This document shows positions 1-64,000 of a stretch of DNA of 64,000 bases, one piece after another. The stretch comes from Cylicocyclus nassatus (lineage: Eukaryota > Nematoda > Chromadorea > Rhabditida > Strongylidae): positions 17,219,433 to 17,283,432 of the forward strand of contig CATQJL010000001.1 in NCBI GenBank assembly GCA_958299035.1, given 5' to 3'. A program made the position numbers and the translations under genes. The notes beneath the pieces are model-generated. The model did no database searches and was not told the origin of the DNA. It saw only the letters and a list, made by a program, of their open reading frames with translations. The first letter of the stretch is position 1, and the number at the start of each line of letters is the position of its first letter.

Positions 1-93
1 AAAGCCCGATCTCGCAGGACCGGGCAATCAGGGCGGGAGATGCAACTCATCGCGTTTTTGCTATTGGTAAGTCTTTCATTTGCTTTACTGTGT

Positions 94-185
94 TAAGCCC
101 TCCCTCCTTACTGAACAGTTCCGGGGAGGGCTTATTTGTTGATTTCTCTTGATTTCTGCTCCGCCTAAGGGAAGGAACGAAACGG
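94..185 (+). other. Hairpin plus hammerhead-like core, copy 1 (degenerate)
   Basis: Positions 94-134 form a hairpin with an 11-bp perfect stem (TAAGCCCTCCC with GGGAGGGCTTA). Within it CTGAACAG is followed by GTTCC, and GGAACGAAACGG follows at 174-185. The GTTCC/GGAAC pair flanked by CTGANNA-like and CGAAAC matches the layout of a hammerhead ribozyme core around stem II, but here the core G is changed to C, so this copy would be inactive. A related and better conserved block lies at 1017-1075 and another at 61038-61103. The relationship between the three is seen; any ribozyme role is inference. Confidence 0.25.
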
Positions 186-540
186 AAGCTTGTTTTCTTT
201 TTTGTTCAATTTGAATTTCTTTCTTAGTAGCTAGGTTTTACAAGTAACTATAAAGTGCATGTTTGTGATTTGCATGCAGTTCAACTACTTCACTAGTCCA
301 TTATCCAACAATGTTATCCTTACTTTGACATTTTGAGTAAAATTCATCTTCATTCCACTAATACCAATTTAGACGTTGCGGAATGCGCGTCGGCCGTGAT
401 CACTCACGGCACCAAAAATAATATATTCCACGCCTAATCCTGTTATCTCGGATTTTACGCACATTCGCCACTGCTGCCCTTTCATGCAATAGTTGAGTTC
501 TTTGAATTTTTCGGTTTTATTTTCTTTTCATTATGCTTGA

Positions 541-578
541 TAAGCAAACCAAACAGAATCCTGTCTGGTTTTTGCTTT
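541..578. other. Hairpin between AT-rich unique sequence
   Basis: AAGCAAACCAAACAG at the left pairs with CTGTCTGGTTTTTGCTT at the right, giving a near-perfect stem of about 15 bp with a short loop. I see no gene on either side. It could be a small foldback remnant. Confidence 0.4.
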
Positions 579-1016
579 CTTTTATCATTTGGCCGTAGGC
601 TGCGCCTGCTTTCTCATCAAAATGAGATTTTACGATTTTGTTTGATTATATTTTTTGATTGATACCTCCTTGCTTTTGTGTGATGTCACATTCTCATAGA
701 AATGTGTCTCACACACATTGTAGAGGAGGATCATTCTTCTTCAACATTTCGATGATGTATCTGTTTCTTTTTTTCAAACATAGTTTGCGCATGCAAAAAT
801 GAGCAAGTATCAGCACAAAGTCTGTGTCCGGTTTTGTTCCTGTTTGTGTTATTTATCTATAAAGTTTTCCTCTCTTATCTTGGTCTTTATTGTAGTGTTC
901 GTTGAGCACGAAGTACTATGTTGAGGCGATTCGGATAAGGACAGTTTGGTAGGTGAAGTTTTTTTGTTTAAGATGCTTTTCTCTTTCATTTACATCAAAT
1001 AGACCCTCTCTCCTTG

Positions 1017-1075
1017 CTGATGAGTTCCGGGAACGGCAGAATGTTTTTTCTCGTCCTAGGGTAGGAACGAAACGG
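1017..1075 (+). ncRNA. Hammerhead-like core motif, copy 2
   Basis: CTGATGAG at 1017-1024 is followed directly by TTCC, and GGAACGAAACGG lies at 1064-1075. This is the invariant order of a hammerhead ribozyme (CUGANGA, stem II, GAAA), with GUUCC/GGAAC as stem II and a long loop of about 40 nt. I could not find convincing stems I and III or the UH cleavage site, so this may be a degenerate or chance match. A local GTTC/GAAC hairpin could compete with stem II. Confidence 0.3.
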
Positions 1076-1085
1076 ATGTCCTTCA

Positions 1086-1700
1086 TTCACTTTTTTGTTT
1101 GCCTACATGCTTTTTTCTACTGTTGTTATTGATATCGTACTAGAAGTTTTGAATCTTTGTCATTTGTCGTCTTTGTCAGTTTCTATTGCTCAGGCAGTCA
1201 GATGCCAGTTTCAAATTTCTACTACAATCAGGGAAAGGACAAAAAAATGTTGGGAACAGAAACCGATGGAGAAACACGCACAACTTAAATTCGGAGAAGA
1301 AATGCACAGAAATGAGTGAAAGGCGTCACTCTCAGAATGCGCCAGGAGGCATAATACATATGGTCAGCACGCGTGCTACTGATCCCCATCTAGGCAGTCC
1401 GGGCGGGTGCGGGCGCTCGTGCCCGGTCGGGTAACGACGACCCAGACGGGAACCCCTTTCCCGGAAGGAAGATTGATACATACCCGCCCAGAAGACCAGA
1501 CGGCGGTGGATCTGTCCTGGCCGGATGACTATATCACACTGACAAATTAAATAGGTCAAATTTTTGAATTCAATAATATTTTTTACTTAAGAAAAACGTG
1601 CTTTTGGAGTATGTTTAGTGCATAAAACTACCAAAAATTCTAGAAGTTAAACTTTCACCGCAAATCAAACTTCGTTACTTCTCACAAAGTGTTTAATATA
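1086..1700. other. No gene seen; GC-rich patch at 1360-1500
   Basis: The short open frames here look random. The patch at about 1380-1490 is GC-rich and ends with ATTGATACATACC, which resembles the end of the palindromic MITE at 8437-8616, so a decayed relative is possible. Confidence 0.4.
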
Positions 1701-2505
1701 TTAGGCTGGAAACTAAGTTTTGCAACTGGTTTCATAACTTCACTCTCTTTGGATATGGCGCACTCAAACCTTGGCATTATGTAGAATGCAATGTGAGCTA
1801 CAAGTGAGCACAAATTGTCTGAATTTTGAACACGAAAAGTCTCAGGCGTTTTTCAAAAACTAGTGAAATTTGAGAATTTTTGGGGTTTCAAGTTAAAATG
1901 AAGCCTTTGGCAGCCTAGACCATGCGCAGTAATCCGGATTCGTCTACAAATTATTGCTAGAGGTTGACTCCTTTCGCCTAGTAAGAAAAAAAACAAAATT
2001 TAGGGGCTTGTCGAGATTTGGCGTCCTCATAAATTCGAACGAGTCGATGGCAAGAGCTGCTGTGGACGACCGTCAATGACTAAAGAGTCCGAAGCTCAAA
2101 TTCCGCCGAGACTTTACATAGTAAGGTTATTTGACCTGTCAAACGCGAACATCACATTCATTTGTTGAATCAACACCTTTTACCTTGTTTAAGGTGAGAC
2201 TCCATATCGTACACCTACAGTAATCCTACGAAAAAGCCCTTAGCACGCAATTTCACCATCGTTTTCGTAATCAGCATGTCGGATAACACCACTATGCCAA
2301 GTTTCAGCCAAATCCGTCAAACTTTGAATTTTTCCCCTACATACCATGCACCTACTGTAATCCTCACTGCGACGTCAAAATTTAGTAGGACAGCAGCTGC
2401 GCTTGTAGCTTACGTAATAACCAACGCAGTGGCAAAATTTGAGTGCGCCATGTTGAGTGAGAGGGAAGTTATGAGACCAGTTGCAAATCTTAGTTTCCAA
2501 CCTAA
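1701..2505. mobile_element. Palindromic mariner-type MITE (TTAGGCTGG ends)
   Basis: The left end (TTAGGCTGGAAACTAAG) and the reverse complement of the right end (TTAGGTTGGAAACTAAG) match for roughly 75 bp with few mismatches, and TA flanks each side (1699-1700 and 2506-2507). The TA target and TTAGG start are those of Tc1/mariner elements. The interior of about 0.65 kb carries no recognisable transposase, so it is non-autonomous. Confidence 0.8.
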
Positions 2506-3426
2506 TAAATCAAGCTACTCGGAGAAGTTTCAACTTTCTTGTTTTTGCTGAGTGTTTTATGACTTTATCGAAAGTCGAGACTTCAGAAAGAAAATTTGAA
2601 GCTCTAAACAGCGGACGGATAAGAGGGGAAGCATTACCGTATGGCCCGAAGCTTCCTATATTCGTATTGGACCTACTAACAACTTTGAGCAGATATAGAT
2701 CGTCTCACAAGTGTTTTCAATTTTGAATCTTTACAGCACTAAATCATGTATCTCCCAGCTTCAATCACTATAAAGGCTATCGTTCGATAGAGCAAAGCAA
2801 GCTAAAAAAGGCATGTAGTGATGCGCACCAAATTTGGTATACTTTGATTCAGAAGCCGAATCAAGAATTTTCGTGTGCCCAAAAAATTGAAAAATTTCAA
2901 CATCTCCATCCAAAGAATACTCATCTTTCCCACTCGCTCACGCGTATACATCCCACATAAGACATTTAGATATAGGCCGTATCAGCAGCATCAGTCCCGC
3001 GCTGATGTACCTTGCGAGGCATGCGACATGCCTCAACGCCTGAAGGAGTTCGCTCGCGTTACGTCGCGCCGTCGCAGATTGCCACAAGCGCGAGGTCGCA
3101 TAACAGAAGCTGGTCGGTACAGCCATTATGCCGCTGCTGTATGTTCTTGTGCTAGAAGCCAAGAGAATTAAACTTTCAAGCATAAAAAAATGGATGGTGC
3201 GCTGTCACTTGGTACATGTTAGCCTTAGGAATACAATAGTAAAATTTCAGCTCTCAGAAGCGCCGATGATCAAAAAATATCGATTTAGCTTTTCTTTTCT
3301 AGGGTCTTTATTGAAATCAACATTTCTTGGGAAGTGAGCTGTAAGAGCTGAGCTAGAGCAAACTTTGCGGTGTCAATGCTTCTTTTCGTTAATTTCTATA
3401 CGAATCGGAAGTGGCCTTGCTGCTTA
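2506..3426. other. No gene seen
   Basis: Overlapping short frames at 2875-3183 occur on both strands in a GC-rich patch. GAGGCATG and CATGCCTC at about 3017-3035 form a small hairpin. I see no splice-bounded exon or known domain. Confidence 0.4.
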
Positions 3427-4063
3427 TAGTCGTCCTCACCCCACTAGTCGGTCGGTGGTCGAATTTTAATTTGAACTGGAGCAGGCCGGCCGCCGCAGAG
3501 CGCGGCAGACCGCCCCTCAGCCGACCGCTTGCACGAGCTTTTTTCTTACTTTCTTCGTGCTTCTTTGCTATCTCTCTCGTAATATGGCAATGTTCTTAAT
3601 CAGATTTTCAGATTTTGTACCGCTAACTCTTTGAAACAAACACTTTTGAGAGAATCTCAGCCCTGAAATAAATAGCTTAGAGTACACATTCTAATGAGAA
3701 ACTTGACACAATCATCACAAACTCATCAAATCACATTTGTGTCTATTTCACTTACCGGAAGAGATATTTCTCATACAAAAATCTCAAATCGCATCCTTCT
3801 TCCCGGTTTACCTGGAAAAAATTTAGAACAAACGAGCAGAATTGCACAAAGCAATAGTTAGCGGTACGAAATCTAAAAATCTGATCAAGAACATTGCCGC
3901 AATACGAGAGTTAGTAATGAAACACGGAGAAATTGAGAGGAAAGCTCTTGTGCAAGAGGTTGGCTAAGGGGCGGGGGCGGTTTGCCGCGCTCTGCCGCGG
4001 GCGGCCTGCTCCAGTTCGAATTTGAATTCGACCACCGACCGACTAGTGGGGTGAGGACGACTA
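3427..4063. mobile_element. MITE with about 210-bp terminal inverted repeats
   Basis: The end TAGTCGTCCTCACCCCAC is repeated inverted at the right end, and the two arms (about 3427-3640 and 3855-4063) match with scattered changes. TA lies on each side (3425-3426 and 4064-4065). The frames read here on both strands come from the repeat and are not genes. The 637-bp length and the lack of a transposase make it non-autonomous. Confidence 0.8.
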
Positions 4064-5186
4064 TACAAATGTATTACTATGGTCAAGCGTGGGCTGTGGC
4101 ATGCTACACCTACGGGGTCGTTTTCAGGGATCGGGGAAGGGGAGGGGGTTGTTTTTGCTATCAAAAGATAACATCATATTCGTTAACAATGTCAGATAGG
4201 CGATGGAAGTACCAGCACATTGATGTTTTGGCTTACCATCGTATACGTACAATAAGCATAATAAAAGAGCACTATAAGCATAAGAGCAACATTCCCGTAA
4301 CTAGAATGTCAAATAATCCCTGTAAGTCGAGTTTCAGCGAATTCTGAGATTTCCAAATATTAGCCGGCCAAGTGTGTAGTTATTTTCAATGTTACCTTCG
4401 TTTCAAAGGTGAGTTAACCGTTGCTTTCTGCGCGTAATACAAAGAACTACTACTTCTTTGCTCACATTAGGAATCTTACTTCGAATAACGTCCAAACTAA
4501 GGAATTACGTGCAAGCCATCTCATTTATTTCATTTTCTCTCTCAATATCTCACAATCAGATTAGAGAGGACCGGTAAAGCTCAAATCACTTTCATGTAAA
4601 TTATTAGCCTATTAAATATACTTATCCTTGTCGCCTTCTTTCGCGATCTACATAGTAGCGCGGACTAGGCATGTTAACGTAACCCAATATTTTCGCAGCA
4701 TTTTCCGCTGCACTTAGGTAAGAGAAAACGACTATATCTTTCCTTAGAAGACAGATTTCAAATGATTTTTTCACTTTGTGGAGAAGAAGGTTGAGCAATA
4801 GCAACGATAGAAAAACACAGAGATCTGAATGGTTTGAAGGTAAGTTAATCGGATGTGGCACAATCCCTGTGGCCGCCACAGCTTTTTAAAGGGTTGTACC
4901 ACACCCCATTAACTTTCCTCTAGAGAAAATTTTAGACAGCAAATTAGGTACAGTTCGGTAGCAGAAAATTCGTAGTTTTGTAGGAGTAATTAAAGCTGAA
5001 TTCGTTTTTTTGTTTGAGCAATAACTGCTGGAAGCACAACCGCTGCAAGCGAAAAATGAAACGAACGAAATTTTGGCTGGCTCCTAATTCCATAGTTTGA
5101 TGTTATTTAAACAGAATTCATGTTATAGGCTGATAGGGAGCAGTGCTTCGTATTGAGTACAAGAAGAGGCAGCTGATTCGCTATTA
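4064..5186. other. No supported gene
   Basis: AT-rich. A minus-strand frame at 4622-4879 is open for 85 codons but has no domain I recognise and no clear splice sites. Nothing else stands out. Confidence 0.35.
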
Positions 5187-5195
5187 TAGTTAATC

Positions 5196-5659
5196 ATGTT
5201 TGAAAATGGCCAATTCACTTGGGTGGCCCAATATTTTGAAAAACCAGCAGAGCAAGTTGACTATGAAATTGACTTTGAAATAAATTGCATATTGCATTGC
5301 TTGGATGCAAATTTTGAGCTGGAACTCTGGGATTCAAGACATGAGCAAGTAGTCATGCGGATTACGAAGGTAACAACATTTGTAGAATTATCCTATGCAT
5401 TCAATTATTCCAATGGCATTTCCAAGATTTTAAACTGGATGCTGCTAGTTGGTATAGAGTAAATGGAAATGATTATCTTTCCCTTCCCCTTCTTCATGTA
5501 TTGTCTACATAATAAACATTATGGCTACTATGTTACGTTTATATAAAGCAGGATAAGCAATGTGGAGGATTCAGGTCAAGAGAGTGCACTTCTTGTGCAG
5601 AAGCATGCCTCTTCTGTTTGCCTTGTCTCTTACTCGCTATTCCTCGAAGCAATGTTTAG
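5196..5659 (+). CDS. Possible phospholipid-scramblase-like exon pair
   Basis: Exon 5196-5369 opens with ATG (or continues from an acceptor TATTATAG just upstream) and reads to an AAG|GTAACA donor. The next exon 5552-5659 follows an AG acceptor in the same phase and ends at TAG. The first exon contains a Cys pair (INCILHCLD) followed by FELELWDSRHEQVVMRITK, which resembles the phospholipid scramblase segment with a Cys cluster and then a 'D...EV..L.RP' strand. The second exon is Cys-rich (CTSCAEACLFCLPCLL), like the Cys cluster that follows in scramblases. Scramblases move lipids between membrane leaflets. The fragment of about 94 residues is far shorter than the usual 250-300, so it is partial or a relic. 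The family call is an inference from pattern only. Confidence 0.35.
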
Positions 5660-6399
5660 ACACAATCCAGCAGATGCAACCCAGCAATGAACTTTAATTC
5701 CCCCACGACGAAAGCAAGCAGCGAAAAAGATGTATATTTTACGATAATATGAATGATATAGCGATAATCAATATTCGAGCAACTAAGCATAAGATAAACG
5801 TGCGAGCAACCAACGACATCAGACATTTCAGAACTCGATCAATATGAGATGATGATGATGGTTATAATCAAATGGTCAAACGAGCAAACTTTGAAATGAT
5901 AGAGTACTATGACTTCCCTTCGCAAGCCATAGTCAAAGATGAAAGCTCGGGATGAGCTTTACTATGGAAAACACATGTCGAAACGCAGACTGTCAGGCGT
6001 CGTGACAGCGCCGCCGCGGACGTGACGACGTCAGATGAGCTGTGCACCGGGTAACCGGCGGTCCCTCCCCCCCCCTCCCCAAATGTGTCCCTCCTCCTTT
6101 TTTTCTAATACAATCATTACTTATAGTAGAGACCGTCAGGATAACAGTTTAGGGGGATCAAGTCCCGGGAGTAATTAACTCGTAGACTTGACATTATAAC
6201 AGAAACATTGTGGATGAGGTATAGTGTGCAAAAGCAGCACAAATGCAGTAATATGGCGTTCAAAGTAAATCACGAATTCTTAGGTGTAGGGTTTGGTATC
6301 GATTTCCCGGCGAAACCGGCTCGCGAACTATTTTCTTCTCTAGAGAACGATCCCAACTCAAGGTGGCGAATTGGATGTACCGCAAACGATAAGATGCGT
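5660..6399. other. No gene seen; GC-rich patch and poly-C
   Basis: A GC-rich stretch (about 5990-6065) is followed by a C-run at 6066-6080. Poly-C or poly-G runs recur in this window next to repeat copies (13000, 34985, 43245, 44028, 50670, 53870, 56520, 61150). Confidence 0.4.
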
Positions 6400-6535
6400 T
6401 CCACGAGCTGATACTACATTTACCTTCCATATCTGCAATGCCGTTCTCCGGAAAAAGCTTTGTGTTGTTAAAGATGTAAATTCATTAAGGTTTCAATGCA
6501 TGATGTGCTTCAAAAAACGACTTGGGAATGCATGA
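6400..6535 (+). repeat. Dispersed repeat, copy 1
   Basis: About 135 bp here match the reverse complement of about 10795-10930, including the shared tracts CCGTTCTCCG, GGTTTCAATG and TGCATGACTAGC. Each copy sits near one of the two 23-bp minisatellites, although the copies are in opposite orientation and the minisatellites are in the same one. Confidence 0.7.
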
Positions 6536-6582
6536 CTAGCTTGATATTGCTCAGGCAGCGGATAGGACCCCTCCGCCGGAGA

Positions 6583-6826
6583 AATGGCAGGGTCGCGGCG
6601 TTTCCCCAGCGGTGGGTCTCCCATTTGTCCGGCGGAGCCCTCCCATTTCTCCGGCGGAGACCTCCCATTTCTGCTCCGGATACCTCCCATTTTCTGCTTC
6701 GGAGACCTCCCATTTTCTGCTCCGGATACCTCCCATTTTCTGCTCCGGATACCTCCCATTTTCTGCTCCGGAGCCCCCCGATTTTGTGCGCCGGAGCCCC
6801 CCGATTTTGTGCTCCGCAAGTCTGCC
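6583..6826. repeat. 23-bp minisatellite (array 1)
   Basis: A unit of the type ATACCTCCCATTTTCTGCTC plus CGG is repeated head to tail with variants carrying GAGACC or GAGCCC at the start. Because 23 is not a multiple of 3, it produces frames open on both strands (Ser-Gly-Ala-Glu-Asn-Gly type on minus, Pro-Pro-Ile-Phe-Cys-Ser on plus). These are not genes. A second array of the same unit is at 10194-10430. Confidence 0.85.
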
Positions 6827-6850
6827 GCGGCATACTGTAATTAGCCCTAA

Positions 6851-7188
6851 TTAAAGGCAGCTTCCAGGCAGATCTGGACCTATGGGGCTTTTACATGGAA
6901 AGTACTTTTGGGGCACTAACTAAGGCACTGCCGAAGCAGCAGCTCAGGTAGTGCTCTAATGGCGGAGATACTCCCCTCGAAACAGACCCCCGCGAACGTA
7001 TTCGCATGGATTTATGGCAGTTTCGCCCCAGGATCCACGCTTTGCGCCATGAACGCGGGGTCCAGTTTCGAGCAGAATATCTCAGGCGTTACAGCGCTGC
7101 CGGTTGGGTAGTGGGTTAGTTAGGGCCCCAAAAGTACTTTCCATGTAAAATCCCCATAGGTCCAGACTTGCCTGGACGCTGCCTTTAA
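6851..7188. mobile_element. Palindromic MITE with TTAAAGGCAGC ends
   Basis: The left half (TTAAAGGCAGCTTCCAGGCA onward) is repeated inverted as the right half, ending TGCCTGGACGCTGCCTTTAA in near-match. The arms meet near 7020, so the whole 338 bp can fold on itself. Two more elements with the same AAAGGCAGC ends lie at 24941-25379 and 41665-41993. The superfamily is not assigned. Confidence 0.8.
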
Positions 7189-7903
7189 GCTCCAAACCCC
7201 AATTTTGTCTCTAAACCCCACCCAAATTAGCCGAATAGGACCTCCCCCCCGGGTAGGAGTTCAGCGCGACCCAAGTTTGCAAACACCCGATTAATAGTTT
7301 ACTCATGTTCGAAGAAAAAATTAGCATAATCAAGAATTTGGGCGGAAGTTTTTGGTAGACACAGTTTGAATTAGAACTCGACAAGTAGTTATACGACGTG
7401 ATAAACGAAATCACCATATTTTACAGAGAATCACAGTTAGAGAATATAACAAGAGCAACTTGAACAATATTTCGACTACGAGAGCGTCCTACGGCATGAC
7501 CGATACTTAGTAAACAAGAAATACTATACAGATACCACGACGGTGGGAAGAAAAATGAATGCAGCTGTGATGAGGTAAAGACAAGGGAAGAGTTGAAAGA
7601 TTTCTGTTCTCTATCAGAAACTATCCTAATGAGCAGGTTCCACGGTACTGCTTACTGCTTGTTCAGTACTGCTCACTGCTTGTTCATTGTCCAGTTTCAT
7701 TTTCTTTATCTCCTGTCCATTTTCAGTCTTGCTGCTAGCTGAAACATTTATCATTATCTTGACTCCAAACAATCAACTCAATCAAATATTATGAACCGAT
7801 CCCTGTATCCAAATCACTCGGGATATCATCCAGAAAAAAAAATTCTCATTCTGATACTTCCAAAGTTGTTGGGCCAGCAAAAGCACGATGCTCTTGCACT
7901 CCA
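7189..7903. other. No gene seen
   Basis: AT-rich, with no splice-bounded frame. This is the 3' flank of the MYG1 relic on the minus strand. Confidence 0.4.
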
Positions 7904-9404
7904 TTACTTAAATGCAACGTTAACACAAATCTCCGCATCTCCAATTTCGAGCGCCTTCTTTGCCATAGCTAGAGCTCCTTCGAATGCCTTGTTACCTCCG
8001 ATAAACCCTAAATACCACAAAATGAAGAAATTGGCAAAAAATATGAGAAATTTCAAATGTACCTGTCACGTGCACAAATATGCATCCGTCAATGCCGCAG
8101 AGATTAGAAAGCTCCTCAACCAGCATTGTAAAATCGCCTAATCTAGCGTGATCTTAAAGCTGCACTATAAATGATGATAGCATGGCCTGCGTTACCGTGC
8201 TGACTCAAGACATTCCGCGACGCGACTCTCACCGCACAAACGCAGTTGCGCGAGAAACATGCAATCAAAGGTGAAACACAGCATGGGTGATGTCAAACAG
8301 CCAACACCTTGACTGCGGTTCACCCAGACTAACCTCCAACAAGATCTATAGCTTGTTGGAACCTCTCGTTGGGCTTGGGGTCAGTTTCGTTCCAGTAGGG
8401 ACTCACATGATTGGCACGGCCAGAAAGTCCACCAGGGGCGATATGCATCAATCTCCCGTTTTGAAAGCGGGCGATCATTTCCAATAAAAAATGAATGCCC
8501 GGCCGGGTTGGCCGCAGCTTCGTACATTACGGGTCGGGCGGCCAACCCGGCCGGGCAATCACTTTACTATTGAAAATGATCGCCCGCTTTCAAAACGGGG
8601 ATTGATGCATACCGCCTCAGATGTTTGATATTTTCAAAGTCATATGTTGAAGCAGCAAAACCACACAGCCAAATCAATATAGATAGGAAGAAATCAGCAT
8701 ACAATATGTTGATGATTAAAGCATGATTCTCATCCAAAACGTTATTCGAAAAAAAAAATAAAACTTCAAGCAAGATATAAATGGATACTGACAAGGCTCT
8801 TACCTGGGTGTGCCATCAAACTGTGGTATGCCGTTATCGATAGCATCTATGGCTTCGACAAACGTTTCGTAAAGCTTTCAAAAAAATATATACACCATCT
8901 TATCGTCGTGAAAGGAATCAAGTATCTGACGATAATAAACTGAATAAGAAAGATTAACCCTGACTGACAATGCTTACCTCTGCAATCAGTTGTTTTCCAT
9001 AATGAGCCTAGATCAATCCAGCTGAACTGAGTCTAGAGTTAGAATCCAGGCCCAAATGTCTGCATCGTCTCATTGAACTCTCTGAAAACAGCACGATTAT
9101 GGAATTACTAACATTAATTGTGTGATCTTCATGACTGTAGGAGACTCAAACTTAACAGCATGCAAAGCAAGACCTACAATTGATGATGGTCGTATCGTTT
9201 CTTCGAATGATCGTATACACACGTCAACGATAACATCGCACTTGGCAAGTACAGCAGGATCCCATGTCCTGAAATGTCATGATAATGAAATGATGACATT
9301 ACGGGAGATATCCTCAAGATGAATTGTGTGCAATAAAACGTTCAAGTGCGCAAAGATTCTTTGAGTTGGTATAAAGATGTGACGAGAACCTCTATCAAAA
9401 CAGC
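7904..9404 (-). pseudogene. MYG1: MYG1 (UPF0160) exonuclease pseudogene
   Basis: MYG1 is a DHH-type 3'-5' RNA exonuclease of nucleus and mitochondria, normally about 340-380 residues. Exon remnants on the minus strand, 5' to 3': about 9404-9346 (DEVL-like start); 9268-9174 (WDPAVLAKCDVIVDV, then after a frameshift VYDHSKKRYDHHQ, the DHH motif); 9081-8978 (EFNETMQTFGPGF, then in another frame LSSAGLI, a TAG stop, AHYGKQLIAE); 8874-8804 (LYETFVEAIDAIDNGIPQFD); 8437-8334 (GLSGRANHVSPYWNE); 8152-8063 (CGIDGCIFVHVTG); and 8007-7904 (FIGGNKAFEGALAMAKKALE to TAA). About 110 residues between the last 'DLVG' and 'HARLGDF' are missing. Frameshifts, in-frame stops and the deletion make it a pseudogene, although most splice sites survive. 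A MITE covers one intron-exon junction. Confidence 0.87.
8437..8616. mobile_element. Palindromic MITE inside the MYG1 relic
   Basis: Both arms (GGCGATATGCATCAATC at left, inverted as GATTGATGCATACCGCC at right) match through a CCCGTTTTGAAAGCGGGCGA core and a second inner stem CCCGGCCGGGTTGGCCGC. It is therefore a 180-bp foldback. It occupies the 3' end of an intron and the first bases of the following MYG1 exon on the minus strand. No clear target duplication. Confidence 0.85.
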
Positions 9405-10193
9405 AGGCTCTGCGTTCGTATCTATCAACATATATTAAGGATTAAAATATACTTCCAGTGCGCATACTCGTAATCATGCACAAGATAGACACAATCAATT
9501 ACGCATATTTCGAGCTGCATAAGACACATCTGAGGTATAAATCGATCCAAAAAGCCATCAACCCGCTTACACTACCAAAGGTATAGGCGATTTATCAAAT
9601 GCACAGACTGGACGTAATTGCGTCCGACCAAGATAATTCGTGCATGGGAGAGACAGCAGACGGCAAGAGGTACGAAAGAGCGCTCAATCAGCGAGACGCC
9701 GACAGCGTCCGCAGTGACGCCTATTACGTGCGATGAATTCCTCTACAGTATTTACTTTGAGGTGATGCAAATGCTCTGGATTAAGGTAAGAATACAGGGT
9801 AAATTTAACCTCGTTCCATGCTGGCTAGTAAACACTGGTTTGAATGTTGCGCAACTAACCTCATTGTTTCGAAAATCCAGAATTAATCACAAAAACCACT
9901 CCATCAATAGTCTACGATGTCTCAGCAAGTCGAAAAGAGCCAAACACTGAAGGTGATTAAGTGCAACCGCATGAAAATTTGAAACATAAACCTGAAAACG
10001 AGGAACTTACAACAACATAAACGCCAACGCGACGAAGAGCAACGCGGAAAAGAAAAAAAACGGTAAAGAAACGCGGAAAAACAACAAAATCAAAGAAACG
10101 ACGACTAAAATATGGAGAAAGAGCGTAAACAGAGGACTCATCACCGTGGAGTTAGACGTTTGCTTGCTACGCGCCAAATCGATACGCAGCCTG
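9405..10193. other. No supported gene
   Basis: The 5' end of the MYG1 relic would have to lie here, but I cannot find the expected start or N-terminal motif. The plus-strand frame at 9618-9950 has no recognisable features. Confidence 0.35.
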
Positions 10194-10430
10194 CTCCGGG
10201 GCCCTCCCATTTCTGCTCCGGATACCTCCCATTTTCTGCTCCGGATACCTCCCATTTTCTGCTCCGGATACCTCCCATTTTCTGCTCCGGAGGCCTCCCA
10301 TTTCTGCTCCGGACCCCTCCGATTTTCTCCGGCGCGGCTCTTCCAAATCTGGCGGACTCGCACCGGGCAAATTTCTCCGGCGCGAATCCGCCAAATCTGG
10401 CAGAGTCGCGCCGGAGAAATGGCGTACCTT
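10194..10430. repeat. 23-bp minisatellite (array 2)
   Basis: The same unit as the array at 6583-6826 (CTCCGGATACCTCCCATTTT core), same strand. It is followed by a GC-rich degenerate continuation with CCAAATCTGGC repeats up to about 10560. Long open frames on both strands are by-products. Confidence 0.85.
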
Positions 10431-10794
10431 TGCAGCAGGGCCGGAGAAGCCTTCCACTTGCCTGCCAGTGATGTCACCTCGACGGACCGCCCATTTGCCC
10501 CTCTCTCATTGGTCAACTGGGTCCGGCGCGACTCTGGCAGATTCGGACTGTCCGGCGGAGGGGTCCGGTCGATTGTCTGAGTGAGTGTACTAATTTCGAG
10601 GAAGCTCACATTCGAAGGAAACACAAATAAGTGTTTTTGGTCATCTAAAAACGACTAAAGTTTTTTGGTGAAAGCTACAAGCAATGAAAAGTCCGAATTT
10701 GGCAGATATACAGGGCTATACCTCAGGAATTAGTTAATCAAAAATTCTTAGCGTTTCTTTTCGTTGAATGTGAACATTTCTCAAAATCAGTACA

Positions 10795-10930
10795 CTCAAT
10801 ATCATGCTAGTCATGCAAGTTTAAGTTAAATTTCAAAGCACATTATACATTGAAACCCTAATGACTTCACACATTCAAACGCTCGTAACTTTTTTCGGAG
10901 AACGGTATCGCAGATATAGAAAGTAGTTTG
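10795..10930 (-). repeat. Dispersed repeat, copy 2
   Basis: Reverse-complement partner of 6400-6535; see that entry for shared tracts. Homology may extend weakly to about 11130. Confidence 0.65.
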
Positions 10931-12384
10931 GACTCATCTCATCAAGTTGTGCAGTTTGCAAAATTGTGCGCACATCGTCGGTAAATTAATCTTACAAGGG
11001 AACGATTCCAAATTAAGATGGCAAACTGGAGTGACCCGCATATCATCAAGATACATTTGATGATATAAACTATTATAATCGCATAATTTTGAAAACTGCA
11101 GCATGCCTTGAGTCTCGCAAACATTTTCTACCAATTACATACATGTACTGAAGTTACAAATAAATGAGCCGATTGTGCTCATTAAATTGGAATAATTGTA
11201 AGGCTTCAGAGTACGAATGCTTATGGTAGCTGGTGGAGTGAGCGGCTGCATTAGTTCTTAAAGTGAAAAAATTCGAACTCAAAGTTTGTTCTTACCTTGA
11301 GACTTTGGCAATCTCTCTTGACGCTTATTAGCACACAGTTGCAGTGTAGATGTTTTCTGGACTGCCGCTAATTGAACTCACGGAGACGGGGGAATATTGG
11401 AAGAACATAAGTCATTATTATAAGTTACACCAAAAAATTAAATTTTTTCTCAACAAGAATGCTGAAATCATTCAACAATTGTATTGTTCCATCGACACAA
11501 GCAGTCAAAGAAGTACGGGTGGGGCAAAAGTCTGGGAGCTCAGTATTTTTCAGATAAAATCTGAAGGAAAGTACCTAGAAACAAAAAATTCGGTGCACAC
11601 ATAAATCGAACCCTTATGTCTCTATATGAAAGTGCACAGCATATTGAGGGAAAATTTTCCCAGGTAAGTTTTTATTTTGCTTTTTCAACAGTTCTAGCAA
11701 TTCATGAACTCTTACCACAATCGTAAATCTGCGATATGCCCCCGCATGGCTCAATTTCACAGAGATTTCTTCCATTTGAAAAATATCTATACTTAAAAAA
11801 ACGATGTAACGCAAAAAGCTATGGCGAAAATCTTTTACAGGACCGATAAAAAAAACTCAGGCTTAGACCCTTGCCCGCCATTATCGAAGGTGCAACAAAG
11901 AGAACAAAGCGTAACGTAAGTAAGTGCATTTAGAGACTAAAAATGGCCAATTGGTCATGAAAAGTGATGACTTTAGAATGTTCTGCGAAACGAGGGGGGA
12001 TCTACTACGCTGCATTGCAGCACGGCAACAAACTGTTTTGGTTGCAAAATGAATAAAAATGATGGTAATAGCAGGGAAAGTGGAAAACAGGACCAGTTTC
12101 AGTAATGAAACTGGAAAGGCGTAAAGCGATGACAAATCTGAGAAAAGTAGGGAAATCTGGACAAAAAACTGAACAACTGGCTAACTGGGCAGATCATGAC
12201 ACGATGACTCAGAAACGAGAAGATGGATGAGAAAAGTTCAGCGAAACGGCAAGGAACGGAATGGGGAAGAAGGGGGAGGGGGGAGACAGGAGCTGATTTC
12301 ATAGTGGAGCTGAAATTTGGCAATGAGATGACAAGTACAGAAAAAGAAGGTTTTTTCAACGGAATATCAAGAATCAATTCAGAT
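10931..12384. other. No supported gene
   Basis: Several short frames on both strands (11350-11604 +, 11881-12135 -, 12099-12377 -) lack domains and splice context. A mariner-like end (GGTGGGGCAAAAGTCTGGGA) at about 11516 resembles the end at 21515 but has no partner. Confidence 0.35.
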
Positions 12385-12650
12385 ATTCATATATTTATAG
12401 GGCATTCGAAAAATCGTGACAATGGCGCGACACGACACGCACGCCACTTTCGAAAATCGCATTTTCTTGGTTTTCATCTCTAGTCGAAAGGTTTCTTGCT
12501 TACGTATGGTAATATTCAGACATTGGAAGTAACTGAGCTGAATGTTGATGCAATGCCTTCTTACATAAGCGTTTTATGCTTATGTGGGCGCGAAGTCCGC
12601 AGTGAAGTCCGTCGTTACGATTTTATAAATGAACTATACCTAACCTTGAG
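12385..12650 (+). repeat. 265-bp dispersed repeat, copy 1
   Basis: Matches the reverse complement of 40915-41170 over its whole length (shared tracts include AAAAATCGTGAC, ATGGCGCGAC, GGAAGTAAC, GAGCGTTTTATGC-like and AAATGAACTATAC). Family unknown. The second copy lies in the first intron of the Asn/Gln-rich gene. Confidence 0.75.
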
Positions 12651-12735
12651 CTCAAAATATTTGCGTCAGAGTCTTAGTTAGTTGAAAATAAAAAGATTAT
12701 CCCTTTACAATTACTTTTTTGAATCAACATTTTAT

Positions 12736-13212
12736 GTAAGCTGGCTTACCCGGCTCCGCCCGGTCCTGTCAAAACACTATGATAAAGGTCTCATCCCTAT
12801 CCTTGTACAACCTTTCCTGCATGCCAGTCCCTATTCCCGCTGTGTTAGGATCAGCATGCTCGGCTATCCCCCTCCCCCCTTTCCTGTGCCATCTCCTAGC
12901 CCCGTAGCTCATGCTTCGCAAAAAATCAGTAAAATCGATGAAAGTAATGGATATTTTTGAACCAACGTTGTATTCGTATCAGCATGCTCACTTGCCCCCC
13001 CCCCCATTATCATCTCGCACCCCGTAGCTCAAGCTTCGCAAATAATCAGTAAAATCGAAGTCGATTGTTAGCGAAAAGTAACCTACGACACCTACGCCAC
13101 GGAGTGTATGTGCGCAACATTCCGGATTGGTCCAAAATTGGAATTTTATTTGCAGTATACATACATACAGGCAGGCAGACATACAGATAGACATTCAGCT
13201 TTATATACAAGA
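12736..13212 (-). mobile_element. Helitron-like element H1
   Basis: On the minus strand it begins TCTTGTATATAAAGCTGAAT after a host A, the same 5' end as the elements at 50938 and 61865. It runs through CTGTATGT-type repeats and two copies of a 120-bp unit (…GAGCATGCTGA…), and ends with CCGGGCGGAGCCGGG and a GTAAGC/GCTTAC hairpin. The TC start, absence of inverted repeats and a terminal 3' hairpin are Helitron traits. No RepHel protein, so non-autonomous. Confidence 0.65.
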
Positions 13213-13531
13213 TCATGGATAGTTCAGGTAAACGACGTTTGGTTGATCTAGTTGTACTTCTTAACTCCCGAACAATTCTAAGATGTGGACGATAGAATTC
13301 TAGACTTACACAGGAAACGAGTGGAATTTTAGAGTACTTTGCAAGTCACGTACAGAACTTACCTCTCAAGTTAATCAACAACTTTCGAAACCTCCGTCCT
13401 TGTTTCACTTTCACAGTGCTGATAGGACTTATGTATCGTTCGACATTAATTCTATGATCGATCCAAAAGAATAGGAAAATGAGGGCGGATGAGCATTTGC
13501 ATATAAAAGAAGCAAGACAGAAGAAATTCAC
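13213..13531 (-). CDS. Two-exon gene fragment cut by a Helitron
   Basis: Exon 1 (13531-13373) starts with ATG and a hydrophobic stretch (ALIFLFFWI) that could be a signal anchor, then a basic segment (VKQGRRFRKLLINLR), and ends in an AGAG|GTAAGT donor. A 73-nt intron ends TCTAG. Exon 2 (13299-13213) continues in phase as FYRPHLRIVRELRSTTRSTK and runs into the 5' end of Helitron H1. I do not recognise the family. The matching phase and splice sites argue for a real gene; the insertion in the open frame argues that it is broken or ends elsewhere. Confidence 0.3.
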
Positions 13532-16500
13532 ATTGTTCTTATCGTAGGTTCGTTTGAAGTTATTCCGAGTGGGTGATCAGAAAGCAGTGGAGCACTATGA
13601 AAATAACTGTAGGTCTTTGGAAGAAGAGAATCTACTGGACGCATAAACTTGGATAGATGTTAGAACATTTATACTCGTTCAAGTAAAACCTATATGAGGC
13701 CATCTGCATGTGTAGTAATTCTTGTAACTGCTAGAATGCAAATTTTATCATTTTAAGCAACTGTGAAATTTGAGAAGTATCCGCGCACGTGGGCCCGTAG
13801 TAAATCCTTGAGATATGTCGCAATGTAAAGAAACCGAAGACACAACGTGTCCGACTGGAGGACGTGCTGTTCACGACCACGTTTTGGTCGCCGCAAACTT
13901 GCGCGCTGACGCGCGATCGAACCCCCCGATGATCATCGACAGCGCGCACTGCAACTGCGCTATTGATTCTCTTTGAAGTAGAAAAATCAAAGCTAAAGTT
14001 AGCGAAGCTAAGATTCGACAGACAGAAAGACGTCGCTAACTCGACAGACGTCGCTAACTGCTTAAGAGCAAATCGATAGGCAAGCTTTTATGTGTGTTGG
14101 CCTTTCTGTAAGTTGTAAAGTATACACTGCCTTCGATATGTCACTATCAATACGTAATACTAACGGTACTGCTGCAAGAGGTGCGCCGAGCGCAGCGCAT
14201 TGTTGGCTGGCATTGCTTAATGGCGGCGGGTACGAGTGCCATGTGAGCCAGTGCTCTGCAATTTGTTGGTTAGTTAGTTTTTTATGAGAAGAACAAAATT
14301 TGCTAATGTTATGGTAGTGCGGAAATGGCAACGCAAAACATAGATCATTGGCTGTGCAAACTTGAGCTATTTCATTAGCCATAACGCCAGACGGTTCCCT
14401 TCCTCAAATTTGAAGGGAAACACTGAACGCACAGCTAATTAACAGCAATTCAGCAAAGAAACGTTATAAAAAGTGCTCAAATGGAAGAAGTAAGGGGATT
14501 AAGACATGTGGAATTTTAGCAGTTTAAGGAAGATTCAGTTGGGTTACCATAAGTGCAGAAGTGAATAGCAGCTTGGGGTAACGTTCATGCACTTGTCCGT
14601 CAATATTCTAATTAGTTTGAAGATAAATCCAAAACGAGAGAAAGAGATCGCATTATTTTTGAGCCACTCCATCGGATTGATTATAAGAGTACAATTGAAT
14701 ATCATAACAAAGCAGAGCTGATAGTATGTGTTATTGAACGATATGACTGTTCTTTTTTTTGACGAGCAAAAAAAATCAGCGTACGTGAATACCACGTCCG
14801 AAAAGGCTACAGTAGATTTACGTACATCTCATTGTGTCGCTTCATGTTATTCGCAAAGCTCTTTATAAGTATTTTACGTCAAACGCCTAGACCTAGCAAG
14901 ACCTGGCTTTTTTCTATTCAAAAATTTTTTGAGCTCAGCGTCAGAGGCTGCTTCGCCGTAATTTTCTTGTTTATCTCTTTTTCTTTCTAGGAAGAATCTC
15001 TGTATTTCCTTGAAGTGGGTAGCTGTGTTAGTGTATTATCGACATAACATTATCTGGGTATAATCAAATGGTGAACCACACTTCAAAGAGGAGCTCCGCA
15101 GGAAAATTATTCCTATTTACAGTAAGTAATACGTATCTACTTACTTCTTTACTGCTCTGTGACTCCATTGGCTCCATTTTTACTCATTTATCGCTCAGGA
15201 AAATTTTCAACGCATGGAGATATATTTTGATTATCAAAAATAGAAAATGTTATATTCTGTTAGTTAAAGTAGATTGATATTTCTCACAATTGGAGCATCT
15301 ACACTTTTACATATTTGAAGTCATAAACGTTTGTAGAAAATAAGTCATAGATAGGTACTAAAGGAAGATGTGTCAGTTCCTGATTTTCTGCCACAACATG
15401 TAAAGTAAGTGCATACATGGTAGCAGATCAACGCTAGGTGATTCCTATAGTAAACAATTCCATACTAATGATTTACGTGATGTACTATTCATAGAGCAAA
15501 CTCTACACAATATAAAATAATTTGTTTCTCCTCTCCACAGCTTGCCAAAATTTTTGATAAGATCTTTCTTGAAACCATCTGATTGAGCAGACTTTTGAAA
15601 CACATTTAACATTGATAAACTCTCAGAATCTAGAATAGTCAAGAATGATTTATGGGTTGAACTAATTTCAAAAAGCAAGTGAGCTTTTATCGCTTCAAGC
15701 TATCAATTTTTCTTTTCTTTGTGTATGGCCTGGGGCGCTTTCAGAACAAGGTGGTGGTGGTTCTATCAAGGACTTCAATAATTTAAAAAAACCGTCCATT
15801 GAAAAGAGGAGGATGAATCTAATAACACCCGACTTTTTCACCATTTAATACTCCATGAGGTTTGAGCTGATCAAATATTTAATAGCATCAAATAAAATTT
15901 TACTAGGAAATGTGGCGAGTTACGGAAAGGAAAAATATTATGCTGATGTAAAAATAATGAGCTTTTATAAGCCTTAGAACTTTTTCCCATTTTTTTTCTT
16001 CTTCTATATTTAGCAATCTGTTCAAAAGCTCTTTTTATGCTCTGCCTAATGTGTGAACGCCTCCTACCCCCACCGTTAAGAAGTTAGAGAACTCCAAATA
16101 ACCGCACCTGTTACGGCTCGGTGTGCTCAGCACCCCTTAGTCTCGCTCGACTGCCCTGCACGACTAGAACCGAACCCTAATATCTTAAGCGTCCCCAGCG
16201 TGCACCAACTGGTGCGCCCACTCGATACTATCACCCAACACCAACCGTTAAGTAAATTCATATGTATAATTAAAAAATATGAAATACATAACAAAGTCGT
16301 TGGATTACGAGACTACCAACTCAAGAAGAGCAGGCAACTAAAATCATAACACGGGACGGCCCGCATCGTCCCGTGCTGCCGATGCTTTTAACAGTCAACA
16401 TAAAGGATGTTTATGTTACTAAGAGGTAGCCGCGAGAAGCTCTGACCCATATGGAACGGCGCGATCTCAGCTCCAATTTTGCATCCTCGGTCATCCACTA

Positions 16501-19500
16501 ACTCAAGAACCCTTGCCGCGCTCCTGGGCGTCCACTACACAATTCTGTGCTCGACTGTTCAACATAAAAATGCACACAGGCGGGAGCCGTTGAAAATAGT
16601 GCCAAGTGTGATAAGAGAACAACCTATGACGAAAACAGTCAATGAGGAGAAGCTGCTCTCGTGCGTAACCTTAAATACCCGGCTGCTTGGCATCGTTCCC
16701 ACCCGGAGTGCTCCTGCGGCGACTACAAAAGACGCGACAGGAAAACGCTGCACACAGATTCCCTTGTTCCGAGAAGCTGCTCTGAACGCCGAGCCGTGAC
16801 AGCACCCAAAATTGGCCAGAATTCAAGCGCAACTGATGGCGTTCTTTGAAAATCTGTTGTATAAAACAAAAAATGTCTACGTTAACGCAACGGCCCAACT
16901 ATTTGAATTTTAAATTCGAAAACTTTCAGGTATGAAAAAATCTGATTTGAATATTGGCACCTCAGCTGCCGTTATTTTATGAGCTGTAAACTTCTTTTGG
17001 AGAAGGCAATCGCCAAAGTTTTGCTCACGTTTTGTAAGCATAAGGTATGGCCCGTTGAGAGTTTCGAAACGTTTAATTGGTGAGTACACAGAAAATCGAA
17101 AAATTCTGGAATTTGAGAATTCAAGGCCTACCAAACTGCTTGAAAAAAAGCCGAGTTTTTGAATTTAAATTCTATTCTTTTCCCAAATATTCTTTCATTT
17201 ATCTGTTCTACTAGCTGCTAAAAGATTGGCGACTTATTAGTTACTAACAAACTTTGAAGGCAGTCATGATTTGTCATAAACAAGGATAAAAGAAACATTT
17301 TTTTGCTTTATGATCCATATTTTTCTGCCCGTTCGTAATATGAATGTAGGTAAATGTGCGCGTATTGCAAAAGTATTGCTTCTGAAGTTTTTATCTTATT
17401 CAAAAACGAGCTGGCATCCCGGGTTCCACCCCGGTTTGGAGCCAATTTAATGTGCTTGACCTCTCAGGTAGCGAAATTCTTCTTTTAATTCAAACTCATC
17501 TTGAGCTCGCTTTCTATTCACCGCTCTCCTTTATGACTATGGAGAATGTGCACAAACATACAAATTTTCTGCTTTATATATTTAGAGATGTAGATTTCTA
17601 GGAAAGTTACAGCACGTCATAGTAGGAATTTGCAAAACGTCCATCAATTTGCATTAACCGTCAATATCAGGTCGGTCTGAAAGTTTGAGCCCTTTTTGAG
17701 CCACTCAGCACTTCTTTTACATGGGAGGGTCAGAAGTCGGCGTGGCCGATTACTACAGTCTGCTATCATTGGTGAGAGCTTGCAACGCCAATTCAAATCT
17801 GCTTTCCGTATTGATGCGAAAAAAATGAGTTCAAGGCCAAAGAAAGCTATTCATTACAACCTCAGTCAAAAATTGAGTACTTTATCAAGCAGAACAATCT
17901 TGTTGTTTGAGGTATCTGACGGCTCTACGTGTGCAGTATCTGGTAGTCGGCTACTTCAGCTTTTCGCCTCCCCCTCCCCTCTTACTATTGTACACTAAGG
18001 GCCGCCTGCATTAACATCCTGAGGGGATCCCAGCTTAGAAAGAAAGCTTCATACCCTGAAGCATTAGATATTTTGATTTCACTCTGTATACCTGTTTGTA
18101 AGTATTCCCACCAACCTCCACTACGAACATCTTGAACGGGAGCAAGAAGCTGTATAAGCCACATTCTCCAGCTTTCTATATAATCCCCTGATGATAACCC
18201 GCGGCCGGACGTGTCTTTCCAAAGTCATTTTTCCTTCAAAGTTAACGAAACCTTCCAAAGCTGTATTGTACATCTAACACAACAGTGCTAAATATGTTGC
18301 TGATAAGAACAGATGGAAAATTGAAATTGGATTTTTCGATAAACCCTACCATTCGACTTGCGGTTCATCGCAAATCGCGCTGTTGGGCTAGATGAAAGGT
18401 ACAACTTTGGAATGTTCTCGCTAACTTTGAAGAGAGAAAAGTGACTTCAAAGAAAAGACGCTTGGCCGCCAGGGATCGTCAGGGGTCATACAAAATGCTA
18501 GAAAGTGCGGCTTGTACAGCTGTTCGCCCCTGTCCAATATGTTCTTAGTGAAGGATGGTACGAATACTTACGGATGGGTAGACAGCGTGAAATCCAGAAG
18601 TTTGGATCTTTAGGATATGAAGCTTTCTTTGTAAGCTGCGATCACCTCCCTGCGGGGATGTTAATGCATGCGGCCCTAAATCTAACATTTTTTCTGCTTT
18701 CACTAGCTAATTCGGAGACTTTAGTAACACGTGCTCATATAATCCGCAATGTTTTAAGCAATCATTTTTACCCTCTCTTGAGTGGTTTTTTAAAATATTC
18801 GCTCCCTGTTTTGTAGAAGCTTCAATAACCGGGAAATAGAGAAAATCCCCAACAATTTGTTACTACACTACGCATCTCTACAAGCTTTGAACAACCCAGT
18901 AAATATTCAGTGTATACAAAAATCGAGGAACATTAAAAGAAACGCAGATAACTACCATACAATACATCTTTGTCCTCCTTCTTACAGCTATTTTTTCTCC
19001 ATGTAGTATCAGAATCTAAAAATTGCAGTACTCAACAGTTTTAAAAATGGGCAGATAGGTACTCAATACCCATATACTACTCAACCAATATTAAAGAGTG
19101 GTAATCGCTTATTTACTTATTAAAACCAAACCTAGTTTAATCAGCCTTGAAAGATTTTTTACACGTATTTGGTGACATTATAAAATATGCCACCTTTCAA
19201 AACCCTCAACTCAAAAAAAAATAGTTGAAAAACAGCGTGAAAAGATAAATTGGAAACTTCATAAACTGGCAGAACGTATTTAAAGACAATCACTCTAAAA
19301 ATGTTGGCGGTGAGATTAAAATGTTATACTAAGCAAAAAATAATACAAAATGTTAGCCTGTTTTTACTCTAAAGGATTTCGAATTAATCCAAAACGGCAT
19401 AGAGTTTCTCACTAACCTAATACGTACGAGCAAGTAAGGGTTCGTTGGCGCGTCAAGAACACGATTTCTGGCTCTGTGCGTAACTTTTAGATTTTGAAAT

Positions 19501-21097
19501 TTCAAAACGTGCATTCTTCTAATCATTCAGAGTTAATATCGAAGTTTGCTCAATAAGTTTTAGGTTTTCCAATTGTCATTTCACGGAATTGATTTGATAA
19601 GCTCTGAATAATAAATACTGCTTGGTCATCGCCGCACTTGTTCAGATATTGCTGTGCACCCTTATAACTATGGGCATTATCGGATGGCAGCACTCAGATA
19701 TTTATTACCATGACCCATCAACATTGGAGAATGCAAGACACGGGAGAAATATTTACAGGTGTGAGAGTAGAGATTTACATCTAATAAATTCCATTCCTGA
19801 AGCGTTCTAGACAAATTTTTTGTCAGACATTGTCCGAGGTCCATATTTTCTCGTCGGGAGGGGAAGGAAAAGGGGCAGTTATTTCAGATATTTTTTGATT
19901 GAGGGGGAGAGGGATTGCCAAGCTAAGCTCTTCAAAGAATTCTTGGGATAATTTGCAAAAATATTGCGAACCTATGACCTCAAAGGGTTTGAAGGAGTTT
20001 TGCTTACCCAGCAATTTGAATTTGCAAGTTCACTAACAACATCTTGACCATTTTCAAGCTAGACAGTTTGTGCGCAACAAATCAAGTTAAACTACTTCAA
20101 ACTAAACTACTTCAAAAATCTCGCATTTCATTTTTATGGGACACCTTCAATCCTCCTTTCTTGTATTCTTCACTATATGGCACAATACACTCCAAGACAA
20201 AGCGGGTGTTGACCACTTTTCGTTATCGATTTTGCAGCCAAGTTTACGATAGGAACTAGGACTGGGTAAAGGGGGAAATGTAAGTCAGCGCTGACTGCAG
20301 TAGTATTTACTTGCAATTAAGGTTTTGGTACAGAGGGCAGACATAAGCGCTGCAATTCGCTCGCTGAGCACACATTCGCGAAGCGTCGCTTTCCATAAAT
20401 TAAGACCATGAAAAAGGTAGCACGCAACCTTTTATCAAACAATCGCCGGGGATAGGCTGTCACCGGAAAATGCGCGTTGTAGATTTTTCTACCGCTTGCA
20501 GAATACTGGAAAACTGAAGGCGCGGCTTTTTGGTACCACTTGTTGATCGGTTGTCAGTTGTGATTTGCTGCATAGATTGCTGATTTTCGAACCAAATAAT
20601 CAACAAGTGCCTTGCAAAATCGCGTTCATTCCTCTATTTTTCGATGCTTTACTACCCCCAGCGATTGTCTGAGTTGGCACATTGCAAATGTCGTATAGGG
20701 AACTATATGCCTTCGATAAGCTCCACCGCTCTGACAGCTGTACGTATCGTCTGTACCATGCACGGCTGCGTGGTCTGTTGCAGATGTCCGCATGGGAACA
20801 TAGACCCAGTTGATGTACATCACGTGAAGAGCGAAAGCTTTTCAACTAGGGCAGCGAAGTAACTCATGCGGTGGAGGTTAATGTGAGGAAGGGAGTCTAG
20901 CGAAAGAGGAAGTTAGAATGAGTGGGTGTAGTTTGAAAGACCAAATCCTCTCATTCTCGGTGTTCGCCGCATTTCGCGGCTTTGCTAGTAAAGTTGCCTG
21001 CTAGTATCCTGATCAACCAACATGCTACAGAATGTTGTTAGAGAAAGAGTTTCATAAACCAGACGTTATTAAATCAACGTGTATCTTGATTGTTTAG
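13532..21097. other. Long stretch without a supported gene
   Basis: About 7.5 kb with only short, featureless frames. Points of note: a local duplication of GACGTCGCTAACT at about 14030-14058; a GC-rich block at 16080-16260 bounded by ACCGTTAAG motifs; a GC-rich block at 16440-16850 with frames on both strands; and a solo mariner-like end (AGGTCGGTCTGAAAGTTTG) at about 17670. A small plus-strand segment at 15743-15846 reads GGGGSIKDFNNLKKPSI to a stop after a CTTTCAG acceptor and may be a terminal exon. Exons of an unidentified gene may hide here. Confidence 0.35.
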
Positions 21098-21197
21098 TGA
21101 TAAGCAAGATGAAGGAGGAACTCATAAGATTACCTTTCATCCCTTTGAGAATGCGTGCAAGTATGCGATACCGAACATCTACGCACCAGATATCTAC
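21098..21197 (+). CDS. Lone coding-like exon, family unknown
   Basis: Bounded by a TTGTTTAG acceptor and a TAC|GTAAGT donor, it reads without stops and with protein-like composition (THKITFHPFENACKYAIPN then IYAPDIY). It would begin with one base completing a split codon. Partner exons were not identified. If the donor is not used, the frame reads on to a TGA at 21258-21260. Confidence 0.35.
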
Positions 21198-21265
21198 GTA
21201 AGTTATGCATCCAAATCAAGGACAACATGCAGCTGGTCAGAAATGAATGAGTTCGCTTGACTCTG

Positions 21266-21291
21266 CCTCTCTCTCTCTGTCTGTCTGTCTG

Positions 21292-21326
<35 letters not shown>

Positions 21327-21336
21327 CTCTCTTTCT
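21266..21336. repeat. CT-rich microsatellite
   Basis: (CT)n passes into (GTCT)n, (CTTT)n and back to (CT)n. It creates the minus-strand Lys/Glu/Arg-rich frame at 21130-21381, which is not a gene. Confidence 0.95.
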
Positions 21337-21352
21337 TATGCAATAGGAAACA

Positions 21353-21400
21353 TCAGGTTGTCCCAAAAGTTTGCGTCCCACAAAAAATCATAACTTCCTC
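21353..21400 (+). mobile_element. Solo mariner-type end
   Basis: CAGGTTGTCCCAAAAGTTTG followed by a typical AT-rich subterminal sequence. No inverted partner was found within 1.5 kb, so this is a truncated element. Confidence 0.45.
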
Positions 21401-21514
21401 GTATCTCGATGGATTCCTTTGAAGGTAGTTCTATCTAAGCACATATCAGGCGCTTTCCAGCGGTAAACAGTAGTATGAGAAAATTCGAGGGATGGAAGCA
21501 ATTCAACGAAAATA

Positions 21515-22449
21515 GAGGGTGCGTCAAAAATCTGGGAGCCTACTTTGTATCATACTAACTTACGAAGTTACTGATGAGTTTGATTCCAAGTTTATGTTAC
21601 ATAATGCCGTAACCAATCTCTACAAAATAAACCTTTTTGAGCTTAAAAGAATTACCAAATGTTTTTGTAATAAAAAAATAATCAAACTAGTACTTTTGCA
21701 AAGCCAAAATTCAAAAATTTTGGCGTTTACAATTTATTCCATAACTGAAAATAGCGAAAATATTCTACAACATAGCAGCGCCTACACCGTAGACGAGGCT
21801 TTGCGCTATTGCATGCTAACAGGTGTGTTCGTCAGTAGCTATTTTTTCGAAAAAGAAAAATAAGAATTCACGAATGTGGAAAGCTACCAGTGGACCTCCT
21901 GTAATTGTAACAAACTTGGAAGCTATAGAAGAGCAGCAATCACTGCGAGCGAGGCTATTCTCTTTCCATGTGTCTTTTATATTTATAAGTCTCTATTCAA
22001 ATTTGTTCAATAAAACATTTTTATGTCCTTAGACGTTGATTTTCCGTTTTCTTTTCAAGCAGTCGTACTCGAATTTTCGGCATGCGACGTATGCATGCCT
22101 CCAATTGAAATTGCATTATTTTTATCACCGAACTTTGCAGAAAATTTTTTCCAAAGCATATTGTAGACAAAAGTTTGCTCTGTCATGCTGCGCAGTTCCT
22201 AAATGAATGAAGCACTTGTTGTGAAGGGGTGGAATGAAATCCATTACGAATACCTGCGTACCGCGACAGCTGCATTAGCCAAGTCGTGAAGGCTTGCGCT
22301 AAAGCGAAAAGAGGCCTTTTCAAAATGAGAGAGGTAGGCTATAGTTGTAATACTCTGGGTGATGCGTAAACAAATTTCTTGATTCTAGGTCCTTCCCTTC
22401 TGATTTTATCGAAAGACGTTCTAAGCTCACAGACTTTTGAGGCACCCTG
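21515..22449. mobile_element. Tc1/mariner-type non-autonomous element
   Basis: The left end (GAGGGTGCGTCAAAAATCTG) and the reverse complement of the right end (CAGGGTGCCTCAAAAGTCTG) are terminal repeats of about 27 bp, with TA on both sides (21513-21514 and 22450-22451). The frame at 21519-21863 starts inside the terminal repeat and is AT-rich filler. No transposase motifs were seen. Confidence 0.65.
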
Positions 22450-23081
22450 TACTCAAGATTATCATTTTTCAAGCAGGATCACGGCAAATTCTAAAAGTCT
22501 TTTTTTGAAAGAAAAAATCTTGCACATTGAGCACCTTTCTCATGGATCAATGTAAGATATCCGAAATTACAAGCAAGCAAAGAAACTTATTTTATTTACT
22601 GTGCTCATAGGCGCGCCACTTTGTTGGTGAACAACAACATAACAACCTCAATAAAGTTAGTATAACATCAAAAAGATAAAAAATAGAAAAAAACATGAAA
22701 AGGCATTCGGTATACTCGGAATGGAAAAAATTGCGACTGCAAATTTCGATCAGGCAGGTCGAGGAAGATGACTCGATGAACCGTCGTCGCCCACGTTAAC
22801 AACACAGCTGGCAAGGATCAATGGTAGCGCGAACATAGAGCGATTAGAAGATCTAACCTAAACATCAGCTATATGCAAATATCCCAGTACACTTATGAAG
22901 CCTAATTTATTACAAAAAGAAGATGCAATTTTACTAGAAATAGTTTCCCGAGGTACAAAGCTTAACCATCATGTGATTCGGAAGAAAAATGAGTCGGATG
23001 CAAAAAGCATTCTGCCTAGCTTCCTGTAATGCAAATTAAACACACCTGTACGCTCTCCGCTGGGCCCAAAAATCCATTTGC
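22450..23081. other. No gene seen
   Basis: AT-rich. As the downstream flank of the minus-strand reverse transcriptase relic it may hold that element's decayed 3' tail. Confidence 0.35.
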
Positions 23082-23686
23082 TTAAAAAAATCCATCTATT
23101 TGCTGGCTCGTAATTTCGTTTCTGATTTTAGGATACGAAAGCGGAGCACTATCGCTAACAACACATCTATACTTCAAACTATGCAGTTTTAAGACTGCAA
23201 GTCGAGCACCATAGGACGGTAGTAGAGGGTATTCAGGGTCAAGAAAACATCTATAAAAAACTATTCTTGTAAAAAACTTTTGAACTTTTTCGGGCTTCAC
23301 CACATGTTTTTGAATAAGGACCTAAACAAATGAAGCATAATCCAAGTGAGGTGAGACATATGTTTTGTATAAACGCACGGCCCATGTTCATTGCTGTGGA
23401 TGCAACGTAAAAGCATAAACAGCGATGTCGGCGGCTTGGTGACAAGTAATCCATAATGTGCAGTAAATTTGAGGGCATCATTAACAAGAACTTCCAAATC
23501 TTTCACAACGCTGCAAGCTCTACCACCATTACATGGCCTGATATGAGTGCTGGTGTCTCTCAAGTGCATAACTGAGCATTTTGAAAGTTCAAGGACAGAT
23601 TCCACATCTCGGGCCACAAACTCATTTTTTCCATGGAAGGGGAAAGATTTTCGTAGGCTTCCTCTCTTTCCTCTTTTCCGTTGCAA
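23082..23686 (-). pseudogene. Non-LTR retrotransposon reverse transcriptase, C-terminal relic
   Basis: Non-LTR (LINE-like) elements encode a reverse transcriptase used in target-primed insertion. The minus-strand reading gives the conserved block after the catalytic palm: a 'K..V.HL' segment (LELSKCSVMHLRDT), then VVKDLEVLVNDALKFTAHY, then LFMLLRCIHSNE, then after a frame change PHLDYASFV, a stop where the family has Trp, and finally EKVQKFFTRIVFYRCF with LKLHSLKYRCVVSD. These match the thumb region of nematode LINE polymerases in order. At least two frameshifts and one stop show that it is dead. The fingers and the FADD-type catalytic motif, expected upstream, are not visible. Confidence 0.82.
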
Positions 23687-24373
23687 GCTATATATTAAGA
23701 TAAAGGATAAAGGATGAAGGATTTGGCGTCTTCATTACCCTCTGCAGGCATGCGCCGTACGCACACTACTTTATATTCGAGGAGGCAATTGTATGCGTGC
23801 GAGCCTATTACAGTGATTCTTATATCTTAAGATCATCCGCAAAAATCTGGACATTTTTTCGTCGATTTTGATGAACGAAGGAACTTTGGCTTGAAATTTT
23901 TGAACATGTTCGGAAAGCTTCAAGCGTCACAGCATAAAACGAAACAGTCATAAACATGGGTTCTATGACCTCCTCTTTCTAGCTGAAGAATTCGTGCTAA
24001 CTAAGAGCAGATTTGATATTTCTCGGATTTTCGTGTCTGCATTTTTCATGAAAATCAAATCTGCTCTTGATTGGCATGAATTCTATGTATGAATCATTCG
24101 CTGAAAATTTCATTAGAGTCAATTTCAATGGGATGTGTCAATAACGATGAAACATTTCCAGCGAACAGTATTTACATGATTTTATAGCCTAAATCTCGCA
24201 GTTTTTTACAGAAATAATAAATAGCTTCCGATTCTTCTTCTTCTTTGAATGAAAGTTGGGGAAAGCACAACATCAAAAGCGAAAAGTACGTACGAGATAC
24301 TGGCTTGCTTCTAATTTCATAGCGGAATTCACAAGAAATAGTGCTTTGCGCTGAAAAGGGGGGTCCGAATACT

Positions 24374-24781
24374 CAAAGTGGCCTTGTCAAATGAGTTTCA
24401 TAGCATTTTGAAGAGCACTAAACGGTGATTCCAAATCTGAATTTAAAATTTGCCAAGCGCCTCTGCATGCCGAGTTATGAATATTTTCTTGGTGTGAAAT
24501 GAACGCATTATCCGGGTAAAATCAAATTTTACGGTCTTCTCAGCGCTCATATAGAGCAGTATTGAGTGCTTTGGACAAAGGTATTCGAACGGAGTGCTTC
24601 AATAATCAACATTGGACCTCTTCAGCAATTCTGACGGATTTTGTTCTAATTAAGCTTTTCTACTCAAAAAACGCTAATAACTCGACGTCCAGAGGCGCTC
24701 GGCAGATAATGAAGAAAGATTTAGATTCAGCGTTCGATGGTTTTCATAGTCGTATCAATTTTATGTGAAAAGGCCACTTCG
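24374..24781. mobile_element. Foldback element
   Basis: The left arm (CAAAGTGGCCTTGTCA onward) matches the reverse complement of the right arm, which starts CGAAGTGGCCTTTTCACA. Inner matches include GCGCCTCTG and GAGTTAT. About 408 bp, with no protein. The frame at 24562-24768 lies inside it. Confidence 0.6.
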
Positions 24782-24940
24782 ACCAAACAAACCTACTTTG
24801 TGAGTGCAAAAAGTTAGGATTAATTTACCTTTGGAACAAAGTCAATTATGTTCGAAAATGAGCATTCATACAGGTGGTCCAGTAATTGGAAACTTCAGGG
24901 TTCACACAAACTTGATCCATAAAGGTTATTTGACACGCTC

Positions 24941-25379
24941 AAAGACAGCGTCCGTGCAAAATTTCGCCTCTCATGTTTCTGCCATTCTGGGGCCTTTCCG
25001 TGGCCCTGATTACAGTTGTGAAGTTCAAATTGTTCAAAACCCCCTAAAAACCCGATTCTTGGGGACCCTCTTTTCAAGGAGCGGACGAGTTTCGGATTGC
25101 TCGTCCCCATCGCATGCCAACTTGAGGAGCTGCAGTGCACGGATGCAGTTGCATTGCAGTGTGCTATGCAAGTGCAATGCAACTGCATACCTGCGTGAGC
25201 ACTCGTCCTCAGAGGTGGTTTGTGATACGAAGGGGCGGTTTGTGATACGTATCACAGGCCCATATCTCCTTTTAGAGGTCACGTCAAAGGATCGGACCAA
25301 CGCAGATTGGGTACTCATGGGCCCTCTTTACAACTATGTGCTAATCTGCGTGGATGGATCTTGCCTGGACGCTGCCTTT
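24941..25379. mobile_element. MITE with AAAGGCAGC-type ends
   Basis: The left end AAAGACAGCGTCCGTGCAA and the reverse complement of the right end (AAAGGCAGCGTCCAGGCAAG) agree. A central hairpin sits at about 25140-25190 (GCAGTTGCATTGCA with TGCAATGCAACTGC). It belongs with the elements at 6851 and 41665. The 202-codon frame at 24804-25412 and the minus frames are shadows of this element. Confidence 0.65.
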
Positions 25380-26339
25380 AATTTGGATAAATTACTCGCT
25401 ATGCTTGGCTGAACCTCTTTATTATGCTACGAAAGGTATAAGATGACAGATAAATTCTACGTGCTTGTTTTCACATGATGTGACATCTGGCAGACTGTTT
25501 ACAAATATCAGGCTTTTGGTGATATAGTTGTTATCAGTATTACTCAATAACGACCCCCTTCTTTTGACTTCTCCATACGATCCCCAGGTGTGGCGTGCCA
25601 CACTCCACACTTGTTCTGCTAGGATTTATAAAGATGGTGAGACATCTCTGTGGCAACCTTAAAAATGCAAAAAGTTTGCAAGTATTCCTTTCAAATTTGA
25701 TATTTCAATATTTTACGTCGACTTTTGCTAACTTAGGAACGAGAGCATTACGTCGTTGTAGATTTGTCTATATTAGGATTCGAAAACTTCCGCACAGCGA
25801 TCTTCACCTCTCCAGCTTAAAAATAGTTTCCTCAATAAGTTCTGAATATGTGGCAAAAGGTCCACATAGAGACGGGTTCAATACATTCATATGTTCATTT
25901 GAAAGAAGTTCATTTCTGAAAGCTTCACTGTTGTAATACGATTACTAGAGTTCATCATGCCGAAGAACGTAAAATTGGTGAGAACATAAGGCTTTTCTTG
26001 CTTGGTGCTGTCCCATTTGAGCAAGTTCAAAAATTGGAAAGCGCTTCACGATCTGAATTTAAAGTAGTCGGAAAGTCATAGACTTGTCAAACACCTTTTT
26101 CGGAAATTAAAACACCTTTACCGTCTTGATTAAACTTCATTTCTTTTGACTAACACTGTTCTTATCTTATGTGACCCTGATGAGATTATTTCATGAAATT
26201 GTCATTATTGGTACTCGTCTCTCACATTGAAATAGCTGACAATGATATTCTAACAGTCGTGAAGAAAAGACCTCTTTGTCAATAGAGGAGCAAAAAATCA
26301 CCTCGCAAATAACTTGAAACTCTCTTTATTTGACCGCAG
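25380..26339. other. No supported gene; 5' region of the DUF229 gene
   Basis: ATGCCGAAGAACGTAAAATTG followed by GTGAGA at 25957-25980 could be a tiny first exon for the gene downstream, but its phase does not join the next candidate exon, so I leave it unassigned. Confidence 0.3.
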
Positions 26340-26523
26340 AAAAGTTGACCGGAGAAAAGTTGTGAGTGGAAAAGTTGCGACTCAATGTCCAGCTAATCTT
26401 GAACATATTCAGCTGAAATCTCATTGTAAACACTCAGAGGCTTTCCCAGTAAAGTGGGTTACTAAAGATGTACACGAGCAGCAAATTAGTGAGCTCATGC
26501 AAATCGTAATTGACTCATGGAAT
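26340..26523 (+). CDS. Possible upstream exon of the DUF229 gene
   Basis: Follows a TTTGACCGCAG acceptor and reads VATQCPANLEHIQLKSHC and KWVTKDVHEQQISELMQIV before a GTGAGA donor 58 nt upstream of the next exon, a normal intron length here. The donor at 26524 leaves the wrong phase. A GTAAAG donor after 'EAFP' (26448|26449) gives the right phase and a 133-nt intron. I cannot tell which is used. Confidence 0.35.
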
Positions 26524-26581
26524 ATGTGAGATGTATAAAGCCACAGGTTCAATACAAGTAATTTTGACACATTCTTTCCAG

Positions 26582-29500
26582 CCAGCCGAACGCTTGCGTC
26601 AACTACAATGTCCATACGAGGATTTTGATCTTGCCACCATGGACAGCGAAGGATACATGTACGTTCATCCACATTATGCGAATTATCCGGAGCACTTGAA
26701 AGATGTGAACTGCAAGGTAAATACTCTCAAGGATAACTACTTTACGAAAATCATTAGCTGATTTTGATTTTAAGGTTGTATTTTTGGAAGGAGCATTGAG
26801 AGATAATATAACGAACAAAGGTAAAAACGTATTCAGAGAAGTCGCTGAAGTAGAGGTTAAATTGTTTTGCTTGATTTTGACATAGCAGCTGGTCCGACGT
26901 GTTTCTCAACAGGTGTTTGAAAATAAGCGATTCTTTGCAAATGGAGATGCCTTTTACATTCGTTGCTTCAAGAATGGTACAAAGATATTTGAAGATGTCT
27001 ATCCTGGCATGAGGGACCTAGATAGAGCACCTAACACGGTATATGAACAAATAATTTACTTAAATTTTGGCCTCATTGATGTATTCAAGGTTTACTACGC
27101 AAGAGATACCCAGTCATTTGATGACTATGGCAGAAAGCTTGCATCAGAGCCATTGAAAACACGAGATTCGCATTATTCTATCGACATTCTTGGTTTTGAT
27201 TCGACATCTCGAACAATGTTTATGCGACATTTACCTCGAACTCTGGAAACTATGAACAAACTAGGCTATGAGCTGTTTTATGGTTACAACAAGGTGTGTG
27301 TCAAAAAAGTGCTAATTACTCTTCTGCTATATTAGGCGAAAGGGTGGTTTGTGCGATACAATTTGATTCTCAAATGTACAAAAGAGACCAATTGCAAGAT
27401 TCATTGAGACTATGTAAGCAAGCATAGGCCCACGGGCAAAATGATGAGACAGTGAAGAAATTATGGATTTTGGCAACGAACACAGATCTCACATGCACCG
27501 ACTTCAAACATAGCTAACACAGTAAAGTATGAATTTCTGCGACGCCTTTCCTTCTAAGCTTTAAGTTTTTCAGTTTCAAGTCTTGTTTGCTTTCCTTCAT
27601 AATACTTTACAACATGGATATAACTGATAAAAAGTTTGTGGCTTTTTGAACACATGCGCGCACAACTTGGGAAATAGGCAGTCATATCAAACAAATAAAG
27701 GCAGTTTATTTTTTATTTTAACGAATAGATTTCCATACTGATTCCATTTACAGCCAGTTGCTCTCGATAGTTTTTAGTCTATGCTCTTGAAAACTTTAGG
27801 AGAAAAGCAATTCCTTTGCAGTGCAGCACATTTCTGCTTTTCTCAACATATTTTCCAAAGTCTTGACATTTTCGAAGATTCTTTATACTTTGTATGTGTA
27901 ACTAAAGTAACACGTCACACGTTATCCTAAATAAAAGACAGCGCAAATTTGCTTTTGTGTTCTCAGAAGCATCAAAAACCTTTGCTCACAGTGTACGCTT
28001 TCGTAAGGTTCTTTTGAGTAAAGGAAATCATAGCGATTTATACACATGTGCAAGCTTGCATTTCTTGCGCAAATCTATATAGCATGCAAAACTCTGACTT
28101 TCTCACTTGTACTGACAGCTTCTCATTACATCACTTTCAGTTTAGATTGGAGATAACTCAGAAGTAAACCTTGTGTCATTGCTTGCTGGTGACCTTCCTG
28201 AAGCTCTTGAAGAACCAAAACTGGATGAATTTGGAGACATAAATATTAACTGGATTTTGCCTTTAAAACGTAAATTAGATCCAACCAATATACCCTTTCT
28301 TTGGAAGATGATGGCGAAGGGTGAGTGACAGTTTCCTATTTTTCGAAAATAATTTTATTTCAAAAGCATTGACTCGCTACCCTTTCCATTATTTTTTTGA
28401 ATAGTGTCTGCTCTTCTACTTGTACTACATTAGGTCTCTACACGAAGGAGTGTCAATCCTGCCACATGATAAAATACATTTACATTTTTCATTCTGTTCT
28501 ACTAAAAGTTGTATTGCCTACTTACTGACGTATTTTCACCTGTTTCTGACTAGAAGTGACATTTTTAATTTTGAGCGTGAAAATGAACACTGTGTTATGA
28601 AAATGTCATGGTATTTCTCGCGAACATATCAGGTCTGCGCAAAGAGAGAAGTGCGTTAGCGTGTCATCATCTAAGCAGAGCGAAATAAGAGGCGACTAGG
28701 TACTTTAAGCCATCATTCATACTCCTTGCTAGTCGAATTTCATGACGAAAAAGATTATAAACTCAAATAAACTTTGAATTTTTGCTAAGAGGCAAGTTGT
28801 TTTAGTGAATGTTTTGGACTTTTGCTTTTATGAATAGCGAACAGCTTTTGTGTCATCCTAAGCGCTCACAATCACACCAGAAATGATTTCGAAAAAAATG
28901 ACATGTCAGCTGAACCAAAATGCTGTAATTCTTTCTTGAACGCGTGGCAGGGAGAGCCTTTATAAAATATGTGGAAAACTTTCCTTGGACTAAGCACGCA
29001 TTTCAAGAAGCATCCTTTGGAAAAATGTGTTTGGATAAGGAAAAAGTATCAACTTTGCTCAAGTCCGCGGCGATTACATGTTTCACTACACCCGCGGTGT
29101 AGTTTCACGTATGCTTCAAACCCGTAATTTTAGAGTTTGGATGCCGTTCAATGCTCAATGAAGACATCTCAGTGGACTGGCTCGGATTGTTTCATTACCC
29201 CTCTGCTCAATTTCTTCCTGGATTTACATCACCTCCTGCTGATCACTTCTATCGTACTTATTATTTGGCTGTATACAAAGTATGTATACATACACGCTGT
29301 CTTTATCTGGATCAGGTCAAGGGACATTATGCGCTTTTGCAATGCCGTAATGTGTCAAGTCTACGCTTTGCTAAGGAAGAGTTGTAAATGTCTGCTTCCA
29401 ACCCTTCCTTCTCTCCAGCGCTTTACGGGAACACATATAGCGAATGTCTTGACCGTTTGCGAGTGCACAGTTCAGACCAACTTTTTGAACTGATCCCGAT

Positions 29501-30949
29501 TGAGAATGAGTTTGTAGAGGGGGTGACTATATCGATGCGAATCACTCCAAGTTTTGCTACATACAATCCTTTCTTGTTATATACGAAAACTATCTAAGCG
29601 CATAACAGCGCAAGCTGCCTCAGTTTAGAACTGGACGTATAGCCAGTGTAAAGATGGTGGTCAAGTTCAACGACGTTATGTAGATCTGTGGCGTCGTTTC
29701 GCTAATAAGTACAAAGACGTCTGCCATATGGGCTTTACATTTGTGACAACGTGAGTTGCTGTGAGCTTTTTTGTTCCAAATATCGTTATGTTAAAACAGA
29801 ATCTGCATAGGCTTACTCATGAAGATGGATTTACGCTTGAAGTCTTAGATGAACAAATTTCATCAAGTCTCGAAAATCTATATTTCACAGGTGAACGGAT
29901 GCTCAAACTTTTATCTTATTCAACGATAACTTATGATAGGAGCGCTAGATAAAGGAGTCAGCATCATAATGGGTGATCACGGAAATCGAGTTGGAGTGCA
30001 GCAATATTCTTATACTGGCAGAATTGAGGAGCGTATGCCGTTAATGGCTATACGCATGCCCCCCGATTTTGAGAAATTACATCCGAAGGAATATTCCAAT
30101 TTTATGATAAACAAGTGGAAGTTGACGAGGTAAGTTGGAAAAATTTTTTTTTCTCTTTTAAGATTATTGTGATGATTTTAGCATTAAAAGAGTTGACTGT
30201 TATTAGAGAAAAATAAGTTGTGATAGAGCCGCAAGCATGTACAACATTTAGAATCATAATTCTACAAACAGGTCGTAAACTGCATTGCAGGGAGTGAGAA
30301 GCACTAGCACTGCAAACTTAGGTCTCTAGGAAGCGCTAAACCATAAACATAATGGCGTAATGGCGCTTTGCTTTGTCCGTAGATGAACTACTGTATTGAT
30401 AGAACGAGAAAGTTCTGTTGTTTCATCCCAAAACTACCTCACAGCACTTGCATCTGCCGCAGTTGCCTCGCATGTCGTTTCTCGGACATATGCAATTGAC
30501 TTTCCTTTTCAGATTACTACCGAACCAAGTAACTTGACCCGGACGAAAGTAATTTGAACTAGTACCTTCTTGATATGTTAATCAAACCAACCATAATTTC
30601 TCCAATAAACTCCTATACTGTAGGCTATAGCAGCTGAGGTTTCTCTTGCTGATATAAATTTTCCAGCAACTTCGACATTCATCAAACTTTGAAAGATGTA
30701 GCGCTGATGAATTTCGGAAGTGCGAGAAGATTGAGTACAAGAATTTACGGTCGGGGAATCAGTCTCTTTGATGAGATATCCGCCAATAGGTAAAAGATTT
30801 GGTTTATGTCGTTTCCACAAAAGAAAAGGTATCTAACTTATTGTTAGCTCAGCCTTTTGGAAAGAGACAAAAAAATTCTAAATTAGATTCAAACACTAAT
30901 TCCAAGTATTATTTCTAGATGCGGCGCATCAACTGGAGCGAGTTATTAA
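26582..30949 (+). CDS. DUF229 (sulfatase-like) family protein, ten exons
   Basis: DUF229 proteins are alkaline-phosphatase-fold, sulfatase-like, probably secretory-pathway proteins of unknown substrate. Exons: 26582-26716, 26775-26855, 26913-27293, 28146-28320, 29134-29279, 29647-29742, 29800-29890, 29940-30129, 30667-30789, 30919-30949; about 482 residues. Conserved blocks in order: LGFDSTSR with RHLPRTLE; GYNKIGDNSE then NLVSLLAGDLPEALEEPKL; SMLNEDISVDWLGLFHYP; PPADHFYRTYYLA; CKDGGQVQRRYVDLW; HRLTHEDGF; VSIIMGDHGNR (metal-binding GDHG); NFDIHQTLKDV; SLFDEISANR. Splice phases agree at nearly every junction. The exon ending 29742 needs a weak GTGACA donor; the stronger GTGAGT donor at 29751 would shift the frame. 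The last exon stops after 'CGASTGASY', shorter than family members. The 5' end is open: 26340-26523 may be an earlier exon but does not join in phase. Confidence 0.85.
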
Positions 30950-31140
30950 TTCTTTCTGTGCAAGATTTGCGTATCATCGACTTACTGACGTCACGGCATC
31001 ATTAGTGATAATATACTTGGGTTGAGTATTTTGTCAGTGAGAAACGATTTGATATGATGTCTTTTGATATCCCAGCATCTTTTTTCTGCAGATTTTGCCT
31101 CCAGACATGTTTACCATTGAGTGTATATGAATTTCGCACA
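30950..31140. other. 3' flank of the DUF229 gene
   Basis: In an adjacent frame the sequence after the stop stays open as ERVINSFCARFAYHRLTDV, including the Cys expected in the family after the last exon. The stop at 30947-30949 could therefore mark a frameshift, not a true C-terminus. Confidence 0.3.
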
Positions 31141-31347
31141 GGCTCCCGTCAGAGTGCCGAAGCCTTGCCAGCGCTACGCCAGCGCCGAGCTAGCTTTCGA
31201 TCGATACACGTGTATTTTATTGGGGCGGGGTCCTGGCTGAGAACTAGGTCAGCTAGCCTCGCCCCAATGAAATACACGTGTATCGATCGAAACGCTGGCT
31301 CGGCGCTGGAGTAGAGCTGGCATGGCTTCGGCACTCTGGCGGGAGCC
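31141..31347. mobile_element. Palindromic foldback element (207 bp)
   Basis: GGCTCCCGTCAGAGTGCCGA at the left returns inverted at the right (CGGCACTCTGGCGGGAGCC). The arms stay matched through GCCAGCGC and CGATCGATACACGTGTATTT to a centre near 31240. GC-rich compared with its flanks. Confidence 0.85.
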
Positions 31348-31409
31348 ACACCAAGAAACTCATAGCTGTTTCAAAATAGTGCGCCGCAGCTACAATAGCA
31401 TATTTGGAA

Positions 31410-31660
31410 TTAGCGTCTTAGGTCTAAGGCATACCAGTCACGATTCCATCAAATCGCTCGACTTGGCGATTTGCCAGATGTTTCCAGATTCATTATGCGC
31501 CCCTCTCAAGTGCATAGGTGCGTAGCTTTTGTAAGTCCTTGCAAACGCTTTAAGTCTCGACCAGGCCAAGCTTGCTTACGATAAACTATGAAGGATCGCT
31601 GCAGTGTCAAATCGCGCAACGACTAGAATCGCGTGAGGTATGTCTTAGGCCTTGAGCTAA
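31410..31660. repeat. Weak foldback
   Basis: GGTCTAAGGCATACCAGTCACG at about 31419 recurs inverted at about 31625-31655 (CGCGTGAGGTATGTCTTAGGCC). Only about 35 bp of each arm is clear. Confidence 0.4.
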
Positions 31661-31693
31661 TTTAGAATATACAGATTGTCCCAAAAGTAAGTA

Positions 31694-32135
31694 CACACTT
31701 GATGGATGTGTGGTTTGAGCGACTGACCAAGTGGTACACAGTTTATTATGGTACAATGGCCTAGGTTTCGGCGCTGTCGCGTTCGTCAGAGCGGGGGAGG
31801 CGAACTCAACAGAATCCAATGCCTCAGACGTTAACGAAGGACACAGAGTACTATTCGAGAAAAAGTCAATGAAAACCCAGTCAGAGCAACAATAGCAGCA
31901 CTAACCTTAGCCAGAAGCAAAACGGAAATCGGAAGACCGCCGCAGACTATGCCTCAGCTCTACTTATATATGCCGTTGCGATTCCGACCTGACCTGATAT
32001 TCAAATCCGCATAGGATTGATATAGTTCGACTTCCAGATTCTGACGACAGCGCCAAAACGTAGGCCATTGTACCATAATAAACTGTGTACCATCTTGGTC
32101 AACCACTCAATCACACATCCACCAAGTCACAAGCC
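31694..32135. mobile_element. Tc/mariner-like foldback element
   Basis: Arms of about 95 bp match inverted: GTACACAGTTTATTATGGTA then CAATGGCCTA and GGCGCTGTCG. The TTGTCCCAAAAGT just outside the left arm is a mariner-type end motif, but the right outer sequence repeats GTACACACTT in direct orientation, so the termini are rearranged. Confidence 0.65.
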
Positions 32136-33115
32136 ATGCCAAGGTTCAATGTAGCCGAACATGGACAATAAGTACACACTTTTCAATCGTTAATAACTCT
32201 TTTCCCACGAAGACTTTTGCTTACCCACAAGTACCGTTCAGTAGAGCACGCTTCAATTTAGCTTGATAGTATGGCTAACGCAAGTCACCCATCTCTCTTC
32301 ATTACTGTAGAATTAACGCAGGAACTTCCAGCATACAGCGCCATCGTGAAGTAGGCCGTTCAAAAAAAATTCCAAAAAATCTGGAAAGTTGTGTTTCAGT
32401 GTTTTTGAAATGTTGATTCTATTAGACAACTTCTTAGAAGTTTTTCTGTTAAGTTCTTCAACCTACTCCTTGCAACAAGAAAATTGTGTTGGCTTGAATT
32501 TTTGGTGAGAAATTATGATTTTCGAGAAAAGTAAGAAATTGGCGAATTCTCTATTGGACTCAAATTCATGACTTTGTACAGAAAATTTCAAACGGAAAAA
32601 TTTTTACAGTTGAGATTAGGTCCTAAAACTCATGTACTGAAGATTTCGGATTTTACTGCAACCTTTCAAACTTTTGGCGGTCTCAAAATGATTGAAGCTT
32701 GAATGATCCTCTTTATTTAATTTTATATCTGCTGCCAGTATTTGAGAGAAACTCGCCAAAATAGTATTATAAAGTGAACGCTTCTTCTCTCCACAAAAGA
32801 TTACAGCCAAACAAATCTTTTTAAACAGCGAGAAGTTAAGATTTTTTGAAAGTAAAACGACGTAGTTTCATACCGATCTAATAGTCTCTTTGCGAAAGGC
32901 CGAGCTAATTCTTATGTTTTCCCTTCCAAAATCAACGAGTTGGTGCTACTGACAGAATGCATTCCAGGAGTTGTTTTGATGCATATGTCCCAGAAAATTT
33001 TTGCACATGCTTAGTAGACCGATCGAATTTAACAAATGCTGCAAATGAAGCTACTAAGCGAGAGGTTATGCATAGATAAAACTTTCTTGATTTAATTTAT
33101 TAGACTAGGATTTAG
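32136..33115. other. No supported gene
   Basis: AT-rich. Earlier exons of the gene that starts to be visible at 33116 may lie here, but I could not pick them out. Confidence 0.35.
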
Positions 33116-34345
33116 GACATTCTCATGGTTGTGCAAGGTTTTCTCGGAAACGGCGAGCTTGCAGGATGTTTCAACTTATCAAATGTAAGCTTACACTTAT
33201 TTATTTCGATCATTTGCTGTATGTTTCACTCAGACCGCAATAGCAGATAACGCTACCATACTCGGTCTAAATCCCTTAGTAAGACATGGACTTCGCAGGA
33301 AGGACAATGCTACACGTATAGAGGAAGCCAGGAACAAGAAGCCACCAAAAATGGACGTAAGCAGTCGCATGTTTGTGAAAACACTCACAAAACTGGTTCC
33401 AGTCAAACGGTGCTTTAGTCATCTTCATGACAATTTCGTTTTTCGAAAATTTTGAAAACTGAAAAACCTTTTTTGGTCAGATAATGTCCAGGCTTGTTCT
33501 CGCTACCGTTCAGCAAGCGACTTGCATTGGCGTGCAGGCATTTACGCAGGACCACTACAAGCGCGGTGTGTTTTTAAGCAAGCACGCCCCTGCAAGTGTC
33601 CGGTAAATGCAAATGCAAATACGGTAGCGGATCGGTTCGGAGGTGAAAATCTCAACCCGAATGTACCACGTGCGCTGCCGCTTAGGCAGTGTTTAAAAAG
33701 GAAAGGATTCCAACACTTTGGAAAACCGCAAAGAGATGTTTATCTCTAAAAGCGTCTTTGAACGCCGAATCCAAATCCGCCTTCTTTTTCTGAGGAACAA
33801 CCATCTGAAATAAGTTATGAGCTCTTGAAAGTCCAAATTTGTCAAGTTCTAAGTGGCATAATATCAGCGAAAAGTTGTAAAAAACACCGGAAATTAGGAA
33901 CTGACTGATAGTGACTACGAGGAAGCAATGCTGGAAACCTATACATGTTTTTCACACTTTTCGCTAATTTATGACACCTGACAAATTTGGACTTTCAAAC
34001 GTTCGCAACTTCATTTAAAGAGTTTTTCCGCGAGGAAATAAATCAGATCTTGAATAAGCGTTTAAAGGCGCATCTAATGATGTACATCTCTCTACGGTTT
34101 GCCAAATCGCCTTGGTATCCCTCCCTTGTAAGTTAGATACCTCCCGAAAAGTTCTAAGTTTCTGTAAGTCATGAAGCATAAATTCCTGTAAATCTGCGCG
34201 TAAAAAAAACTGAGAAGAGAATGACCAGCCGAAAATAGCGTTTCTCAAGTACAGCTTAATAACTTCTTCATACTTAATTAACAAAATTTCTTACAGTTCA
34301 CTAATTACTGTTGTTAATGAGCTACTTACCAAACATATGGAATAG
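33116..34345 (+). CDS. Unrecognised multi-exon gene
   Basis: Exons 33116-33184, 33234-33356, 33481-33602 and probably 34297-34345 are joined by consensus splice sites in matching phase (introns of 49, 124 and 694 nt). They read VVQGFLGNGELAGCFNLSN; ATILGLNPLVRHGLRRKDN and RIEEARNKKPPKMD; SRLVLATVQQATCIGVQAF and DHYKRGVFLSKHAPASV; then LITVVNELLTKHME and a stop. The first exon follows a GGATTTAG acceptor and has an internal ATG at 33125, so the start may be here or further upstream. Composition is helical and soluble, with no signal or membrane segment. The last intron holds a foldback element. The family is unknown to me. Alternatively, exon 3 reads straight into a TAA at its donor. Confidence 0.5.
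33706..34125. mobile_element. Foldback element in an intron
   Basis: Left and right arms match inverted through GAAAGTCCAAATTTGTCA, AGCGAAAAGT and an outer AGAGAGATGT-type tract. About 420 bp, AT-rich, inside the last intron of the gene above. Confidence 0.65.
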
Positions 34346-34383
34346 GAAGATAGGAAACTCATAAAAAGAAAAAAGAATTTCAG

Positions 34384-34584
34384 TTTCTTTACCATGAGAT
34401 CGTTGTGTTAGCGGAGACATCTGCGAATCGAGGAAGTGTCCGACTACTATTTCGTATAGAAGAAGCTGTAAAAGGAAAATCTTTCAAAGTGGTAATGGAA
34501 CCACTTGTTCAAGAAGCTCCTGCAGACTGCTACTATAAATCCGTTTTCAGCGTGTGTGAATGCCTCTTTTTTGCAGCTGAAAGT
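34384..34584 (+). CDS. Coding-like exon, possibly of a separate gene
   Basis: Bounded by a GAATTTCAG acceptor and an AGT|GTAGGT donor, 67 codons in phase 0: FLYHEIVVLAETSANRGSVR, then KGKSFKVVMEPLVQEAPAD and SVFSVCECLFFAAES. It can be spliced to 34707-34742 (FGTSLWLCSPQ, stop). It does not join 34297-34345 in phase. Whether it belongs to the same gene is unclear, and no domain is recognised. Confidence 0.4.
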
Positions 34585-35452
34585 GTAGGTAGCTCATAGA
34601 GTTGTTTATTTTTAGTCCACCATATACTTACTTTGTTCGAAGCAGTGTCCCGCATATCTCTTGTGTAACCGAATATTGTTCGCGAATAACAATATAATTT
34701 CTTCAGTTTGGTACTTCGTTATGGCTTTGTTCACCGCAATAAAAATTTAATTTGAGACCTTCTATCACGTTCCTGGAAAAAAATCAGTTGTACACAAACC
34801 ATTCTTTCCGAACAATGTGATAAGATGAGCTGCTCGGCACAGGTGGTCACGGGGCAGGTTAGATATTGTTATGGGGGTAAAAGGCTTAGGGACATCATTC
34901 TTGTGAAGTCCGGCTTCCCAAAGCCCTGCGAAACTATCAATTTAGTGTGGTGCATACGAGAAAGTCTCCAATCTTTGCCCTGCCCCCCCCCCCACAATCA
35001 CCCATTCCCAACACTGCGGAAAAAGTTCTGTATCCCCAAAGAAAGCTAAAACTTTGGCGAAGTTCTAAGGATTTTTGGTGATTTCGATATTGCTCTCAAG
35101 AATACATTTTTACATTTGATAATTCACAAAAGTAGGTCCCCAAATTTTGCAATTTCACTGGGATCCCTATTCACTAGGCACTCCATACCAATTTTTGCCA
35201 TTCTCATTTTACATAAAGATTTTTGGTTCCTAAGTTTACCGCGAGAATTTTGGAATTTCTCTAGTGGCTATATAAGTTAAGAGTAATTCGAAACCTCCTG
35301 TAAATAGGCAGTACGCACATTAGGAGAAGAATTGTGGATTCCTACACCGAAAAAGTTGCTGCTGCTAATTGCTAACGGGGGCGATCAGAACGTGGCACAT
35401 AATACACGATTGTGATGATGTAGACAAAGCCCGATGTTCTTCCATTATTTAG

Positions 35453-35651
35453 GTTACCTTTTGTTGGAGTCTGGAAGTGAATCTTCGTTTAGATCCAATT
35501 CTTTACGCAAGAGCAGATCAGATTAGCTTCATTCCAGATTGTGCGATCAACCTGGTATATAACTTCTTGTTTAGCCTTAATCTCAAGTCACTGGTCGATA
35601 GAGAGCATAGATATTGGGAAAGAAATTATGCGCTATCATTACTTAATTGAA
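35453..35651 (+). CDS. Two coding-like exons, family unknown
   Basis: 35453-35553 follows a TATTATTTAG acceptor and reads SLEVNLRLDPILYARADQIS and FIPDCAINL before a GTATAT donor. 35592-35651 reads SLVDREHRYWERNYALSLLN to TGA. The acceptor giving phase agreement is AAG at 35590, weaker than the TTTAG upstream. They could be the 3' end of the gene at 34384. Confidence 0.35.
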
Positions 35652-37145
35652 ATACCTGGGCGTCATAGATAGAAACTAATAAGGGCAGGGGTGAGGGGGC
35701 AAATTTTTTTCAAATGAGGCGATAGCCACGCTCTCCGAAAAAATTTTTGGGGCTTTTCTCAAGGCTTTTGCGGGCCCAAACCTTTGAAATCTAGAAAAAG
35801 GAGACGTGGAGGTAACTACGCTCCCGAAAATTTTTTCACGGCTATTTAATACTTATTTTGAATAAACTGAAATTTTAATTCTAATTCTTAATTCTTAAAA
35901 AACTCCAATTACTTACAAGAATGAACAAGTCCTTGCACATTTTTATAAATATAAGTAAACTAGATGGCAAACCCGGCGAATCTGATTCGATCTTCGAATC
36001 GTACATTTTCGGGGCTAGTAAGGGTCCTTGCTTACGGTATCGCCTAAAATTTTACGCCAATGCCTTGAAGTGTACTGAATTAGGGTTTCCGACCTGATTT
36101 GAATGTCATTTCAGCATCTAGATTTTCCTGGGCAAACTTCTTCAGCTCAAAAATCAAACTGGGTAAACATGTCACGATTTGCAACTTGATTAGAAACTTC
36201 TCAAAATGTTTTTTACAACGGAAATGCTTTGATCAAAGTGCTTGATTGTTGTGAGGATAAAAATATATGTTAGTTCAAAGAAAAAGGAACGGACGGTCAG
36301 ACCCTTGACGCCATACCTTCGATAGTCAAGAGACAAAGGCTAGAAAGTGATAGTTGTTTGAGTTCCTGCCGTTATAAAAAGTGAGGATTGTTTCAAAAAT
36401 TAGATGAAAATTTAGAGATACGAATTAAACCAAGAAACTTGAAAAGTTCATATAAAACAGAGGATAGCACATCACAAAATTTGAAATCTTATCTTGGTGG
36501 TTTCTTACGCACAGTTTCGTCTTCAGAATTGCCGGTTAAATTGGGTGGCAACAGGGACAAAGTTCTTTTCTAATCGAAAAAAGCGTTAGCTGTAGCGGTA
36601 GTTGGGAGACCGAAAGAAGGCAAACTTGTCAACAACTGAACTTAACATGTTAAACATGTCTGAAAAGTTATGTTGCACATCGACGCCAATCTAATTTTTG
36701 ACGCGTCCTTTAAATTTACACCTCCGCATAGTCGTTTCGTATCCTGCGACGTTGTCTGGATTCTTCCGCTAATCATTCTGAGCAAGCAACGTCAAAGCTG
36801 GAGAAAATTCGTTGCAAAAGCATTGAAGGAGAACAAGGTAAAGAAAAACGCACTTTTTGGTAAATTTTATAAAAAAACCGGCATAAGCAAAGAAGTAAGC
36901 TCGGCGACGTTGTCTACATCATAGACGAAACAAGACCTATCGAATACACAAAAAAAAACCGAGTGAAAAGAGCTGAACTGAAGAAAAAACAAGGGGTTTT
37001 CGAAAACTCCGTTTTTCCCATATTTCTCGTTTAAATCATAAAAAGGAGCCTTGAGACGTTGTCAGCGTGAAAATAGAGATCAAGAGCTTTAATATGATAT
37101 ATAGATTGTCGAAATTGGTCTCCGAACAACGAAGAAAAGGGTGGT
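35652..37145. other. No firmly supported gene
   Basis: Frames at 36388-36573 (SLGG-like C-terminus, stop) and 36670-36924 (with a KENK|GTAAAG donor at 36837) have protein-like composition but no family and no acceptor that fixes them. 35690-35830 resembles the GGCGTAGCCACGC-type repeats at 56650-56800. Confidence 0.3.
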
Positions 37146-37260
37146 ACCAGAGCCAAATGCCCCGCGCCCCGCTTATGGGGTAGCGAGGTAGCGCGCAAGT
37201 CGCGGAGACGCAGACGAGCGCGGAGACAGACCAGAGCCGGCGGGGCATTTAGCTCTGGTC
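37146..37260. mobile_element. Small foldback element
   Basis: ACCAGAGCCAAATGCCCCGC at the left is inverted at the right (GCGGGGCATTTAGCTCTGGT); GC-rich middle with a further CCAGAGCCGG. 115 bp. Confidence 0.75.
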
Positions 37261-38638
37261 GTTGATCTCCGCGGGATCATAACGAAACCGTATAACATTA
37301 TATATCTTTGTGATCCTCATGAGACGGCCAGGAGCAATGACAACGTCGCGGGTCTTGAAAATCACTCCATAACGAGGTAGACTAGCATTTATGTGGCGAC
37401 TCTCTGCGCAAGATTTGAGCGCACTTTCTCGTTCTTATTGAACTCCAGCAGCTTTTTTGGACTTCCAATGCTCAATCGCAGTTTAGAAAAAGGTTAATCG
37501 AGAAAGCTTGTTCTAGTTTTCAATTGAATTTTTGAATAGAAACCTTTTTTTCTCAGCAAAAAAAAGCCATAAAAATGCAATCCTTCGGTTTTCTAAGCTT
37601 TTTTTTGTATGTCACTGCTATATTTGCCTCAATCACATTCATCCCTATATGGTTATGTCATTAACTATGTCATAATATCCAGGGTTTCGCCCGAATAACT
37701 TCGTACTTCTCTCCAGGTGAAGGTTGTGTTCTATCATGACGCTTAAAGTGAAGGTTACCAGAGTACATGGCTCTATGTATCGAAGGTATGCTTGACGCTA
37801 TCTATGCTTCAGTCTTCCATCTTTTCTCCGGTCGATAATGTCATCTCTCAAAATCATTACCAATTCAACCCTGCCTTTATTCTTTCTTTTACCAAATTTT
37901 TAACGAATATAATTCTGCAGCTCCATTTACAGCTGAGCTTCGTGCTTAAATGCGTTCTCATTATCCTACTGAAATCCCTTGGCGACCAATCTTTTCAAAC
38001 AATTCTCAATCGCTTGCTTTATATAAACACAACTGACTGAACACAATTTCTAAGAGTTTTATTTGATTCAGTGAACGACTTTCCTGCTCCGCTTGAGAGC
38101 AGCAATTACGCTTCCAAAGATAAGATAGGCAGGATGACGAATGTGAAATTATCGCTGCCGTAAAGCCGAAAAAACCGATTTGCATCTAATTGTAGTTTGA
38201 TTAACTCGCAGTGATAACAGCTGCATCGTCATTGAGAAGATCTTAAAGATTGTAGCCATGGCTACTTGGGAAGCAAGTGAATGAAGCCGAAGTCAAACAA
38301 GCTCGAAGAGGTGATATCTTGTGACTTTTACTTTTCACCTTTTGACGAGAAAGTAACTCCAGCATCTTATTGTTAGCAAAATTAGGAAGAGTATACAGCA
38401 AATTCTTTGCTCATCCGCACAATGCGAGGCCCCAGTTCAAAAGAAAAGAAAAAAAGTAGACTTTAAGTCTTTGAGAGAATGAGCGCAATGTAATTGAAGA
38501 AAATCGCTTTTTCATTTAGTATTCTGAAGTGGTAGTAAGCAATCCTGCAAGAGAACAAATCCTGTCAGCCATATACATATAGTTAAAACTCTTTTGGTTC
38601 CTATCAGTAACTGTGATTTACAGTACTTTTGATGCATA
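37261..38638. other. No gene seen
   Basis: AT-rich; the frame at 37792-38040 has low-complexity hydrophobic composition and no splice context. Confidence 0.4.
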
Positions 38639-39672
38639 TTAGGTCATTTCGAAAGTAATTTCGCCTTTCTCAAAGGGACACCACACCTGATGGAGCAAAG
38701 ATATTTGAGGGGTCTTGCTAGCATTCGATGCAGCATTTCATCCTCTTTTTTAATTTTAGTTCCACTGCTACATAGTGAATAAGTTCTTGGAAAAAATACC
38801 AATTAAGTTTCACAGATTCTCTATATTTTTACATCAATTTCCTAAAAGTCCAAGTAGCAGGCGGATAGAGCAAACCCTAAGGAAACATCACAGCTTTTTT
38901 CTCTTTCCCAAATAGCCATAACTTTCTTAGAATCTTTTTTTTTACTATAACCACCGGATTTTGGCAGGTCTACTTCAGACATAAACGACAAAGAAACGCA
39001 TCAAACATCAATAAATCTTCGGGATTTGAAAGGCATATGAGAGTTTACGGAATCAAAATATCTAAATTCGATTTTTTCTGCTACAGGACGGGGCGCGTTC
39101 GCAAACATGAATCGCATGATTTTATTTCCGAGGACTCCACGAAGCGGAAACAAATAACACCATTTAGAAAAGAGAAAAGCTGCATCGAATGACACCCGAG
39201 CCGCTTACCGTTTGATGTCCTCGAGGTTTGCGTTGAGCAACTATGGAAATTGGTAGCATCAATTAAAATACTCATGAAAAATACGACGAGCTATGGAAAA
39301 GAAAGAAAAATTGTCTTGTAGCTTGGAGAGTTATCCACCGGTTACTTGGACTCCTTTGGAAGTTTGATAGAAAAATTTAGAAAGTTTGTGAAACTTGAGC
39401 ATCTCGAAAAGCGTGGGTCGCAAATTTTGGTAATATTTCAAAACTCATTGAATCTGCTCCAATGTAACAATAACTATTAGAAAGAAGATGGAATGCTGCA
39501 TCGCTGCTAAGCTGTCTTAGGCCCGTATGCACGTACATCCCCGCGGGAAGGGGAGGGGATCTGAGAGGGGAAGCGCCATATCTCGCTACTCAAGATATCT
39601 TTTTTAGAAACCTTTGTCCCTTCAAATGTGGAACATCTTTGAAAAAGCAAAACTGCTTTCGGAATGACCTAC
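38639..39672. mobile_element. Palindromic mariner-type MITE (TTAGGTCATT ends)
   Basis: The left end TTAGGTCATTTCGAAAGTAA and the reverse complement of the right end (TAGGTCATTCCGAAAGCAG) match, TA on both sides. The two halves are related along most of the 1.03 kb (for instance ATTCGATGCAGCATTTCATC). Same family as 48152-50318. No transposase. Confidence 0.8.
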
Positions 39673-40877
39673 TATATTTTAGTATGAGCGACTTCTTCAC
39701 AAATGTCACAGATCTCATCATGATTGCCAATTTTTCTACTATCAAAATCATAGCAAAATTGAGTCATTAAACTTTTAGCTTTGCTTACGCATTCATGTGT
39801 ATGTCGGAAACTTTGCTCTACACTGATTGTTGGTGCTGGCTGTTAAATCAAACAATGAAGCCTTACGATAGGCTTATAAAAATGATTCACGTAACATGCA
39901 TAAAATTCTCGCTGGCTGCAAAATTCGAGCACTCCAATGTGCTCTGTAGTCTAAAGATCAGATATGCTTTTGTAGTTGTTTTTGTATCAAATGTTGACTA
40001 ACATTAACTTCCCATTATTGATAACAACGGTAACGAAGGTGATTAGACTGCATTAAAAGAAACTAATTTGAAAAAAATTCTCGAATATCTTGGCATCAAA
40101 TTATAAAGGTCCATAAGTGTTTCAACAGATGAGATGTAAATGCTGTCATTTGCTTGAGAAGTTGAAGAAGCTATGTTGAGTAATGTTTAAAATTGGAAAG
40201 TTTTTATACTGTGATAGTGTAAAAAATTATTGTAAAAAAAATTGTCTTAAAAGCTTTCTGCATCGAAAATTTGACAATAGTCCTCATTATAGACAAATAA
40301 CTAGAATGTCTTTAACTTTATTTTATGCAAAATCTAGCAAAACTAAAGTTTCACCACCTTGTGCGAGAAAGTTAGTCTTAAAAATTATATGAATGTTGTA
40401 AAATTGTTTGTTGAACTTTGCCAGGAAATTTTCCTTTCAACCCAGCAATGAGAATTTTCGACAGAAAAAGAACAGGACTATGTCATATGTCATCGGGTAT
40501 TTTTTTATCATAAAATTCAAAAGATTCGTAGTCCGGTGGAGGAGGGGACAATTTTATAATGCTATACTTAGCATATCATTCAAATCGAGTTTATTTACAA
40601 ATATTTGATTAACTCCAACTCCTTCTCCTCAACTTGTAATGTTCATGACTCATGTTATAGTGTACCGCATCACATTCAAATTCTTTTAAAAAACTTTGCT
40701 AAGGCAAAGGTAATTCCGCTTTGCTCCCGAGCAAGATTGCTTTTGCGAACTTGCTGGCAATGCATTTCTTTATCGTAACCCTTATCGCTGTCTCGCAAAG
40801 CGCCACCTTTGGCGTAAAACATTGTTCGAGCTGAGCTTCTTCCCAAAAATCTCCAACTTTTTGGCTCCAACTCCAGA
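39673..40877. other. No supported gene
   Basis: AT-rich; short frames at 39795, 40183 and 40408 lack features. The sequence just upstream of 40878 is open in frame back to about 40821, so exon 1 of the next gene may be longer. Confidence 0.35.
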
Positions 40878-42283
40878 ATGTCCTATCAAAACACTCAGGT
40901 AAGTTTATTTTAGCTTCGCGTTATTTGTATAGTTCATTTATAAAATCGTGACGAAGGATTTTACTGCGGACTTTGCGCCCACAGGAGCATAAAACGCTCA
41001 TACAAAAAGCTCATACAATTTTCAGCTCGGTTACTTCCAGTGTCTAAAATTATCATATATAAGCAAAAAACCATTCGACTGGAAATGAAACCGAGAAGAT
41101 GCGATTTCCGGAAATGGCGTGCGTATCGCGCGCGGTCGCGCCATCGTCACGATTTTTCAAATGACCTATACAGCTCTAATAAAATGTTTTTTTGCAGCTC
41201 AGCGTTGCAGCTCGAACCAACACTAACAATGGACAATCTGCAAATTCGACGAACGTGGCATTCGCTCATCAAAGAAAAACAAATACGCAGGTGTCACAAA
41301 ATTAGTGTTTGTAAAACGGAGAGCAAAAATGAAAAGAATTTGCTTTAGGGCTATGGAAGCAATAACTTCACTGCAGCACGCATACAAACCAATACAAACA
41401 CAGCACAGCCAAGTTTACCTGGTCAGGTAAGATAATTTATAGAAAAACCATAACAACAGGAGCGAAAAAGAAAAGGTTTTAGTCTTACTTACCTATAGCC
41501 CCAGGCTATGGCTATGGCCCATCACAAGCTGTAGTCCCAGCAACAAACTCTACAAGCACCGCAGTCAATTTTATGAATGCAACCCAAGGACAGGTAATTA
41601 TAACGTAATTTGTGATAAAAAATTGGTTCTGATTAGTACATCACTAATTTACAAAAGGTAGATCAAAGGCAGCATTTCGCTTTCGAGATTTTCACGTTCT
41701 TGGGGCCTTCTCGCCATGAAAAAACCATTTCTGGGCTTTTCAGCGCATGAAAATGACGAAAATGTGCTCTTTCCGAAGTTTTACAGGTCCGCATTCAATG
41801 AAGATAAGCCGGAAAAATCCTCGCCCCACCTCCCTTGTTCCGGGCCCCGCCCAAATCTCTACTGAATCCGGAAGCTTTGGAAAAAGCTCATTTTAGCCAT
41901 TTTCATGCGTTGAAAAGCCAAAAATATGGGTTTCTTATGGTGAGAAGGTCCCAGAAAATCTGGAAAACGAAATTCTGCCGTGACGCTGCCTTTAACACGC
42001 AGTTGTTGCAGAATGACTGTTTAAGAAAATGGAGAGCAAAAATTTTGAAAAAATTGTTTTAGAGCGGGAACAACTTCACAGCGGCACGCATACAAACCAA
42101 TACGAGGAACCGCGGCAATGGACAGGCTGGACAAGTAAAGAGATAACGTAATGAAGCGAAAAAAATAGTTTCATATTTTTTCAGGAAGCTACAAATAACG
42201 TTATGGTCAACGTCGTCGTAGCCAACAATACGACAAATCAACCAATAATGCCTAATCAGGTAGAGGAACAAAATTCAAAATAA
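40878..42283 (+). CDS. Asn/Gln/Thr-rich repeat protein, six phase-0 exons
   Basis: Exons 40878-40898 (MSYQNTQ), 41198-41290, 41349-41426, 41483-41593, 42063-42134, 42185-42283 (TAA at 42281) all begin and end in phase 0, and each of the first five ends in Gln next to a GT donor; about 157 residues. Exons 2, 3 and 5 repeat an 'AAR.QTNT' theme (VAARTNTNNGQ; NNFTAARIQTNTNTAQ; NNFTAARIQTNTRNRGNGQ), so they look like duplicated exons. Exon 4 reads APGYGYGPSQAVVPATNST, exon 6 NNVMVNVVVANNTTNQP. The product would be low-complexity and polar with many Asn-X-Thr sites. No signal peptide is seen in the short first exon. Intron 1 holds a dispersed repeat and intron 4 a MITE. No family recognised. Confidence 0.62.
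40915..41170 (-). repeat. 265-bp dispersed repeat, copy 2
   Basis: Reverse-complement partner of 12385-12650; lies within the first intron of the Asn/Gln-rich gene. Confidence 0.75.
41665..41993. mobile_element. MITE with AAAGGCAGC ends, intronic
   Basis: Arms of about 140 bp match inverted (AAAGGCAGCATTTCG at left; CTGCCGTGACGCTGCCTTT at right; inner TTTTCATGCGTTGAAAAGCC type match). Without it the host intron would be about 140 nt instead of 469. Confidence 0.75.
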
Positions 42284-42712
42284 TATTAGCATTGAAATGG
42301 CGCAGTCTATGCTTAGGCAAAAGGGCGAACACCAAAAAAGTAGGACACTATTCGTTAGGACAAAGCAGATCTCACAAGATGATCGCCGAACATTCGCATA
42401 AATCGTGATCAACCTAAAATTAGAAGAAAAATTTGAGCTTATAGTTCTCGAAAAATATTCCAATCATTCAATCAAGTTTTTCAAAAATCAATAGTCAATA
42501 TTCAAAAAATGAGTGGAGTAAAATGCCAAATTCCGCCCCTAGAAAAAGAAACAAAGGAAGAAAAAAGAAGGAAGAAAGAGTTTCCGCAAAGAAGAATTCC
42601 ATGAGCTACGAACTTGATTACGCATTTACTAGATATACTCGAACACTTATTTCTAGGGACTAGGGAACAAATAATGCGCCCTTGGGTTCCTCGTACATAG
42701 GGTTGTATACTA

Positions 42713-43210
42713 TCAGGGTGTCCCAAATTTTTTTAACCGTTTTTACCCTATACATCGGCATTTTTCGAGATTTGAGGCACCTACAAATGGTACAAATACA
42801 TGATCGTACTTCTTATGTATCAGCTATATGATCACGCGTGTGGGAGATACTCATGACGCTGAGGGCGAAGTTTGCCATTTTGATCCACTCATTTTTTGCT
42901 TTATTTCTAGAAATAGAAGGAATACGGCAAAAGTAAGTGAACATCCGATACAAGCATATGCTAAGATTGATGGGAAATTTTTGAGTTTTTTTAGAGCGGA
43001 GATACAATTTTTGAGGATAAAGTTCGTTTTTGACTGCTATAAGATTTCAGCCCAAAACTTCACGTAAAATACGATTTGGACAGACTCTTGACGTCCATCT
43101 TGTAGAGCTTGCTTTGAGCTGTCAATGTTGCTCAAGCCACATTAATTGAAGGGAAAATATTGAAAAAAAGGTTGTAATGAAAACGGTAAAAAATTTATGG
43201 GACACCCTAA
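42713..43210. mobile_element. Tc1/mariner-type MITE (CAGGGTGTCCCA ends)
   Basis: Left TCAGGGTGTCCCAAATTTTT and reverse complement of right TTAGGGTGTCCCATAAATTT, followed in both by an AACCGTTTT-type tract. About 0.5 kb, no protein. Confidence 0.75.
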
Positions 43211-43352
43211 CATAAACATTCGGAAGTATAATCGTGAAATCTCCTCCCCCCCCCCTATTTGTGCTCTAACAACGGTAATTAAGAGATTTATTATCAGACT
43301 GTCAGATAACTTTTGTTAGGCATTTAATTCATATTTTTGAAAATTCCTAAGA

Positions 43353-43550
43353 ATGTCAAAAGATCTCATCCAACATTCCGACAGGTTTAAAGCTCCGCCC
43401 ATCTACGATCTTTGCGCAAAACACCCACTTCATGGGTGGAATTGTGCTGTGTGGCCCGATGATCAAAGAAATGGCCTTCTTCCGGGTGTTGAGCCGGAGA
43501 CCGAACCAGATGACGCAATCATGTTTGCACACCTTTATCTAAGCCGTTAA
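43353..43550 (+). CDS. Small ORF, coding status uncertain
   Basis: An ATG-to-stop frame of 65 codons with balanced composition (FKAPPIYDLCAKHPLHGWN then VWPDDQRNGLLPG and PETEPDDAIMFAHLYLSR). No hydrophobic segment and no family recognised. A second frame at 43681-43908 is similar in quality. Either could be an exon of an unidentified gene. Confidence 0.25.
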   Translation: MSKDLIQHSDRFKAPPIYDLCAKHPLHGWNCAVWPDDQRNGLLPGVEPETEPDDAIMFAHLYLSR

Positions 43551-43989
43551 AATGCAATGCGCGTTATCTTGGCGGTCATTAACGTTTCAAACAAGATAAC
43601 GCCATTAGAAAATTTAAGTAATCACTTTTTTTGGTTCCTGTATTGCTTGATGCACGAAAAAAAAAGAATTCTAGATAATTTTGAATTCTTTTGATATTTC
43701 ATCCTCATTCTTGAAACGCTTGATGCATCAAAGTGCCGCCGTAGAAGAGGCAGTGCCGAACATGCTATTAATTACGGAAGAAAAAAAAAGCACCGTAGAC
43801 GCAGTGAACAAGGGAAAAGATTGGAAATATGAGTGTGTTTTCCAAATCGCCGTGAACCTGCTGTTTATTTGTGCATTTGCGGAGTTATGCTGTGGTAGAC
43901 TTCGATGATGCTGGAATAGACGAACTCTTGAGTATGACGCATGTTTAGAGTTCCCAAAAAGCTTCTGTAATTTTATAGAATAGCTGGAG

Positions 43990-44212
43990 AAAAGTGTGAA
44001 AGAAATTAACTGCAACTGGGCCTCCCCCCCCCCCCAGAGAATGAGTCGCTAAATTTTTGAAATTTGCTTACATGGGTTATGCAAATGTGCATTTGACTTG
44101 TCTATTCTTGTAAACAACTAAAATTTTTTTTGAAATTTTTAAGAAATTCAAATTAGCCTTGTAAAATAACTTTTCCTAGATCCTGGGGGTTATGGACCCG
44201 CAAAAGTCCAGA
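43990..44212. repeat. Repeat shared with 56515-56660
   Basis: After a C-run, AGAATGAGTCGCTAAATTTTT and the following 120 bp match 56538-56660 (GAATGGGTCGCGAAATTTTT) in the same orientation. It abuts the left arm of the inverted duplication. Confidence 0.65.
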
Positions 44213-44429
44213 GATGCGATATTTAGGCAACCTGACATCTATAGACTTGGTTTCAAACTTTGCTTGGATGACATTTCATTCAGATGTTCGGTAGTCATCT
44301 TGTGGAACCTATTTTGCTGTAATTCTTTGATTAATTTTTTTTGTGTTTATGCTATCGCGATGGCATAGAAAGCGACATTACTTTTAAGGCCATATAATCT
44401 AACCAGGAACATTACAGGGCTTTCCACGC

Positions 44430-44726
44430 ATGCCAAAGATGAACCAACCTCAACTTGAAGCTCCAGGAGCTCCGCGAAATGGGCGACGATGCGTTTTCTG
44501 CAACGGCGCGCACTGGGACAGCGACTGCAAACAAGCGAAAACATTGACGGAACGTAGAAACAGAATAATTCATCTTAAAAAATGTGAAAGATGTTTGGGT
44601 CCCGCCAATCATCTTGTTACCGCATGTAATTCTAGTGCAAATTGCCATTACTGTAAAATGGCAGGGCGCTTCGAAGATATGACACGCCACCACCAGGTTT
44701 TCTGCCCTTACACATTCAAGATGTAA
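44430..44726 (+). pseudogene. BEL/Pao-type gag zinc-knuckle fragment
   Basis: BEL/Pao LTR retrotransposons encode a gag nucleocapsid with CCHC knuckles upstream of protease. This 98-codon frame has CVFCNGAHWDSDC (C-X2-C-X3-H-X4-C), then KCERCLGPANHLVTAC, then CHYCKMAGRFED ending HHQVFC, the three-knuckle layout of that gag. The frame extends upstream to an ACATTACAG at 44412-44420. It stops right before the TA where a MITE is inserted, with no protease or reverse transcriptase nearby, so it is a fragment. The copy at 53017-53319 differs at many positions but keeps every Cys and His. Confidence 0.7.
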
Positions 44727-44730
44727 AATA

Positions 44731-45499
44731 TTAGGTTGGTGCAAAAGTAATGTTTTTCTAAAAAAAACAAAACTGTTAAAAAAGGCAAACTGTAGAAAAA
44801 AAGCAAACTTTAAAAAAAGCAAACTGTAAAAAAAACTTTGCAAAAAAAGAAGCTCTTTTCATGCTCTATCCAATGATGGTTAAAAGGGCTTTTATCCTAT
44901 GCCTTTTTATGTCTCAACCTGGGTAATCGTTTTGCTCATTTCGTGGCCCATAAATCTCCCATAAAATAAAAAAAGTAAAAATGGCCACAATAAAATAAAA
45001 AATGGCCGCTTTACCCACTTCTGTAAGCTTAAGGATAGGTTTCTTGTGACAGCTTTAGCAAGAATTTTTAGGTTCAATACGCAGAAAATCAAAAAAAAAA
45101 CTCGATTATTTGAGACCTTAAGGTCCCTGAAATAATACTGAAAAAAGGTGACAAATTTGCTTTTTAGTTTTTCTTTTTTGCAAATTTTTGTCGTTCAAGC
45201 CCTTTCTATGTTTGTTTGCACTACCAGCTACAAGATATGCTATCTATTATCTGCAATAACAAATTTTATAGGTAGTTATATTTCTCAAAAATGAGGTTTC
45301 AGAAATTTTTTTTCGTTTTTTCGATCCAGATATTTCTTCCCGTTTATGATATTTATGAGTAAGTAAATGTGGGCTCTATTGCGAAAGGCTTGTTGCCTTT
45401 GATGGTCTTTATCGCATCCAAAAAATTTAGATTTTGTAAAAAGTTATAGCAATCAAAGTGGGAACTCGTTAAACGAATGTTACTTTCGCACCAACCTAA
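44731..45499. mobile_element. Mariner-type MITE, Hsmar1-like ends (copy A)
   Basis: Starts TTAGGTTGGTGCAAAAGTAA and ends with its near-perfect inverse, TA on both sides (44729-44730 and 45500-45501). The terminal 20 bases are those of cecropia-type mariners such as human Hsmar1/MADE1. 769 bp with AT-rich filler and no transposase. Confidence 0.85.
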
Positions 45500-46064
45500 T
45501 AAATTACGGCGTCCGTTGTCGAGTCTCTCTGCCAATTCTTTAATTTTCTGGCATACCTTGAAAAGATGTATCTGCATTACCTTGAAACCATCCACAGAAA
45601 ATTATGATTATAACGAGAGTTACCATATAAATGTAGAAGCTCCACTTGATTCATTCTTACTGTTTGTGTTGAAAATTCAACGAGAAATTGTAAAGATTTA
45701 AAGACAAAAAACTACTTTCTATTGCAACCTTTAATTTTTTTATCATTGCTGAAGGAATTGATTTGCATGATTCACAACAGATAGGGAATATTTTAGTTAA
45801 AAATGTAACTTTTTTGCTTGTGCTGCCACCATCTTATGGCACTCAAAGAAGGTGAGTATCAAAACCCCCTTTATGGCTGTTATTGAGAGCCGTGACGAGT
45901 GTTTCCGCCCTATCTTTATTAGAAGCAAAAATTAGCAGGTCAAACAGTATGCGTTTAATGATGCCTACCATAATAAAGCACGCGGAGGAGATCTCGTTTG
46001 AAGGTTGGACTTTGAACGGAAGTGGCAATCATCGAAGAGGCTCTGGGGCCCGTAGTAAAGCTTG

Positions 46065-46215
46065 ATCAGTTCAGGTGAACTGAACTTAAGTTCAGTTGAG
46101 CTCAGATGAGGTGAACTGATGACCACCCACCTTCCCATGCTATACATGGCGAGTGAACTGATAGTTGACCATCCGTCCACCTGCTGCAGTCAACAGTTGA
46201 ACATCAGTTCAAGAA
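46065..46215. repeat. Cluster of GAACTGA palindromes
   Basis: CTGAACTTAAGTTCAG (perfect 16-bp palindrome at about 46077-46093) sits among repeated GTTCA/TGAAC half-sites in direct and inverted orientation (GTGAACTGATG, ACATCAGTTCAAGAACTGATG). It could be decayed foldback sequence or clustered binding half-sites. Confidence 0.5.
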
Positions 46216-46559
46216 CTGATGTTAGAGGAGTGCAAATAGTGTGTAAAAGAGGAGACGCAGACAAGACTCCCGCAAGTTGTTCCTGAGTAACTTACGATAT
46301 ACATCACTTTGCCTAATATTGCAGACAAGATCGGCGCAAAACTGCACAACCGCGCCCAAAAAGAAGAGGATCGATGAACTGCTGATTTTGGCGAGGAATA
46401 CCAAAAAATAACAGTTTCTTCTCTTTTTTCTAAACTTTACTGATTTTTTTGAGCTGTCCAAAACGAGAACGCATTTGTTTATTTCATTGGTTACTGACTT
46501 TTTTGGCCTTGGGATCAACTTTTCCAATGGATGCACGCTTCTTCGGCGGCATCCTCTGA

Positions 46560-47575
46560 TAAATAAGAGAGTTTTTGGGCTATAGGCTGCTCAGTACCCG
46601 AGATATGTAGAGCCTTTAGTCTCAGTACTCGAGGTAAAGCCTATTGGATTCTCGGCATTTGAGAAGGGAGCCTTTAAGCCATGTCGCTCGGTCCTAAGAT
46701 CCTTGGTTTTTTATCTGGTCCGCAGCTCCTTGATCCTCGGTCCTCGCTTGGTACTCAGAACTCTCGGTGGTCCAGTGGCTGCCTGCTAACAGAGAAGGGT
46801 GACGTGACCGACAATGCTGAGATCGGCCGCCTATATACCTCTCGAAAAAAGGCGGGGCCTGCTGTAACTGGTCGCACCAACTCGGATAGGCTTTGTATGG
46901 AAAGCCTATGCTCAACCACACGAATGACCCGCCCCTTGCCCAGTCCCTGCTCGGATAATCGTCGAGGCTAGGCGGCCATGCGATATATGGGCAAGCAGGC
47001 TCCGGAAAAATAGTTGGCTGATTTTTTGCGGTCCGCTTGCAGTTATTTGGAAGAATGTTGGTCAAATTTCAGACGAATGCTCAAAGAACAGTCGCGATCT
47101 TTTCATGGTTTAGTTGCGGCGCAGTGGCCGCACTTTCGCAGAGAGTCCACGAGAATATGCAAATTTGTTGAGGGCCGCACGGCCCTTCGCCAAGGACTGC
47201 ACAGCCCACGAGTAGTTTCCGCTGAAAGAAAGTACCTCAAACTCGGGTAATTAAACCGCCGATAACATCTCTGCCATGTAGAATCCTACCATTGCTCGAC
47301 GTACGCCCGAAAGTGCGTAAAAGGTGTCCGAGCGCTCGCTGAAAATTTGGGCAGCGCTCGCCAAAAGAAATTATTTGACGACCTCGCAGAAAATTCTGTA
47401 TTGCTTCCCGCTGGCAGAACCTGCGACAATAAAGAAAGTACCGCTCGCTGGAGGTTTGGTCACCCCAAAATTCTGCTGACCGCCTGCAAGAAAGCGCGAG
47501 TTTGCAGACCGCTGCCCTCGGCGATTGTCTGCTGAAGGGGTATATAAGGCGAGGATATATAAGGCGCCGCGGCAC
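46560..47575. other. GC-rich block with tandem TATA motifs
   Basis: About 1 kb of base composition unlike its AT-rich flanks, with open frames on both strands and none with a known domain. Hairpins: ATAGGCTTT/AAAGCCTAT at about 46894-46917 and AGGGCC/GGCCCT at 47172-47187. GGGTATATAAGG (47537-47548) and GGATATATAAGG (47552-47563) are two TATA-box-like motifs just before the repeat at 47576-48120, consistent with an LTR or promoter. Contains the SL1-like sequence. Confidence 0.4.
47150..47257 (-). ncRNA. SL1-like spliced-leader sequence (SL RNA gene or relic)
   Basis: On the minus strand, 47257-47236 matches the 22-nt nematode SL1 at 21 positions; only base 14 differs (A to G). It is followed at once by GT, the SL splice donor. 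GUUU of the leader can pair with AAAC at about 20 nt downstream so that the donor lies in a loop, as in SL RNA stem-loop I. Further down, AGGGCC/GGCCCT forms a hairpin next to CAAATTTGC, a weak Sm-site candidate. If the gene is real, its RNA donates the leader to mRNAs by trans-splicing. Alternatively this is the 5' end of a retro-copied trans-spliced RNA, or a relic. The leader match itself cannot be chance. Confidence 0.5.
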
Positions 47576-48120
47576 CCCTTATTTCTGATGTTTGTTTCAT
47601 GTGGGATTGCCTCAGCGCCGAGGACATCGCTGTATGGCTGCCTCGAGAACAACCAAGAAGGACAATCGAAGACAACCACGGTTGCCTCTGTCGAGGAGGA
47701 CAATCATCGGTTACCTTGTCGAGGACGACAATCATCGGTTGTCTCTGTCGAGGAGAACAATCATCGGTTGCCTATGTCAAGGAGGGCAATCATCAGTTGC
47801 TGGTAGCGTACGGATATATCAATACTCGGTGAAACAGGAATTTTCAGAGAATAAACAAAAATACCTGTAGTTACAGAGACATCCTGGGATCTTGGGTCAA
47901 AAATACATATATGCTAATTTTTGATGGCCAATCCACCAGTGCTACTCAAATATTTTTTGCTTTCCTCATTTCGCGCCGCCATCATGGTTCACTCCCAATA
48001 TTCAAAGAACCCTCGAAAAAGCCTTTTTTTTTGAAAATATGTATGGTTTGTTTACCCTCATATAGAATGTGTGCATGCAAAACAACAATCTAGCTCTATC
48101 AGAATCTGAGATGAAAAGGG
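47576..48120 (+). repeat. Minisatellite-bearing interspersed repeat, copy 1
   Basis: Four 28-29-bp units (CAATCATCGGTTGCCTCTGT type) at 47670-47800, then sequence matching the reverse complement of 62870-63170 (GATATATC, TTTTGATGGCCAATCCA, TGTGCATGCAAA in both). The frames here (93, 92 and 77 codons) come from the tandem units. Confidence 0.7.
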
Positions 48121-48170
48121 TTTTTTGAAAATAAAACATTTTCCCAAAATATTTGGCCATTCCGAAACTA

Positions 48171-49312
48171 TTAGGCTGTAAAGAAAGTTCCCGGGCACTT
48201 TTGAAAATTTCATTTTCAAAGGCATCTTTTCGGCGCTCGGTCGGACTTTGACACCAAATTTTTTATACATTTCTGTAGAGGGAAGCCTGAAGTTTTCAAT
48301 ACGCCTTCAGACTTTTATCAATGCCAAGAACTGTTTGATCTGCACATAGAGAAATCTTTTCAACAACAAAAAATCCACAATTTTTCTTTTCACGGCCACT
48401 TTTTTGCAGTTCAAAAAAATTCGTCCAAATCATGGGCGATCTGATTGGCAAGCCTGTGAACTTCTGAGCTGCAACTGCATTCGAGTTTTGCAGTTTGCGC
48501 TCAGAAATTACAAGCTGTCGAACCCCAGTGGATAACTAATCCATTGGGGTTTCCCGCGTGAGTTCGAGTCTCATCCAGATCGCCAGTTGTTGTGTTTGCC
48601 ATGGCGTGTGTAGGAAGACGATTGGAGACCGAGTTCTTTACTTGACGACAAGGAACTAAGAATAATCTGTACTTACTAAGGAATGCCCATATATAGTGCA
48701 CACAACTATATCACATATCATAAACAACAGATCAACATATTCCTTCATTCTTCTCGAGCATTGGTTTCTTGCGCGGCTGCACAACACTCTGACTGATACT
48801 CTTTTCGCAGCTGGCATCGCTTGCGCGGAAATCGCCACGCCAGGATGATGTCCAAAAATGTGCAAGGCATTACCCCATCAATGTTGCCAGTAATCAAAGA
48901 TTTGGTCCTTTCTGTGCAGAACCAGAAGACTTCAAATTCATTTACTGAAAAAATGGTCGATTTTTTGAATCTTCTGGGAAAAATTTTTTTGCAGCTGGTC
49001 CTTTAAAAACATGAATGGTACCCATAACAGCCCCAGCAGACCTCTATATAACTACAGTATCTGGGCTTTCCAGCTCTTATCCTGCCTGAGATAATCTTGC
49101 ACAAGTAGATCACCTTTCGCGACGATCTTTTTCCCTTCTGCGTATGCTGGTGGACCGCAGCGAGGCGCTGAGAAGCCAGCAAGACACGTATATATTGTGG
49201 ACAAAATTGTCTTTGCAATGAACTCTGTAGCTTTAAAGAATCAATGTGCTTGAAGTTACAGCAATTTGAAAAAAATTTTCGAAAGTGCCCGGGAACTTTC
49301 TTTACAACCTAA
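48171..49312. mobile_element. Mariner-type element nested in another
   Basis: Ends TTAGGCTGTAAAGAAAGTTC and, inverted, TTAGGTTGTAAAGAAAGTTC are perfect for over 25 bp after the sixth base. TA duplicated at 48169-48170 and 49313-49314. The interior is not palindromic: it carries a tRNA(Ser)-like sequence (48435-48584) and, after a CTTTTCGCAG acceptor, two overlapping open frames (48811-48948 and 48821-49006). These may be captured host DNA. Confidence 0.85.
48435..48584 (+). tRNA. tRNA(Ser)-like pseudogene with expanded D-arm region
   Basis: GGCGATCTG at 48435-48443 pairs with CAGATCGCC at 48576-48584 like an acceptor stem. The 3' half is class II tRNA(Ser)-like: anticodon arm GTGGATAACTAATCCAT with anticodon position ACT (Ser(GCT) genes have GCT), long variable arm TTGGGGTTTCCCGCG, T-arm TGAGTTCGAGTCTCA. 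Between the acceptor 5' strand and the anticodon arm there are about 75 nt where about 18-20 are expected, with an inner hairpin and no normal D-arm or A-box. The base at 33 is A, not T. Hence a pseudogene or tRNA-derived SINE-like head, not a working gene. Confidence 0.55.
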
Positions 49313-50602
49313 TAATTACGCTTTTTCAAACAGGCGCCAGGCGCCACATTTGATGGAACAAAGATTTTCAAGAGAGCTTGGTAGCATTCGATGCCATTTC
49401 ATCCTCTTTCTAAATGTCATGAAACTATTGCAACACAGTCATTGAGCTTTTAGAAAATAACCAAAATCTGCGACCTAACCCCAAAACCTGCGACCGATGG
49501 TCAAGTTACACAATTTTTCTGAACTTTTATAAAAAAACATCCAAAAAAGCAAAAGTAACGCATTCATAGGACAAACCCTAAAGAATGCAAAACAACTTTT
49601 CCTCCTTTCCATAGCTTATCATACATATTTGACTGGTATTTCAAATGATGCTACCGATTCTCACACTTGGACGGCTGAATCCTCGCAGAACATCAAAGGA
49701 AGAGCAGCTCGGGCACTATTCGATGCAGCATTTTCTCCTCTTTTTGATGGGTGTTTTTTGTTTCCGATTAGTTTAGTTTCGGGGATAAAATCATCATAAC
49801 TCATTTTTTTAACAAGCTGCAGACTGTATCCGAAAAACTCGGAACTTGACATTTCAAATCCGTAAACTCTCATGTGCTTTGTGATATTAGTGCTAAATCA
49901 TAGTACCATCTTGATAGTCTCAAATTCCAAATAATTGGTGTTTGATGCGATTGTGGGTGATGTAGGCCTGCCGAAATGTAGGGTTTTGTTGAAAAATATT
50001 TTAAAAAATTATCGCGAGCTATGAAAAAGAGAAAAAAGTTGTGATGTATTCTACAAGGTTTATCGAATCGCTGCTTGAGCTCCTTCTGACGATTGATATG
50101 AAAGTTTTGAAAATTGTGAAACTCGACCATCTCAAAAAGCATAGGTCGCAGATTTTGATTATTTTCTGAAAGCTCATTGACTCTGTTGCAACAGTTTCAT
50201 AACAGTTAAAAAGTGGATGAGATGCTGTATCGGATGCTACCAAGACCTCATAGAAATCTTTGTTCCATTAAACGTGGCGCCTGTTTGAAAAAGCGAAATT
50301 ACTTTCAGAATGACCTAATAGTTTAGAAACCACCAAAAAAAAGGGAATTGGTTATTTTATAGAAATGATCAATGTACTTTTCTTTTCACCAACACGTTTG
50401 AGCGTGGCATTAGCATTCGAGTAGTCTAAGGAGACTTTTATTTCGTAATTAGCGCATTCGCTCAATCCCTATTTTCCCAGTTCCCAGAAGACAGAAGCAA
50501 TATTTTGATGAAGGATGGAGGAGAAATAAAGATCACTTCATTTGAATTAGCATAACCAAGTGCAAACTCACACCTTTCAAGTCCAAGGTTTGAAAAAAAA
50601 TT

Positions 50603-50938
50603 GTAAGAGTGTTGAGTACTCTTACAAACAGTTGTTATGTTCGTAATCAGTGTGCTCACTTACCCCTCCCCCTCCCCCCCCCCCTCCCCTCCCGTGCCAA
50701 GTCCCAGCCCCGCAGGTCAAACTCTATCAAAAAAAAATGTAAAAAATCGACAAAATCGACATCGATCTGCAACGAAAAATAGCTTACGACACCCGCCCCT
50801 CCGAATGTATGTGTGCCAGGTTCGGCGCGGATCGGTTTAGAATTGGAATTTTCTATTCGGAACATACGTACACACATACATACATACAAACAGACATTCA
50901 GACAGGCATACATACAAACAGACATTCAGTTTTACAGA
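50603..50938 (-). mobile_element. Helitron-like element H2
   Basis: On the minus strand it begins TCTGTAAAACTGAATGTCTG after a host A and shares the block from CCGAATAGAAAATTCCA to GGGGCTGGGA with H4. It has a single copy of the 120-bp unit and ends with a GTAAGAGT/ACTCTTAC hairpin, comparable to the GTAAGC/GCTTAC hairpin of H1. 336 bp, non-coding. Confidence 0.65.
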
Positions 50939-52136
50939 TTGGCCAGATAAAATCGCTCATATTTCCCGCCCAAAAACTTAGGAGATGACAGTGTTTATTC
51001 GATTCTCCATGATCTCAGCTTCCAAATGGTATACAGCTTGTTAGAGCATTTCGATCTTAGGGCTCATTAACCCCCTTCACCGTACAAGGATGGGAGTAGC
51101 GTAGGCCCCTTCACCTGGAGAGGGCCCGGCTCCCCTTTTCGCACCTACGCATTTAAGTCAGTTTTATACTTGTTAACTTTAAACTACCCACGTTGATGGA
51201 AGGTGTGACAACCGCCGCTTCTACCTTCTTAAACGATTTCCTTGCTTCTGGCTCAAACTTTTCCAGCGCGATTTGAGCGATTACTTACCTAAGGACTCCG
51301 CTATTACCATATCAAATCACAACGACCTCAGTTTGAGTGCACTGTGCCTTTGAATATCTGCTCTGTGTGCAGTTCAGCAATAATGCTAGTTGAAGTTCAG
51401 AACATGCAGTGGCATAGTGATATTTGCCTTTACGCTTATCGAAAAACGGCGTTTCAAACTGTGAGCTACAGCCAGCTTCCGAGCAGATTCGAACTTTTTT
51501 CGCTACTATCATAATCAGGTACTAAGGGTTCGAGCTAGAACAGCTGCGCAAACCCGGTCTCCAAACATTGCCCCTGAAAGCTTGCAAACCACCAGAGCCT
51601 CTCCGATGCCCTCCCACTTCCGTTCGTCGTCCAACCTCCTCAAGCGAAATCTCCCGAGGTTTTTGCACATGATAGGCACCATGAAAAGCATACTGTTTGA
51701 CCTGCTAATTTTTGCTTTCGACAAGGACAGCGCAGAGCACTTGTCCAGGGCTCTCACTAATAGCCATGAAGGGGATTTTTGAGGAACTCACCTTTTTTTG
51801 AGTGCCACTGGATGCGCGTGGCAGGAGAAACAAATAGTTGAGTTTTTCTTTCAAAATTATTTCCTATGTATCTGCTGCAAATCAATTTCTTCAACAACGA
51901 TATTGAAGGTTGCGGTAGAACGTAGTTATTTGTCTATAAAACGTTGCAATTTCACGTTGAACTTTGGACACAAGCACTAAGAATGAATCAAATTGGAGCT
52001 TCTACATTTACACGGGAATTTTCGTTATAAACATAACTGTGGATGGTCTCAAGGTAACGCAGATACATCTTTTCAAGGTATGCCAGAAAATCAAGGACAG
52101 AGAGGCTCGGCAACAGACAACTGTAAGATGAACTTA

Positions 52137-53005
52137 TTAGGTTGGCGCAAAAGTAATGCGACGTGCTACAACTTTATAGAAAATAGAAAACATACTTTAT
52201 ATTATTATTATTTATTTTTATTTTAAATCATTCAATATAAAGAGCATCACAAGTAGCAAGTCTCACGCAATTCAGTGAACATCTATGTATAAATACCACA
52301 AACGAGAAGAAATATCTGGATCAAAAAACAAAAAAGTTTTTTTTCTAAAACCACATTTTGGTAGAACGGGCTTGGAGGCAGAAATTTGCAAACAGAAAAA
52401 AACCAAAAAGCGAAGTCACCTTTTTCAACATTTTTCATGGGCTTTAGAGTCCCAATGAAGGTTTTTTCTTATTTTTTCCGTACTGAACAGCTAAAAATTC
52501 ATGCAAAACTGTCAGCAGGAAACTCACGCTTGAGCTTACAATTTGGGCAAAGCTTTGAGGATTTTTCAAATTTTAGGACCATTTTCATTTTTATTATTTT
52601 ATGGGAGGATTTATGAACCACAGAATGACCAGAACGACTACTCATGTTGAGGCGCCAAAATCTCAGTCTAGGTAATCTTTCAAAAAATATAAAATAAAGT
52701 AGAGAACTGTGCATGTTGCAGACAGCTTTGATTACATACAGTAGCTAAATTTTTATAGGAATGCCTTCACTTGCGCTTGAATTCCCGCAGAAAAGTAAAT
52801 GCAATGAAGTTCTGGTTTCGAACGCGGTTGTATGAAGCTGTATAAATTTTTTAACGAATTAGGATAGAAGCTTCTTTTGAACAACATCAGATAGAGCCTA
52901 GAAAGTGTTTCTTTTTTACTTTTTTTAGAGTTTGCTTTTTTTACTTGCTTTTTTGACAGTTTGCTAAGTTTTTTTTCCAAAAAATATTACTTTTAAACCA
53001 CCTAA
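52137..53005. mobile_element. Mariner-type MITE, Hsmar1-like ends (copy B)
   Basis: TTAGGTTGGCGCAAAAGTAA at the left and, inverted, TTAGGTGGTTTAAAAGTAAT at the right, TA on both sides. It occupies the same internal position as copy A, so it was inserted before the arms separated. Confidence 0.8.
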
Positions 53006-53016
53006 TATTTTACGAC

Positions 53017-53319
53017 TCAAATGTGAGGGCAGAGAACCTCGTGGTGGCGTTTCATTTCTTCGTATCGCCCTGCCTGTTTACAGTAATGACAATCTTTACC
53101 AAGACCACATGTGGTAGCAATATGATTGCCGGGACCCAAGCATCTTTCACATTTGTTGAGCCCATCTAATTTTTTTTTACGTTCCGACGGTGTTTTCACT
53201 TGTTGACAATCGCTGTTCCAGTGCGCACCATTGCAGAAAATGCATCGTGGCCCATTTCGCGGAGCTCCTTTAGCTTCAGGTTGAAATCGGTCCTTGTTTT
53301 TGCGTAAGCCCTGTAATGT
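53017..53319 (-). pseudogene. BEL/Pao-type gag zinc-knuckle fragment, second copy
   Basis: Open on the minus strand for about 100 codons from just after an ACAG to a stop at 53017: APRNGPRCIFCNGAHWNSDC, KCERCLGPGNHIATTC, CHYCKQAGRYEEMKRHHEVL then C. All knuckle Cys and His residues are kept relative to the copy at 44430-44726, and most differences between the copies look conservative (Lys/Arg, Asp/Asn). No protease or polymerase follows. Confidence 0.7.
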
Positions 53320-53564
53320 GTTCCTGATTACATTAGATTGTCTTAAAAATAAAGGTGCCTTTCATGCTATTGCGACAGCGTAGACACGAAAAAAGGATCC
53401 TAGGGAATTACAGCAAAATAAGTTCCACAAGATGATTGCCGAACATCTTAATAATTTGTCATCCAAGCAAAGTTTGAAACCAAATCTAGCAATGTCAGGT
53501 TGCCTAAATATCGCATCACTTGCAAAATAAAAATCCTTGGAGCCTTCCGTTAAGTCACCACGTA

Positions 53565-53617
<53 letters not shown>

Positions 53618-53652
53618 AGTCCAAAGCGCCGCTTCGCGGCGCTTTGGACTGG
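53565..53652. repeat. (AT)n microsatellite joined to a perfect 16-bp hairpin
   Basis: About 25 AT units (53565-53615) run directly into CCAGTCCAAAGCGCCG (53616-53631), loop CTTCG, and its exact complement (53637-53652). An AT-only duplex next to a GC-rich perfect hairpin is a strong cruciform candidate and marks the outer edge of the right duplication arm. It also makes a poly-Ile-Tyr frame that is not a gene. Confidence 0.9.
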
Positions 53653-55802
53653 CTGTGTGTGAGAAGTGGGATGTGACTAAAACTGGGAACTTTTTAAGAT
53701 TCGTAGCGAACCTATCATGACTGCTCTCTCCCAGCTTCTTCTAGCCGCACCGCTCCGTCCTTTGCTTTAAGATATTCGAATTTTGTATAACGTTTTGCTA
53801 TCTGAGCTCTTTGAGGATTTGCCTCCCCCTCTCAACTCTTCCCGGGACCATGTTTTCTACAGTGAGTGCTCCCCCCCCCCCCTCCCCCAAAAGTTCTGAG
53901 ACTAATCATCTCTTTCCGAAATCAAAATAGCAATAAAATTTAAGTTGACTCCTTGAGAATATTTAGCCCACATTCTAAATCTAAAATTTTCCAAACTCAA
54001 ACGCTACCTCTTTTTATTGACAAAATAATTTTTCTTGGAAGCGTCACAACTCCTCTTTCATTTCAAGAAATTTTACTGTTAAATCTTTCGTTTGCATTTT
54101 CTAAGGACTTTTCAAGTCCAGCATTCCTGCAATTCATCTATAGGTGCTCCAAATTCGACTCAATTTTCAGGTCATCTTATCGATAGCAAGCTACTGATTT
54201 AAATTCTTGAACGTACGTGCTCAAAGGTGTTTATGTTTTTAGCTGCTTACCTAAGCAAACCTACGCTACTTATACAATTCTGGGGTTGTGCAAAATTAAC
54301 ATTTGAAGAACATATGACGCATAAATAGCTAGGATTTCGTATAGATTGTTTACACCTTCCGAAGTGCATTAGAATTTTGGAAGGAGAAATCTCATACACT
54401 GATTGTAGGAAAAATACTCACGAAAGCATTTCAAAAGTATGCAAAATGTATGAAAAGCTTTTTGAGTTTCTCAGTCATTTGAGGCCCACAGTAAAATTTG
54501 ATGGACTAAAATGCACTCTTTGACACGGTCTAGTAGTAGACGCCTGCAAAATGAATGACGTTTGTGATTACTTCTTGAATGGCATGTCATAAATTTCAGA
54601 GATGCTAAACATTTTCCGATTTGAGAGTTCATATCATTCACTGATCTCTTGCACAGAGCCAGCAATGTTTTCTAGGGAAAGACAACGTGACGCCAGTCCA
54701 ATAAAATGTTGTGCGATCTAAACTGTGCTTGAATTACCGCTGAAAGAAACACAGAGTAAAGTTGCTATCGAGTGAGCAGATCGAGTGAGCTCCGACGATT
54801 GTGAGAAGTAAAACAGTTGAAATAACAAATACTGCAAATATTCTGCTAAAATTCCTGACAATTTTTTGAATGACATGGGCATTTCAACCGAAGCGCTTAT
54901 TTGAAAAAAAAATCAAGTGATATAGTGCAGTTTGTTTGAGAAAAAACATTTGTAAAGCATTTCATGAAGAAATTTGAAAAACTTGCACTTTTTTTGCTGA
55001 GGTAAGTAAGCAGAGAAATTAGAGTATAGCTCTATCGAATAAAGATTTGGCGTAACTGTCTTAAGATGAGGAAACAAATTTGGCGCTCGAGGAATGAAAT
55101 ATTGGTGACTGCGACTTTTTTCTGAAATATCTGACTTTTTTGAAAAACTTACGGTGCACTCCAAATTAAACACTCCATAGTAGGGATAGAGAAACTTGAA
55201 ATGTGAACTAAGACAAAATAGATCTGCTAATAACAATTTCGGCGGCACTTGTTGGGAATGAAAAATGCTAATCGTTGATGAAAGTTTCAATAGAGTTTTT
55301 GCCTAAAGGATTAGAAGGAACTCGATGCAGTTACCTGTGGGAACTCATCAGAGGTTCTCAACTTGAATATTTGGATTCATTATAAAAAGGTGTTTCTTGC
55401 AAAGTTATTGTGGAACAAAAGAATGTGTAGCTTTCTGGTTTATGGAGTTTCGCATTTTTTGCAATCTATTGTAGTGATATTGAAGTATAAAGATTTAAGA
55501 GGAATTGTGAACCAAGCTGTTCACAATTCAGCCGAAATTGAGTTGCTCACGTAGAAACGATTCGAACTATACGAAAGTTAGCTTGTCTAGTGAGTTCGGG
55601 TTATGCCACTTGATCAACATTGTGATTGCACTTTTTGGGTCGTGCACTTGATCAACATCGTTTGAGACAGGCATCACTGCCGCTATGAGTCATCAGCTCG
55701 GTACGCTTGCACCGGCACAAAACGAAGGACGGTAGTTTACACCCCTGGCGCGAGTGATGACGTCAGATGGGGGTGCTTGCGCTTTATATATAGTATGATA
55801 TA
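53653..55802. other. No supported gene
   Basis: AT-rich with a C-run at 53871-53886. Frames at 53953, 54913 (-) and 55363 lack domains and splice context. Confidence 0.4.
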
Positions 55803-56511
55803 TTAGGTTGAACCGAAAGTTCGTTCGCATCATTTTCAAAAATCCATAACTTTTGGTTTTTCCAATCGATTTGACCGCTTTTATTTTTGTATGAAAGAGT
55901 AAGTCATGCTCTTTATAATGACATCTTAGCTGCTTGCTAGTGGTCATCTGTTCCATAGATAGGAGCGATAGAAGAAAATTAATCAAAATTCGAATTTTCT
56001 GTGTAGGGTCATAAAAAATCGGAAACTTGCAGCAAAAATCGGAGCAGTCGGTATTATAGGTTCTTTCACCAGCTCTTTCTAACTGTGCAAAGTTTGCGCT
56101 GATTGAGCGTCTCTATAACAAGTTATGATTTTCGAGCAAGCCATACAAAAGGGCGAATTTGATTTATTTTGGCATTTTTCAGGGAAATCATGACTCTTCA
56201 TAGAGACGCTCAATCGGCGCAAACTTCGCACTGTTAGAAAGAGCTGGTGAAAGAACCTACAATACTGACTGCTCTGATTTTTGTTGCTAGTTTCCGATTT
56301 TTTATGACCCTACACAGAAAATTCAAATTTTGACCAATTTTGTTCTATCGCTCTTATCTATGCAACGGATGATCAATAGCAAGCAGCTAAGATGTCATTA
56401 TAAAGAGCATTACTTACTCTTTCATACAAAAATAAAAGCTGTCAAATTGGTTGGAAAAATCAGAAGTAGTGAATTTTTGAAAATGGTGCGAACGAACTTT
56501 CGGTTCAACCT
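55803..56511. mobile_element. Fully palindromic mariner-type MITE P1
   Basis: Ends TTAGGTTGAACCGAAAGTTC, TA on both sides. The two halves match along the whole 0.7 kb (for instance GAAAGAGCTGGTGAAAGAAC and AGCTCTTTCTAACAGTGCG inverted), centre near 56155. The frames at 55693-55986 (-) and 56330-56578 (+) are the same arm read twice, which is why they encode near-identical peptides (LSLLSMEQMT and LSLLSMQRMI). Confidence 0.9.
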
Positions 56512-56514
56512 TAC

Positions 56515-56862
56515 CGAGGGGGGGGGGGCTCCCCCCCCCCCCCCGAGAATGGGTCGCGAAATTTTTGAAAGTTACTAATATGGGTTATAAAAATATGCCG
56601 ATGACTTGTTTATACTTGTGAATAATTAAAATAATTTTTAAAAATTTAAAATTCAAATTAGCCCTGTAAAAAAAATTTTTTTTCGGGGGCGTGGCGTCAG
56701 CCACGCCCCCTTTTTTCAGATTTTAGGGGATGGAGGGCCGCAAAAATTTTGAGAAACACCCCTAAAATTATTTCGGAGTGCGTGGCTAACGCCACGCACC
56801 TTCATTCGAAAAAAATTTTCGTCCCCCCCCCCCCAAGCGGAAATCCTGGGTACGCCACTGAT
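56515..56862. repeat. Repeat with CCACGCC hairpin and CAGTGGCGTACCC end
   Basis: G- and C-runs, then GGGGGCGTGGC/GCCACGCCCCC hairpin at about 56684-56710 and GTGCGTGGC/GCCACGCAC at about 56777-56800. The right end, read inverted, is CAGTGGCGTACCCAGGATTT, a terminus known from several DNA-transposon families. Part matches 43990-44212. Confidence 0.55.
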
Positions 56863-56867
56863 ATATA

Positions 56868-58412
56868 CAGTGCTGGTCAAAACTATACTTCCACCCTGAA
56901 AACTGCCGTAACTCATCTGCTTCTCAACGAATTGATCTGAAATTTGGTACAGCTGTGTGTTCAACAGGCTACCATCAGCACCTAGAACGGATCCCGTTTT
57001 TGTTTGTTTATTCAGGAAAAAATCAGAAATTTCGAAAAAAGCAGGCTTGAAGGTTGGCCAAAACTATACTTCCACTTAAGTTTTCTGTCCACTAAAGTAA
57101 TTCTCGGCTTCCAAAGTATTTTGTGCATATACATAATCAAAAGTCGAAACAGTCGCTTTAGTCCAGCTGTGTCATACCTTTATAAGAAACGTTTATCTGC
57201 TTTTTTTCGCTTAAAAATACTTTCATGCGTATTTTGTTCCCGAGAATGTGTTTTTATGGGTGATTTCGCAGTTTTTTGACTGGTTTGGAAACGATAGGGC
57301 TTATTCTATCTTATAAATGCTTAGCGAAGCGAGAACTAGAGAGAAAAATTTGAGTTTTCATATTTAAAGCCACCCGACATAGACCTAACCTCAAGACTGC
57401 GCTCAAATTTTTGCTTTCAAACTCCTTCTGCAATGTTCTCATGAGCGTGGAGTAAAGCAATAACATTGTTGTACGTATGAGAGTCCGGATGCAGTGGTTG
57501 CAGATTTCCGCAGGTCTTAGCATGCAGGCTAATTGAGGAATTAATCCTGCAAAAACTGATTTGCAAAAAGCTTTGAACTTATTTTTGGTTCTGACCATGA
57601 TACTCATGTGAGTCACAAGGCATTATACAATACAGGGTGTTTTCACTATCTAGCACTGAAGAGTGGCAAAAAATCAGGAAAGGTTCTAGTTGGTAAGTAT
57701 TTTGGGATTGCCTAAATATTATCACTGAACCGCGAAGATTTATGCTTTGAAAACGAAGCAAAATATGAATTGGCGGAAATCGTAAGTATAGTGCACAAAT
57801 TTCTTTTTATGTAAACAATGCTTTACATCATTTTGAGCTTACAAAAATAGCATAAACCTATTTTGAAGGCAAAAATTTGAGCGCAGGCTTGCTGTTAGGT
57901 CTATGTCGGGTGGCTTTGAATATGAAAACTCAAATTTTTCTCTCTAGTTCTCGCTTCGCTAAGCATTTATAAGATAGAATAAGCCCTATCTTTTCCAAAC
58001 CAGTCAAAAAACTGCGAAATCACCCATAAAAACACATTCTCGGGAAATACGCATGAAAGTATTTTTTAGCGAAAAAAAGCAGATAAACGTTTCTTATAAA
58101 GGTATGACACAGCTGGACTAAAGCGACTGTTTCGACTTTTGATTATGTATATGCACAAAATATTTTGGAAGCCGAGAATTACTTTAGTGGACAGAAACCT
58201 TAAGTGGAAGTATAGTTTTGGCCAACCTTCAAGTCTGCTTTTTTTCGAAATTTCTGATTCTTTCCTGAATAAACAAACAAAAACGGGATCCGTTCTAGGT
58301 GCTGATGGTAGCCTGTAGAACACACAGCTGTACCAAATTTCAGATCAATTCGTTGAGAAGCAGATGAGTTACGGCAGTTTTCAGGGTGGAAGTATAGTTT
58401 TGGCCAGCACTG
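56868..58412. mobile_element. Palindromic Tc1-type element P2 (1.5 kb)
   Basis: Ends CAGTGCTGGTCAAAACTATA and, inverted, CAGTGCTGGCCAAAACTATA; CAGTGCTGGCCAAAA is the start of C. elegans Tc1. TA precedes (56866-56867) and follows (58413-58414). The halves match closely for about 550 bp each, so frames 57004-57279 and 58066-58323 give the same peptide from both arms. No transposase. Confidence 0.9.
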
Positions 58413-58414
58413 TA

Positions 58415-59144
58415 TTAGGTTGAACCGAAAGTTCTGTCGCACCATTTTCAAAAAAATCATAACTTCTTTTCCTCGCAATAATTTTGCGCAATTCAAATTT
58501 TATTAGAAAGCGTGAAGCATGTAGTTTCCAAAAGTTCCCTGGCGACTTTCCAACATGCTCAGGTTGCAGAGATAAAAATGAAAGAACGAGATCATCCGAA
58601 ATTCGGAAATTTTAAGCAAAAAATCTAAAAATTCAGAAAGTGTGCGATAAAATTCAGAACAGCCATCATCTTAAGTTTTCTCATATTTTATCACTAACTG
58701 AGTCAAATTTGTGCTGATCGAGCCAAAGCTATGATTCTTTAGAAAAAAAAATGCCGAAAAATCAATTTCTTAAGAATTCTTAAGAAACTGATTTTTCGGC
58801 ATTTTTTCCCAAAAAATCATAACTCTTGAAAGAAGAGCTCGATCAGCACAAACTTGACTCAGTTAGTGATAAAATATGAGGAAACTTCAGATGATGGCTG
58901 TTCTGGATTTTATCGCACAGTTTTTGAATTTTTAGATTTTTTGCTTAAAAATTCCGAATTTCGGATGATCTCGTTCTTTCATTTTTATCTCTGCAACCTG
59001 AGCATGTTGGAAAGTCCCCAGGGGACTTTTGGAAACTACATGCTTCACGCTTTCTAATAAAATTTGAATTGCGCATAATCATTGTGAGGGAAAGAAGTTA
59101 TGATTTTTTGAAAATGGTGCGACAGAACTTTCGGTTCAACCTAA
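58415..59144. mobile_element. Fully palindromic mariner-type MITE P3
   Basis: Ends TTAGGTTGAACCGAAAGTTC as in P1 but with an unrelated interior; the centre CTTAAGAATTCTTAAG lies near 58780. TA at 58413-58414 is shared with the end of P2, so the two elements abut with a single TA between them. Confidence 0.9.
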
Positions 59145-60066
59145 TATACTATATATCAGGTTGGTGCAAAAGTTTTTTTAATTATTTCAATCCATCGGCA
59201 AACAGCTAGAATGAAGATAAACAAGTACTTTAAGATGTATCCGATGCAGAATTCTTCCCTCTTTCCAGCTGTTGAACTCCCACTGTGTTTTGTTAGGAGA
59301 ATGATGAGATATTTGCTGGAAATTACAACCACTTGTTTTTACCATGTCCAAATTTCACTAATTTTCAAAATTTTTGTATGAGACTTTCGGAAGAGCACTT
59401 ATAACCAGCAGATAGGACAAACCTTTTGCCAACTGTTGCAATTTTTTGTAGCCATATAGCTTGTCTTTCAGAATTTCTGCGATTTATTTTTTGAAGTGAC
59501 CATATTTTACATTCAGCTTATTTTGACCTCGTAGAACATGAAATGGTAAATACTTCAAGTACAATTTGATGCAACTTTTTCTCCTTTCTCTAACAGCTAT
59601 CTTTTCTTGGCGAAACACGCGAAATTTGGAGGAAAAGTTGCAGTATTTCTCTACTTTACGATTACGCACTGCGTACGCTATATTTCCAAATTCTCATAAT
59701 TTGAAGCGAAAATCGCTCATCTACTTTGTAATGCTAGCAGTAGCAAAAATTGGGTGTTGAAACCTTAGTATTTTGTAAGTTTTGCAGTATTTGGTGCAAT
59801 AACATTTTATGCGATTTTTCCAAAACACAAGACTTCTAGAAAATTATTCAGCAAAAATCTGAAAAAGCAGCTGAAAAAAAGAAAAAAATTGCGTTAATTG
59901 GCAAAAGGTTTGCCCTAGCTGGTTATTAAAACTTTTCCGGAAGTCTCATACAAAAATTTTGAAAATTAGTGAAATTTGGACATGGTAAAAACGAGTGTTG
60001 TAATTTCCAGCAAATATCTCATTATCTCTATATATATAAAGCAGAAAATTTGTATGTTTGTGCACA

Positions 60067-60263
60067 TTGTGCAGGGTGTGCAGGGTGTTCACGGTGAGCA
60101 GGGTGTGCAGGGTGTTCAAGGTGTGCAGGGTGTGCAGGGTGTGCAGGGTGTGCAGGGTGTGCAGGGTGTGCAGGGCGTGCAGGGTGTACAGGGTGTTCAC
60201 GGTGTGCAGGGTGTGCAGGGTGTGCAGATTGTGCAGGTTGTGCAGGGTGTGCAGGGTATGTGT
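60067..60263. repeat. 9-bp minisatellite GTGCAGGGT
   Basis: About 21 units with variants (GTTCAAGGT, GTTCACGGT, GTGCAGATT). A unit of 9 keeps all frames open, giving Val-Gln-Gly or Cys-Arg-Val repeats on plus and Leu-His-Thr on minus; these frames are not genes. Confidence 0.95.
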
Positions 60264-60749
60264 GTGTCCGTCTGTTACGAAATTCGTAGAGCGTGTTCCA
60301 GCCAGCGTTCTAAGCCCTAATTTTGCATAGCGCATGCTACCTTTATGAAAGTCTAACATGCAAACGAGTAGATTTGTTGAGTGGACCCTCAGAAATTGCG
60401 CACCAAACGATTGATTTGGGCCGATTTTAAGAGAATCAGTAAGGCACACAGATAGTACAGTCAGTGCAAGTCTCTCTAGAGGCTGAAGCAGAGGTGACGC
60501 ACTGGTATCTATAAATTTCTCTATATCCTTAGGATGCCAGCTCACATTTGTTTATTCAAATGTCAATGAACAGCAAGGCATGTTTCATTTCGAGTTCCAT
60601 TCGTGCAAAGAAGCCTGTTAAAGCAAGTATTTGTGATGTAGGTTTATAGTCGTTCTCCAAAAATTTCCTAAGGAGATCATTGTTTGAATTTTACAAACTG
60701 TGTGAATAGTCTGCAAGCGAGTTCCACTTTTGTTCCTGCATTTGCTTTA

Positions 60750-60952
60750 GGCCCCGGGCAGACTTCACGCGATTTGATCGTCGCGACTCAATCGCCAACA
60801 CTTCCATTCATTTTCATTTCACATTCAAAAATTTCGGGCTGGAAAAGTATCACAACCGAAATACAAGTTGATCGGCATGGAATGATGTTGTAACAGTTGT
60901 CTCTTCGCGATTCAGTCGCGGCGATCAAATCGCGTGAAGTCTGCCCGAGGCC
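60750..60952. mobile_element. PIF/Harbinger-like MITE inside Helitron H3
   Basis: GGCCCCGGGCAGACTTCACG at the left and its inverse (CGTGAAGTCTGCCCGAGGCC) at the right, arms of about 48 bp. TTA directly before (60747-60749) and after (60953-60955); a 3-bp TTA duplication is typical of Harbinger/Tourist elements. Confidence 0.8.
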
Positions 60953-61037
60953 TTAGGCCTTAGCCTCATGCGATCTCGGTCTGCCAGTGCAATTTGCAAA
61001 TTGTTAATAATTAATTCGGTCGAGCTATCCTTCCTTA

Positions 61038-61103
61038 GTGATGAGTTGCGAGGATAGTCTAGGGTCTATTCAGCCTAACTCTCTAAGGTTACGAATGAAA
61101 CGG
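61038..61103 (+). other. Hammerhead-like block, copy 3 (degenerate)
   Basis: TTCCTTAGTGATGAGTTGCG resembles TCCTTGCTGATGAGTTCCG at 1011, and GAATGAAACGGC resembles GGAACGAAACGG at 1064, at a similar spacing. The core C is lost and the stem II pairing is broken. Its position shows that the block can travel within a Helitron. Confidence 0.3.
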
Positions 61104-61347
61104 CACTACCAAAGAAACAAAGTTTTATTCCTCTTGGAATAAGTCTTTGAGGGGGGGGGGGGGTCGACATTGAAGTGTGCCGGGCGGAGCCGGCATAGCC
61201 GGCTAGTCTTTCAATAAAACACAATGCGAGTTCAACAACTGGAAAGAGGAAAATTCTGCATCGGATACATTGAAGTACTTGTTTATCTTCACTCTATCAT
61301 GTTTGGTGATGGATTGAAAAAACTGACAAAACTTTTGCACCGACCTA

Positions 61348-61847
61348 NNNNNNNNNNNNNNNNNNNNNNNNNNNNNNNNNNNNNNNNNNNNNNNNNNNNN
61401 NNNNNNNNNNNNNNNNNNNNNNNNNNNNNNNNNNNNNNNNNNNNNNNNNNNNNNNNNNNNNNNNNNNNNNNNNNNNNNNNNNNNNNNNNNNNNNNNNNNN
61501 NNNNNNNNNNNNNNNNNNNNNNNNNNNNNNNNNNNNNNNNNNNNNNNNNNNNNNNNNNNNNNNNNNNNNNNNNNNNNNNNNNNNNNNNNNNNNNNNNNNN
61601 NNNNNNNNNNNNNNNNNNNNNNNNNNNNNNNNNNNNNNNNNNNNNNNNNNNNNNNNNNNNNNNNNNNNNNNNNNNNNNNNNNNNNNNNNNNNNNNNNNNN
61701 NNNNNNNNNNNNNNNNNNNNNNNNNNNNNNNNNNNNNNNNNNNNNNNNNNNNNNNNNNNNNNNNNNNNNNNNNNNNNNNNNNNNNNNNNNNNNNNNNNNN
61801 NNNNNNNNNNNNNNNNNNNNNNNNNNNNNNNNNNNNNNNNNNNNNNN
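61348..61847. other. Assembly gap (500 Ns)
   Basis: Exactly 500 Ns, a scaffolding gap of conventional or estimated size. Frames running through it are artefacts. Confidence 1.
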
Positions 61848-61864
61848 CCATTGGCCTTTCCTCA

Positions 61865-62510
61865 TCTTATATATAAAGCTGAATGTCTGTTTGTCTGTCT
61901 GTCTGTATGTCTGTCTGTATGTCTGTCTGTATGTATGTGTGTACGTATGTTCCGAATAGAAAATTCCATTTCTGAACCGATCGGGACCAAACTTGGCACA
62001 CATACACTTCGGGCCCCGGCGGGTGTCATAGGCTACTTTTCGTCATCGATCGATATCGATTTTATCGATTTTTTGCAAAATTTGAGCCACGGGGCTGGGA
62101 GTTGGCACAGGGGGGTAATCGAGCATGCTGATTACGAATACAATTTTAGTTTTTAGGATTATCCGCTACTTTTATCGATTTTATCGATTTTTTTGCAAAG
62201 TTTGACCTATGGGGCTGGGAGTTGGCACAGGGGGGTAATCGAGCATGCTGATTACGAATACAATTTTAGTTTTTAGGATTATCCGCTACTTTTATCGATT
62301 TTATCGATTTTTTTGCAAAGTTTGACCTACGGGGCTGGGAGTTGGCACAGGGGGGTAATCGAGCATGCTGTTTACGAATAGAATTTTAGTTTTTAGAATT
62401 ATCCGCTACTTTTATCGATTTTATCGATTTTTTTGCAAAGTTTGAGCTAAGGGGCTGGGAGTTGGCACGGGGGGGGGTAATCGAGCATGCTGATTACGGT
62501 AGTATGTTTG
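61865..62510 (+). mobile_element. Helitron-like element H4
   Basis: Starts TCTTATATATAAAGCTGAAT after a host A, passes through a TGTCTGTC-type array (61882-61944), then the block shared with H2 and H1, then tandem 120-bp units. The 3' end is not clear; the GTAAG/CTTAC hairpin of H1 and H2 is not seen before 62600. Confidence 0.6.
62095..62510. repeat. 120-bp tandem repeat within H4
   Basis: Three full units and a partial one (starts near 62095, 62215, 62335, 62455), nearly identical, each with GGGGCTGGGAGTTGGCACA and GAGCATGCTG. H1 has two diverged units, H2 one. Confidence 0.9.
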
Positions 62511-62869
62511 TGAGAATATCCAGTACTTTGTTTTTAGAACCTTGGACTAGAAGGGTGTATATTGGTACTTGATAATGCTGATTCAAACGAGGTTACCTTT
62601 ATTTCTTATCCTCAATCCTGCATCAAAATATTCTTTTCTCTTATTTAGGACTGGATTTCGGTAAGGGTTAAGCGATTGTGGTTATTGCAAAACATCCTCC
62701 CTAAAATAATTCGAGCGCTAATGCTACGCTCAAACGTATTAAAAATACACTGGTCATTTTTATAAAATCACAACTTCATTTTTTCGGCGAGGTCTAAATT
62801 ATTCTGAAAAATATTTTATTTATGAAACACTCTTTTGGATTTCAGGTTCTAATAGACCTAGACAAATTG
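62511..62869. other. No gene seen
   Basis: AT-rich, without repeats or splice-bounded frames that I can recognise. Confidence 0.4.
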
Positions 62870-64000
62870 TTGAATTTTTGCATGCACACACTGTATATGT
62901 GGGTAAACATACAAAAATATTTTGAGAAAAAAAACCGTTTTTCTAGGGTTTTTTTAAAATTTATTGGGAGGAAATCATGATGGCGTTTTCGAATGATAAG
63001 CAGAAAAAATATTTGAGTAGCACCGCTGGATTGGCCATCAAAAGTTAGCATATACGTGTTTTTGACGCAAGGTCCCAGGATGTCTCTGAAACGAGATACG
63101 AATATTTTTGATTTTTCTGTAAAAATTCCGGTTTCACCGAGTGTTGATATATCCGTACGTTTTCGGCGAGTGAACCGGGGGTTCCGCCTCGACCGAGGTG
63201 GCCGAATGGCTCACCTCGACGGAGGTGTTGAGCCAGTGGTTCAATTTTTGCTACAACCTCGGTTGTCCGACAGAGGCAACCGATGGTTGGTTTCACAACC
63301 GAGTGGTTGTACCTCCGGATGGAGGCGAACAACCGAGTGGTTGTACCTCCGAATGGAGGCGAACAACCGAGTGGTTGTACCTCCGAATGGAGGCGAACAA
63401 CCGAGTGGTTGTACCTCCGAATGGCCGAATGGAGGCGAACAACCGAGTGGTTGTACCTCCGAATGGCCGAATGGAGGCGAACAACCGAGTGGTTGTACCT
63501 CCGAATGGAGGCGAACAACCGAGTGGTTGTACCTCCGAATGGAGGCGAACAACCGAGTGGTTGTACCTCCGAATGGAGGCGAACAACCGAGTGGTTGTAC
63601 CTCCGAATGGAGGCGAACAACCGAGTGGTTGTACCTCCGAATGGAGGCGAACAACCGAGTGGTTGTACCTCCGAATGGAGGCGAACAACCGAGTGGTTGT
63701 ACCTCCGAATGGAGGCGAACAACCGAGTGGTTGTACCTCCGAATGGAGGCGAACAACCGAGTGGTTGTACCTCCAAATGGAGGCGAACAACCGAGTGGTT
63801 GTACCTCCGAATGGAGGCGAACAACCGAGTGGTTGTACTCCGTGAGGCAACCGATGGTTGTCCGCCGAGTGAGGCATCCGATGGTTGTCCGCCGGCATCC
63901 GATGGTTGTCCGCCGAGTGAGGCGTCCGATGGTTGTCCTCTAAGTGAGGCATCTCGTGGATGTCCTCCGATTGAGGCATCCGATGGTTGTCCTCCAAGTG
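62870..64000 (-). repeat. Minisatellite-bearing interspersed repeat, copy 2
   Basis: Reverse-complement relative of 47576-48120; runs off the window. From its inner end: unique part 62870-63170, a short patch of GAGGTG-type motifs, the 34-bp array, then 27-bp units (GAGGCATCCGATGGTTGTCC type, 63840-64000) that are close to the 29-bp units of copy 1. Confidence 0.75.
63294..63840. repeat. 34-bp hairpin satellite, about 16 units
   Basis: Each unit is GAACAACCGAGTGGTTGT followed by ACCTCCGAATGGAGGC: two perfect mini-hairpins (ACAACC-GAGT-GGTTGT and CCTCC-GAAT-GGAGG). Units are almost identical; two carry an 8-bp extra (GCCGAATG) near 63424 and 63465. With a 34-bp period the frame rotates, leaving frames of 171-295 codons open on both strands; they are not credible proteins. 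Confidence 0.95.

Follow-up and report, generated by a model that had tools for sequence, protein, structure and literature searches.

An SL1-RNA-like unit inside a numerous terminal-inverted-repeat element of the nematode Cylicocyclus nassatus

The 64-kb stretch analysed here (the window, C1:17219433-17283432) probably contains a decayed copy of a numerous, non-autonomous element with terminal inverted repeats (TIRs), the cargo of which would be an SL1-RNA-like transcription unit from a captured SL1 RNA gene. It appears that a part of the worm's RNA-splicing machinery was picked up by a jumping DNA element and spread over the genome. Spliced leader (SL) trans-splicing arose and changed many times, and a mobile element with an SL-RNA-like unit would be a concrete route by which new SL RNA genes could arise and change place. 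The features of the window copy are listed in Table 1.

Table 1 Features of the element copy in the window (positions of the window, minus strand)
Feature	Position	Strand	Basis
Decayed copy of a TIR element of ~588 bp (MITE-like) with SL-RNA-like unit	46950..47533	-	Identity to L002 and L006
Decayed TIR at the 5' end; form in the family CTCAGACAATCGCCGGGGGCAGGCGG	47506..47533	-	Limits by eye; TIRs of L002 and four well-preserved copies
SL1-like exon, 21/22 bases	47236..47257	-	Sequence match; equals genome-scan site C1:17266659-17266689 (-)
GT at the splice-donor position, adjacent to the leader	47234..47235	-	Sequence; GT in 12/12 aligned copies
Hairpin I with the donor; two pairs broken in window copy	47210..47237	-	Predicted folds, alignment
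Hairpin II	47170..47209	-	Predicted folds, alignment
Sm-like linker; T run broken in window copy	47158..47169	-	Alignment; [AG]T4-6[AG] in 9/12 copies
Hairpin III; one broken pair in window copy	47131..47157	-	Predicted folds, alignment
Decayed TIR at the 3' end; form in the family GCCTGCMCCCGGCGATTATCTGAG	46950..46977	-	Limits by eye; TIRs of L002 and four well-preserved copies

The leader sequence GGTTTAATTACCCGAGTTTGAG at 47236-47257 of the minus strand agrees with SL1 in 21 of 22 bases, with A to G at position 14 as the sole mismatch, and runs directly into GTACTTTC, which starts with GT. This match had been reported in an initial annotation of the window and is borne out. A second SL1 site at up to three mismatches was not found in the window, and none of 100 dinucleotide-preserving shuffles of the window yielded any. 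The whole assembly (514,686,895 bases, 369 contigs) holds 3,621 SL1 sites at up to two mismatches, compared to zero for the reversed pattern. Because of this copy number a match by chance is refuted and retains a negligible probability, in agreement with the earlier claim that the similarity exceeds chance. Caution is required in that approximately 3,490 of the 3,621 SL1 matches are not located in the arrays of SL1 RNA genes. Exact SL1 was not found in viral contigs, although near records may be absent from that search.

The window element (~580 bp) is 81% identical to positions 8801-9386 of the sampled locus L002 (589 columns) and 67% identical to positions 7666-8152 of locus L006 (552 columns). 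Both copies were obtained from a first sample of contig C1 comprising sixteen stretches of 10 kb and one of 5 kb; no further copy was present in seven more 10-kb stretches (235 kb sampled in total, two copies), and a 60-bp fragment of the element end was found in L009. The ends of the L002 element match each other in inverted orientation over 26 bp at 92%, and the TIR CTCAGAYAATCGCCGGGGGCAGGCGG is present with few changes at the ends of L002 and of four near-identical copies. Equal 2-bp flanks were seen by eye in four of these five copies, in one case inside a run of C, while the ends of the window copy and of L006 are too decayed for such an assessment.

A search of the genome with L002 as query gave 3,753 first-look candidates. 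The 40 candidates that were scored yielded 59 matches, 41 of which, counting the query itself, span the full 588 bases at 95-100% identity; these full-length copies are distributed over contigs C1, C112, C223, C305, C316 and C326. The signature consisting of the SL followed by GTACTTTCT occurs at 2,884 sites of the whole assembly at up to three mismatches, compared to none for the reversed control. This number includes the genuine SL1 RNA genes (130), which are one mismatch off the signature. Some LTR-type sites may be included as well, so that roughly 2,750 signature sites would be left for the element and for comparable repeats with an SL. No Pfam match was obtained in the six frames of 45001-49000 at E values up to 0.1. 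A length of ~588 bp, TIRs, many near-identical copies and no coding match are features shared with MITEs (non-autonomous TIR DNA transposons), from which the element differs by carrying an SL-RNA-like unit; the equal 2-bp flanks in four of five copies would be candidate target-site duplications. As far as can be judged from sequence, the SL-bearing block is a high-copy TIR element. The suggestion of the initial annotation that the block is an element carrying an SL is thus confirmed by the matching TIR ends and the high copy number, and the genome-wide search that it proposed, performed with L002, found the element to be very numerous.

Two features that had been noted in or beside the block are present but lie outside the SL-bearing element (46950-47533): the two TATA-like motifs (47541-47563, plus strand) and the nearby repeat (47807-48142). 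This repeat matches 63159-62808 in inverted orientation with 79% identity, and related minisatellites adjoin both places (including 63295-64000). A 120-bp tandem satellite occupies 61861-62498; its relatives were found in L002, L004, L008 and L016 among others, and the L002 element appears embedded in a stretch of it. Several element copies form adjacent inverted or tandem pairs (C223:82855393-82856566 and similar).

For the analysis of the SL-bearing unit, twelve copies were aligned (window, L002, L006 and L047-L055). Nine of the twelve were chosen via matches to L002: L047-L055 consist of four near-identical and five more divergent copies drawn from the 59 matches. G14 of the window leader is also found in three of the eleven other aligned copies (L006, L054 and L055) and is therefore regarded as a subfamily state. 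GT follows the SL directly on the 3' side in all twelve copies. This observation bears on the second possibility raised earlier, a retro-copied trans-spliced mRNA whose leader became frozen in the genome. The nearly complete SL would fit such an origin. However, a GT instead of an exon follows the leader in 12/12 copies, which is the arrangement of an SL RNA gene. The element is moreover bounded by TIRs and lacks a Pfam match. The GT and the TIR ends are the reasons why the retro-copy is not supported, and we consider it highly improbable.

In predicted folds of the well-preserved copies the SL precedes a hairpin I that encloses the GT donor; hairpin II comes next, and an Sm-like AUUUUG separates it from hairpin III. 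The unit of L002, 127 nt from the SL, has a predicted stability of -63.6 kcal/mol (z -7.57). Its leader bases 1-20 are unpaired, hairpin I extends over the donor and is followed by hairpin II, and a single-stranded linker with AAAAUUUUGCAU precedes hairpin III. The donor had originally been placed in a loop; in the best-preserved copies it is instead predicted to be paired within hairpin I. When the whole L002 element was scanned, the signal was located at the unit (z -9.9), compared to -3.4 to +1.3 in segments clear of it (60 shuffles each). The same scan gave a peak of -3.4 for L006, and for the window copy a peak of -2.5 next to the SL and a value of -2.7 in another segment. Unit stability ranges from -57.9 to -72.0 kcal/mol in eight of ten copies (L002, L047-L053) and is lower in L054 (-53.5 kcal/mol) and L055 (-46.9 kcal/mol). 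Three hairpins are recognisable in each of L047-L055, with a wholly unpaired leader in L048, L050, L051 and L052 and extra pairing in the rest.

Folds of the window unit (z -2.16) and of L006 (z -1.81) are weakly better than those of shuffles. The three hairpins of the window copy are weak. Rfam recognised no family at gathering score in the window; laxer settings applied to 46500-47700 gave one irrelevant match of 12.5 bits only. The Sm motif [AG]T4-6[AG], as used for nematodes (PMC7986045), is present between stems II and III in nine of the twelve copies and fails in L047, L054 and the window. The Sm-like site of the window copy reads AAATTTG, with three T only.

Across the 12-copy alignment, 94.2% of the cells are paired, compared to 35.7-54.2% with the partners slid. 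Covariation was not in excess over shuffles, neither with twelve copies (reached by 212 of 500; a double change at a single pair) nor with three (280 of 500; one double change in hairpin I, in L006). This result says nothing for or against selection on the fold. The SL (mean identity 0.889) is not clearly better conserved than the rest of the unit (0.807-0.905) and not better than stem III (0.905).

Perfect SL1 sites of the genome include arrays at 680-bp spacing, from one of which the reference locus L027 was drawn. It reads SL1, GTATTTTCTAGATCTGACTC...AAAATTTTGGATATCTCTTCC...GGGAGAG; besides an Sm-type site it has a hairpin on the 3' side. A 46-nt pattern of this genuine SL1 RNA gene detected 130 sites, a count that does not cover SL RNA genes with other introns. 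The 100 sites listed are all located in C1 arrays (30.14-30.17 Mb and 31.61-31.63 Mb) or on contig C37, mostly at a spacing of 680 bp. The survey of SL RNA genes recommended by the initial annotation thus places the listed genes in arrays away from the window.

These locations bear on the reading of the window locus as a functional host gene for a variant SL RNA, to which the 21/22 leader, the GT donor and the three weak hairpins would correspond. Against it stand the Sm run of three T, two broken pairs in stem I, the position of the locus within a copy of a repeat whose ends are decayed, and the arrays elsewhere that hold the listed genuine-pattern sites (100 of 130). We assign this reading a very small probability. 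What survives of the original proposal of a variant SL RNA gene is the apparent descent of the unit from such a gene; in the window copy the Sm run and two stem I pairs are broken.

The element unit and the genuine gene have the SL and the subsequent GTA-TTTCT in common. At the Sm/stem III junction, AAAATTTTGGATA-TCTC of L002 agrees with AAAATTTTGCATATTCTC of the genuine gene in 16 of 18 positions, and only 1 of 2000 block shuffles was as good. The stretch that L002 and L027 share downstream of the SL, AAAATTTTG-ATA-TCTC (16/18), was found within edit distance 2 at 1 of 229,586 sampled positions. Downstream likeness to the genuine gene was short of significance for the window copy (reached by 332 of 2000 shuffles) and for L006 (233 of 2000). 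Upstream of the SL, where the initial annotation had advised looking for a proximal sequence element (PSE), the comparison of L002 and the window copy with the genuine gene gave no significant similarity (reached by 676 and 1100 of 2000 shuffles).

Compared to a nematode SL1 RNA gene, the unit features the 22-nt SL exon with one base different, GTA-TTTCT after it and hairpins. L002 additionally shares an AATTTTG Sm-type site with its 16/18 neighbourhood. The unit differs in being dispersed within a TIR element, whereas the genes form tandem arrays, in having another, GC-rich stem II and a donor hairpin formed without use of the SL, and in that no common promoter was found. A covariance model built from the twelve copies assigned 28.1 and 27.0 bits to the genuine SL1 RNA (L027). 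However, the repeat cluster L028, in which no SL-RNA anatomy was seen, reached up to 31.9 bits and thereby exceeded the genuine gene. The model score therefore mostly reflects the SL and the donor, and the interpretation as capture is weakened because L028 scores as high as the genuine gene. With moderate confidence we read the unit as a captured piece of an SL1 RNA gene. L028 (C1:31164950-31166700) is a compound repeat of palindromic structure, in which ten SL1-like sites (up to three mismatches) are spread over both strands; several are ~82 bp apart, and each is followed by GTAC.

SL1 is also found in other repeats. Among 100 sites listed, 27 were dispersed perfect SL1 loci, 18 of which (L029-L046) were fetched. 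GT follows directly in 12 of the 18, TTGAGGT in three and neither in three; a TAAA-type motif ends at SL1 or one base before it in ten. In L014, SL1 (6083, plus strand) lies within an LTR pair with 98% identity across 731 columns, and the open frames beside this pair are presumably BEL/Pao-like. The pattern NNTAAARGGTTTAATTACCCAAGTTTGAGGT, which combines a poly(A) signal with SL1, occurs at 292 sites at up to two mismatches, compared to none for the reversed control (five of the 100 listed sites are from L028). Among these 100 listed sites, 19 same-orientation and no opposite-orientation pairs are 5-15 kb apart, a range that was picked post hoc. LTR pairs would be arranged in this way. We infer that SL1 may occupy the R position of many LTR repeats in this genome, which could be the larger discovery. 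The Ascaris element Tas is said to hold, possibly, an SL in its LTR. The accessible parts of PMC554778 do not state this for Tas.

These repeats provide the basis for a different explanation, in which mobile elements encode SL1 and a GT donor as their first exon and no SL RNA gene is involved. Cis-spliced element transcripts would then resemble trans-spliced host mRNAs, and the hairpins would be ordinary palindromes of the element. Such mimicry gains from the occurrence of SL1 in unrelated repeats (LTR-type repeats after the TAAA-type poly(A) signal, the LTR pair of one element, L028), from the number and orientation of the NNTAAARGGTTTAATTACCCAAGTTTGAGGT sites and from the GT or TTGAGGT after most dispersed perfect copies. 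However, the unit model gives lower scores to the 18 dispersed loci (11.7-20.3 bits), an own mRNA would be of no use to a TIR element that lacks a coding match, and the strong fold of L002 is confined to the neighbourhood of the SL. Mimicry is accordingly treated as possible, though rather unlikely.

Under the preferred reading of capture, an ancestor of the element would have taken up, at the DNA level, part of an SL1 RNA gene. A GC-rich hairpin would have taken the place of stem II, and the element may have been spread to thousands of places by a transposase supplied in trans. The unit is most likely passive cargo. The window copy, with two broken pairs in stem I, one in hairpin III and decayed TIRs, is probably dead, because its Sm run and stem I pairs are broken. 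In principle, transcripts of well-preserved copies might exist, associate with Sm proteins and supply a variant leader for trans-splicing. The leader of young copies carries the change C12T (GGTTTAATTACTCAAGTTTGAG); this change is diagnostic of them and therefore testable in RNA-seq. That the family captured an SL1 RNA gene and that some of its thousands of units are complete, expressed and donate the C12T leader to pre-mRNAs of the host or of elements seems unlikely to us. If true, the element would selfishly provide donors for trans-splicing, and this in a genome whose LTR retrotransposons also carry SL1 at the start and end of their RNA.

The (mostly open-access) literature on SLs and mobile elements yielded, in the text available, neither a DNA transposon with an SL RNA unit nor SL1 in an LTR R region. 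In flatworms, 597 candidate loci were excluded because of an association with mobile elements, mainly LTR and LINE (PMC12582326). Leaders inside repeats are common to both cases, but the flatworm leaders are partial and are explained by trans-spliced retrotransposon transcripts, whereas here a TIR element, a donor, hairpins and an Sm-like site are present. The dispersal of SL RNAs led to the suggestion that they may have kept an ability to transpose (PMC4233971); no element is described in the available text of that source. Dinoflagellate retrogenes are tagged with relict leaders (PMC12014239) and are similar in being genome-encoded spliced-leader remnants. They differ as retro-copied mRNAs, whereas here a GT donor follows the leader. 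Cer1 was considered as a precedent and rejected, as its SL1 is added by trans-splicing (PMC3315495). For Tm1 an SL1 acceptor has been predicted (PMC3169594).

Among the sampled loci L001-L026, Rfam detected only 5S rRNA, with 43 matches that all lie in L011 at a distance of ~232 bp from each other; SL1 was not found in the 5S spacers of L011 at up to six mismatches. Within the window, a short open stretch beginning with MPPKKRASIGKVDPKAKK was recognised by eye on the minus strand from 46548 down to ~46480, and it recalls, in our assumption, the N-terminal regions of Helitron-type proteins. The segments 44403-44723 (plus strand), 53020-53361 (minus strand) and 26886-27332 (plus strand) are taken by us to be zinc-knuckle gag-like fragments and a putative DUF229-like exon.
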